Shown here: positions 1-43,634 of the stretch, piece by piece
Position numbering within the stretch: position 1 is the stretch's first letter
How the letters are laid out: every line of letters begins with the position of its first letter
Source: Saprospiraceae bacterium
GTDB taxonomy: Bacteria; Bacteroidota; Bacteroidia; Chitinophagales; Saprospiraceae
Length of the DNA: 43,634 nucleotides
Direction: 5' to 3'
Assembly (NCBI GenBank): GCA_030728245.1
Contig: JANQZX010000006.1
Coordinates: 1-43,634 of the forward strand
Translations under genes and position numbers: made by a program
The notes under the pieces: model-generated
What the model saw: the letters and a program-made list of their open reading frames with translations, nothing else
Database searches by the model: none
What the model was told of the DNA's origin: nothing

Positions 1-15
1 AATTTTACATTGAAA

Positions 16-144
16 CCTGTCGGGGAGAAGACGCGAAGCATCGCGTCTCTACAGGACATTCAATAACCCTGACTATAGGTTATATTGTTACGCAAATAGG
101 GAAATGTACCTGTATCATGGAGGGCGAATGCAATTCGCCCCTAC
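16..144. repeat. Cluster of three small palindromes (REP-like intergenic DNA)
   Basis: Three inverted repeats lie in about 130 bases. The first is 16-55: an inner 8-bp stem (29-36 with 41-48, loop AGCA) inside an outer CCTGT/ACAGG stem. The second is 63-68 with 78-83 (ATAACC/GGTTAT). The third is 122-129 with 133-140 (GGGCGAAT/ATTCGCCC, loop GCA). Stems one and three are each followed by CTAC, as expected of members of one repeat family. The last palindrome directly abuts the stop codon of the minus-strand gene at 141. REP-like origin is inference; the pairing is seen directly. It may also help terminate that gene. Confidence 0.5.
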
Positions 145-854
145 CTGAACACCAAAATGCCATATTTAGCATATTCGTGAAAACTCTTGGCAATGGGACT
201 CCAGGCCCATTTGACCATTTTGCCCGTGTCATAATCTAACCGATAAAAATTACCTTTCCAGGTAGTTCCCCTTTCTGGTTTACCCTGAATCATAGGATTG
301 AATATCTGATAAGGGAAAAATATTTCGGCATGCCAAATATATGGTATGGCTGGATTAGCATTCTCAGCCAGCCAGGTGTTTTTGATTATCTTTCGCTCTC
401 CCTCGTATTTCCATGGGGTCCAACCCAAAAATTTACCGCCATAATTGGGGATTAATAATACCAACTCATGGTTATTTGCATTTATTTCGTATTCCAGATA
501 CATCGGTTTCGATGCATCTGGCTGAAAAAAAACTTCATAGACATCACCCTTGAAAAGATCCTCAAAATCGGCCTTGGCTGTGGTAGTTATTTTCCATTCA
601 TCGCCATAAAAATGAACGTAAATGCCTTTGTCACTATAGGCAAGCTGGAATTGGGTGACCGCTTCCCGTCCGTCGTCGTCCAGTTTTTGTAAAGAATACA
701 CAGGTAATTCTTTCCAAACGGAACTGATGGTTCCTTCCTTAAAAGGAAAATCAACGGAAAATGGCACGTTAATAGTAGGTGATTGCCCAAAGAGCTGTCC
801 ACCATTCCAGGAAAATGGAAATAGGGATAGCAGAGATGTCAAGAATTTCATCAT
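141..854 (-). CDS. Exported CBM9-like carbohydrate-binding domain protein
   Basis: The 237-residue product starts with a hydrophobic signal peptide (about residues 1-24, ending near LFGQ). The rest is one domain resembling the family 9-like carbohydrate-binding fold. It has the typical run in which a bound substrate helper sequence YEVFFQPDASKPMYLEYEIN (about 104-123) is followed by aromatic residues (FLGWTPWKYEG), and it ends on a KYGILVF strand as these proteins usually do. Nothing in it looks catalytic. The gene starts 6 bases after the M14 peptidase stop, so the two are probably co-transcribed and both leave the cytoplasm. Met1 and Met2 are equally good starts. The sugar bound cannot be told. 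The stop codon touches a palindromic repeat. Confidence 0.7.
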   Translation of the reverse strand: MMKFLTSLLSLFPFSWNGGQLFGQSPTINVPFSVDFPFKEGTISSVWKELPVYSLQKLDDDGREAVTQFQLAYSDKGIYVHFYGDEWKITTTAKADFEDLFKGDVYEVFFQPDASKPMYLEYEINANNHELVLLIPNYGGKFLGWTPWKYEGERKIIKNTWLAENANPAIPYIWHAEIFFPYQIFNPMIQGKPERGTTWKGNFYRLDYDTGKMVKWAWSPIAKSFHEYAKYGILVFR

Positions 855-860
855 CGTATA

Positions 861-2324
861 TTATTTGCTGACAGCTAATTTTCCAAGATCATGAAGCGTT
901 CCATTGACCACCGCATACTGAATTTTACCCTCTTTTTCTAACACAAAAGAAGGATTCAACCCTATCTTGAATTCTTTAGGCACATTGGTATTGGGCTGAA
1001 TAATATGCAGCGGAAAATTCATTATTTCCTTCGATTTCTTAAAATTAGTCACCTGTATATAGGTAATTCCCTGACTTAATAATGTGGCTACATCCAGACT
1101 TTTTGCTGCGGCAAAATCTGCCAGAATAGTTGGATAAACTTTTCCCATTTTTGCCTTATAACCATTCAGATTCTTATCGTTATAGGCAAAAAAGGTAGAT
1201 AAATCACCAAGTTCCGAAATTTTAGACGATAAATAAAACGATCTGTTATCCGCCAATTGAACTTCATCATTTCTATAAGCCAGGTCTGAAACGAAAAATT
1301 TCCCCCTAAGCGTAGGCAGTTGTATTTCCCTAAGTAAGAGGTCATGGAAGGCATTGCTATTGTTAAAGGGAATACCGTCATATTCGCTTACCGGCATATT
1401 TTTATATGATTCATCGGCAATGGCGGACAAGGCCGTCAATATAGCGGTATAATTGATTCGTCTTAACTCCTGCTTTTCAGGATCGCCAGGTAAAGCGCCC
1501 GTTTCGATAAGTATAGTGCGGGTTCCCCATTTCTGGATATTATCACCGAAAGCCCTGGGTTCAAAAGTATCATCATATTTCCCGACACTGCCCGGGATAA
1601 TTTCCTGAATTGTCTTGTTCATCACACCAATAAGACGGGCAGCATCCGATCTTTTTTCGCTCATGGTTTTTGCTTCGTCAAAAGCCGGAGCAAGGAAAGA
1701 AATGGCCGCTGTTTTAGGGACATTCCCCGCCGCATAATAGCGACTCTGATCGTGTAAGTTAAAACCCCAGTCTGCCTGCACAGAATCCCTGATGGCCTTC
1801 AGGATATTTCCTTCCGGTGTCTGTAACCTTTGGGCGTCCCTGTTTATGTCAATATCCTGAACATTCCGGCGGGTATAACGCTCGGCACCATCCGGATTTA
1901 ACATTGGAACCACGTGAATGGTAAGTTTTGAAAGTATCTGATCCCTGAAACCATCAAATTCGTCATGTCGTTGCATAAAACGGAAGATATCGAACAGAGC
2001 CATCGTAGCTGTGGGTTCGTCCCCATGCATTTGAGACCAAAGCAGGACAGAAACCGGCCCATTTCCCATGGTGGCGCTGTAAATGTTTCTTCCCTCCACA
2101 GATTTCCCAACCACCTTTAATCTATAGGCGGCGGGAAGCGCATTCAACAAAGGAACGATATCAGCATGCTTAAACCTTCTCTCTTTAAGAAGTGGCTCTT
2201 TATACCTATTATGTGATTCATAAAGCGCTATCTTGTCAGGAAATTGTATAGGATGTAACGCACGAAATCCCCAAAAGGAGAAGGCCATAAGGCATAGAAG
2301 TACAAAAGGAAATATTTTTTTCAT
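861..2324 (-). CDS. Exported M14 family zinc carboxypeptidase
   Basis: The start is placed at the ATG at 2324 because it begins a clean signal peptide (MKKIFPFVLLCLMAFSFWGF); an in-frame start 12 codons earlier would spoil it. The product is 487 residues. The M14 catalytic set is complete: zinc ligands H100 and E103 (MHGDEP), the substrate-binding stretch NPDG (143-146) and NRD (161-163), third zinc ligand H191 (NLHDQ), and the catalytic glutamate E274 (ILIETGALPG). It should remove C-terminal residues from peptides, or act on cell-wall peptides, outside the cytoplasm. The last 150 or so residues form an extra region I do not recognise. It leads a two-gene unit with the CBM9-like gene and is divergent from the DinB operon. 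Confidence 0.85.
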   Translation of the reverse strand: MKKIFPFVLLCLMAFSFWGFRALHPIQFPDKIALYESHNRYKEPLLKERRFKHADIVPLLNALPAAYRLKVVGKSVEGRNIYSATMGNGPVSVLLWSQMHGDEPTATMALFDIFRFMQRHDEFDGFRDQILSKLTIHVVPMLNPDGAERYTRRNVQDIDINRDAQRLQTPEGNILKAIRDSVQADWGFNLHDQSRYYAAGNVPKTAAISFLAPAFDEAKTMSEKRSDAARLIGVMNKTIQEIIPGSVGKYDDTFEPRAFGDNIQKWGTRTILIETGALPGDPEKQELRRINYTAILTALSAIADESYKNMPVSEYDGIPFNNSNAFHDLLLREIQLPTLRGKFFVSDLAYRNDEVQLADNRSFYLSSKISELGDLSTFFAYNDKNLNGYKAKMGKVYPTILADFAAAKSLDVATLLSQGITYIQVTNFKKSKEIMNFPLHIIQPNTNVPKEFKIGLNPSFVLEKEGKIQYAVVNGTLHDLGKLAVSK

Positions 2325-2387
2325 GTCTTGTTCATTATTAATTGAACCAAAATAAATCAATTTAGTGTTATAAAAGGTGAATCTGGT

Positions 2388-2395
2388 TAAATTTG
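2388..2395 (+). promoter_or_regulatory. Bacteroidota -7 promoter box for the DinB-M16 operon
   Basis: TAAATTTG followed by C is a full match to the phylum's TAnnTTTG box. The in-frame TTG at 2393 lies inside it, so translation must begin at the ATG at 2408. No clear -33 TTG is seen. Confidence 0.55.
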
Positions 2396-2407
2396 CAAAA
2401 AAAAATA

Positions 2408-2965
2408 ATGAATCAGTTAATTTGGGTTAACCAATTGGATCAACTTACTGAAGCTGTCATTTCAAATTTCGGCTTACTTCGACATGAAGACTTGTATTTC
2501 AAACCGGATGCTAACAGGTGGAGCATTGCCGAGAATCTGGCTCACCTGATTGTTGTAAATAAAACATATTTCCCTGTTATTGAACAAATTAGAAATAACA
2601 CTTATAAGGTACCTTTTATCGGGAAAATTCCTTTTCTTCCAAAATTATTTGGATCGGTTCTTATAGAATATGTAAAACCTGAAAAGGAAGAAGCAAAGGT
2701 AAAAACTTTCCCCATCTGGGAACCTGCCAACTTTAAGGAAGAGGGATCCATTTTGGAACTTTTTGAAAAGCATCAACAAGCCTTAAGAAATTTAAGGATT
2801 GAAAACGAGGATCTCATTCAGCGTAAACAAATTATTGCTTCCCCTGCCAATAATAACATCGTGTACTCACTTGATGACGCTTTTGATGTTATTCTTTTGC
2901 ACGAACAACGACATTTCATACAAAGTAAAGCCGTTTTAGCTTTACTGGATAAAAACGTAATATGA
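2408..2965 (+). CDS. DinB-superfamily protein (four-helix bundle, putative metal-dependent)
   Basis: This 185-residue protein has the DinB/YfiT pattern. An N-terminal helix is followed by RWSIAENLAHLIVV with H46, and a C-terminal helix contains HEQRH (H165 and H169). Those three histidines are the usual metal triad. Family members include bacillithiol or mycothiol S-transferases and many proteins of unknown role, so the exact reaction is not assigned. It is cytoplasmic, with no signal peptide. Its TGA stop overlaps the ATG of the M16 protease (ATGA at 2962-2965), so the two are translationally coupled. The ATG at 2408 is preferred because the earlier TTG falls inside a promoter box. Confidence 0.7.
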   Translation: MNQLIWVNQLDQLTEAVISNFGLLRHEDLYFKPDANRWSIAENLAHLIVVNKTYFPVIEQIRNNTYKVPFIGKIPFLPKLFGSVLIEYVKPEKEEAKVKTFPIWEPANFKEEGSILELFEKHQQALRNLRIENEDLIQRKQIIASPANNNIVYSLDDAFDVILLHEQRHFIQSKAVLALLDKNVI

Positions 2966-5838
2966 CTTTAACTAATTTGTCTTCTAGCCTTTTGCCAGAA
3001 CAATTTGAAAATGACCCATTTCAAGTAAAAAAATATACGCTTAAAAATGGCTTACAGGTATTTTTAAGTATAAATCCTTATCATCCAACGCTTAGCACGC
3101 AAATTGCAGTTCGTGCGGGTTCAAAACATGATCCTGCAGAAACTACAGGTCTTGCTCATTATATGGAGCACATGCTATTTAAAGGGACTTCAAAAATTGG
3201 TACTGCTAACTGGGAAGAGGAAAAAGTTTTGTTGGAGGAAATTGCTGACTTATATGAAAAGCATCGAAATGCCTCTACAGAAGAAGAGCGTAAAGAAATT
3301 TATCAGCTCATTGACCAGAAATCATATCAGGCAGCCAAATTAACTATCCCCGGTGAATACGACAAATTAGCCTCCTCTATTGGCGCCAAAGGAACCAATG
3401 CCTACACCTGGTTTGAACAAACAGTGTATCTGAATGCCATTCCAAACAATGAATTAGAGCGTTGGATTTCCCTCGAAGCGGAGCGTTTTTCCCAACTTAC
3501 CCTCCGTTTATTTCATACGGAACTGGAAACCGTTTACGAAGAATTTAATATCAGTCAGGACAAGGATATTCGTAAGGTGAGCAACTTGCTCCATGCCGGC
3601 TTATTCCCCAATCACCCTTATGGTACACAAACGACCATAGGCAGTGCGGAGCATCTTAGAAACCCATCTCACTATAATATCCATAAATTCTTCAGCACCT
3701 ATTATGTTCCCAATAATATGGCGATCATTCTGGCTGGCGATCTCGATGCTGATAAAACGATTGCGCTCATTGAAAAATATTGGGGTTCCAAAGTTAACTC
3801 TGACATTCCCGCTTTCAATTTTGACGAGCAACCTCCCATCACGGAGGTTAAAAGAATGGAGGCACTTGGTCAGGAATCTCCATTTATTCAAATGGCCTGG
3901 CGTTTGCCTGGTGCCAATACCGACACCCCTTATTTGCTAAGTCTTATTCAACATTTGTTTTATAATCAGCAGGCGGGATTGCTAGATTTAAATATAAATC
4001 AGCAACAACTTGCCTTGGAATCTGAGGCATGGACCTGGTTTCACGAAGATTATTCTGCGTTCGGTTTTTATGGAAAACCACGGGAAGGTCAGACGCTGGA
4101 GGAGGTTGAAGCCCTTTTATTAAACCAACTAGATATTTTACTGAAAGGAAATTTCCCAGATTGGTTGCCGGAAGCCGTTTGCAACGATTTCCGCCTGGGT
4201 GAGTTAAAATCTTTACAGTCAAACGAAGCCAGAACAAGCAGTATTACCCAAGCTTTTATTTTGGGTATTCCCTGGAAAAAATTTGCAACCAGGGTCAGCG
4301 ATATGGTACATTTTAGTAAGAAAGATATCATCGATTTTGCTAAAAAATACATTCACCGAGATAATTATGTGGTCGTTTATAAGCGAAAAGGCGATGATCC
4401 TTCTGTTATAAAAGTCGAGAAACCTCCCATCACGGCGGTTGACATAAACAGAGACGGTTCCTCTGATTTTGCCAATGAATTTCTATCTACTGAGTCTCCC
4501 AGATTGAAACCTGTTTTTGTTTCTTATCAGGAAAATATTAAGCAAGACGAGTTATTTCCCGGCATACCCATCCATTATGTAAAGAATCCGGATAATGATC
4601 TCTTTCGATTAGATTTTATTTATCCAATGGGAAAAATGCACGACCCGCTTCTTCCCATCCTTTTTAAATATCTACCCTATCTTGGGACTAAAGATATGCA
4701 ACCCTCTGAAATACAACAGGCATTTTTCAGACTTGGCATTTCTTTTGAAGTGAGTATGGAGGAAGAACGTTGTTATATCTCCCTTTCAGGCTTAGAAAAA
4801 TCAATGGAGGAGGCGATTATTTTATTAGAAAAAATAATAAATGGTGCCGTTCCAAATGCAGATAAACTTAAAAATGTTGCTTCCGACATACTTATCAAAC
4901 GGGAAAATGCGCTCAGGGACAGAGCTTATATGTTAAGAAATGCACTGGGTTCCTATGCCCGTTATGGTGTAGAATCTCCTTTTAATTTTCGATTAAATAA
5001 GGAGCAACTTCTTCAATTGGACCCTGAAAATATTGTTCAGAGAATTCATGAATTAAACCAATACGAACACTCTGTTTATTACTTTGGCAGCAACGATATC
5101 GATAAGGTTATCCCCATTTTAAGAAAGCATCATATCGTGCCGTCGGAAAGAAAAGCTGCACCTCACAGCAAATTGTTTTTACAAGTCCCAAATACAGCAA
5201 ATCAGGTCCTTTTTTACAATTTCCCCATTGTCCAAACCGATTTAATGTGGATCTCCAAAGGAACCCCTGACTTTAATCTGGAGGAACATTTCATGAAAGA
5301 ATGGTATAATGAATATTTCGGATATGGCCTGTCTAGTATCGTTTTCCAGGAAATCAGGGAGTCAAAAGCGCTGGCTTATTCAACGTATGCCTTCTATACT
5401 TCTCCAAGAAAAAGAAAAGAAGCTCATTATTTGCAAGCATATATTGGTACTCAGCCCGATAAATTAGCTGATGCGATACCTTGTCTCAATAGTTTATTGG
5501 AAGAAATGCCTATTGTCCCGGCTCAAATGGAAAATGCCAGAATATCTATCTTAAAAAGACTGGAAAGTGAACGAATGACGCCGGGCGGAATTTATTGGAA
5601 TTACAGAAAAATACAGGATTTGGGGCATTCTCAAGACCTAAGAAAACCTCTTTACGAGCGATTAAATGACGCCACCGGCAATGATTTATCGTCCTTTCAA
5701 CAGCAGTACGTAAAAAATAGGAATTATACCCTTTTAGTTATGGGAAATAAGGAAAATATTGACTTTTCTTTACTGGAACAATATGGACCTATTACTATGT
5801 TGACAGAAGAAATGGTGTTTTCCGAAAAAGCGGTATAA
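2962..5838 (+). CDS. M16 (insulinase/pitrilysin) family zinc metalloprotease
   Basis: The 958-residue product carries the inverted zinc motif HYMEH at 66-70 (H66, E69, H70). The third ligand glutamate should lie in ELETVYEEFN near 187-196. The length fits a full two-lobed M16 protein: an active lobe (about 20-450) followed by a C-terminal lobe with a second M16 peptidase-like half (about 530-940). No signal peptide is visible, which suggests a cytoplasmic peptidase, although relatives can be periplasmic. It is coupled to the DinB gene by an ATGA overlap and followed after 5 bases by a PLP enzyme, so the three form one operon. Its natural substrate cannot be read from sequence. Confidence 0.87.
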   Translation: MTLTNLSSSLLPEQFENDPFQVKKYTLKNGLQVFLSINPYHPTLSTQIAVRAGSKHDPAETTGLAHYMEHMLFKGTSKIGTANWEEEKVLLEEIADLYEKHRNASTEEERKEIYQLIDQKSYQAAKLTIPGEYDKLASSIGAKGTNAYTWFEQTVYLNAIPNNELERWISLEAERFSQLTLRLFHTELETVYEEFNISQDKDIRKVSNLLHAGLFPNHPYGTQTTIGSAEHLRNPSHYNIHKFFSTYYVPNNMAIILAGDLDADKTIALIEKYWGSKVNSDIPAFNFDEQPPITEVKRMEALGQESPFIQMAWRLPGANTDTPYLLSLIQHLFYNQQAGLLDLNINQQQLALESEAWTWFHEDYSAFGFYGKPREGQTLEEVEALLLNQLDILLKGNFPDWLPEAVCNDFRLGELKSLQSNEARTSSITQAFILGIPWKKFATRVSDMVHFSKKDIIDFAKKYIHRDNYVVVYKRKGDDPSVIKVEKPPITAVDINRDGSSDFANEFLSTESPRLKPVFVSYQENIKQDELFPGIPIHYVKNPDNDLFRLDFIYPMGKMHDPLLPILFKYLPYLGTKDMQPSEIQQAFFRLGISFEVSMEEERCYISLSGLEKSMEEAIILLEKIINGAVPNADKLKNVASDILIKRENALRDRAYMLRNALGSYARYGVESPFNFRLNKEQLLQLDPENIVQRIHELNQYEHSVYYFGSNDIDKVIPILRKHHIVPSERKAAPHSKLFLQVPNTANQVLFYNFPIVQTDLMWISKGTPDFNLEEHFMKEWYNEYFGYGLSSIVFQEIRESKALAYSTYAFYTSPRKRKEAHYLQAYIGTQPDKLADAIPCLNSLLEEMPIVPAQMENARISILKRLESERMTPGGIYWNYRKIQDLGHSQDLRKPLYERLNDATGNDLSSFQQQYVKNRNYTLLVMGNKENIDFSLLEQYGPITMLTEEMVFSEKAV

Positions 5839-5843
5839 GCCCC

Positions 5844-6815
5844 ATGTCAGTTCTTTCTGATACATGGGATTATTTTCTTCATCCCCCCATTTCAGCCATT
5901 TCTCCCCTACCTAACGAGGAATGGCTGAAAAAGGGTGTGACTGTTCTTTTAAAAAGAGATGATTTACTCTTTGTGCCTTCCCATCCGGAAATAGCGGGAA
6001 ATAAGTGGAGGAAAATGTGGGGTACTTTCGCTCAATTCGATAGGGAAAGTAACTGGCCGTTAATTACTCAAGGTGGCGCTCATTCCAACCATTTGGTTGC
6101 TTTAGCCGCCGCTGGTGATTTTCTAGGTGTAAATACAGTGGGAATTGTTCGGGGGGAAAATAACATAGACCTGAGTCCCACGCTTCAGAAAGCTGTAAAT
6201 TATGGCATGGAACTCCATTTTATTTCCAGAAATGAATACAAAGAGTTAGCTTCCGATTGTTTACCCCCTTTTTTATTGGACAAATATCCTCATTTTCATT
6301 TTATCCCTGAAGGGGGAAGCAATGAAGCTTCTACCCTGGGAATGGGGCATTTAATAAATGAACTGAATGACCATTTCTCTCGGGAAGAACTGAAAAGTGG
6401 AAAAATTATAGCTGCTGTTCCCGTTGGAACGGGTGGCACAATGAAAGGCCTTCATGCTCATAATGATCACGGTATCCCCTTACTTGGTATTTACGTATTA
6501 AAAGGTTTTTCAGAAAACACCCTGGGGCAAGGGGTTGATTTGCATTTCGATTTCCATCTGGGTGGTTATGCAAAGTATCATGCGGGACTGGTCGCATTTA
6601 TGCATGATTTTTACCTGCGTTATCACATCGTTTTAGATCCTGTTTATTCAGGAAAGTTATTGTATGCTTTAAACGAACTCATCAAGAGAGATTACTTTGA
6701 ACAAGGCACGACCCTTATAGCTATTCATACGGGTGGACTTCAAGGTATTGAAGCATTTAATAGAAGATACCAAACTACTTTACCATTACCTATAAACCTG
6801 TCATCCCCACTCTGA
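5844..6815 (+). CDS. PLP-dependent ACC deaminase / D-cysteine desulfhydrase family enzyme
   Basis: This is a fold-type II PLP enzyme of 323 residues. The PLP lysine should be K54 in AGNKWRKM, which matches the GGNKxRK motif of ACC deaminase and D-cysteine desulfhydrase. TQGGAHSNHLVALAAAG (75-91) contains the SNH substrate loop, and VGTGGTMKGL (about 195-204) is the phosphate-binding loop. Family members break down 1-aminocyclopropane-1-carboxylate or D-cysteine to a keto acid and ammonia; telling these apart needs the active-site tyrosines and serines in an alignment. It begins 5 bases after the M16 gene. Its 3' end overlaps the convergent gene by 26 bases, which is unusual. Confidence 0.8.
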   Translation: MSVLSDTWDYFLHPPISAISPLPNEEWLKKGVTVLLKRDDLLFVPSHPEIAGNKWRKMWGTFAQFDRESNWPLITQGGAHSNHLVALAAAGDFLGVNTVGIVRGENNIDLSPTLQKAVNYGMELHFISRNEYKELASDCLPPFLLDKYPHFHFIPEGGSNEASTLGMGHLINELNDHFSREELKSGKIIAAVPVGTGGTMKGLHAHNDHGIPLLGIYVLKGFSENTLGQGVDLHFDFHLGGYAKYHAGLVAFMHDFYLRYHIVLDPVYSGKLLYALNELIKRDYFEQGTTLIAIHTGGLQGIEAFNRRYQTTLPLPINLSSPL

Positions 6816-8799
6816 TACCGTCTTGATATTTAACGATAAAAGCTTTTGAAAATCCATTTTTAATACAAGCAGCTTTAACATTTTTAGCTTCCGATACATC
6901 AGAAAATGGGCCAATCAAGACTCTAAACAGCTTTTTTTCAACTAAAAACTCAGTGTGAACCCTTCCTGCGGTGGATAGCGGATTATATTTTCCCATTTGC
7001 ACCTTATCTGTAGCTTCGAGCTGAATCTTATAACTTAATCCGGGGAATCGGGGAGAATCTGTTTCATATTCCCCATTGTCATACGGAGAAATACCCTTCG
7101 CCCTATAAACTTCCGGTGCAGCTGGGGTTGGAATCACCGATTGTTTAGTGATTGCCACCTCCTCAATTATTTCCATCACCCTTTTTTCACTCACTGGCGG
7201 AATTACTTCTTTTTTTACTTCAGGTTTTAACCTAAATGATAATTTTATTGGATCATTTGAAGGTTCAGCCATTTTAAATGGTTGCTCTTCCTGGTAAAAT
7301 CCAGGGGCCTGAATGCGTATTACATAATCACTGGAAGGTAAAACATCCAGCGAAATTTTAGAAACATAAACATAATCTCGGGAAAATTGGGGTGAGTTAT
7401 TTTCTTTTATATCCTCGAACAACTTAAGAGAAAAGCCAGGAATCATTTTCCCTTCCAAGTCTGTAACCTCCACCGTAAGTTTTAATATAGTAGCTTTAAC
7501 ACTGAAATTATAAATATCATTATCGGTCGTTACCCCTTTTTCACTTTCAAAAATCCTATTTGACGTCAACCAACCTGATTTTCCGTCTGCTAACAAAGAA
7601 AAATGAAGATCATCGGCTGGTGAATTATAAGGAAGACCTATATTTTTCACCTCTCCCCAGGAAGACATAGTACCTATGGACGAAAATATATCCAGACCGC
7701 CTAAAGAAGGAAAGCCATTGGATGAGAAATACAAAGTGGTGTTTTTAGTATGATAATATGGAGAAAGTTCGTCGTTTTGGGTATTAATAGACGGTCCGGC
7801 ATTTACAGGAGGCATAAAGGAAGCGTCATCTGATGAGGCGTCACGGGAAACAAACCAAATGTCCATGCCGCCTCTACCCTCCGGTCTATCGGAAGCAAAA
7901 TACAGAATTTCCCGTCCATTTTTAGTTACTACATTAGGATGAGTCGCCGTAAAACCCTTCATATTTATTTCATCAGATAAACGTACAGGTTGTGACCAGG
8001 ATGCACCCACCTTTTTCATTCTGTAAATCTCGCATCTAGTCAAACGATGATTATATAAACCATCATTGGAACAGATGGTAAAATAAAATCGCGTACCATC
8101 GGCATTAAAACTACCCGTGGAGACCTGGCCATTTGGAATAAGTGGAAATGAGGATGGGATAACTCCCTTTTCCCATATTTTGTCTTGTTTAGCAGAAGCC
8201 AGAATAGTTGATTTTCCGTTGGCTGTGGAGGCATAAAAAAGATAATTTTCCTCTGTTTGGGAAACGGCAAATTCATCTTTACCCGTATTTAGCTCCCTGG
8301 GTCTGGATAACTCTATGTCGTCTGCCGCAGTTTCAGCTAGCTTCATTCCGAGAGAACACCCCTCTAATTCAATGGTTACCATTTCTTCCCAGAGAGGTTT
8401 CTCTTTACCTTCATATAGTTTCAAAAACATTTGGAAAGCTTTACTGGCTGCATCATACTGCCCGTCCTGCTTTAAACATTTGGCATATTTATATATGAGA
8501 TTATCATATTTTTTAAAATCATTTTTAATTTTTAGATAGAAAGTGGCAGCGCTTCGATAATCAAGTTGTTGATAATAATTTTCAGCGGCCTGAAAAGCAT
8601 AATCCGTTTTTTCCTTTTCATTATAAAGTTTCACCCAAATTCCGGCAGCCTGGCCATAATCACCTGTCTGATGAAACCTGTTAGCCAGGTCTTCCATTTC
8701 CTTAACGGACTGCGCAAAACCCCATACAGGTAGGTAAAGTAAGAAACAAATCTTAAAATAACTTTTCAACACTTTGTATTTCACCATTATAAAATTCAT
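6790..8799 (-). CDS. Envelope protein: TPR + PD40 beta-propeller + carboxypeptidase-like domain + SPOR
   Basis: The 669-residue protein has a signal peptide (about 1-30, ending GFAQS). Next come TPR-like helices (about 35-150) and a beta-propeller with PD40 repeats (about 165-435), of which YFASDRPEGRGGMDIWF and YFSSNGFPSLGGLDIFSS are the clearest blades. A carboxypeptidase regulatory-like domain starting VEVTDLEGKMIPGF (about 440-520) and a charged linker follow. The C-terminal domain (about 590-669, YKIQLEA to GIRVGMTGL) looks like SPOR, a peptidoglycan-binding domain. This is the layout of the type IX secretion protein PorE with SPOR in place of the OmpA-type domain; an envelope-anchoring role is inference. 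Met5 is an alternative start. It follows purN after 4 bases. Confidence 0.75.
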   Translation of the reverse strand: MNFIMVKYKVLKSYFKICFLLYLPVWGFAQSVKEMEDLANRFHQTGDYGQAAGIWVKLYNEKEKTDYAFQAAENYYQQLDYRSAATFYLKIKNDFKKYDNLIYKYAKCLKQDGQYDAASKAFQMFLKLYEGKEKPLWEEMVTIELEGCSLGMKLAETAADDIELSRPRELNTGKDEFAVSQTEENYLFYASTANGKSTILASAKQDKIWEKGVIPSSFPLIPNGQVSTGSFNADGTRFYFTICSNDGLYNHRLTRCEIYRMKKVGASWSQPVRLSDEINMKGFTATHPNVVTKNGREILYFASDRPEGRGGMDIWFVSRDASSDDASFMPPVNAGPSINTQNDELSPYYHTKNTTLYFSSNGFPSLGGLDIFSSIGTMSSWGEVKNIGLPYNSPADDLHFSLLADGKSGWLTSNRIFESEKGVTTDNDIYNFSVKATILKLTVEVTDLEGKMIPGFSLKLFEDIKENNSPQFSRDYVYVSKISLDVLPSSDYVIRIQAPGFYQEEQPFKMAEPSNDPIKLSFRLKPEVKKEVIPPVSEKRVMEIIEEVAITKQSVIPTPAAPEVYRAKGISPYDNGEYETDSPRFPGLSYKIQLEATDKVQMGKYNPLSTAGRVHTEFLVEKKLFRVLIGPFSDVSEAKNVKAACIKNGFSKAFIVKYQDGIRVGMTGL

Positions 8800-8803
8800 G
8801 ATT

Positions 8804-9391
8804 TTAGAGAGGTAAGGAACTCACCAATTGATCAATTACGGTTGGATAATAAGCGTGCTCCAAAACCTGGACTTTTCTAGCAATATCTTCAGGTTGGTCA
8901 GAGGACAAAATCTCACATCTCTCTTGAAAAACGATAGAACCCTCATCATATTTTTCATTCACATAATGAATGGTAATTCCGGAATGAGTTTCCTTCGCTA
9001 AATGCACAGCTTCATGGACAAAATGACCATACATTCCCTTACCTCCATATTTGGGAAGCAAGGCGGGATGAATATTAATAATTCTATCAGGATAATGTTG
9101 AATTAAATAGGGAGGAATCAACCAAAGGAAACCAGCGAGCACTATAAAATCGATGTTACGCTTATCGAGTTCAACGAGAAGGTCTGTTGTGGCGTAAAAT
9201 GAATCCCTGGTAACAATAAAAGTATCAATGGATGCTACCTTTGCAATATTTAACACCCCTGCCTCTTGTTTATTTGAGACAATGAGACGGACTGCAATAT
9301 CCATTCTATCAGAAAAATGTTCCAATATTTTTTGAGCATTCGACCCTGCGCCGGAGGCAAGAATAGCTATATTTTTCACTGACTTTGACAT
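8804..9391 (-). CDS. purN: Phosphoribosylglycinamide formyltransferase (GART)
   Basis: This is the third step of purine synthesis: transfer of a formyl group from 10-formyltetrahydrofolate to GAR. The 195-residue length is normal. Residues 11-19 (LASGAGSNA) form the phosphate-binding loop. The catalytic set is N106, H108 (INIHPALLP) and D149 (YDEGSIVFQ). The start is the ATG at 9391, because the earlier in-frame TTG at 9415 lies inside the promoter box at 9413-9420. It sits between two envelope genes with no other purine gene near, and is only 4 bases before the SPOR-domain gene, so that gene may be read from the purN promoter. Confidence 0.93.
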   Translation of the reverse strand: MSKSVKNIAILASGAGSNAQKILEHFSDRMDIAVRLIVSNKQEAGVLNIAKVASIDTFIVTRDSFYATTDLLVELDKRNIDFIVLAGFLWLIPPYLIQHYPDRIINIHPALLPKYGGKGMYGHFVHEAVHLAKETHSGITIHYVNEKYDEGSIVFQERCEILSSDQPEDIARKVQVLEHAYYPTVIDQLVSSLPL

Positions 9392-9412
9392 AAATTCGGT
9401 AACAAATGGCTG

Positions 9413-9420
9413 CAAATATA
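9413..9420 (-). promoter_or_regulatory. Bacteroidota -7 promoter box for purN
   Basis: On the minus strand this reads TATATTTG followed by C, a full match to TAnnTTTG. It lies about 20 bases upstream of the purN ATG at 9391 and just past the stop of the preceding gene. Confidence 0.55.
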
Positions 9421-9426
9421 AGCTAT

Positions 9427-10932
9427 TTAAAAAGTCAAAATACCAAATCGAAAATTTTTACCTTTTTCGCCGTAAATTATTTTTTTGTCCTTACCAAAGG
9501 ATGACGTAAGCCCCGGTTGAAAAAGCACACCTTGTTCTTCATTAATAGCAATGGGAAAGCTTTCTGACTTTCCATTTTCATCGATATGGGTAATAGCAAT
9601 AACCGATTGTAAGCCTTTAAAGGTCCTGGTTTTATTGTTTTTACTAAAATTTTTTCCATTATCATTATAAATAAGATAATTATCCTCAGCGGTTGGAATG
9701 GCAGAAATAGAGGAATACTTCCCTTTATCGTTGAGTGTACGCTGTTTTTTAGGAATTTTTTTTACCCAACTAACCTGCCCTTCGGAAGATAAATTGATGA
9801 GCAATAAGTCATTGAAATTATAATTTATCTGATTGGCACTGTAGCCTTCTTTAAATGAAATATAATTCTCTTGTAAAATGACTTGCTCCGCAATTAGCAA
9901 TCCCCCGCCCCCTGGTTCAGGGAGAAAACTCCTGATGTAATAATGCAAGAACTCCCCCTTATTCTGGGAAAGCTCATTCCATTCAAATTGCTGACCGACA
10001 CGTACCCTGCCCATATCGTACGCTTTGGCAAAAGCATGCAATTTACCCCCCGAAGCTGTCTGTTTATAAGGATCAATAGTGGTTAGGAAGACCCCTCCGG
10101 CGGCCGCTTCCTTATTTTCGCTATAAAAACCTATGCCAACCAATTTACCTTCATCGTTCAGATTAACCTGAAAATCGGTTACAATTTTACGTCTTAACCC
10201 AATTTGAAACTCCGTTTGAATTTTCCCATAACCAGTAAAAGAAAGGATAATAAATTGAAAATTTGGTTTCCCCTTATCCACTGTGCGTTCATAAGCAAAT
10301 TGTGTATAACCGGTAATAAACACATCTCCTTCTGAAGAGAGGAGTACTTTTTCCGGATAATATTCGGCATAAACATAAGGCAACTGGGTATCTTCATCCC
10401 AGCAAACCTCCATATTCTGGTCTAAAACAATGAGACGTAGTCGCACTCTCTGCTGCCAACCCTTTCTTTCTCTCAATAAAATAAGTAATCTTCCCTGTGT
10501 CGCGTCCACCTCCACATTTTGCCAATATTGATCCTTTTCCTTTTTAACATAGAGTATTTCAGATCCTGGTGCCAGTGATTCCTCATTTACAGCGATTAAT
10601 CTGATATATTCTTTACCTTCAACGAGGGCCACTTTTCCACCTTTCCATGAAAAAAATTTTCTAAAAGCCTCGCCAGGATTCATTTTCAACTTTCTGTACA
10701 AACTCAATGAACCGTCTTCATTATATTTTTCAAGATACATTTCATCTCCTTTCCTGGCATATTTGCCATACCTCCAGGCATAAAAATGATCGTCGTCAGC
10801 AATTATACCTGCCATTTTAGCTTCAATAGGTTGTTGAAGAAGAGGACCCCATTCTAAAGTAGGTAAATCAAAATTTTGTGCTGACAGCAGGGTGAAATTC
10901 AATAAAATCCACAACGATAAGATATATTTCAT
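9427..10932 (-). CDS. Exported protein of unknown function, probably beta-rich
   Basis: I do not recognise this 501-residue protein. A signal peptide is clear (MKYILSLWILLNFTLLSAQ). The mature part has no transmembrane segment and consists of short strand-like stretches such as LLSSEGDVFITGYTQF, NFQFIILSFTGYG and EGKLVGIGFYSE spaced along the chain. That suggests a beta-propeller-like fold, but I see no known motif. There is no T9SS tail; the chain ends FRFGILTF. It is the first gene of a minus-strand run leading into purN. Upstream a near-match promoter (TAATTTG, one spacer base short) lies at about 10951-10957. Confidence 0.6.
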   Translation of the reverse strand: MKYILSLWILLNFTLLSAQNFDLPTLEWGPLLQQPIEAKMAGIIADDDHFYAWRYGKYARKGDEMYLEKYNEDGSLSLYRKLKMNPGEAFRKFFSWKGGKVALVEGKEYIRLIAVNEESLAPGSEILYVKKEKDQYWQNVEVDATQGRLLILLRERKGWQQRVRLRLIVLDQNMEVCWDEDTQLPYVYAEYYPEKVLLSSEGDVFITGYTQFAYERTVDKGKPNFQFIILSFTGYGKIQTEFQIGLRRKIVTDFQVNLNDEGKLVGIGFYSENKEAAAGGVFLTTIDPYKQTASGGKLHAFAKAYDMGRVRVGQQFEWNELSQNKGEFLHYYIRSFLPEPGGGGLLIAEQVILQENYISFKEGYSANQINYNFNDLLLINLSSEGQVSWVKKIPKKQRTLNDKGKYSSISAIPTAEDNYLIYNDNGKNFSKNNKTRTFKGLQSVIAITHIDENGKSESFPIAINEEQGVLFQPGLTSSFGKDKKIIYGEKGKNFRFGILTF

Positions 10933-11071
10933 AGTAGAATTTCGAGTAGAATAGCAAATTAGCCCAAATTGTTTTAAAATTAAAGTTTATATCATTCCAA
11001 AAAATATTATTTAATAAAAATAGTCTTCTCGGAACGTTTCCATTTGCCTCTGACATACTTATAAAAATCAG

Positions 11072-11665
11072 ATGAAAATGAAAACAGAAAAAATCAGTAT
11101 TGAAATTGAGATGCTTGAATCATTTAGCAAACAAGGTGAAAGTTATACGAATGATTCAGGAAGTTTTGGATGGAGAAATCCAATCAGGCAAGATACAGGG
11201 CCTATTTTAGTTGATATAACTTCAAAAACATCGCCTAAAAGAGTGCTTGAAATTGGTACCGCACATGGTCTTTCGACCCTTTACCTCGTTTGTGGTTTAA
11301 AACAAGAGTTGAACCCGGTTATCGATACTATTGAATTTGATGGACAAGTAGCCGAATCCACCCAACAAAGAATGTCTCAATTAGACGTTCCTGTAAAGGT
11401 TCATCATGGGGAAGCGATGGAGGTAATTGATCAACTCACTGGTTATTATGATCTTGTATTCTTTGATGCACAGAAGAATCATTACTTAAAGCAATTGAAC
11501 TCTCTTCTTTCCAAAGGATTAATTGGAAAAGGTAGCATTATTCTCGCTGATAATGTGATTGACAGACAAACAGAATGTCAACCCTTTCTCGATTGGTTCA
11601 CTGAAAATGATATACGTCACGAAATCATTCCCACAGAATGTGGCCTTTTATTTGGTCAACTTTAA
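11072..11665 (+). CDS. COMT-like class I SAM-dependent O-methyltransferase
   Basis: The 197-residue protein has SAM motif I (RVLEIGTAHG, 57-66) and an acidic residue closing strand 2 (IEFD, about 87-90). It keeps the metal and catalytic residues of catechol O-methyltransferase: D132 and K135 in DAQK (equivalent to D141 and K144 of rat COMT) and D160-N161 in LADN. It should therefore methylate a hydroxyl of a catechol-like or related substrate with a divalent metal; the substrate is unknown. Met3 (11078) is an alternative start. It leads a tight cassette, with the sulfotransferase 11 bases downstream and a DinB protein after that. A 7-of-8 promoter match (TCCATTTG) lies at 11039-11046. Confidence 0.75.
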   Translation: MKMKTEKISIEIEMLESFSKQGESYTNDSGSFGWRNPIRQDTGPILVDITSKTSPKRVLEIGTAHGLSTLYLVCGLKQELNPVIDTIEFDGQVAESTQQRMSQLDVPVKVHHGEAMEVIDQLTGYYDLVFFDAQKNHYLKQLNSLLSKGLIGKGSIILADNVIDRQTECQPFLDWFTENDIRHEIIPTECGLLFGQL

Positions 11666-11676
11666 AAAAATAAGAC

Positions 11677-12669
11677 ATGTCTAATCATCCCATTCCCCAT
11701 AAACTGAAAACTTTTGGACCCTCCAAAAAATTAAATGATACAGGGTTTTTACACATTGAAGGCGATCAAAAAATATATCCCCCCTTTTTCGATTTGAATG
11801 CAATAGAACAACTTCGTGAAAATTGGGAAACACAAGCGAACGATATTTTTATATGTACGCATCAAAAAGTAGGCACCCATCTTACAAAACAGTTTGTAAG
11901 TGAAATACTTCGCGCCGTTTATTCCTATCCTGAAAATAACCCAATGGCCAGTGGTGATATTGGACATGCCACTATTCCCTGGCCTGAGGTGATGGTATCC
12001 CAACACGGCTATGCCCATTTTCAGGATTTTTTAGTAAAAACAGCAGATTCACCAAGGGTTTGGTACCTTCATTGTGAAAATGATGATTTGCCAATGAAAA
12101 AAATACATCCGGAATCCAAATTCATTTATGTGCATAGAAATCCCAAAGGTGCTGCTGTATCTCAATACTTCTTCTATAAATCCCATCCGCTCCTTGAGGT
12201 TAATCCAGATATGGAAATGGATGAATTTGTCACGCTATTTTTGGATGGAAATCTATATTTTGGAGATTATCACCAGCATGTAAAGAATTGGATAGATAGT
12301 CCCGATCTAAGAATAAACAGAGAACATTTTATTTCATTAACTTACGAGGAACTTGTAGATAATAAAGTAAGCGCAACCAGGAAATTATGTCGGTTATTAA
12401 CGGGTAAAAATCTTCCTATGAAAAATATCAAGGAAATTATATTCGCTACAGATTTTCAAAATATGAAAAATAAGATTTCAGAAAAACCGGGTAGTTTTCA
12501 TTTTAATGTGAACACATTTTTTCGCTCCGGGACAACGGAAGACTGGAAAACTAAGTTATCTTTTGAAAATATAGCGGCCATCGATAAAAAAACGGCTACA
12601 ATTTGGGGAAATTTGTTTCAAAAAGTACTCATAACTGAAAAAGTTCACCCCTTCAAACAAGCTGTTTAA
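11677..12669 (+). CDS. PAPS-dependent sulfotransferase, cytosolic SULT type
   Basis: The 330-residue protein keeps the landmarks of the soluble sulfotransferase family. THQKVGTHLTK (61-71) is the 5'-phosphosulfate loop with K64. H132, in a stretch matching the SULT catalytic loop (SPRVWYLH), is the likely base. RNPKGAAVS (154-162) binds the 3'-phosphate through R154 and S162, and FFRSGTTEDWK near residue 282-292 matches the RxGxxGDWK dimer and cofactor motif. It should transfer sulfate from PAPS to a hydroxyl or amine of a small molecule in the cytoplasm. It lies between a COMT-like methyltransferase and a DinB protein whose start is one base after its stop, so all three are likely co-expressed. 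Confidence 0.82.
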   Translation: MSNHPIPHKLKTFGPSKKLNDTGFLHIEGDQKIYPPFFDLNAIEQLRENWETQANDIFICTHQKVGTHLTKQFVSEILRAVYSYPENNPMASGDIGHATIPWPEVMVSQHGYAHFQDFLVKTADSPRVWYLHCENDDLPMKKIHPESKFIYVHRNPKGAAVSQYFFYKSHPLLEVNPDMEMDEFVTLFLDGNLYFGDYHQHVKNWIDSPDLRINREHFISLTYEELVDNKVSATRKLCRLLTGKNLPMKNIKEIIFATDFQNMKNKISEKPGSFHFNVNTFFRSGTTEDWKTKLSFENIAAIDKKTATIWGNLFQKVLITEKVHPFKQAV

Positions 12670-12670
12670 T

Positions 12671-13129
12671 ATGGAAAATGCATTCATTTCTGATATATCT
12701 GAAATTTTTCAACGTGATTTAGAAGCGGTAATTAATGAGGTGAATCAGATTTCCGAAGAAAATCTTTGGAAATCTCATCCGGGAATTATCAATTCCACAG
12801 GCACCATTGCTTACCATCTTTGTGGAAATCTGCGATATTTCATTGGCGAAGTTTTAGGTAAGGATGGCTATGTAAGGGATAAAATAAAGGAGTTTGAACC
12901 CCAATATTTTTCTAAGGAAAATTTAATACAAGAGATAAGAGACACACAGCTTTCTATAAGAAATGCCCTCATGAAAATATCTCCGGAACAATTATTGGAT
13001 CCCATGCCCGATACGCCATCACAACACAAAGGAAGGAGTATTCAGTTTTTTTTAATTCAATTGAGTTGCCATTTATCACGTCACACTGGACAACTGAACT
13101 ACCTTAGGAGGATATTAGAAAACAAATAA
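12671..13129 (+). CDS. DinB-superfamily protein, DUF1572-like, putative thiol-transferase fold
   Basis: The 152-residue four-helix protein has the metal triad H49 (TIAYHLCGNL), H134 and H138 (CHLSRHTGQLNYLRR). The C-terminal pattern HxxxHTGQxxYxRR is typical of the DUF1572 branch of DinB, whose fold is shared with bacillithiol S-transferases. The chemistry here is inferred from fold only. Its ATG comes one base after the sulfotransferase stop, giving strong coupling. It is not closely similar to the DinB protein at 2408-2965, so this is not a recent duplication. Confidence 0.72.
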   Translation: MENAFISDISEIFQRDLEAVINEVNQISEENLWKSHPGIINSTGTIAYHLCGNLRYFIGEVLGKDGYVRDKIKEFEPQYFSKENLIQEIRDTQLSIRNALMKISPEQLLDPMPDTPSQHKGRSIQFFLIQLSCHLSRHTGQLNYLRRILENK

Positions 13130-13217
13130 TATAATTAGACATATTCTTTAAAAATGTATGCATTTCATGTATATTGGGCTTCATATTTTTTTTAAAATCT
13201 CCCTAAAAATCTACCCA

Positions 13218-13811
13218 ATGGAAATGTTTCAGATGATTATGTCTCAGCTACAGAATGGTGGTATTACCGAAATAGCTGAAAAATTAGGTGTTTCACCAGT
13301 TCAAGCTGAGAAGGCTGTCGGTGGCGCTCTCCCCAGTTTGATGTCAGAATTAGCCACAAAGTCTTCCTCGGCAACCAGTAAAAACGACCTGGGATTTTTA
13401 TCCCTCTTAGATCAAAACAAAGATGGTTCCGTCATGGATGATATCATGGCTTTAGTTGCCAAAGGAGGTCCTAACAGTGGTGATGTAACCGGATTGGTTT
13501 CCAGTATTTTAGGTGGAAAATCGGACAAGGTCGTTAATGAGTTGAGTAAATCGTCAGGAATAAATCCGGCACAAGCCGGAGGTCTACTTAGTATGATTGC
13601 TCCATTAATAATGCAAACCCTTTCAAAGTCTAAAACAGAAGGCGGACTGGACTTAGCGGGTGTTAGTACCTTATTGAACACCCAAAAGGGGAAAGCCCAG
13701 GAAAAGGCTAAAGAGTCCGGAATGGGTGGTTTACTGGATATGCTCGATGCCGATAAAGACGGCTCCATTATGGATGATGCCATGGGATTACTTGGCAAAT
13801 TCATGAAGTAA
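13218..13811 (+). CDS. DUF937-like protein with two internal repeats and two EF-hand-type loops
   Basis: The start is placed at the ATG at 13218 (MEMFQMIM), the point where helix-like DUF937 sequence begins; the preceding 20 codons look non-coding. The 197-residue chain consists of two similar halves. Each has a helical unit (ITEIAEKLGVSPVQA at 16-30; VNELSKSSGINPAQA at 106-120) followed by a calcium-loop-like run (DQNKDGSVMDD at 65-75; DADKDGSIMDD at 177-187). The loops have the DxNxDGSxxDD or DxDxDGSxxDD form of EF-hands and dockerins. No signal peptide is seen. The function of DUF937 (YidB-like) proteins is unknown, and calcium binding is inference. It stands 88 bases after the DinB gene. 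Confidence 0.72.
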   Translation: MEMFQMIMSQLQNGGITEIAEKLGVSPVQAEKAVGGALPSLMSELATKSSSATSKNDLGFLSLLDQNKDGSVMDDIMALVAKGGPNSGDVTGLVSSILGGKSDKVVNELSKSSGINPAQAGGLLSMIAPLIMQTLSKSKTEGGLDLAGVSTLLNTQKGKAQEKAKESGMGGLLDMLDADKDGSIMDDAMGLLGKFMK

Positions 13812-13863
13812 TACTGTTTAAAGAGTAACGCATCATCTTACCGAGATAATATAATCATAATCA

Positions 13864-13883
13864 ATCACCCTGAAGAGGGTGAT
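13864..13883 (+). other. Perfect 8-bp hairpin ahead of the GH32 gene
   Basis: ATCACCCT (13864-13871) pairs with AGGGTGAT (13876-13883) around a GAAG loop. No T-run follows, and the GH32 ATG is 12 bases further on. It could be a processing or translation-control hairpin, or another small palindromic repeat; a CTAC follows it, as in the palindromes at the left edge. Confidence 0.45.
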
Positions 13884-13895
13884 ACATCTACTACT

Positions 13896-15437
13896 ATGGG
13901 AGTATATTACATATTACAGTTATTCGCAATATATCTTTTGGGCCTGAATGCAACGAAACCTGCTAACCATAATACGGTCGGAGATGACGAAAAATACAGG
14001 CCAAAGTATCATTTTACCCCCGATTCAATGTGGATGAATGATCCAAATGGAATGGTCTATTACAAAGGTGAATATCATCTGTTCTACCAATACTACCCAA
14101 AGGCCAATGTCTGGGGTCCCATGCACTGGGGACACGCAATTAGTAAAGATATGATTACCTGGGAACATTTGCCCATTGCCCTGTTTCCTGATGCCCATGG
14201 ATATATTTTTTCTGGAAGTGCCGTCATCGATTGGCAGAATACAAGCGGGTTTGGAAGCATAGATAATCCGCCAATGGTTGCTATTTTTACTTACCATAAC
14301 CCTGAAAAGGAAAAATCAGGTGCCATTGATTTTCAAACTCAAGGTATTGCCTATTCTCTCGACAATGGTAGAACCTGGGAAAAATATAAACAAAATCCGG
14401 TGATTTCTAATCCAGGTTTTAAAGATTTTAGAGATCCTAAAGTTATTTGGCATGATGCAACTAAACAATGGATTATGGTTCTAGCCGTGAAGGATAAAAC
14501 GATGTTTTATTCCTCCAAAGATTTGAAAACATGGGATTTTGAATCTGAATATGGCCTTAAAGGTGATAAAAGGCTTTGGGAATGCCCCGATCTTTTTCCC
14601 TTAAAAGTAGAGGGGTCAAATGAAATAAAATGGGTTTTGGTTGTTAGTATGCAATCTGGTGCACCCAACGGTGGAACGGGAACAAGTTATTTTATAGGAG
14701 ATTTCGACGGACATCGTTTTGTGAACAGTCAACCTGAAAATAAACAATACTGGCTGGATGCCGGAACCGATAATTATGCCATGGTTTCCTGGTCCGATAT
14801 TCCCGCTCAAGACGGCAGAAAACTGATGCTCGGTTGGATGAGTAATTGGCAATATGCACAACAGGTTCCTACCTATCGCTGGAGAAGTGCTATGACTTTA
14901 CCCAGAGAAGTTACTTTAGTAAACATTGCTGAGAAGGAATGGAAATTAAAAAGTGAAATAGTTCGAGAATTTGAATCGTATAAGGAGAATAAAACAGCCA
15001 TTTCTAAAAATAATATAGTGGATGACCATCTTTTAATTCACCAAAAAAATCCTCTTGTTTGTGAATTAAATGTCAGTTTTAACCGCAAACCGCTTCAAGG
15101 TGAATTCACTATATTAATATCCAGTCCTGAAAAAGATACCCTAAAAATTGGATTTGACCCTGTGTCAAACCGCTATTTTATCGATAGGGTAAAAGCTGGA
15201 ATTTCCGATTTTAATAATGCTTTTCCTGCCAAACATTTTTCCCCCTGTTTGTCCCTAAATAATAGCTTAAGCATGAAAATAATAATGGACAAATCAAGTG
15301 TCGAACTTTTTGCAGATGATGGACTTACCGCAATGACTGACATCTTTTTCCCTATGGCCGATATGAATATAATAGAGATTCATGCCGCTGGTTTGAGCAA
15401 AATATTAACAAATACCGTAGTTTACACGCTAAAGTAA
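13896..15437 (+). CDS. Exported glycoside hydrolase family 32 (fructanase/levanase/invertase type)
   Basis: The 513-residue enzyme has an N-terminal hydrophobic export signal (about 1-20). The GH32 five-blade propeller contains all three acidic residues: nucleophile D49 in WMNDPNG (46-52), transition-state stabiliser D180 in FRDPK, and acid/base E229 in WECPD. A C-terminal beta-sandwich fills about 360-513. It should hydrolyse beta-fructosides such as levan, inulin or sucrose outside the cytoplasm. Exo- or endo-action and linkage cannot be told from these motifs. No SusC/SusD pair or fructokinase is nearby, so this is not a normal polysaccharide utilisation locus. A radical SAM gene follows after 18 bases. 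Confidence 0.9.
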   Translation: MGVYYILQLFAIYLLGLNATKPANHNTVGDDEKYRPKYHFTPDSMWMNDPNGMVYYKGEYHLFYQYYPKANVWGPMHWGHAISKDMITWEHLPIALFPDAHGYIFSGSAVIDWQNTSGFGSIDNPPMVAIFTYHNPEKEKSGAIDFQTQGIAYSLDNGRTWEKYKQNPVISNPGFKDFRDPKVIWHDATKQWIMVLAVKDKTMFYSSKDLKTWDFESEYGLKGDKRLWECPDLFPLKVEGSNEIKWVLVVSMQSGAPNGGTGTSYFIGDFDGHRFVNSQPENKQYWLDAGTDNYAMVSWSDIPAQDGRKLMLGWMSNWQYAQQVPTYRWRSAMTLPREVTLVNIAEKEWKLKSEIVREFESYKENKTAISKNNIVDDHLLIHQKNPLVCELNVSFNRKPLQGEFTILISSPEKDTLKIGFDPVSNRYFIDRVKAGISDFNNAFPAKHFSPCLSLNNSLSMKIIMDKSSVELFADDGLTAMTDIFFPMADMNIIEIHAAGLSKILTNTVVYTLK

Positions 15438-15455
15438 ATACTCAACCAGGAATAA

Positions 15456-16388
15456 ATGTCTGATTTCAATTATGTCCCTTCCCTTTATTGGGTTTTTACC
15501 CAGTTATGTAATGACCGCTGCGATCACTGTTACAATAACTCAGGTCCTTCCGGAGAAAGGATGAGCCTAGAGGATTGCCTCAGGATTGTTCACAATTTGC
15601 CCGACAAAATAGACCGATTGATACTATCAGGTGGTGAACCTCTGTCTGAAAAAAAGATTTTATATGAAATATTGAGTGCGCTTCAGACCAAATACGGGAG
15701 CGCTACGAGAATAATGCTTCAAACCAATGGAGATTTGCTGAATGAAAAAATACTGGACAAATTACTTGATCTTGGGGTCACACGCATTGACATTGCCAGC
15801 ATAGATCGTTTTCATACCCATAAAGAAAACCATTTGTCCAGATTAAAAGCCTTATTTTCCAGTCGAAAAATCTATTGTGACAATGATGCTGAAACCTCCT
15901 ATCTTTTAGATAACACCAAGGTGAGCTGGGCCTATTGGGGATCGACGGAAGACCTATGGTTGGGTGGAAATTGGGCGAGAGGCAGGGCATTAAAAACAGA
16001 TGTGTGGACGAAAGATCCGAACCATAATTTCTGTTCTATTCATTCAGGTGCGAGAAATTTTCTAGGTGGCCATACCGATATTTCTCAGGAAATTAGTATT
16101 CAGCTATGGAAAATTAACCCATGTTGTCCCGGAACCAAATACCCTATGGGCGATGCAAGAACTCAAAAAGTATCAGAAATATTAGAAAAAGTGAGCACTC
16201 ATCCGGTATTTATGGCTTTAAATGATGGGCAACCTCAAAAAATGGGGGAACATCTGGGTATATCTTTTGAAGAGGCTAAAAGACAAACCGAGGCATTGAA
16301 GAATATATGCCTTTATTGTGACCAGTTTTTCAGTAAACACATGACGTCCTGGAATACTGAAACCTTTATTCCACTTCCTGTAATCTAA
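15456..16388 (+). CDS. Radical SAM enzyme of unassigned function with extra C-terminal cysteines
   Basis: The 310-residue protein has the radical SAM cluster motif CNDRCDHC (C18, C22, C25) and the SAM-binding SGGEPL (58-63). The C-terminal half holds more cysteines in NFCS, NPCCPG and ICLYC, which could bind a second iron-sulfur cluster as in SPASM/Twitch proteins. I do not recognise the family. There is no obvious short precursor peptide next to it, so a RiPP role is not supported. It begins 18 bases after GH32 and probably shares its transcript. The downstream 245 bases hold no convincing gene. Confidence 0.72.
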   Translation: MSDFNYVPSLYWVFTQLCNDRCDHCYNNSGPSGERMSLEDCLRIVHNLPDKIDRLILSGGEPLSEKKILYEILSALQTKYGSATRIMLQTNGDLLNEKILDKLLDLGVTRIDIASIDRFHTHKENHLSRLKALFSSRKIYCDNDAETSYLLDNTKVSWAYWGSTEDLWLGGNWARGRALKTDVWTKDPNHNFCSIHSGARNFLGGHTDISQEISIQLWKINPCCPGTKYPMGDARTQKVSEILEKVSTHPVFMALNDGQPQKMGEHLGISFEEAKRQTEALKNICLYCDQFFSKHMTSWNTETFIPLPVI

Positions 16389-16567
16389 TCGGTGTATGAA
16401 TAAATCAAGACTTTATGTCACACATCTCTGCTAATATTGCATACTTTGTCTGTTTAACTCTTTTATAAGTTAATGCAGAAATATAGCATTCATTTTCCTG
16501 ATTAAGATCACTCCTTTTAGAAGCACCGTAAAGCAAAATGAAAAAATATTGCTAATTTGATTTAATG

Positions 16568-16575
16568 TAACTTTG
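16568..16575 (+). promoter_or_regulatory. Bacteroidota -7 promoter box for the RluA-type gene
   Basis: TAACTTTG is a full match to TAnnTTTG, with a TTG at 16549-16551 as candidate -33 element (16-base spacing, a little short). The ATG is 58 bases downstream. The rest of 16389-16567 is AT-rich and holds only trivial reading frames. Confidence 0.5.
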
Positions 16576-16633
16576 ATTTTATTAAAATGTACGATTATTT
16601 TTTATTTTAATACAGGCAATAAATAAACAGGAA

Positions 16634-17299
16634 ATGTCCCCCGAACAGTTTAAAGAACGCATTCTTTTTGAAGACAAGTTTCTACTTATTGTGGACAAAC
16701 CGGCTGGAATAGCTGTAGAAAAAATTTCACCTCAAATCATTACTTTAGAGGACCTAGTGTATTATCACCTTTTATTAACTGTTAAAAAACCATTTGTAGG
16801 TATTGTTCATCGCTTGGACCGACCAACCAGCGGGATTATCCTTTTTGCTAAAAAACCCTCTGTTTTAAAAATAATGAATGCCCAGTTTGAAAAAAAGACC
16901 GTTCGAAAATACTATGTAGCCTTAGTGGACGGAGAGATTCCCAATCTTTCGGGGAGCCTTAAAGATTACCTTCATAAGGATTTTTTACAAAAAAAAGCTA
17001 TAATATCAAGCCAAAAGAGCCAGAAAAACCAGGAAGTAAAGCTGAATTACAGTAAAATAGGCTTAATTGGACATCGAACGTTGTTAAATATCGAGTTAAT
17101 GACGGGCAAATACCATCAGATCAGAGCACAACTAGCTTCGATAGGTTTCCCGATTGCGGGAGATGTACTCTATGGAGGAAAGCTTTGGAAGAGGGCGGGC
17201 GTAGGTCTTCACGCTTCAGAATTACATTTTAATCACCCGGAAACGAAGGAAAGGATAACTATAAAATCAGATTGGGATATTGATTCCATCCCAATCTGA
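16634..17299 (+). CDS. RluA-family pseudouridine synthase (no S4 domain)
   Basis: The 221-residue enzyme has the RluA signature HRLDRPTSG with catalytic D62, the DKPAG motif (21-25) at the active-site entrance, and GKYHQIRAQLASIGFPIAGDVLYGG (about 158-182) as a third conserved block. It has no N-terminal S4 RNA-binding domain, which fits the short RluA/TruC/YjbO-like branch rather than RluC or RluD. It isomerises uridines in rRNA or tRNA; the target site cannot be told. It is a single gene with its own promoter, convergent with the SCP2 gene. Confidence 0.88.
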   Translation: MSPEQFKERILFEDKFLLIVDKPAGIAVEKISPQIITLEDLVYYHLLLTVKKPFVGIVHRLDRPTSGIILFAKKPSVLKIMNAQFEKKTVRKYYVALVDGEIPNLSGSLKDYLHKDFLQKKAIISSQKSQKNQEVKLNYSKIGLIGHRTLLNIELMTGKYHQIRAQLASIGFPIAGDVLYGGKLWKRAGVGLHASELHFNHPETKERITIKSDWDIDSIPI

Positions 17300-17326
17300 A
17301 AGAACGTTTCAATGACAATTTTGGGG

Positions 17327-17626
17327 TTAAGCGCCCAACATAGACTGCAATTTCATTGCCACGCTCATATCTCCCTTTACTTTAATTTTACCGCTCATAA
17401 TAGCCATCATAGGATTTAAAGAACCGCTACGAAGTTGCTCCATTGTTTCAATGCTGGTAACAATAGTACAATCGGCGTCACTATCAGCATTACTAATTTG
17501 CGGAGAAGTGCCATTTAGATCGATAAAAACGGCGCCTTCATTAAACTGAAATTTAATACTTTTCCCAATAGAAGGGAAATTACCTGACTGAGCTTCAAAT
17601 TGAGCTGTAATGTCTTGTAAAGTCAT
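17327..17626 (-). CDS. SCP2 sterol-carrier-domain protein
   Basis: The 99-residue protein is one SCP2 domain. Clear features are ADCTIVTSIETMEQLRSG (about 51-68) and the hydrophobic closing segment NPMMAIMSGKIKVKGDMS (about 71-88). The domain binds fatty acids, acyl-CoA or other lipids in a tunnel. Bacterial stand-alone copies have no settled role. It is the last gene of the mqnC operon, 10 bases after hisIE, with no obvious metabolic link. Confidence 0.85.
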   Translation of the reverse strand: MTLQDITAQFEAQSGNFPSIGKSIKFQFNEGAVFIDLNGTSPQISNADSDADCTIVTSIETMEQLRSGSLNPMMAIMSGKIKVKGDMSVAMKLQSMLGA

Positions 17627-17636
17627 AGTTATAGTC

Positions 17637-18260
17637 TTATTTATGATTGATTTGAACTTTATGCCGCTCCTCCAATATCTCTATGACATCGTGTAGGGAA
17701 GTATTTTTAGCTGACAGCAAAATGAGATAATGATACATCAAATCAGCTGCTTCATTTAAAAACAGATCTAAATTATCATCTTTGGCTTCGATGACTAATT
17801 CGACGGCTTCCTCCCCTACTTTTTGAGCAATTTTATTTATGCCTTTTGCAAAAAGAGAGGCGGTATAGGAACTTGACTGCCTCTCTGATTTTCTGTTATT
17901 AATAATACTTTCTAATGTTTTTAAAAAATCTGCCTTCTTATTTGGCAAAGAAAAACAGGTATCTTCACCCGTGTGACAAACTGGCCCTGTTGGTTCTACA
18001 AAAAAAAGCAGCGTGTCAGCGTCACAATCAAGATGCCAACTTTTTAGATGTAGAATATTGCCAGAGGACTCCCCTTTCATCCACAGTCTATTTTTAGACC
18101 GACTGAAGAAAGTTACTTTTGAGGTATTTAGCGTTACCTTGAAAGCTTCCTCATTAACATACCCCAACATGAGTACTACCCCAGTGTTTACGTCTTGAAT
18201 AATAGCTGGGACAAGCTCATTTTTTGAAAAATCGGGTATTGCGTGAGACTTAGTTTGCAT
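17637..18260 (-). CDS. hisIE: Bifunctional phosphoribosyl-AMP cyclohydrolase / phosphoribosyl-ATP diphosphatase
   Basis: This fused enzyme covers histidine steps 2 and 3. The N-terminal HisI half (about 1-108) holds FFSRSKNRLWMKGESSGN, the metal-binding DCDAD (about 78-82) and CHTGEDTCF (about 95-103) with the zinc cysteines. The C-terminal HisE half (about 112-207) holds GINKIAQKVGEEAVELVIEA and LFLNEAADLMYH. At 207 residues it is a normal fusion. It follows hisF by 9 bases. The rest of the his operon is not in this window, so the last two genes of the usual order have moved behind mqnC and pnp or been left there. Confidence 0.95.
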   Translation of the reverse strand: MQTKSHAIPDFSKNELVPAIIQDVNTGVVLMLGYVNEEAFKVTLNTSKVTFFSRSKNRLWMKGESSGNILHLKSWHLDCDADTLLFFVEPTGPVCHTGEDTCFSLPNKKADFLKTLESIINNRKSERQSSSYTASLFAKGINKIAQKVGEEAVELVIEAKDDNLDLFLNEAADLMYHYLILLSAKNTSLHDVIEILEERHKVQINHK

Positions 18261-18269
18261 TATGAGTTA

Positions 18270-19025
18270 TTAATATCTTACAGAAATTCCAGTACTTTTA
18301 AGCGCTTGCTTAAGTTCCGGAATGTTGACTTCATTGAAATGAAAAATAGAAGCAGCCAGACCCGCATCAGCTTTACCAACGGTAAAAACCTCTGAAAAAT
18401 GATCGATATTTCCTGCACCGCCAGAGGCAATAATGGGAATACCAACTAAATCGGACATTTTAGCTAAGGCTTGACAGGCGAATCCATTTTTAGTACCATC
18501 ATGATCCATTGAGGTGAACAATATCTCACCTGCCCCTCGATTTTCAGCTTCTTTTGCCCATTCGAAAAGAGGGATTTCAGTAGGCAGACGGCCACCGTTT
18601 AGAAAAACGAACCACTCTCCGTTTATTTGTTTGGCATCGATGGCAACGACAACAAATTGATTTCCAAAAGTGTCTGCCAATTGATTAATGAGATCTGGGT
18701 TTTTGACTGCGGCAGAGTTTATGGAAATTTTATCAGCCCCTGCTTCAAGTAAATAGGAGGCATCGTTCACAGAGGATATTCCACCACCGATAGTAAAAGG
18801 AATATTCAGATGTTGTGCAATATTCTTAGCCAGAGCGGCTAATGTTTTCCTTTTCTCGTGGGTTGCGGTGATATCTAAGAAAACAAGCTCATCGGCCCCT
18901 TCATCGCAATATCTTTTTCCAAGTTCCACCGGATCTCCGGCATCTTTAAGATCTACAAAATTTATACCCTTAACTGTTCTACCATCCTTAATATCTAAGC
19001 AAGGGATAATTCTTTTTGCCAACAT
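18270..19025 (-). CDS. hisF: Imidazole glycerol phosphate synthase subunit HisF
   Basis: This TIM-barrel cyclase subunit has catalytic D11 (PCLDIKDGR) and D130 (VVAIDAK), phosphate-binding TIGGGISS (78-85) and a later ASGGAGN loop. It uses ammonia from HisH to make IGP and AICAR. Its length of 251 residues is normal. HisH is not in this window and must be elsewhere. It is the third gene of the mqnC operon, 9 bases from both neighbours. Confidence 0.96.
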
Positions 19026-19034
19026 AGTAACGTA

Positions 19035-19853
19035 TTATAGTGTCAGGAGAATTTCCTTGATGAGTTTTGATAAGGTAACTCCTGATTTCTGAGCCATTTT
19101 TATTACCTCCTCTACGGTTGAAACTCCTATTTCATCTAAAGGATAGCATCTGTTTGTCGCAATGGAAAATACGAAAAGAGGTAAAGATAAATATTTTGCC
19201 ATGATAACCTCTGACACGGTAGACATTCCCAGAACATCGGCCCCAATAATATGGGCAAATTTATATTCAGCAGGTGTTTCCATATTTGGACCTTGTAAAC
19301 CCAGATAAACGCCCTCATGGAGTTTAATTCCTAATGTTGAAGCCAATGCCAGCACCTTTTTATTACCCTCATGGTCATAAGCATGTAACATATCAGGAAA
19401 ACGAGGGCCAAGCCTTTCATCATTTATTCCCCGGAGTGGATTATCGGGGGTAAGATTAATATGATCACGGACAAGCACAAGATCACCTGCATAAATGGAG
19501 GGATTCACGGAACCGGCAGCATTGCTTAAAAATAATCTCTGAATGCCCAATTTTTTCAATACAATGAGAGGAAAGGTAACTTCCGCTGCAGAATATCCTT
19601 CGTAATAATGGAATCTGCCAGCCATAGCCACTACTTTTCTACCCGCCAGAAAACCAAATATGAGCTTGCTTTTATGACTTTCGACCGTTGAAATGGAAAA
19701 ATGTGGAATTTCAGCATAATCAAACTGGTGTACCACTTCTATTTCATCGGAAAGATTCCCAAGACCCGTTCCCAGAATTAGCCCAAATTCAGGATCAAAA
19801 TCTGTTTTAGACCGAATATAGGCTATAGATTCTTCTGCATTGTCAAACCTCAT
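19035..19853 (-). CDS. Purine nucleoside phosphorylase, trimeric PNP type
   Basis: The 272-residue enzyme has the trimeric PNP landmarks: LGTGLGNLSDEI (about 26-37, phosphate loop), AGRFHYYEGYS (about 77-87), LSNAAGSVNP (about 109-118), GPNMETPAEYK (about 187-197) and the purine-binding asparagine in FSIATNRCY. It splits inosine or guanosine with phosphate. Its place directly after mqnC is suggestive, because the futalosine pathway releases a purine base and its usual nucleosidase MqnB belongs to the same superfamily, but the sequence looks like ordinary PNP. Spacings are 23 bases to mqnC and 9 to hisF. Confidence 0.88.
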   Translation of the reverse strand: MRFDNAEESIAYIRSKTDFDPEFGLILGTGLGNLSDEIEVVHQFDYAEIPHFSISTVESHKSKLIFGFLAGRKVVAMAGRFHYYEGYSAAEVTFPLIVLKKLGIQRLFLSNAAGSVNPSIYAGDLVLVRDHINLTPDNPLRGINDERLGPRFPDMLHAYDHEGNKKVLALASTLGIKLHEGVYLGLQGPNMETPAEYKFAHIIGADVLGMSTVSEVIMAKYLSLPLFVFSIATNRCYPLDEIGVSTVEEVIKMAQKSGVTLSKLIKEILLTL

Positions 19854-19876
19854 TGAATGTCATTTATTGGTGTATT

Positions 19877-21019
19877 TTAATCAACCAGCATTTCTTCTCT
19901 ATTCAAAATTTGTTGTTCCATATTTTCAGGTAGCCTACGGTATTCATACTGCTGGTTTCTCAATTGAGGTTCAAAACCCGCCTCAATAATGGCTTCCTGA
20001 ATACCATTGGCGGTAAAACGAAAACGGGCACCTGCGGCGGAAACGACATTTTCTTCAATCATTATAGAACCGAAATCATCGGCACCAGAATGCAAACAAA
20101 CCTGAGCCACCGTTTTCCCTACGGTTAACCAGGAGGCCTGAATATGCTGAACATTTGGCAACATTATTCTACTTAAAGCAATCATTCGAATGTATTCATC
20201 GCCGGTACAGGCATTTCTAGCCCGTTTTAATTTCTTTAAAATAGTATCTTCATCTTGAAAAGGCCAGGGAATAAAAGCAATAAAACCTTTGGCATGTGCG
20301 GGTTTTTCACTTTGAACCTGTCGTATTTTGGCCAAATGTTCCATTCGCTCCAAATTGGTTTCAATATGACCAAACATGAGCGTTGCGGAGGTAGTCAAAT
20401 CAATTTTGTGCGCTGCCCTCATGACATCTAACCATTCATCGGCTCCACATTTACCTTTAGAAATCAACCTTCTGACCCTATCATCTAGTATTTCCGCTCC
20501 AGCACCCGGCAGTGAATCTAACCCGGCTTCCTTTAATGCTTTCAACACCTCAATGTGAGTTGAGCCCTCCAATTTAGTAATGTGCGCAATTTCTGGTGGC
20601 CCTAAAGCATGTAATTTAAGAAGAGGATACCGTTTTTTCAGTTCCCTAAAAAGGTCAACATAATAACTCAATCCTAAATCAGGATGATGTCCACCTTGGA
20701 GTAATAATTGTTCTCCGCCCAACCTGAAGGTCTCCTCTATTTTAACTGCATACTCCTCGAGTGAAGTAATATAGGCTTCTTCGTGACCAGGTCGTCTGTA
20801 GAAATTACAAAATTTACAATTAGCCACACACACATTCGTTGTGTTTGAATTTCTATCTATAATCCAGGTTACTTTCTTTTCAGGATTGAGTTTAAAACGA
20901 ATCATATTCCCAACCTCCATTAGTTCTGCGGTGGGAACATTCTCAAAAAGAAAAACACCTTCTTCAGGAGATAAAAATTCACCTTTTAAGGCTTTATGTA
21001 AAAGTGTGTCTTTGTTCAT
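19877..21019 (-). CDS. mqnC: Cyclic dehypoxanthinyl futalosine synthase (radical SAM), menaquinone synthesis
   Basis: The 380-residue radical SAM enzyme has cluster ligands C64, C68 and C71 (NVCVANCKFC). The motifs NFYRRPGHEEAY, LLQGGHHPDLG, FIPWPFQ, IQASWLTVG and IMIEENVVSAAGA match MqnC, which closes the spiro ring in futalosine-type menaquinone synthesis, rather than the paralogue MqnE. The start is the ATG at 21019; two codons earlier is a TTG, less likely. It leads the operon mqnC-pnp-hisF-hisIE-SCP2. A promoter box lies at 21057-21064. Other mqn genes are not in the window. Confidence 0.9.
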   Translation of the reverse strand: MNKDTLLHKALKGEFLSPEEGVFLFENVPTAELMEVGNMIRFKLNPEKKVTWIIDRNSNTTNVCVANCKFCNFYRRPGHEEAYITSLEEYAVKIEETFRLGGEQLLLQGGHHPDLGLSYYVDLFRELKKRYPLLKLHALGPPEIAHITKLEGSTHIEVLKALKEAGLDSLPGAGAEILDDRVRRLISKGKCGADEWLDVMRAAHKIDLTTSATLMFGHIETNLERMEHLAKIRQVQSEKPAHAKGFIAFIPWPFQDEDTILKKLKRARNACTGDEYIRMIALSRIMLPNVQHIQASWLTVGKTVAQVCLHSGADDFGSIMIEENVVSAAGARFRFTANGIQEAIIEAGFEPQLRNQQYEYRRLPENMEQQILNREEMLVD

Positions 21020-21056
21020 TTCCAATTTCCGTTTAAAATCATATCATTTTAGAAAA

Positions 21057-21064
21057 CAAAGATA
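21057..21064 (-). promoter_or_regulatory. Bacteroidota -7 promoter box for the mqnC operon
   Basis: On the minus strand this reads TATCTTTG, a full match to TAnnTTTG, about 38 bases upstream of the mqnC ATG. It is divergent from the rimP promoter, which lies 107 bases away. Confidence 0.55.
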
Positions 21065-21171
21065 GTTATATGTAAGTTCAAAAAAGAAAATGATGCGGGG
21101 CTAATTATAATCAATATGAGACTTATCATTTCAAAAAATATGATTTTTATTAAAAAAACAAAATAATTCAT

Positions 21172-21179
21172 TATCTTTG
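21172..21179 (+). promoter_or_regulatory. Bacteroidota -7 promoter box for rimP-nusA-infB
   Basis: TATCTTTG followed by C is a full TAnnTTTG match. Transcription should start near 21185, giving a leader of about 65 bases before rimP. Confidence 0.6.
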
Positions 21180-21189
21180 CCGAGTAAAA

Positions 21190-21229
21190 ATGGGAAAAAG
21201 TAAGTGAGAGGGAAATAACCCTCTTTTTT
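21190..21229 (+). promoter_or_regulatory. Leader of rimP operon: five-codon frame plus terminator-like hairpin
   Basis: Just after the predicted transcription start an ATG opens a five-codon frame (Met-Gly-Lys-Ser-Lys, stop TGA at 21205-21207). The stop touches a 6-bp stem AGAGGG/CCCTCT (21207-21212 with 21219-21224, loop AAATAA), which runs into six T residues (21224-21229). This is the form of an intrinsic terminator placed 22 bases before rimP. Translation of the small frame could open the stem, so attenuation of the operon by translation state is a reasonable inference. Confidence 0.5.
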
Positions 21230-21251
21230 ATTTTAATCCAATTTAATATTT

Positions 21252-21731
21252 ATGGACGAAATCAAGGAAAAACTAAGCTATTTATTGGCAGAAAAATTTC
21301 AGGAACCTGAAATAAGTCATTGCTTTTTATTGGATATCAGCATTTCTGTCAGGCAAAAAGTCGAAGTATTTATAGACAGTGATACAGGCGTTGACTTTGA
21401 TGTATGTCGAACGGTCAGCCGGTTTCTGGAAGGAATTTTAGACGAAAACAAATGGTTAGGAGAAACCTACACACTGGAAGTTTCATCACCAGGTGTTAGT
21501 CGTCCCTTGAGTCTGCCCAGACAATATAAAAAACATTTGGGTAGAAAATTAGTTATAACCCTTGATGATGATAGTCAGGTTACTGGTATTATGAAAGAAG
21601 CTGATGATGAAGGTGTTTTAATTGTTTGGGAAGAAAAAATTTTAGAGGGGAAGAAAAAAGTAAATACCCCATTTGAGAAAAGGTGTTCTTTTAACACTAT
21701 CAAAAACGCACTCGTTAAGGTTTCATTTTAA
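21252..21731 (+). CDS. rimP: Ribosome maturation factor RimP
   Basis: This 159-residue two-domain protein assists 30S subunit assembly. The N-domain holds the HCFLLDISISVRQKVEVFID strand pair, GVDFDVCRTVSRFLEG and the highly conserved YTLEVSSPGVSRPL near residues 76-89. The C-terminal SH3-like domain includes GRKLVITLDDDSQVTGIM. It heads the conserved rimP-nusA-infB operon, 12 bases before nusA. Confidence 0.95.
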   Translation: MDEIKEKLSYLLAEKFQEPEISHCFLLDISISVRQKVEVFIDSDTGVDFDVCRTVSRFLEGILDENKWLGETYTLEVSSPGVSRPLSLPRQYKKHLGRKLVITLDDDSQVTGIMKEADDEGVLIVWEEKILEGKKKVNTPFEKRCSFNTIKNALVKVSF

Positions 21732-21743
21732 AAGGATAAAATT

Positions 21744-22982
21744 ATGCTGAACCTTGTAGAAACATTTTCAGAATTTAAGGATGGTAAAAACATTGACCGT
21801 CCTACTATGGTAAGGGTTTTGGAGGATGTATTCCGTACCCTAATCAAAAAGAAGTTTGGCTCTGACGAAAATTTCGATGTCATTGTTAATACACAAAAAG
21901 GCGATCTAGAATTATGGCGGGTAAGAGAAATAGTACCCGATGGAGAAGTGGCAGATGAAAAAAGCCAAATTTCTATATCTGAAGCTATTTCTATCGATGC
22001 TGATTACGAGGTGGGGGAAGAATGCTACGAGCAGTTGCAACTTGAGGATTTCGGAAGAAGGTCTATTATGGCTGCCCGTCAAACCCTCATTTCAAGAATT
22101 ATGGATCTTGAGAAAGAAGAAGTATTCAAAAAATACAATGATAGATTAGGTGAAATAGTTACAGCTGAAGTACATCAAATACTAAAAAAAGAAATTTTAA
22201 TTGTTGATGATGCCACAGGAAACGAGCTTATTTTACCAAAAACTGAGATGATAAAAGGTGACTACTATCGCAAAGGAGATTTAGTGAAGGCCGTTATCAA
22301 ATCAGTAGAAATGAGGAACAATAACCCAACCGTTATTGCTTCAAGGACAGATTCTTTATTTTTAGAGAAACTATTGGAGCAGGAAGTACCAGAAATAGAA
22401 GATGGTCTGATTTCTATTCGTAAAATCGTCAGGATGCCAGGCGAGCGTGCGAAAGTGGCCGTGGAATCTTTTGATGATAGAATTGATCCTGTAGGTGCTT
22501 GCGTCGGAATGAAGGGATCAAGAATACATGGTATTGTTAGAGAATTAAATAACGAGAATATTGATATTGTAAATTATACAAATAATTTACAACTATATAT
22601 CCAGCGCGCTCTTACACCAGCTAAAGTTACCTCCATCAATGTAAATCAAGAAAAAAAGCGCGTAAAAGTGTTTTTAGAACCGGAACAGGTTTCATTGGCC
22701 ATTGGAAAAGGGGGAACAAATATTAAATTAGCAGGTTTACTTACTGGATTTGAGATTGATGTATTTAGAAATAATGAGGAATTTGAAATCGACGATGTTG
22801 ATTTAGAAGAATTCTCAGACGAAATAGAAGGATGGGTTATTGATGCCCTTAAAGGCATTGGCTGTGACACCGCAAGAAGCGTGTTAACCCTAAGCAAAGA
22901 AGAACTAATTCGCCGCACAGACCTTGAAACTGAAACAATTGAAGAAGTTTTATCTGTTCTTGCGGCGGAATTTGAGGAATGA
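21744..22982 (+). CDS. nusA: Transcription termination/antitermination factor NusA
   Basis: The 412-residue protein has the NusA order: an N-terminal polymerase-binding domain (about 1-125), an S1 domain (about 133-200, GEIVTAEVHQ to VIASRTD) and KH1 with DRIDPVGACVGMKGSRI (about 244-260). KH2 follows with LAIGKGGTNIKLA (about 315-327), then one C-terminal helix-hairpin-helix region. It lacks the two acidic repeats of gammaproteobacterial NusA, which is normal in this phylum. It sits between rimP and infB. Confidence 0.95.
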   Translation: MLNLVETFSEFKDGKNIDRPTMVRVLEDVFRTLIKKKFGSDENFDVIVNTQKGDLELWRVREIVPDGEVADEKSQISISEAISIDADYEVGEECYEQLQLEDFGRRSIMAARQTLISRIMDLEKEEVFKKYNDRLGEIVTAEVHQILKKEILIVDDATGNELILPKTEMIKGDYYRKGDLVKAVIKSVEMRNNNPTVIASRTDSLFLEKLLEQEVPEIEDGLISIRKIVRMPGERAKVAVESFDDRIDPVGACVGMKGSRIHGIVRELNNENIDIVNYTNNLQLYIQRALTPAKVTSINVNQEKKRVKVFLEPEQVSLAIGKGGTNIKLAGLLTGFEIDVFRNNEEFEIDDVDLEEFSDEIEGWVIDALKGIGCDTARSVLTLSKEELIRRTDLETETIEEVLSVLAAEFEE

Positions 22983-23017
22983 TGAAATTCCTATTATAAT
23001 TTAACGAAACTCTTTTG

Positions 23018-23025
23018 TAGTTTTG
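23018..23025 (+). promoter_or_regulatory. Candidate internal promoter for infB
   Basis: TAGTTTTG followed by C is a full TAnnTTTG match in the 67-base nusA-infB gap. An in-frame TTG start at 23023 falls inside it, so the ATG at 23050 is preferred. infB may thus have a second promoter besides the rimP one. Confidence 0.45.
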
Positions 23026-23049
23026 CACTGCAAATTAGTATTAAATCGA

Positions 23050-26000
23050 ATGCCGTTGAAACTTATTCAGATAGTAAAGGAACTAAACGTGGGCTTGTCC
23101 ACACTCGTTGAGCATCTTGCCAAAAAAGGATACGAGGTGGAAAATAAACCCACCGCTAAAATAACAGACCAGATGTATTCTGAGCTGTTAAAAGAGTTCC
23201 AGAAATCAGGAGATATTAAACAACAGGCAAAATCAGTCAGTTTTGGTGCGGGAAAGACCGGAAAGGAAGAGCTTGATGTTGCTGCAACAGAAACTCCAAA
23301 AGAGATTGTAGCGCCTGTTGTGGAGGAAAAGTCAGGGAGACCCGAAGGCGCTATTCAGTTGCAACGCCCTACCGTTATCGGTAAAATAGATCTTTCCAGC
23401 CGTTTACAACAAAGAACTAAAGAAAAAGAAAAATCTGAAGTCGTTGTACCAGCGGCCACAAAAACGCCTGCAAAACCCAGTGAGGCGCCTGTGAATCCAC
23501 CAGCTTCTGCCATACCTGAAGCAAAAATTCAAGCTGAAGTACCTAAAGTGGTACAAAAGCCTTCTGTTGAGAAAGAAAAAAAATCAACGCCAGCATCAAA
23601 CACCGTAGTTAGTTCTTTACTAAATACGCCTGCTAAACCTGAAGTGCAAGCCATCAAAGTTACGCCTCCAGTTGTTACTGAGGACGGAAATATGATGAGA
23701 GCGGAAACTCCTGAATTAAGGGGTTTAAAGATTTTAGGCAAAATTGATACCAATTCCTTCGATAGAAACAGGGGAAGAAGTAAGCCAGCAACTCCACCAC
23801 CCGCGGCAGCAAAACCTGCCGTTCCAGGTGGCACTCCTCCCGCTGCAGGCGCTAAACCACTGACTCCAGGCAGCCCTGAGTCAGAAGAAGCAAGAAGAAA
23901 ACGCAAACGCAAACGTAAGAAAGTAGCTGGAGAAGGTACTCCTAACACCCAAAATACAGGACAAAGTCAAGGTAACAACCAGGGTTCATCCGCTAATCAG
24001 GGTCAGGGCCAAGGTCAAGGTACCAATAACAACCAACAAAACAATAGTAATAACAATAATCCACAAAACAGACCTAATACAGGTGGACAAGGTGGACAGA
24101 ATTATCAAGGTCAGGGAGGTGCTCAACAAAGACGTCCCTCACCAGGTAACAATAGCGCAGGTCCTAATAACAGGCCGCCGGCAAACAGACCAGCCACGGG
24201 AAGAGAAGAACCTAAAGAGGTATCTAAGAAAGAAATTGAGGATAAGATCAAAGCCACTATGGCTCGCCTTTCAGGAGGTGGAAAGAATAAACGCCAGAAG
24301 TTTCAGCGGGATAAGAGGGATCGTTTCAGAGAGAAACAAGAACAACTTGATCAAGACGAACTAACAGGAAAATTAGAGTTAACTGAATTCATTTCTGCTC
24401 AGGAATTGTCTAATCTTCTCGATGTTCCCATCTCAGAAGTTATTACCGTCTGTATGAATCTAGGCGTAATTGTCTCTATTAACCAACGTTTAGACGCTGA
24501 AATAATCGAACTCGTTGCAGGTGAATTTGGCAGAGAAGTTGAGTTTATTTCTGTAGAAGAACAAGCCGATGAGGAAGTAGTTGTTGTCGAAGATGATCCA
24601 GCCTTATTAATTCATCGCGCACCCATCGTTACTGTGATGGGTCACGTGGATCATGGAAAAACATCTCTCTTAGATTATATTAGAAATGCTAATGTTGTAT
24701 CTGGAGAAGCAGGTGGAATCACCCAGCACATTGGTGCTTACGAAATGATCATCGGTGATAATAAAAAAATTACCTTCCTGGACACTCCAGGTCACGAGGC
24801 TTTCACAGCGATGCGTGCCCGTGGTGCTAAAGTAACAGATATTGCCATTATTATTATTGCTGCAGACGATAGCATAATGCCTCAAACAAAGGAAGCTATT
24901 TCTCATGCCCAGGCAGCCAACGTACCTATCATCTTCGCCATCAATAAGGTGGATAAAATAGGTGCTCAACCAGAAAAAATTAAACAAGAACTCGCTTCCA
25001 TGAATCTTTTGGTAGAGGAATGGGGTGGAAAATACCAATCTCAGGATATTTCGGCCAAAACAGGCCTCGGTATCCCTGAAATATTGGAGAAAATATTATT
25101 GGAAGCGGAGATGCTTGAACTTAAAGCTAATCCTAACAGGTCTGCCGTTGGTACAGTTATCGAGGCTTCTCTCGACAAAGGTAGAGGTTATGTAACCAAG
25201 CTTTTGGTTCAATATGGTACATTAAGAGATAAAGACTCTCTTGTAGCTGGTGAATTTGCCGGAAAAGTTAAAGCGTTGTTGAACGAGCGGGGACAAAGAA
25301 TTAAGTCTGCCGGACCATCAACTCCAGTATTAGTACTGGGATTAACGGGTGCACCTCAGGCAGGTGACCGATTCAAAGTAGTAGATTCCGATCAGGAAGC
25401 AAGGCAAATTGCGTCGAAAAGAGCACAGATTACCAGAGAGCAAACTACCAGGGCAACAAAACGTATTTCTCTTGATGAAATTGGTCGTCGTCTGGCCCTT
25501 GGTAACTTCAAAGAACTTAAACTTATCGTTAAAGGTGACGTGGATGGTTCAATAGAAGCATTAGCTGATTCTCTTATCAAGCTGTCTATTGAGAAGGTTC
25601 AGGTTAATGTAATACATAAAGCAGTGGGTGGTATCATCGAGTCTGATGTCCTTCTTGCCTCCGCTTCTGATGCCATCATTATTGGTTTCCAGGTTCGACC
25701 TTCCTCCGGTGCAAGAAAACTAGCCGAAAAAGAGGGCGTTGAAATTAAAACCTACTCTATTATTTATGAAGCCATTGAAGAAGTTAAAGCGGCCATCGAA
25801 GGTATGCTTGAACCTACCAAAGTGGAAACGGTCATAGGTATGGTGGAAATCAGAGAAATTTACAAGATTAGTAAAATTGGAACTATCGCTGGTTGCTACG
25901 TTCAAGAAGGTAAAATCAGCAGAAATAGTCATATCAGATTGGTACGGGATGGCATTATTGTATTCCCTACCAGAGAAAATACACACGGTGAAGTTTCATC

Positions 26001-26142
26001 TCTCAAACGTTTCAAAGATGACGTTAAAGAGGTCAGAAATGGCATGGAATGTGGTCTGTCCATAAAGAATTTCAATGAAATGAAAGTTGGGGACATTATT
26101 GAGGTGTACGAAATTACAGAGGTTAAACAACGATTGGATTAA
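23050..26142 (+). CDS. infB: Translation initiation factor IF-2
   Basis: The 1030-residue GTPase brings initiator tRNA to the 30S subunit. The N-terminal IF2_N-like segment (about 1-40, [19 protein letters not shown]) is followed by a long disordered region rich in Pro, Ala and Lys. That region includes a Gly/Asn/Gln-rich run (about 298-360) and a KRKRKRKK basic cluster near residue 283-290. A second IF2_N-like segment (about 445-485) leads into the G domain: GHVDHGKT 531-538, DTPGH 578-582, NKVDK 632-636. C-terminal beta-barrel and C2 domains complete it. The G/N/Q-rich part is low complexity, not a mobile repeat. Confidence 0.96.
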
Positions 26143-26159
26143 TATATAATCCTTTATAT

Positions 26160-26546
26160 ATGCTTTCGCGAATCAAGAAATATGCCGTGTTCTTTTCAGA
26201 ATCCAGATTCTGGAACACGGTACAATCTTACGCAAAGAAAATAGGCGTGCAATCCCTTTATTCTTCTTTGCTCCTTTTTTATGCTTTTAAACGGAAAGAA
26301 ACCCCAACATGGGCCAAGAACATAATCATTGGCGTGTTGGGGTATCTTATTGCTCCTATAGATTTAATCCCCGACCTAACTCCTTTCATTGGATATACAG
26401 ACGATCTGGGCGTTTTAGGCGTAGGTCTCGTAGCCATTGCTTCTTATATCAATGATGCAGTGAAACTTCAAGCCAAATCTACATTAAAAGTGTGGTTTAG
26501 TAATTATGATCCAGCCGAGATCGAAAATATAGATTCAAAACTATAA
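26160..26546 (+). CDS. DUF1232 (YkvA-like) small membrane protein
   Basis: The 128-residue protein holds the DUF1232 core LGYLIAPIDLIPDLTPFIGYTDDLGVL (about 61-87), a conserved hydrophobic segment with the PxDLIPD motif. The function of this family is unknown. The basic N-terminus has no cleavable signal. It starts 17 bases after infB and may share its transcript. Its TAA stop (26544-26546) sits directly beside the stop of the convergent subtilase gene, so the two genes overlap by 6 bases. Confidence 0.82.
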   Translation: MLSRIKKYAVFFSESRFWNTVQSYAKKIGVQSLYSSLLLFYAFKRKETPTWAKNIIIGVLGYLIAPIDLIPDLTPFIGYTDDLGVLGVGLVAIASYINDAVKLQAKSTLKVWFSNYDPAEIENIDSKL

Positions 26547-29213
26547 AATAGATATTCTGTGGGTGTAAATCCCCTTTGGTCCCTGAAAAACTAAGGTATA
26601 TTGACCCGCGTGTGTCTTTTTCCCCTCCCAACGGTACTCTTTTATTCCTTTCTCTAAGTTCACTTTAGAAATAGTTTGCCCCATCATATTTATCATGGTT
26701 ATAGATTCCCATAGATGATCATCCTGGAAGTTTATTGAAAATACACCCTCACTGGGATTAGGAAATACCCTAATATTGCCTACCGGAAGGATAGGCACTG
26801 TATTCACAGTTTGGCTGAAATTCACGCAAAAATCTTCTACCTCTCCAAAAAATTCCACAGGAAAAACACAGGCTCCCGGTTCTTGCCGGTACTGCATAAC
26901 TACACGCATTCGTGTGGAACCCAATGTAGCTGAAGCAGGAATGCTCAAAATAGAGGTAACTAATCCTTTTTTTGGTGAACCTGAATTAAATAATTCCTCC
27001 TCATTTGTAAAAGAACCGTCTTGATTAAGATCGATCCAAACGATAAAGAATTCATCGTAAGCAGTACTCAAATAACCGGGTTCTAAGGTTAAAGGATAGG
27101 AAGTGCCTGGTTTTAAAGTGGGACCATTTTTTCTCGTAAAATCACCATATCCGTCTTTACCTGATAAATGGACAAAGTCGCCTATTTTTACTTGTGCAAT
27201 CCATTCATTTTCTGCACTAACAATTGTTATTCCCTTAGGAATACAATAATTTTTCTCCAGGCAATTTCCACAACCCGTCGTTTTAAACTTAAATGAGTTA
27301 CTGAAGGGCAATTGATTTGAAGCACACAAACTTCTAATCTGAACATCATATTCCGAACAAGAAGATAATCCACCAATCGTTACACCATTTTGGGATACCT
27401 GCAAGGTTTGCCAGGCAGAAGAAAGAGAATCTTTTGATAATTTCCAGCGAACAAGGTAAGCGGACGCCGCAGTTACCTTTTCCCATCTTAATACAAATTC
27501 TGTATTTCCGACACTTACGGATTCCATATTGGCTGGATTTTTACAACAACCATCTGTTTTAAAAACAACCAACTGACCAGCAGGATTCTCCCCATTGAGA
27601 CAAGTCCTGTTCAATGATATTTCATAATCATTACATGGTAATAATCCAGCAATAGATAAAGGGTTCTTATTATTTGGCAAAGATATCCAGGAGGTATCTC
27701 CTGTTTTTCTTAAAAATAAATTTATATTTTTGATACTATCATTTGAAATCCATGACAATTGAACCTCGGTTGTAGATACATTAGCCACCTCAATTTTAGC
27801 AATAGGAGGACATTTACCACAACTATCTATAAGAAACCGAATACTTTTCTCCATATTCAGCACGCCACCTGAACTCACCTTATTCACCAGACTATCCAAA
27901 ACAGTTACACCGCCCAGCAAAGCCCTTCTTACTAACCTGGCAGCGGCTGCAGGATCATTTCGAGATAATACGGCTAAAGTTGGGCAGGGAGAAGCGTAAA
28001 GAAGCCCAATAGCTCCGGCAATTTGAGGAGAGACAAACGAATTACCACTTTGTCTGGCATAACCACCTTTATCGGCTGTAGTTAATAAATTAAAACCCAA
28101 AGAGGTAATATCTATGGACGTTTTACCGAAACCGTACCTCAACTCACCTTTATCGGAAATAGCCGTTGCAGAGATTATAAAATCACTTGGGCAAGTAGTT
28201 GGAATATCTCCTGAAACATCTACGTCTATACTTTGATTAATGGTTGCTGCGACGTTTAAAATACCCGCTTCACCGAGGGCATTATAAAAATTACACCATA
28301 TAGGAAAATCCTCTGGTTTTCTTTTATCTATACCCCATGAGGTATTGGTTGCCACTACAAAAGCCCCCTTCTTACCTTTTGATTCATTATACAATTTCCT
28401 CATAACCAGAGGATAAGAATAAGCTTCTATGGCTCTGCTTTCTGACAGGACGTTAGCAATCTGGGAAGTTACCACCATCAGTTTAACCTTCCAGTTAATA
28501 CCTGTTACACCCGTTTTATTATTTCCCGTTGCACCAATTAATCCGGCTACAGGCGTGCCATGAAAATTAATATAACTGACTTCATCCGATTTAAAGTCAA
28601 CATTCCAACCCAGATAATCATCTATGTAACCGTTTCCGTCGTCATCTCTGTTATTATTTGGAATTTCCGCCTGATTTACCCAGAGATTATCTTTCAGATC
28701 GGGATGATTTATATCCACCCCATTATCAATAACGCAAATAACAATGGAATCACCGCTTGGGGTAACGCCGCCCTGCGTTACATTCCAGGCTTCGACAGCC
28801 TTTATGTCCAAACCAACCAAACCGCCGTTTTGTCCTTTATTTTGCAAATAATACTGCTGAGAAAACAAAGAATCGTTAGGAATAACGCTCCGTAATTTTA
28901 TATAATGATTTCTCTGTACAAATCTAATGTTAGGCTGCTGTCTTAAAAAACGAAGTGCTTCATTTTCGGATACTAAAGAAGGGTTAATATTTAACTGATA
29001 AATATTAAGGGGTTCGGAAAGCATTTTAACCGCAGAAATACCCGTTGCTTTTTTTTCTAAAGCAAGCGAGTTAAACCATTGCGATGCTGATACCTCAGGA
29101 TTGAACTGTACTAAAAACTCATTTGGCACGTAATCAGCCTCTTGAGCTCTTAGTTGGAAATGAGCAAAGAGACAGACAAATAGAACAATATTCAAACGTA
29201 TAAACAACATCAT
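26541..29213 (-). CDS. Secreted S8 (subtilisin-like) protease with GEVED domain and T9SS tail
   Basis: The 890-residue protein has a signal peptide (1-23, ending LRAQ), a propeptide-like stretch (about 28-107) and a subtilase domain. The catalytic triad is D163 (CVIDNGVD), H218 (NFHGTPVAG) and S392 (SGNSFVSPQ), with oxyanion N290. A calcium-type loop NNNRDDDGNGYIDD lies near 187-200. After about 470 come two fibronectin III-like domains, then a GEVED domain (about 655-800, ending FFGEVEDFCV), and finally a type A C-terminal sorting domain (RVFPNPSEG to the end). The tail means export by the type IX secretion system and anchoring or release at the cell surface. Confidence 0.9.
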   Translation of the reverse strand: MMLFIRLNIVLFVCLFAHFQLRAQEADYVPNEFLVQFNPEVSASQWFNSLALEKKATGISAVKMLSEPLNIYQLNINPSLVSENEALRFLRQQPNIRFVQRNHYIKLRSVIPNDSLFSQQYYLQNKGQNGGLVGLDIKAVEAWNVTQGGVTPSGDSIVICVIDNGVDINHPDLKDNLWVNQAEIPNNNRDDDGNGYIDDYLGWNVDFKSDEVSYINFHGTPVAGLIGATGNNKTGVTGINWKVKLMVVTSQIANVLSESRAIEAYSYPLVMRKLYNESKGKKGAFVVATNTSWGIDKRKPEDFPIWCNFYNALGEAGILNVAATINQSIDVDVSGDIPTTCPSDFIISATAISDKGELRYGFGKTSIDITSLGFNLLTTADKGGYARQSGNSFVSPQIAGAIGLLYASPCPTLAVLSRNDPAAAARLVRRALLGGVTVLDSLVNKVSSGGVLNMEKSIRFLIDSCGKCPPIAKIEVANVSTTEVQLSWISNDSIKNINLFLRKTGDTSWISLPNNKNPLSIAGLLPCNDYEISLNRTCLNGENPAGQLVVFKTDGCCKNPANMESVSVGNTEFVLRWEKVTAASAYLVRWKLSKDSLSSAWQTLQVSQNGVTIGGLSSCSEYDVQIRSLCASNQLPFSNSFKFKTTGCGNCLEKNYCIPKGITIVSAENEWIAQVKIGDFVHLSGKDGYGDFTRKNGPTLKPGTSYPLTLEPGYLSTAYDEFFIVWIDLNQDGSFTNEEELFNSGSPKKGLVTSILSIPASATLGSTRMRVVMQYRQEPGACVFPVEFFGEVEDFCVNFSQTVNTVPILPVGNIRVFPNPSEGVFSINFQDDHLWESITMINMMGQTISKVNLEKGIKEYRWEGKKTHAGQYTLVFQGPKGIYTHRISIL

Positions 29214-29338
29214 TTTCTTTCATTCCGATCTAAACGGGTAAGGTTTAAACATCTCGACATAGTTAACAATGGTTTAATTTAAGAAATTATTCTATAGAAA
29301 CTGCATTTCCAATAAATTATTCTGTTTTAAGCACGAAA

Positions 29339-31363
29339 TTAGCCGTTCATAGAGGAAAGAAATTCATCATTTGATTTAGTTCCAACCATGTGTTTACGAA
29401 GAAAATCCATTGCTTCTTCCGGTTTCATATCTGCCAGGTGATTCCTCAGAATAAACATTCTCTGCAGCGTTTCCTTGTCTAACAACAAATCTTCCCGTCT
29501 GGTAGATGATTTTGTAAGATCGATAGAAGGGAACATCCGTTTATTTGCCAGACCTCTGTCTAATTGAAGTTCCATATTACCGGTACCTTTAAACTCTTCG
29601 AAGATAACGCCATCCATTTTTGAACCTGTGTCAATAAGGGCTGTCGCTAAAATAGTCAGAGAACCACCACCTTCGATATTTCTGGCTGCGCCGAAAAATT
29701 TCTTTGGTTTATGAAGCGCATTGGCCTCTACCCCACCCGAGAGAACTTTTCCGCTTGCGGGGGCGACAGTATTGTAGGCTCTTGCTAATCGAGTAATAGA
29801 ATCGAGCATAATTACCACATCGTGACCACTTTCCACCAATCGCTTTGCTTTTTCTAAAACCAAATTAGCTACTCTAACATGATTATCAGCGGGTTCATCA
29901 AAAGTGGAAGCGATAACTTCAGCATTCACACTTCTTTTAAAATCGGTAACTTCTTCGGGGCGTTCATCTATAAGTAGAACTATAATGTAGCATTCAGGAT
30001 TATTTTTAGAGATGGCATTTGCCAAATCCTTCAAAAGGAAAGTCTTACCTGTTTTTGGTTGGGCAACGATAAGTCCACGCTGACCTTTTCCGATAGGCGT
30101 AAACAAATCGATCATTCTATTGCCCATATCTTTTCCTGAGGATGAAGCGGTAAGCCTAAATTTCTCGGTAGGAAAAAGGGGTGTTAGATAATCAAAAGGA
30201 ATTCTTTCTTTTATATTATCTGGATTGGCTCCATTTATTTTGGACACTTTTAATAATGCAAAATACTTTTCTCCCTCTTTAGGTGGTCTTAAAGTCCCTT
30301 TGATTGTATCGCCTGTTCTCAGACCAAACAATTTAATTTGAGAAGGAGAAACATAAACATCATCGGGTGAGGATAAATAATTATAATCTGACGAGCGTAA
30401 GAAACCATAACCATCTGGCATCATCTCCAAACTTCCTTCGCTTTCTATGATTCCGTCTAATTCAGGTTCGAATTTGATTACTGGCGGAGGCGGCGGAGGA
30501 GCAGGTTGAGGGTTTACCGGCTGCTGTTGCATAGGAGCTTCTGGATTATTTACATCTGCCACCAATGGCTTTCTATTATCTCTTAGGGGTGCTCTATTGT
30601 CTCTATGTATAACTGCTGGCCTTTGAACGAGTGCCGGAGGCGTTCTTTGAACTTCACCATCTTCTCTTCTTTTTCTAAGAATTCTTCTGTTTTCAGCCTC
30701 CATATTTTCAGGAATAGGGGCAATTTCAGCTGCTCCCGGCTTGTCCCACAATTCTTTAGAGGCTACATTTTTTCTACCGTCATTTTCAATATCCAGCGAT
30801 TTATTTTCGGACGGACTATTTTCTACATTTCTTCTGGCGCTTGTAAAATCTCTTTTATCTGGTAAACTGGTAGAACTTTCCTGACTGGCTTCCCTGCCTG
30901 GAGAAGTTCGCCGTACACTGGGAAATTCACGTCTGTTCAACTTATTATCAGTAAGAGGTAAAGATTCCTGGGTTGGATTAACCCTTCTAACTCTTTGTAA
31001 TTCTCTTGGAACTTCTCGTTTTTCCTCCTCCGTTGGAAGAGATTCCTCCTTAGGAGGCGTGATATCAACCGTAACTTCCTTATCCTTCACATCAACTGCA
31101 GAAGGTACTGACTGTGAAACTGACGTTTCCTCTACCTTATCAAAATCAATTCGAAATTGTTCTGGTTTTGGGTTAACAGGAGGAGTAACCATTGGACTAA
31201 CAACCTTTTCCGATGCAACACCTGCTAAGGCTTGCTGGTCTAGAATTTTATAAACTAACTCTTTTTTGGTTAATTTCTTGAATCCTGGCACTCGCATTTC
31301 TTCCGCTAAATCGCGTAATTCGGGTACCAACATTTCATTGAGCTGGACAATGTCGTATTGCAT
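29339..31363 (-). CDS. rho: Transcription termination factor Rho with long disordered insert
   Basis: The 674-residue hexameric helicase has a Rho_N helical domain (about 1-42). A long charged, proline-rich insert follows (about 55-310), ending in a PPPPPP run, then the RNA-binding cold-shock domain (about 315-390). The ATPase domain holds Walker A QPKTGKT near 433-439, Walker [17 protein letters not shown] and the Q/R-loop region [15 protein letters not shown]. Large inserts of this kind are common in Rho of Bacteroidota. The insert holds three imperfect repeats starting SLP (about 108, 134, 167). The upstream leader is about 200 bases, divergent from serS. Confidence 0.96.
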
Positions 31364-31606
31364 GAATAAAACTTTAAGAAAACAGGAGATTCGCTCGTCG
31401 AATCATACAGAATAATTAATAGAACTGAAATTTTCCTTTCCCACTAAGAGAAAGATATTTTATTTTTACCAAAAAATATCCTAAAGTAGAAGCTATTGTA
31501 AAGAAGCTATTCTATGTTGAAAGGAAAAAACAGGGTGAAATTTAGATTTCCTTTACATACAAGGAAACATTGAGACAAAAATAGATTAATTTTTTACACT
31601 AAGTAT
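31364..31606. promoter_or_regulatory. Long rho leader with its own promoter box, hairpin and direct repeat
   Basis: A minus-strand box TATTTTTG (plus 31576-31583) is a full TAnnTTTG match and would give rho a leader of about 200 bases. At its 5' end a 7-bp stem TTTCCTT/AAGGAAA (31547-31553 with 31561-31567) could form. A 10-bp direct repeat AGAAGCTATT occurs at 31488-31497 and 31502-31511. I see no gene here. A role in control of rho is inference. Confidence 0.45.
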
Positions 31607-31614
31607 TATCTTTG
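31607..31614 (+). promoter_or_regulatory. Bacteroidota -7 promoter box for serS
   Basis: TATCTTTG followed by C is identical to the rimP box. It is back to back with the rho box 23 bases away, so the two polymerase sites probably overlap. Confidence 0.6.
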
Positions 31615-31629
31615 CAAAAAATTTACTTA

Positions 31630-31688
31630 ATGAGTGAAATTTTTTCAAATATAAAGACAAAAAGAACTCTTTAAAGTTCATTAAAGAG
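31630..31688 (+). promoter_or_regulatory. serS leader: 14-codon upstream frame ending in a hairpin
   Basis: About 10 bases after the expected transcription start an ATG opens a 14-codon frame (31630-31674, TAA stop). It includes two serine codons, AGT at codon 2 and TCA at codon 6. Its stop lies in the left arm of an 8-bp stem CTCTTTAA/TTAAAGAG (31667-31674 with 31681-31688). The serS ATG follows 18 bases later. No T-run follows the stem, so any control would act on translation. The regulatory role is inference. Confidence 0.4.
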
Positions 31689-31706
31689 AAAAAGGGAAGT
31701 AAAATT

Positions 31707-32981
31707 ATGTTGCAAATTAGCGTTATCCGTCAAAATCAGTTAGAAGTCATTGAAGGACTTGGCAAGAAAAATGTGCCCGATGCTGCTGAAAAAATAGCTG
31801 AAATTCTTCAGCTTGATGATCAGCGCAAACAATGGCGAACCGAACTTGAGAAGTTACTTACTGATCGAAATCAGTTCTCTGATGAAGTTGGAAAACGGTA
31901 TAAAGAAGGCGATAAAGAGGGTGCAGAAGCTATTAAAGTCAAAGTAAATGCGCTAAAAGACAAAACGGCCGAACTGGAGGTACTTTTGGGGAACATAGAA
32001 AAAGACCTGGATGGCTTGCTTTATTTGATTCCCAATCTTCCCCATGCCAGCGTTCCTCCTGGCAAAACACCTGACGATAATGAGGAATATCAATCCTGGA
32101 CAGCCGAACTTCCTGTTTTAAGTGAACATGCGCTACCCCACTGGGATTTGGCTAAAAAGTATAACCTTTTCGATTTAGAACTGGGCGTAAAAATTACGGG
32201 TAGTGGATTTCCCGTTTATCGTGGTAAGGGGGCAAAACTACAACGCGCACTCATTCAGTTTTTTTTAGATGAAGCTGTAAATGCTGGTTATGAAGAAATT
32301 ATGCCACCATTATTGGTCAATGAAGCTTCTGCCACAGCCACTGGACAACTCCCCGATAAAGAAGGGCAAATGTATTATGTAGCCAAAGACGACCTTTACC
32401 TGATACCAACCGCTGAAGTACCCATAACGAACATTTTACGTGATGTTATTTTGGACGCAGCGAAACTTCCAGTAAAAATGTGCGGTTACACCCCTTGTTT
32501 TAGAAGAGAAGCAGGTTCTTACGGTGCGCATGTCAGAGGACTAAACAGGGTTCACCAGTTTGATAAGGTTGAAATTGTTCAAGTTGCTCATCCTGATCAA
32601 TCCTATCAGGTTTTTGATCAAATGATTCAGCATGTTAGTCAAATTTTAGCAAAATTGGAACTACCTTACAGAATATTGCGCTTATGTGGTGGAGATATGT
32701 CTTTTGCCTCCGCATTGACCTTTGATTTTGAGGTGTATTCTGCTGGTCAAAAAAGATGGCTGGAAGTAAGTTCCGTTTCAAACTTTGAAACATTTCAAAG
32801 TAACAGATTAAAATTAAGATTCAAAGACGGCAAACAATCCAGACTCGCGCATACCTTGAATGGAAGTGCTTTAGCTTTAGCCCGCATAGTAGCCGCTTTG
32901 TTGGAAAATAATCAAACAGCCGAGGGTATTATTATTCCTAAAGCCTTGATTCCCTATACAGGTTTTGACCGTATATCTTGA
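31707..32981 (+). CDS. serS: Serine-tRNA ligase
   Basis: This class II synthetase of 424 residues is standard in length. An N-terminal antiparallel coiled coil (about 25-105) binds the tRNA long arm. The catalytic core holds TAEVPITN (about 236-243), motif 2 CFRREAGSYG with HVRGLNRVHQFDKVE, and motif 3 near LNGSALALARIVAALLEN close to the C-terminus. It charges tRNA-Ser with serine. It is transcribed away from rho, with a leader carrying a short upstream frame. Confidence 0.96.
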   Translation: MLQISVIRQNQLEVIEGLGKKNVPDAAEKIAEILQLDDQRKQWRTELEKLLTDRNQFSDEVGKRYKEGDKEGAEAIKVKVNALKDKTAELEVLLGNIEKDLDGLLYLIPNLPHASVPPGKTPDDNEEYQSWTAELPVLSEHALPHWDLAKKYNLFDLELGVKITGSGFPVYRGKGAKLQRALIQFFLDEAVNAGYEEIMPPLLVNEASATATGQLPDKEGQMYYVAKDDLYLIPTAEVPITNILRDVILDAAKLPVKMCGYTPCFRREAGSYGAHVRGLNRVHQFDKVEIVQVAHPDQSYQVFDQMIQHVSQILAKLELPYRILRLCGGDMSFASALTFDFEVYSAGQKRWLEVSSVSNFETFQSNRLKLRFKDGKQSRLAHTLNGSALALARIVAALLENNQTAEGIIIPKALIPYTGFDRIS

Positions 32982-33037
32982 TTTTAATGTAAACTAAATT
33001 TTAAGGAATTACGTTATAATCCTAAAAAATTCAAATC

Positions 33038-33724
33038 ATGGGATATTTTATTTTAGCAGGTTTGTTATCATTGGTTGGTTTTATCATCAGCCAGAAATTA
33101 AAAAATAAATTTAGGCATTATAGCCAAATCGGTATTCGCTCCGGATTGTCCGGGCGCGAAATTGCTGAAAATATGTTGAAGTATTATGGTATTCACGATG
33201 TTCGCATAGAAGAGGGACATGGCATGCTTACGGATCATTATAATCCTATGTCTAAAGTTGTGAATTTAAGTCCCGATGTATTTAACGGAAGGACCATTGC
33301 CGCAGCAGCTGTTGCAGCCCACGAATGTGGTCATGCGGTGCAACACAACCAGGCTTATGCTTGGTTAACTATGCGTTCAGCTGTCGTACCTATAGTAAAT
33401 ATTGCCTCATCACTGCAACAATGGCTTTTAATGTTAGCGCTTGGTTTATTTGGATCTGGTGGTAATCAAACCATTTTGTTTATCACCATGCTTACCTTTT
33501 TAGTAACGGCAGTATTTAGCTTAATCACCTTGCCTGTGGAATTTGATGCTTCCAAAAGAGCCTTGGTGTGGTTAAATCACTCTGGCATCACCCATGGGGC
33601 AGAACAAGAAGGCGCTAAGGATGCATTATGGTGGGCTGCCATGACTTATGTATCTGCTGCATTTTCTGCTTTAGTGATGTTATTGTATTTCGCTCTTCGT
33701 TTTTTTGGATCTTCCAATGACTAA
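33038..33724 (+). CDS. Membrane zinc metallopeptidase, YugP-like (PF04298 type)
   Basis: The 228-residue protein has the HEXXH zinc motif as HECGH (95-99). A likely third ligand lies in LPVEFDASKRA (about 163-173). Hydrophobic segments at about 3-18, 112-135, 140-165 and 200-222 make it an integral membrane protein with the active site beside the membrane. The family's substrate is unknown. It lies 56 bases after serS and 48 before frr. Confidence 0.85.
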   Translation: MGYFILAGLLSLVGFIISQKLKNKFRHYSQIGIRSGLSGREIAENMLKYYGIHDVRIEEGHGMLTDHYNPMSKVVNLSPDVFNGRTIAAAAVAAHECGHAVQHNQAYAWLTMRSAVVPIVNIASSLQQWLLMLALGLFGSGGNQTILFITMLTFLVTAVFSLITLPVEFDASKRALVWLNHSGITHGAEQEGAKDALWWAAMTYVSAAFSALVMLLYFALRFFGSSND

Positions 33725-33772
33725 CGGCGCAAAAAGAAATTATTTTTAATTCTGGTAATAATCCATACAGCT

Positions 33773-34336
33773 ATGTTGGAAGAAGTAAATTTTTTAGTGG
33801 AAACGGCCGAAGAAGCCATGGAAAAAGCGTTGGATCACCTCAATAAAGAGTTAGGGAAAATCACAACGGGCAAAGCTACCCCAGCAATTGTCAGAGATTT
33901 GTTGGTGAACTACTATGGAACACCGACGCCTATGAACCAAGTGGCCAATATTTCAACGTCCGATGCGCGGTCTCTTGTTATCCAACCTTGGGAAAAGTCT
34001 ATGTTAGCACCTATCGAAAGGTCTATCTTTGAGGCAAATCTTGGCGTAACTCCTATGAATGATGGTGAAGTGGTGCGTTTATCCTTTCCCCCTCTTACGG
34101 AGGAACGTCGTCGCGATTTAGTAAAAAAAGCGAAGGCTCTGGGCGAAGATGCTAAAGTTAGCTCCCGCTCTTCCAGAAGGGAAGCTATGGAGGGTATTAA
34201 GAAGGCTGTTAAAGATGGTTTTTCAGAAGACGAAGGAAAAAAACGGGAGGAAACCGTTCAGCAACTCACTGATAAACACATCAAAAAAATTGACGAACTA
34301 CTAGATATTAAGGAAAAAGAAATAATGACCGTTTAG
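33773..34336 (+). CDS. frr: Ribosome recycling factor
   Basis: The 187-residue L-shaped factor splits post-termination ribosomes with EF-G. Family blocks include NYYGTPTPMNQVANIS (about 46-61), IQPWEKSMLAPIERSI (about 70-85) and RLSFPPLTEERRRDLVKKAK (about 103-122). The length is normal. The usual partner pyrH is not next to it; instead it follows a zinc protease gene. Confidence 0.96.
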   Translation: MLEEVNFLVETAEEAMEKALDHLNKELGKITTGKATPAIVRDLLVNYYGTPTPMNQVANISTSDARSLVIQPWEKSMLAPIERSIFEANLGVTPMNDGEVVRLSFPPLTEERRRDLVKKAKALGEDAKVSSRSSRREAMEGIKKAVKDGFSEDEGKKREETVQQLTDKHIKKIDELLDIKEKEIMTV

Positions 34337-34361
34337 ATTTTTGTTTCTTGTAAAAAAATGA

Positions 34362-34369
34362 TACTTTTG
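34362..34369 (+). promoter_or_regulatory. Bacteroidota -7 promoter box for rpmH
   Basis: TACTTTTG followed by C matches TAnnTTTG fully. A TTG at 34341-34343 preceded by T residues lies 18 bases upstream as a good -33 element, making this the best two-part promoter in the window. Confidence 0.65.
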
Positions 34370-34414
34370 CAAACATTTTGAATTAATTGAGCATATTGCT
34401 TAAAAATAACAGCA

Positions 34415-34570
34415 ATGAAACGTACTTACCAACCATCAAAACGCAAACGCGTAAATAAACATGGATTTCGTTCCCGTATGAGTTCTAAAAATGGACGCCG
34501 GGTACTTGCTAATCGTCGTGCAAAGGGTCGTCACAAGTTGACTGTTTCTGACGATACACATACTAAATAA
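34415..34570 (+). CDS. rpmH: 50S ribosomal protein L34
   Basis: The 51-residue basic protein reads [20 protein letters not shown] and continues with [22 protein letters not shown], the L34 signature. It ends TVSDDTHTK. It has its own promoter 46 bases upstream. rnpA, which follows rpmH in many bacteria, is absent; the next gene is convergent. Confidence 0.97.
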
Positions 34571-34588
34571 TCCTTTTTATATTTGACA

Positions 34589-34643
34589 CAGATAAATAAA
34601 GTGATACCTATTCTATTAAGGTAATTATAACTTTATTTATCTG
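34589..34643. terminator. Inverted repeat with 14-bp perfect arms after rpmH
   Basis: CAGATAAATAAAGT (34589-34602) is perfectly complementary to 34630-34643. The 27-base loop contains a further TACCT/AGGTA stem. It lies 18 bases after the rpmH stop and is the likely end of the rpmH transcript. T-rich DNA on the left makes it usable from the minus strand too. Confidence 0.55.
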
Positions 34644-34660
34644 CTCAAATGCAAGTTTGC

Positions 34661-34713
34661 TACAAAAGCAAATAAACATTTTCTTTATAGTAAAATGTTT
34701 ATTTGCTTTTGTA
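34661..34713. terminator. Inverted repeat with 22-bp perfect arms and 9-base loop
   Basis: Bases 34661-34682 pair without mismatch with 34692-34713, leaving a loop of 9 bases (34683-34691). The arms are AT-rich with the core GCAAATAAAC. A TTATTATTA tract follows on the plus strand. It is much longer than a normal terminator stem. A third, 8-bp stem (CTATAAAC/GTTTATAG, 34758-34765 with 34779-34786) follows. The rest of 34571-34896 holds no gene. Confidence 0.55.
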
Positions 34714-34896
34714 TTATTATAGCGAAACTTTACAGCTTCAAAAATATAATAAGCTATCTATAAACCATTTAAAAATAAGTTTATAGCCAGGGTATTTCTC
34801 CCCGGTCTATTACTTTTACCCTTTTAGGCTACTTTTTCAACCCCATGCAGATTAGCGATTGCTTTTTGCATTTTGTGCGTCCAGACTTATTGCCTA

Positions 34897-36711
34897 TCAT
34901 TGTAATTTATCTCCACGCAATAATCTGTACCTTTTACGGGCTTCAACGGCATATAAACTATCTGTAAACTCTATAAATATACGTTCATAACAGGCACGCG
35001 CTTTTTCCTTATCTATTACTTTACTTTCGTATAATTCTCCTAAGGCAAATAAGGCATTATCTATTCTAATGCTTTCCGGGTCTGAAGCAATCGTTTTTTC
35101 ATAAAAAGTAATGGCTTCGGCAAATTTTTTCTCTTTCCTGAATATATTCCCTTTCAAATACCAGATATCGTCCACCAAACTATGGTCAGGATAGGTTTTG
35201 AGTATATTATCTAAAACTATAAAAGCTTCTTTAGTTTGATTTTGAAAACTGAGTAGTTCAGCTTTTGCATAATTTTTCAAAGGTTCCGGCGTGGTATCAA
35301 GTCCTAAATTATCTAATATAAAAACAGACAAATCTAGTGCGTCATTAGCTATAAACTTTGACGTTGATGCCTTTAGTACATCAAACTGAGATTGAGCCCA
35401 GGTAAAATCACCTGTGTAATAGGACAACCTGGCATTTCTAAACCGAGCGTCCTGCCCTAATAAATCATCTTGAAAAGCCTTATCAACCTGAGAATATAAC
35501 AGGGTTGCTTCCCATATTTCACCGTTCATCAACTGATAATCTCCCAAAACAAGTTTTGCTGATGCCTGAATACGAGGATTTAGCGATGGAAAGTTGATGA
35601 CCTCTGTTAATAATTCAATCGCTTTATTCAAATCATTTAAGTAATAGGCTTCTAATTCAGCAAGATCAATGAGAACGGTAGCTGTATTTCTATTTCTACC
35701 CAATTCATTGATAAAGGACAAATACTTTGATTTAAGATCTGCCACGAAGGTAGTTGACAGATTAGATTCCTCGATCAGCTTATTCCTCCTGCAACGCAAT
35801 CCCTCAATTTTAGCCTCCAGATAAAAGCCAGAGTTCACCCCTTTCACTTCAACGATATAATCAAATGCTTCAATTGCAGTATTAAAGTCATTTTCATTTG
35901 CCGCCATATTTGCAAATTGAAATAGGCGGGTGCCATTTTCCTTTAACTTTCTATCTAACGCTTTCACCTGACGGAAAGCACCTGAAAAATCTTTTTCTTG
36001 TAAAAGCAACCAGATAAGTAATTCCGGGTACACGATAGCATCGGGTTCCAGTTGAATGCGTTCGTAAATCTGCTTTTTGAGCTCCTTATAATCCTCCTTT
36101 AGCAAATACCGTTGAAAAATCATTTGAATATTATCCATTCTATCTGCTTGACCGGATACCACATTCAAGTATTGATTAATCATTTTAGGCCCATCCCCTT
36201 TTCTCCTGAATAAGTCTGCCAGATAGTAGGAAAAAACCAGTTTATCATTTAGCATGACGGCCCCTTTCTCGTATGTTTTGATAGCCCAATCCAATTGATT
36301 TAGGTTGGTGAAAGTATTTCCGATCCTTACGATAAAAAAGCGCTCAGGATTCATTCTATTGATCGCTAACTGAAATTGTTGTGCAGCTGCGGCGGCATTA
36401 TCCAGTTTATCATAGACCTGACCGAGGGATATATTAAAAATGGGATCTGCCGTTTTTTTTCTTAATTCTTTGATTAACACCTTTTCGGCCTCTGTATATC
36501 TCTTCAACTGAAACAAACAATCTACATACCTTTCCATGAAATAGGTATTCCCCTGAGTTGTTTCTACCAATTTTTTGAATAGAACCAGTGCTCTTTCATA
36601 ATCTCCATCGGCAAAATATTGTTGAGCTAACTTTTGATCTTGACCAAACGAAGGGAGAGGAACGGCCAATAAAGCGAGCAGCAGACTGAACAAAATTAAT
36701 TTTTGTGGCAT
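34897..36711 (-). CDS. Exported TPR-repeat protein
   Basis: The 604-residue protein has a signal peptide (MPQKLILFSLLLALLAVPLPSFGQ). Almost all of the rest is helical TPR repeats; the clearest are AQQYFADGDYERALVLFKKLVE (about 29-50), DWAIKTYEKGAVMLND and FAEAITFYEKTIASDPES near residue 535-552. It should be a periplasmic or surface-linked scaffold that binds other proteins. It carries no catalytic motif. It is downstream of tonB, separated by a strong terminator, and so probably has its own promoter, which I could not find as a full match. Confidence 0.75.
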   Translation of the reverse strand: MPQKLILFSLLLALLAVPLPSFGQDQKLAQQYFADGDYERALVLFKKLVETTQGNTYFMERYVDCLFQLKRYTEAEKVLIKELRKKTADPIFNISLGQVYDKLDNAAAAAQQFQLAINRMNPERFFIVRIGNTFTNLNQLDWAIKTYEKGAVMLNDKLVFSYYLADLFRRKGDGPKMINQYLNVVSGQADRMDNIQMIFQRYLLKEDYKELKKQIYERIQLEPDAIVYPELLIWLLLQEKDFSGAFRQVKALDRKLKENGTRLFQFANMAANENDFNTAIEAFDYIVEVKGVNSGFYLEAKIEGLRCRRNKLIEESNLSTTFVADLKSKYLSFINELGRNRNTATVLIDLAELEAYYLNDLNKAIELLTEVINFPSLNPRIQASAKLVLGDYQLMNGEIWEATLLYSQVDKAFQDDLLGQDARFRNARLSYYTGDFTWAQSQFDVLKASTSKFIANDALDLSVFILDNLGLDTTPEPLKNYAKAELLSFQNQTKEAFIVLDNILKTYPDHSLVDDIWYLKGNIFRKEKKFAEAITFYEKTIASDPESIRIDNALFALGELYESKVIDKEKARACYERIFIEFTDSLYAVEARKRYRLLRGDKLQ

Positions 36712-36775
36712 AGTAAGGAATTAATCGACATAAAATAACAAAACGCAATAGAGATAAACATGTTTTATAAAAACA

Positions 36776-36811
36776 AAAATGGTTGTTCTACCTAAGCAAA
36801 ACAACCATTTT
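36776..36811 (-). terminator. Rho-independent terminator of the tonB gene
   Basis: A perfect 12-bp stem (AAAATGGTTGTT at 36776-36787 with 36800-36811, loop 12 bases) lies 23 bases after the tonB stop. On the minus strand it is followed by a T-rich run (TTTTTGTTTTTAT). Confidence 0.8.
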
Positions 36812-36834
36812 GAACTTCAACAAAAGATAAACGA

Positions 36835-37743
36835 TTACTGAAGTTTAAATCTTACTGGAAGACGGAACTGAACTTTTACCGGTCTACCTCTTTGGCGACC
36901 AGGTGTCCATTTAATTCCAGACTCATTCATGGTATTCACCACACGGGAAGCTTCCTCACCGCAGCCACCGCCAATTTCCTTAAGAACAGAAACGTCCTTA
37001 ACTGTGCCATCTCTATCGACGACGAATTGAACTACAGCGGTACCTTCGATACCATTTTCTCTGGCAATAACAGGGTACTTAAGATTTTTGAAAACGAATT
37101 CAAACACTTTTCTGTCTGAACATTTTTTCTTGTCCTCTTTTGTTTTTTCTGTATTACAACCAGGGAATAGCGGCATATCCTCAACAACCATGAAGATTTC
37201 ATCATCTTCTTTTGGTGGCGGAGGTGGTGGAGGAGGTGGCGGAGGAGGTGCTTTGACAACAGGTGCCTCAACAACTTCGTCTGCCTCAACCGATTGATCT
37301 ACAAATTCTGGTTCATCTTCTTCCAGAACAGTCTCATCGGGAACTTCCTCAATCACTGGGGGTGGCGGAGGGGGTGGCGGAGGGGGTGGTTCAGCAGTAC
37401 GTGGAGGTTCCATCTCGATGTCTTCTTCGATCATGACGAAATTATCTCCAGTGGCTACCTTCTCAGCATATTCCGTTAGACCCAAAGCCAAAACAGTGAT
37501 ACCAAGTGCTACAACTAAGCCATAGTTGAAAAAAGAACCACTCATCTTGAACACATCCGCTTCAATGAATTTAGCGCGGTTCGACGAGATTGTTTTCCCA
37601 GCTAGCTTGCTGTACTTTTCATTCAATGACCCTTCATTTAACTTAGACATTAAGTAGCGTGCTACAAATACAATACCCACAGTGAGTAAAGTAAGCGCTA
37701 AGAGTGAATAAAAGACCATTGTGCCTGATACTTCAATAGCCAT
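36835..37743 (-). CDS. TonB-family energy transducer with two membrane segments
   Basis: The 302-residue protein ends in a TonB C-terminal domain (about 212-302: YPVIARENGIEGTAVVQFVVDRDGTV, then WTPGRQRGRPVKVQFRLPVRFKL). Before it are two proline runs (11 Pro at 119-129, 12 Pro at 166-177) separated by an acidic stretch. Two hydrophobic segments (about 9-30 and 72-90) precede these. The usual TonB has one, so the N-terminus differs from the standard form. It passes energy from an ExbB/ExbD-type motor to outer-membrane receptors. No exbB or exbD is nearby. It ends with a clear terminator. Confidence 0.87.
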   Translation of the reverse strand: MAIEVSGTMVFYSLLALTLLTVGIVFVARYLMSKLNEGSLNEKYSKLAGKTISSNRAKFIEADVFKMSGSFFNYGLVVALGITVLALGLTEYAEKVATGDNFVMIEEDIEMEPPRTAEPPPPPPPPPPPVIEEVPDETVLEEDEPEFVDQSVEADEVVEAPVVKAPPPPPPPPPPPPKEDDEIFMVVEDMPLFPGCNTEKTKEDKKKCSDRKVFEFVFKNLKYPVIARENGIEGTAVVQFVVDRDGTVKDVSVLKEIGGGCGEEASRVVNTMNESGIKWTPGRQRGRPVKVQFRLPVRFKLQ

Positions 37744-37748
37744 ACTAA

Positions 37749-37799
37749 CAAATTTAAGACGGTAAAAAATTATTTATTCCTAGGAATAGTTTAAAGATA
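37749..37799 (-). promoter_or_regulatory. tonB upstream region: promoter boxes and a 14-bp palindrome
   Basis: On the minus strand TAAATTTG (37749-37756) is a full -7 match but lies only 6 bases before the start codon. A 7-of-8 match TATCTTTA (37792-37799) is better placed. Just downstream of the latter sits a perfect 14-bp palindrome TATTCCTAGGAATA (37775-37788), which would cover the transcription start and could be a repressor site. Confidence 0.4.
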
Positions 37800-37843
37800 G
37801 ATGAACATTTTTAAAAAAAAGGTGTATTCAGCAAAAAAAAAAA

Positions 37844-38236
37844 TTAATGCACCAATTTTTGATAATCCACAGCACTTAAAAGTTCTTCCAATTCTTCGGG
37901 ATTTGTCATTTCTATTTTGATAATCCATCCTGACTCATAAGGATCCTGATTTATCAATGCAGGGTTATCACCATTACTTGAATCTAGGTCGGTATTAAAC
38001 TCAAGCACCTTCCCACTTACCGGCATAAACAGATCAGACGTAGTTTTCACGGCTTCCACCGTACCGAAAATAGCCTCTTTCTCGAGCGTATCTCCTACTG
38101 ATTCTACTTCGACATAAACTATATCGCCCAACTCACTTTGCGCGAAATCAGTAATACCTATCATGGCTATATTATCTTCTACACGTATCCACTCATGTTC
38201 TCGTGTATAATACAAATCATCAGGATATGCTATCAT
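37844..38236 (-). CDS. gcvH: Glycine cleavage system H protein
   Basis: The 130-residue lipoyl carrier has its lipoylated lysine at K64 in [11 protein letters not shown]. The HEWIRVED start (about 14-21), [19 protein letters not shown] (27-45) and [13 protein letters not shown] (about 95-107) are family blocks. It carries the aminomethyl group between GcvP and GcvT, which are not in this window. It follows gltA by 25 bases and is probably in one transcript with it. Confidence 0.96.
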
Positions 38237-38261
38237 TTTTACTATGTTTGTTAATTATTAA

Positions 38262-39569
38262 TTACTTTTTTGCTAAAAACTCTTTTACCCATTCTGTAGT
38301 GATTGATTTGGGTCTTTCCAATGGAAAATTAAGTGCTCTTGACCAACAAAGGGCTGCCAAAACGCCGATAGCTCTGGAAACACCAAATAAAACGGTATAG
38401 AATCCATGTTCTTTTAATCCATAATGAACTAATAAAGCGCCTGAATGTGCATCAACGTTAGGCCATGGATTCTTTATTTTACCTAAACTTTCCAATATAG
38501 GTGGAACCACGCGATAAATTTTCCATACCACATTTACGAGAGGATCATTGGAAATATTCCTTTGAGCAAACTCCATTTGGGCAATGAATCTTGGATCTGG
38601 TTTTCTTAATACGGCATGACCATAACCTGGAACAACTTGTCCTGAAGCCAATGTCTTTTTTACATAGGCAATAATTTCTTCTTCGGTAGGTTCTTCCGTT
38701 CCCAGCTCTTTAAGCATATCCAGAATCCAACCGATAACTTCCTGATTGGCCAGACCGTGAAGAGGCCCTGCCAATGCATTCATTCCCGCAGCAAGGGACA
38801 AATAAGGGTCACTCAAGGTGCTACCTACTAAATGTGTAGTGTGAGCTGAAGCATTACCTCCTTCATGATCGGCATGAATAGTGAGGTATAACCTCATTAA
38901 AGACTTAAAAGCAGGATCTTCAATGCCCAATTGATGGGCAAAACTGCCAGCCCAATCAAGGTTGTTATCAGGAAGTATATAATCGCCGCCATGATAAGTT
39001 TTCCTATAAATATAAGCTGCAATTTGCGGGACACAAGCTATGAGATTCATCGTGTCTTCGTAAACAGCATCCCAATATTCATCTTTGCGCATGCCTTCAT
39101 CATAGCGTTTGGCAAAAATACTTTCTGTCTGAAGCGCTGTTATACCAATTGAAAATTGGGTCATCGCATGCGTATCTGTTGGCAAAGCATCCAGGACTTT
39201 AAATACATGATCTGGTATGACCGCTCTTTTTCGCCATTCCTCGCATAACCATTCAACGGAAGAATTATCAGGAATTTCACCGGTAAGTAAAAGCCAGAAG
39301 AGACCTTCTGGCATAGGTTCAGTACCATTTTCGCCTTTAGGTAATTTTTCTCGTAATTCTGTAATACTGAAGCCTCTAAAGCGAATTCCTTCAATAGGAT
39401 CGAGCAAGGAAGGCTCCCATATCATTGATATAATCCCTCTTGCCCCGCCATATACCTGACTTAGTGTTACTTCATCAACCTTTTCTTCGCCGTGATTACT
39501 TAGGATGGTTTTTATTTCTCCCCGAAGTGCCGCGGCTTTTTCGAAGAATTTTTGTTTCAAGGTATCCAT
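38262..39569 (-). CDS. gltA: Citrate synthase, large eukaryote-like type
   Basis: The start is the ATG at 39569 (MDTLKQKFFEKAAALRGEI); an upstream in-frame TTG at 39608 lies near promoter-like sequence and is rejected. The product of 435 residues condenses oxaloacetate and acetyl-CoA at the entry of the TCA cycle. The three catalytic residues are seen as the histidine in HADHEGGNASAHT, the histidine in GPLHGLANQE and the aspartate in NVDAHSGALL. The long N-terminus and the IRFRGFSI motif resemble mitochondrial-type enzymes. A 7-of-8 promoter match lies at 39597-39604 (minus). Confidence 0.95.
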   Translation of the reverse strand: MDTLKQKFFEKAAALRGEIKTILSNHGEEKVDEVTLSQVYGGARGIISMIWEPSLLDPIEGIRFRGFSITELREKLPKGENGTEPMPEGLFWLLLTGEIPDNSSVEWLCEEWRKRAVIPDHVFKVLDALPTDTHAMTQFSIGITALQTESIFAKRYDEGMRKDEYWDAVYEDTMNLIACVPQIAAYIYRKTYHGGDYILPDNNLDWAGSFAHQLGIEDPAFKSLMRLYLTIHADHEGGNASAHTTHLVGSTLSDPYLSLAAGMNALAGPLHGLANQEVIGWILDMLKELGTEEPTEEEIIAYVKKTLASGQVVPGYGHAVLRKPDPRFIAQMEFAQRNISNDPLVNVVWKIYRVVPPILESLGKIKNPWPNVDAHSGALLVHYGLKEHGFYTVLFGVSRAIGVLAALCWSRALNFPLERPKSITTEWVKEFLAKK

Positions 39570-39616
39570 TAAAATACAGTTAGGTTCTTTTTGCGATAAA
39601 TGTACCAAATTCCCCT

Positions 39617-39624
39617 TACATTTG
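39617..39624 (+). promoter_or_regulatory. Bacteroidota -7 promoter box for the DUF3109 gene
   Basis: TACATTTG is a full match 31 bases before the ATG. With the minus-strand gltA near-match at 39597-39604 it forms a small inverted pair (AAATGTA/TACATTT) of divergent boxes. Confidence 0.5.
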
Positions 39625-39655
39625 GGATATTAAAATAAAATAAACGCACTAAAAA

Positions 39656-40240
39656 ATGGTTGTTATTGGAGATATTTTAGTTAGTGACGAGGTTGTTTCA
39701 GAAAAATTTATCTGTAACCTAAATGCATGCAAGGGTGCCTGCTGTTGGGAAGGCGATTTTGGTGCGCCCATTTCGGAAGCGGAGAAGCAGATCCTCGATG
39801 ATATCTACCTCTCTATTAAGCCTTTTCTAAGTGCTGAAGGTCAAGAAGTTCTTGAAAAAAAAGGAAAATATACGTACTACAAACAGGTTGATGAATGGGG
39901 CACGCCTCTATTGAATAATGCTGCTTGTGCTTACTTAACTTACAGCGAATTGGGTATCGCCCAATGTGGCATTGAAAAAGCTTATCTGGCAGGAGCAACG
40001 CATTTTATAAAACCCATTTCATGCCATCTTTATCCTATTAGAGTGAAAAATGAAATTGCTGGATATGAATGGTTAAATTACGAGAAATGGAATATTTGCA
40101 GTGCCGCCTGCTCCTTAGGCAAAGAACTTAAAATACCCGTTTTTCAATTTGTTAAAGAGGCGATTATCAGAAAATATGGCGCTGCTTTTTATGAAGAGTT
40201 AGACGCTTATTATCAAATTCACTTCGCTAAACCCTCTTAA
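39656..40240 (+). CDS. DUF3109 cysteine-rich protein
   Basis: The 194-residue protein belongs to the DUF3109 (YkgJ-related) group. It has many spaced cysteines: CNLNACKGACC (about 22-32), AAC and QCG in the middle, SCHLYPIR (about 127-134) and NICSAAC near 148-154. Such clusters usually bind zinc or an iron-sulfur cluster. Its function is unknown. No signal or membrane segment is seen. It is divergent from gltA and convergent with the export operon. Confidence 0.85.
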   Translation: MVVIGDILVSDEVVSEKFICNLNACKGACCWEGDFGAPISEAEKQILDDIYLSIKPFLSAEGQEVLEKKGKYTYYKQVDEWGTPLLNNAACAYLTYSELGIAQCGIEKAYLAGATHFIKPISCHLYPIRVKNEIAGYEWLNYEKWNICSAACSLGKELKIPVFQFVKEAIIRKYGAAFYEELDAYYQIHFAKPS

Positions 40241-40277
40241 TTCATCAATTACTTAGAAATTGTATAACGACAGATAA

Positions 40278-41675
40278 CTATTTTGACAATTGCCCTGATG
40301 TCCATAATAAAGTATAATAGCTTTTTAACCAATCGCCTTTTATCTTTATGAATTTCATCGCTATCTCAAGATTCTTCTGTTCTCTGGTATTTAATAAAAA
40401 TACAGAACTTTCTCCCGCGGCAAACTTAATTTTTTCCGCATCCAACAATGCATTTAACTGATTCGTTTGATTTTGAAGATTTCTAACCTGAGCGTCTAAA
40501 ACTTCAAAAGCACTAAAATATTGCTTTGCTTTAGTTATCCAATATTGCGTCTTATCCATTGTTTTGTATTCCCATTCTTCCACTTTATTATCTATCAACT
40601 GTAATTTTCCACGTTCCTTTCTATATAAAATAGGTATTCTTGCCCTTAATCCAAGTTTATAATTATTTTCTAATAAAAAATTATCCGACCTTACATCAAA
40701 CTCCTGATTAAAACTTCGTCCTGTGGCTAATGCATTAAACTGAAGATTCAGATTGGGTTTAAATTGTTCTAAGGCCCATTTTCTTTCCAATTGATATTGG
40801 TTTCCTGTTAGCCTTAAAATCATTAAATCAAAATTACCTTTTAAAGTATTTTCTATCCACACTTCCGAGCTATTCTCTAAGATTGGATCCAACTCACTGG
40901 TAGCGAGGGGGAAATAATTTTCAGGATTAACAGGTTGGTCGTTTTGCCATAAATAGTTACCCATTTCCTGGGTAGCCAACGTGTAATCAAGGGTAACTTC
41001 AAATAGAGAGGACTCTCTGGTTAATACATTCACGTACACCTCCACAGTGTCTATGGTTGGCTTATCACCCTCTAAAAAACTGGTAACCATGTCTTTTAGT
41101 CTGTTCTTAGCCAGAATCAAGGCCTGATTCTGCACATCTCTTTGCTGATAGGAAACGTACCAATTCAGATATGCTTTAGCGGCATCTAACAAAACATCAT
41201 TTTCAACCTGCTCCAAACCTATTTTTTGAATGGTCATATTTAGTTCCGCTTCCCTTAAAATGAGCCTGTATTCGTCAAAAAGAAGGCCTTGAAGCAGAGG
41301 AATATCCATACCTAGTAATGCCTGCCCATTTACCGGTTTTACATCGAGTGGATTTAAAAAACTACCTGAAGTAAAGTCATAGCCGGCCTTAAATTTCATT
41401 CCCCACCTCGTAGGAATAGTTAATTGATTTTCAGAAATAGTATAATAATTTTTACCGTCAAATTTTTTTCTATCAATGGCAAAGTTCAGTGAAGGATCGA
41501 AATTTCCTTTGGCCATCAACAAAAGATTTTGAGATTGCAACCATCTTTGTTTAGCTTCTTTTATCGCGGGGTGCTCCTCAGCGACCCAACGAAGGTATTG
41601 GTTCATAGAAAGAGGCTCCTGAGCCATTCCATATACGCTAAAACAAATAAAGAATAAAAAAATTAACATCCTCAT
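40278..41675 (-). CDS. TolC-family outer-membrane efflux protein
   Basis: The 465-residue protein has a signal peptide (MRMLIFLFFICFSVYGMAQ) and two TolC-type repeats of long helices. Typical parts are MNQYLRWVAEEHPAIKEAKQRW (about 24-45), the strand region LNPLDVKP and a second half with YKLGLRARIPILYRKERGKLQL near residue 339-360. It forms the outer channel of a tripartite pump. It overlaps the HlyD gene by 4 bases (ATGA), so it is coupled to it. The length is normal. Confidence 0.85.
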   Translation of the reverse strand: MRMLIFLFFICFSVYGMAQEPLSMNQYLRWVAEEHPAIKEAKQRWLQSQNLLLMAKGNFDPSLNFAIDRKKFDGKNYYTISENQLTIPTRWGMKFKAGYDFTSGSFLNPLDVKPVNGQALLGMDIPLLQGLLFDEYRLILREAELNMTIQKIGLEQVENDVLLDAAKAYLNWYVSYQQRDVQNQALILAKNRLKDMVTSFLEGDKPTIDTVEVYVNVLTRESSLFEVTLDYTLATQEMGNYLWQNDQPVNPENYFPLATSELDPILENSSEVWIENTLKGNFDLMILRLTGNQYQLERKWALEQFKPNLNLQFNALATGRSFNQEFDVRSDNFLLENNYKLGLRARIPILYRKERGKLQLIDNKVEEWEYKTMDKTQYWITKAKQYFSAFEVLDAQVRNLQNQTNQLNALLDAEKIKFAAGESSVFLLNTREQKNLEIAMKFIKIKGDWLKSYYTLLWTSGQLSK

Positions 41676-43054
41676 TTTACTGATTTGAGTGGCGCTTTAC
41701 CTTTAATTTTCTCTGTTTTCTCTCCTTCAATACCAGAACCATAAAAGTCGGGAGGGAATCCATTTAACTTTCTCCATATTTCGTACCACAAAGGCACATC
41801 GCCCAGAAGAGCAATACCTTGGGCTCCCGAACCCGGGCGAAGTTCTTTTGGCCATTTTTTATTTCTTTCGTCTGCCGCCACTATAATTCTGTACAGTCCA
41901 TTCTCTGATATATCGTTATCAACAGCTGTAATTTTTCCCTCAAACGTACCAAAAGAATTTCCTGGCCAGCCAGAGAAAACGATAGCTGGCCAACCATCAA
42001 AAACAAAGCGTACCTCTTGATTTTTCTCAATAAGAGGAAGGTCCATGGGACGTATATATAACGCAACGGCCAATGGAAAACTAGCTGGCAAGATGGTCAA
42101 TACCGATTCATTTTCCTTTACAATCTCCCCTAAACCTGGCTTTAAAATTCTGGTAATGAAACAATCCTGAGGTGCTGTTATAAAATAAAACCCATTTCTG
42201 ATTTCATAATTTGATGCTTCACTTCTTAGTTTGTCCAAATAGGATTCTGTGTCCATAATGGACGCGCGCGCCGCCGCAATATCAGAGTCAATTTTACTTG
42301 TTTTTTGAATAAAATCATTTAAAATGGCTCGTTCGTCCACTTGTAAATTCACTTTTTCATTTCTGGAAATATTCAGTTTATTTTCGGCCGAATTCAGCTT
42401 TGCTACCAGCTCTTGAATTTTAAATTTTTTCTCTTCTATGTCAGCTATTGATTTAATACCCTTTTCATTTAAAGAAACCGTTCTGTCAAGTTGTATTTTA
42501 GCTATTTGCAAATCAAGTTTAACCCTATTTAAGTCGATACTATCAGCATCTATTTTTAGTGTAATCTGGTAAATTTTATTTTTTATGGTTTGTTGCTTTA
42601 GTAATACTTCACTTTCTATAGCCCGTTGAAAATCGTTTAAAGCCTGAATTTTAGAAAGATACTCTTGAATACTACCCTCTTTATTTACCACACGCGCTTT
42701 AGACCTTGAGACTAAATTCGGATCAAAATAATCGGATTTGACCTCCGAAAGGAATAAAATAGTATCTCCCTTATTTACCCGATCACCTTCCTTTACATAC
42801 CATTGTTCGATTCTGCCAGAAATGGTGGCATCAATGGTTTGAGGTCTGTCGGAAGGATTAAGGGGTATTGTTTTACCCTCGGACTGAATATTTTGCGTCC
42901 AGGGGAGAAATAAGAAAGAGATACCAAAAACAATAAATGTCCAAGTCCAAACTCTAAAAAACAACTTAGCATTGGACGTTTGTGTCTTCTTCAAAGAAGA
43001 GAACGGATAATTTAATGTTTCAACAGGAAGTTTATTATTTGAAATGTTTAACAT
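41672..43054 (-). CDS. HlyD-family membrane fusion protein
   Basis: The 460-residue protein has one N-terminal membrane segment (about 32-51). The first lipoyl half follows (IDATISGRIEQWYVKEGDRVNKGD, 73-96), then a long coiled coil (about 120-265). The second lipoyl half (FITAPQDCFITRILKPGLGEIVKENE, about 283-310) and beta-barrel domains end with a Lys-rich tail. It links the inner-membrane ABC transporter to the TolC channel. It overlaps the TolC gene at 41672-41675 and is 19 bases after the ABC gene. Confidence 0.87.
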   Translation of the reverse strand: MLNISNNKLPVETLNYPFSSLKKTQTSNAKLFFRVWTWTFIVFGISFLFLPWTQNIQSEGKTIPLNPSDRPQTIDATISGRIEQWYVKEGDRVNKGDTILFLSEVKSDYFDPNLVSRSKARVVNKEGSIQEYLSKIQALNDFQRAIESEVLLKQQTIKNKIYQITLKIDADSIDLNRVKLDLQIAKIQLDRTVSLNEKGIKSIADIEEKKFKIQELVAKLNSAENKLNISRNEKVNLQVDERAILNDFIQKTSKIDSDIAAARASIMDTESYLDKLRSEASNYEIRNGFYFITAPQDCFITRILKPGLGEIVKENESVLTILPASFPLAVALYIRPMDLPLIEKNQEVRFVFDGWPAIVFSGWPGNSFGTFEGKITAVDNDISENGLYRIIVAADERNKKWPKELRPGSGAQGIALLGDVPLWYEIWRKLNGFPPDFYGSGIEGEKTEKIKGKAPLKSVK

Positions 43055-43073
43055 GGATGTAATTTCTTGAAAA

Positions 43074-43634
43074 TCAATAAAATATTTCCTGAAAGTAAGA
43101 ATCGTTTTCTAACTCCCTGAATGATCCTGCGGCATATATGGTACCTGACTTAACAAGTATTATTCGGTCGCATTTTTCAGCTATAATGGGGTCACTTGTT
43201 GAAATAACCACCGTTTTTTCTTTTAAATAGGTGAGTATAAAATCGAATACCTTATGACGTTCCCGTCGATTTAAAAACATAAATTCCCCTTCCGCTAACC
43301 AAAGCGCTGGATTGAAAATAAGACTTCGCGCCAAAATAATCTTTGATTTTGTGCTTTTCGAGATATTTCTACCCTCTGAAACTAAGTGGGTCGAGTACCC
43401 TTTTGGCATTTTCTGAATAGTTTCTGTTAACCCTATGGCATCTGCTACCGGGGTGATTTTATCGAAATTTATATCATTATTCCCCATACATATATTATCC
43501 AAAATCGTACCGTCCTGAATATTTTCATCTGCCAGAAAATGCCCGACCTTACAGCGAATGGCGTTTATATTTAATGAACCAACGGGCATTGTATTAAATA
43601 AAAGCTGACCTTTAATATCTGTATAAAGAATTGA
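43074..43634 (-). CDS. ABC transporter ATP-binding domain, partial, with degenerate catalytic motifs
   Basis: Only the last 186 residues are in the window; the frame stays open to the right edge, so the ATG at 43589 is internal. The order matches the second half of an export-type nucleotide-binding domain. Q-loop-like sequence is followed by DGTILDNICMGN, KMPKGYSTHLVSEGRN and an ARSLIFNP block, and by DRIILVKSGTIYAAGSFREL. The LSGGQ signature is replaced by ISKSTK, the Walker B aspartate by alanine (LWLAEGE), and the switch histidine by serine (VISTSDP). This half probably cannot hydrolyse ATP well and may work beside an active half. It starts an export operon with HlyD and TolC. Confidence 0.8.
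   Translation of the reverse strand, partial: SILYTDIKGQLLFNTMPVGSLNINAIRCKVGHFLADENIQDGTILDNICMGNNDINFDKITPVADAIGLTETIQKMPKGYSTHLVSEGRNISKSTKSKIILARSLIFNPALWLAEGEFMFLNRRERHKVFDFILTYLKEKTVVISTSDPIIAEKCDRIILVKSGTIYAAGSFRELENDSYFQEIFY

Follow-up and report, generated by a model that had tools for sequence, protein, structure and literature searches.

A family of exporters in Bacteroidota retains the fold of an ABC exporter with its residues for ATP hydrolysis lost, beside genes for a HlyD adaptor and a TolC channel, and in one clade of this family the NBD itself is gone. The member described here is encoded at the right-hand end of the window, which is the whole stretch of 43,634 nucleotides that was analysed. 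Judged by sequence, its product very probably performs no ATP hydrolysis and is likely to need no canonical partner, and being driven by an ion gradient is a possibility that we hold at slightly below even confidence. At about even confidence, the pseudo-ABC protein, the HlyD adaptor and the TolC channel would form a tripartite exporter that does not hydrolyse ATP and is probably ion-driven, like SbmA.

The window holds the C-terminal 186 codons and the stop codon of the exporter gene (positions 43074–43634, minus strand; residues 385–570, most of the NBD) as an open reading frame that is still open at the right edge. Starting exactly at the window end (43634; L009:3580–3789) is a scaffold gap of 100 Ns, which splits the gene. 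Because the gap is flanked on each side by the same 55 bases, the gene runs in frame through it, and the remainder, with Walker A and the TMD, lies across the gap and reaches L009:4941. Read in this way, the exporter is a single protein of 570 residues, TMD first and then NBD, which begins at the TMD and has no N-terminal C39 peptidase domain. Full-length orthologues uninterrupted by a gap are present in four genomes of the same genus (L010–L013) and are 93–97% identical. A second gap of 100 Ns, at L009:9934–10033, shows no exact flank duplication of 10–129 bp. Starting 19 bp past the exporter's stop codon is the gene of a HlyD-family periplasmic adaptor (460 residues; 41672–43054, minus strand; PF13437 and PF13533), the end of which is overlapped by 4 bp by that of a TolC-family outer-membrane factor (465 residues; 40278–41675, minus strand; PF02321); the operon with HlyD and TolC described in the initial annotation is thus borne out (40278–43054).

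Both PF00664 and PF00005 score above cut-off in the full-length orthologue L010, placing the protein in the type IV ABC exporter fold. The structure predicted for L051, which is 93% identical to the window protein (alignment of 65), has a pLDDT of 89.6 and a pTM of 0.80, in agreement with the initial view that the fold around the altered motifs is intact, and in Foldseek comparisons the model is close to HlyB (8dck; TMq of 0.92), PCAT1 (0.89) and TM287/288 (0.87). The borders of the TM and coupling helices used below are our assignment from the secondary structure of this model.

Of the features that mark an ATP-driven type IV exporter, the window protein keeps Walker A alone (GDANAGKT), which the initial annotation had suggested seeking to the right and which proved to be intact; the Q-loop, the signature, the Asp-Glu pair of Walker B and the H-loop His are lost. 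At the Q-loop position is Ala419 instead of Gln (43530–43532, on the minus strand as are all motif positions here), the ABC signature reads ISKSTK (residues 475–480; 43347–43364) instead of LSGGQ(K), Walker B reads LWLA-Glu499-Gly500 (43287–43304) instead of hhhh-Asp-Glu, the D-loop Asp is replaced by Asn506 (43269–43271) and the H-loop (switch) His by Ser531 (43194–43196). These positions were called by alignment with relatives and with five canonical exporters from the same genome. The signature and switch substitutions had been correctly recognised in the initial annotation; so had the loss of the Walker B Asp, although not its replacement by Ala, since the alignment places Glu499 at this position and the Ala is the hydrophobic residue one position earlier. 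Additional to the three losses listed there are those of the Q-loop Gln (Ala419), the catalytic Glu (Gly500) and the D-loop Asp (Asn506). The five canonical exporters all keep the Walker A Lys, Q-loop Gln, signature Gln, Walker B Asp, D-loop Asp and H-loop His at the same columns, so chance is no issue for the motif loss; the departures at these motif columns are confined to L043, with Asp instead of the catalytic Glu, and to L041 and L042, in which the first signature Gly is changed. Absence of the substitutions from relatives would have pointed to sequence error, and the four genus orthologues carry identical motifs. With these residues, the window subunit alone can form no canonical catalytic site.

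The degeneracy extends across the family. A homologue is found at E ≤ 1e-60 in 37 of 60 related genomes (own genome counted) and at E ≤ 1e-100 in 99 of 392 genomes drawn from the phylum, and a scan of GTDB genomes confirmed at least 584 relatives (tblastn, E ≤ 1e-3); the 80 of these that were kept we take from their titles to be Bacteroidota, except L122, whose title names no group. The dead-NBD form occurs in cultured genera including Roseivirga, Pontibacter, Cyclobacterium and Olleya. Among 107 distinct members (L051 and L058 were dropped as identical to other loci), the Walker A Lys is kept in 98, the Q-loop Gln in one, and the signature Gln and H-loop His in none. The Walker B Asp position holds Asp in 14 and Glu in 67, and the catalytic Glu position holds Glu in 8 and Asp in 60, the commonest residues, Glu and Asp, thus standing in the reverse of the canonical order. 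In a larger set of 129 degenerate sequences, which still includes five genus members, the H-loop His occurs once, the signature Gln never, and Walker B Asp and Glu occur together once (L184, without the H-loop His). The suggestion in the initial annotation that the ABC domain serves structure or gating only is supported, and the findings go beyond it: catalytic loss is family-wide and one clade has no such domain.

The conservation of TMD and NBD is reversed relative to canonical exporters. Mean pairwise identity among the 129 degenerate members is.536 for the TMD and.340 for the NBD, with the NBD better conserved in 0 of 8256 pairs. A control set, 24 homologues of a single canonical exporter taken from these genomes, gives.387 and.605, with the NBD better in 272 of 276 pairs (near-identical genus members L192–L197 were omitted, leaving 24 of 30 for identity; all 30 served for motifs). 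The gene is under purifying selection: within the genus, dN/dS is 0.028 for the TMD and 0.099 for the NBD (mean dN over mean dS, 10 pairs of five sequences), and at the latter value the dead NBD is still selected.

Close to the canonical state are 12 distant relatives (L139–L150), read out of 31 matching 'same phylum' genomes. All 12 have both the Walker B Asp and the catalytic Glu; the H-loop His remains in 10, and the signature retains its second Gly in 11 and its Gln in 3. Their conservation is intermediate between those of the two sets above, the TMD being slightly ahead (identity of.462, as against.413 for the NBD; NBD better in 26 of 66 pairs). These relatives share the operon type with HlyD and TolC. 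Outside the phylum, plasmid pNL2 of Novosphingobium aromaticivorans (L233:4929–9154) carries an alphaproteobacterial homologue with HlyD and TolC, by which the pseudo-ABC family extends beyond Bacteroidota; read from the translation, its NBD is without even Walker A, and it scores 16.6 bits against ABC_tran (cut-off 25).

Six matches of the phylum search covered the TMD only. All six are complete open frames of 334–360 codons with a stop near the TMD/NBD linker and HlyD and TolC next to them. In three families, selected for the NBD-less copies that the phylum search had revealed in them, NBD-less open frames were found in 27 of 151, 39 of 120 and 23 of 100 genomes (89 of 371 in total, the first six included), as read from match rows by score band and open frame length; the short frames of G566 and G571 were not counted, their scores grouping with NBD-containing proteins. 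From tree neighbours (Arcicella L108; Pontibacter/Adhaeribacter L091, L106, L107 and L123; Sphingobacteriales L111) we infer that the three families are Spirosomaceae-, Hymenobacteraceae- and Sphingobacteriaceae-like. Twenty-six NBD-less loci were read, the six and 20 more, and HlyD and then TolC follow directly in 26 of 26, which rejects frameshifts and contig ends as the origin of the short frames; in 8 of the 26 the open frame overlaps the pattern-found HlyD start. Judged from these frames, the family can do without an NBD.

Relocation of the NBD to another locus is largely rejected. In 24 NBD-less genomes a family NBD profile finds only scores of 1.1e-41 to 9.7e-49, the level of ordinary ABC exporters, as against 4.0e-87 to 4.1e-111 in eight control genomes that were themselves profile members. 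Of 12 NBD-containing genomes outside the profile, 11 were detectable at 1.2e-60 to 1.6e-100 and one, G638, scored only 5.5e-45, like ordinary exporters, so a divergent displaced NBD could escape the search. The best ordinary matches in two of the NBD-less genomes (G646:C21:12812 and G617:C2:100031) lie in frames of about 1010 codons. Two genomes, G613 and G643, hold both an NBD-less and an NBD-containing copy.

In trees of the TMD, the NBD-less proteins are monophyletic (26 of 26; FastTree support of 1.0 with 167 taxa, UFBoot of 100 with 88 taxa). Sister to them is the degenerate protein L172 (UFBoot 97, FastTree 0.79), and further nodes place the clade within the degenerate proteins (UFBoot 99 and 100; FastTree 0.94 and 1.00), the ingroup branch having a support of 1.0 in the unrooted FastTree tree. 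Owing to this nested position, the NBD was lost once, in these data, from an already dead form. Independence from ATP hydrolysis was, on this pattern, most likely acquired stepwise.

The order exporter–HlyD–TolC is nearly fixed in the family. Among named relatives with enough flanking sequence, HlyD is next in 71 of 73 and TolC in 67 of 69; each is present in all 22 degenerate loci from the families with NBD-less members and in all 26 NBD-less loci, and they are present in 11 and 10, respectively, of the 12 distant near-canonical loci. In 40 of 76 named relatives the upstream 1 kb includes a TetR-type regulator gene (TetR_N above cut-off in three of three proteins tested); so it does at 9 of the 22, 7 of the 26 and none of the 12 loci of these sets.

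For the dead half, the initial annotation had envisaged a heterodimeric exporter with one dead site, which the neighbourhoods do not support. A canonical ABC gene on the same strand is near the operon in 1 of 63 degenerate loci (L095), 0 of 22 degenerate loci of the same families, 1 of 26 NBD-less loci (L155) and 2 of 11 distant near-canonical loci (L143 and L149), such neighbours being detected by models built from the five exporters of the window's own genome. In the two distant loci the second large ABC gene is directly upstream on the same strand, in open frames of 992 and 1032 codons. At the window's operon, no second ABC gene is present among the open reading frames within 13 kb to the right, an ABC_tran search found none on that contig between the exporter and position 103041, and the peptidase domain suggested as an alternative find just right of the window was likewise not there. 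Double-glycine leaders, also named at the outset as worth seeking, did not turn up either when about 28 kb at the operon were scanned with one pattern, taking in each frame its first Met alone. The operon has no other transporter gene as a conserved neighbour. An RND pump gene lies near it in 7 of 26 NBD-less loci, and one RND frame (L135:9396–13730) ends in an outer-membrane efflux domain (ACR_tran and OEP).

Of five (overlapping) segments that were compared, only coupling helix 2, which docks the NBD in exporters, shows lower conservation in the NBD-less proteins (2.01 bits in 26 NBD-less proteins versus 1.87 in 22 degenerate proteins of the same families; 1.05 versus 1.26 bits for the TM helices). 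Arg204 is kept in 126 of 129 degenerate and 4 of 26 NBD-less proteins, Phe209 in 128 and 4, and Lys210 in 125 and 0, with Arg in 25 of the NBD-less proteins. Kept at 92% or more in the degenerate, NBD-less and distant groups alike are residues of the TM3–TM5 cytosolic extensions, namely NRFFD (119–123), QK (128–129), Ser189, Lys192, Tyr193, Arg233 and His236. The window protein departs from the family at position 251, with Glu in place of the Lys or Arg found in 119 of the 129 degenerate members.

Buried within the TMD is a set of charged residues that the five canonical exporters of the same genome are missing, except for a Glu in place of Asp137 in one. Lys or Arg133 is present in 12 of 12 distant, 126 of 129 degenerate and 26 of 26 NBD-less proteins, and Asp or Glu137 in 12 of 12, 129 of 129 and 26 of 26. 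Glu or Asp280 and Glu or Asp291 are each found in 11 of 12, 129 of 129 and 26 of 26, and Lys or Arg292 in 8 of 12, 129 of 129 (one Arg) and 26 of 26. Conservation of a buried acid is no proof of ion coupling, and because most of these charges occur in distant relatives with near-canonical NBDs, they may be structural.

On the mechanism that we propose, the window gene product would be the inner-membrane part of the tripartite exporter. Its TMD homodimer may work by alternating access or gating without ATP hydrolysis, driven by an ion gradient through the ionisable residues buried in TM3 and TM6 that are specific to the family (Lys133, Asp137, Glu280, Glu291 and Lys292), and the substrate would then leave through HlyD and TolC to the outside. 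In members like that of the window, the dead NBD pair could still bind nucleotide by means of Walker A and act as a clamp or regulator; purifying selection still acts on the NBD there and most members keep Walker A, so nucleotide may still matter in the window's clade. Both the energy source and the substrate are what we infer from sequence. The pumps of this family probably run on something other than ATP splitting.

An unlikely alternative, in our estimate, is that the pseudo-ABC protein pairs, as a heterodimer or in a larger ring on HlyD, with a canonical exporter that is encoded elsewhere and does all of the ATP hydrolysis. Heterodimeric exporters with one degenerate site are common according to a review, which describes degenerate sites as structural ones beside a live one (PMC7756269). 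Canonical ABC exporters exist elsewhere in the window's own genome, the degenerate clade keeps its coupling-helix residues, and a same-strand canonical ABC gene is near in two distant loci (L143 and L149), one degenerate locus (L095) and one NBD-less locus (L155). However, the models of the five own-genome exporters detect no neighbour of this kind in 62 of 63 degenerate, 25 of 26 NBD-less and 22 of 22 same-family degenerate loci, and one clade has lost the NBD, with drift of its coupling helix 2. The dead half retains its NBD, to our knowledge, in the known heterodimeric exporters. Also improbable is a passive gate or scaffold that has no energy coupling of its own and holds the HlyD–TolC conduit, passing substrate downhill or taking cargo from another transporter. 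That the catalytic residues are lost, and the whole NBD in one clade, would suit such a role, as would the fact that the most constrained parts are the TMD and its cytosolic extensions, the latter near-invariant without the NBD (NRFFD, QK, S-K-Y and R-H). Nevertheless, degenerate and NBD-less members keep the alternating-access fold and the charges buried in TM3 and TM6 almost always, which is beyond the needs of a scaffold, and the operon has no other conserved transporter gene next to it, an RND pump gene being near in 7 of the 26 NBD-less loci.

An exporter that is still ATP-driven, its NBDs hydrolysing ATP through non-canonical residues such as the Glu/Asp swap in Walker B, we consider highly improbable. 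The Walker A Lys (98 of 107 members), the prevalence of Glu and Asp at the Walker B and catalytic positions, and purifying selection on the NBD would all fit this, but nearly every member is missing the Q-loop, signature and H-loop residues at once, with different replacements in different members, and a nested clade lives without the domain. The scaffold gap that breaks the window gene is what could suggest a decaying pseudogene or an assembly artefact, to which we give next to no credence: the 55-bp overlap of the flanks, intact orthologues, a dN/dS far below 1 and relatives across the phylum all speak against it, and sequence error or pseudogene is rejected by the four orthologues with the same motifs together with dN/dS.

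Among the closest known systems are HlyB/HlyD/TolC type I secretion and other type IV ABC exporters that work with an adaptor and TolC, which share the fold and the gene order (exporter–HlyD–TolC), with a homodimer likely; unlike them, the family has an NBD without catalytic residues or none at all. Against the type I secretion model TIGR03375 (cut-off 693.1), full-length L051, L010 and L071 score 179.4, 165.5 and 152.4 bits, and the two pieces of the window gene 70.8 and 81.2 bits, below the cut-off. Non-canonical motifs in a preserved NBD fold are shared with TM287/288, TmrAB, BmrCD and MsRv1273c/72c, but those exporters pair a dead with a live site, whereas this family seldom has a partner gene close by and its only subunit has lost the catalytic positions. 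With the SbmA-like (SLiPT) proteins, the NBD-less clade has in common an ABC-type TMD without an NBD and conserved buried acidic residues, and one of its coupling helices has drifted. SbmA is described as a proton-driven, NBD-less relative of the ABC-type TMD, its authors proposing an origin by loss of the NBD and coupling helices, with SLiPT proteins derived from YddA-like ABC transporters (PMC13316013). Relative to the SLiPT criterion of absent coupling helices, the NBD-less clade shows drift of coupling helix 2 only, and the window gene keeps its dead NBD. SbmA imports and has an extra TM0, whereas the present family keeps a tripartite export operon, and a dead-NBD intermediate survives here in much of a phylum. 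SbmA families gave no match at E ≤ 0.1 in six NBD-less proteins, in which PF00664 matched, together with two weak non-SbmA matches in one of them.

Type IV exporter TMDs without an NBD have likewise been reported to be coupled to ion gradients in LmrA-MD and MsbA-MD (PMC4979069, PMC6155054). MsbA without its NBD is reported to show proton-gradient-dependent ethidium efflux (PMC4979069); for LmrA-MD, ion conduction is reported, with the TM6 residue Glu314 essential in LmrA, though no current was obtained from LmrA without its NBD in that report's ATP experiments (PMC6155054). Those proteins are laboratory truncations, whereas the truncation here is natural and maintained in three families. Our searches of the open-licence literature yielded no description of this family, of an exporter family in which both sites are dead, or of a tripartite ABC exporter that naturally lacks the NBD beside HlyD–TolC.

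Near-canonical, dead-NBD and NBD-less forms coexist in the same HlyD–TolC operon context, and we tentatively suggest that in Bacteroidota a tripartite exporter driven by ATP has been converted, naturally and step by step, into one that is ATP-independent and ion-driven, a second origin of the SbmA principle with the dead NBD as the intermediate that survives. Such an origin, if true, would be independent of SbmA and the first in an export machine that spans both membranes, and a tripartite HlyD–TolC system may then be powered in a way not yet described. The case for useful transport by an ABC-exporter TMD without an ATPase has so far come from the artificial LmrA-MD and MsbA-MD and from SbmA; because the stages survive in one operon context, and the dead-NBD form in named cultured genera, the question is now directly testable. 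A pseudo-ABC protein can stand behind a gene annotated as an ATP-driven exporter, as with the Riemerella copy, which is labelled 'ABC transporter ATP-binding protein'.

Fifteen relatives (L065, L068, L078, L082, L090, L092, L093, L097, L098, L100, L104, L108, L109, L114 and L119) carry an N-terminal extension of about 150 residues. It gave no Pfam match in the four tested and has no conserved Cys among 13 aligned relatives; predicted to be alpha/beta, it shows weak papain-like structural matches only (best E of 1.5e-3; 0.026 for PCAT1), and is perhaps a relic C39-like domain. On a plasmid of Sphingopyxis sp. 113P3 (L234), a gene annotated as an IS3 transposase lies about 360 bp after the exporter TMD match, and going by this annotation the exporter copy looks interrupted. 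In a sequence labelled as a Riemerella anatipestifer plasmid (L236), the exporter operon is surrounded by the housekeeping genes murB, fabG and rsmI, so this sequence may be a piece of chromosome.
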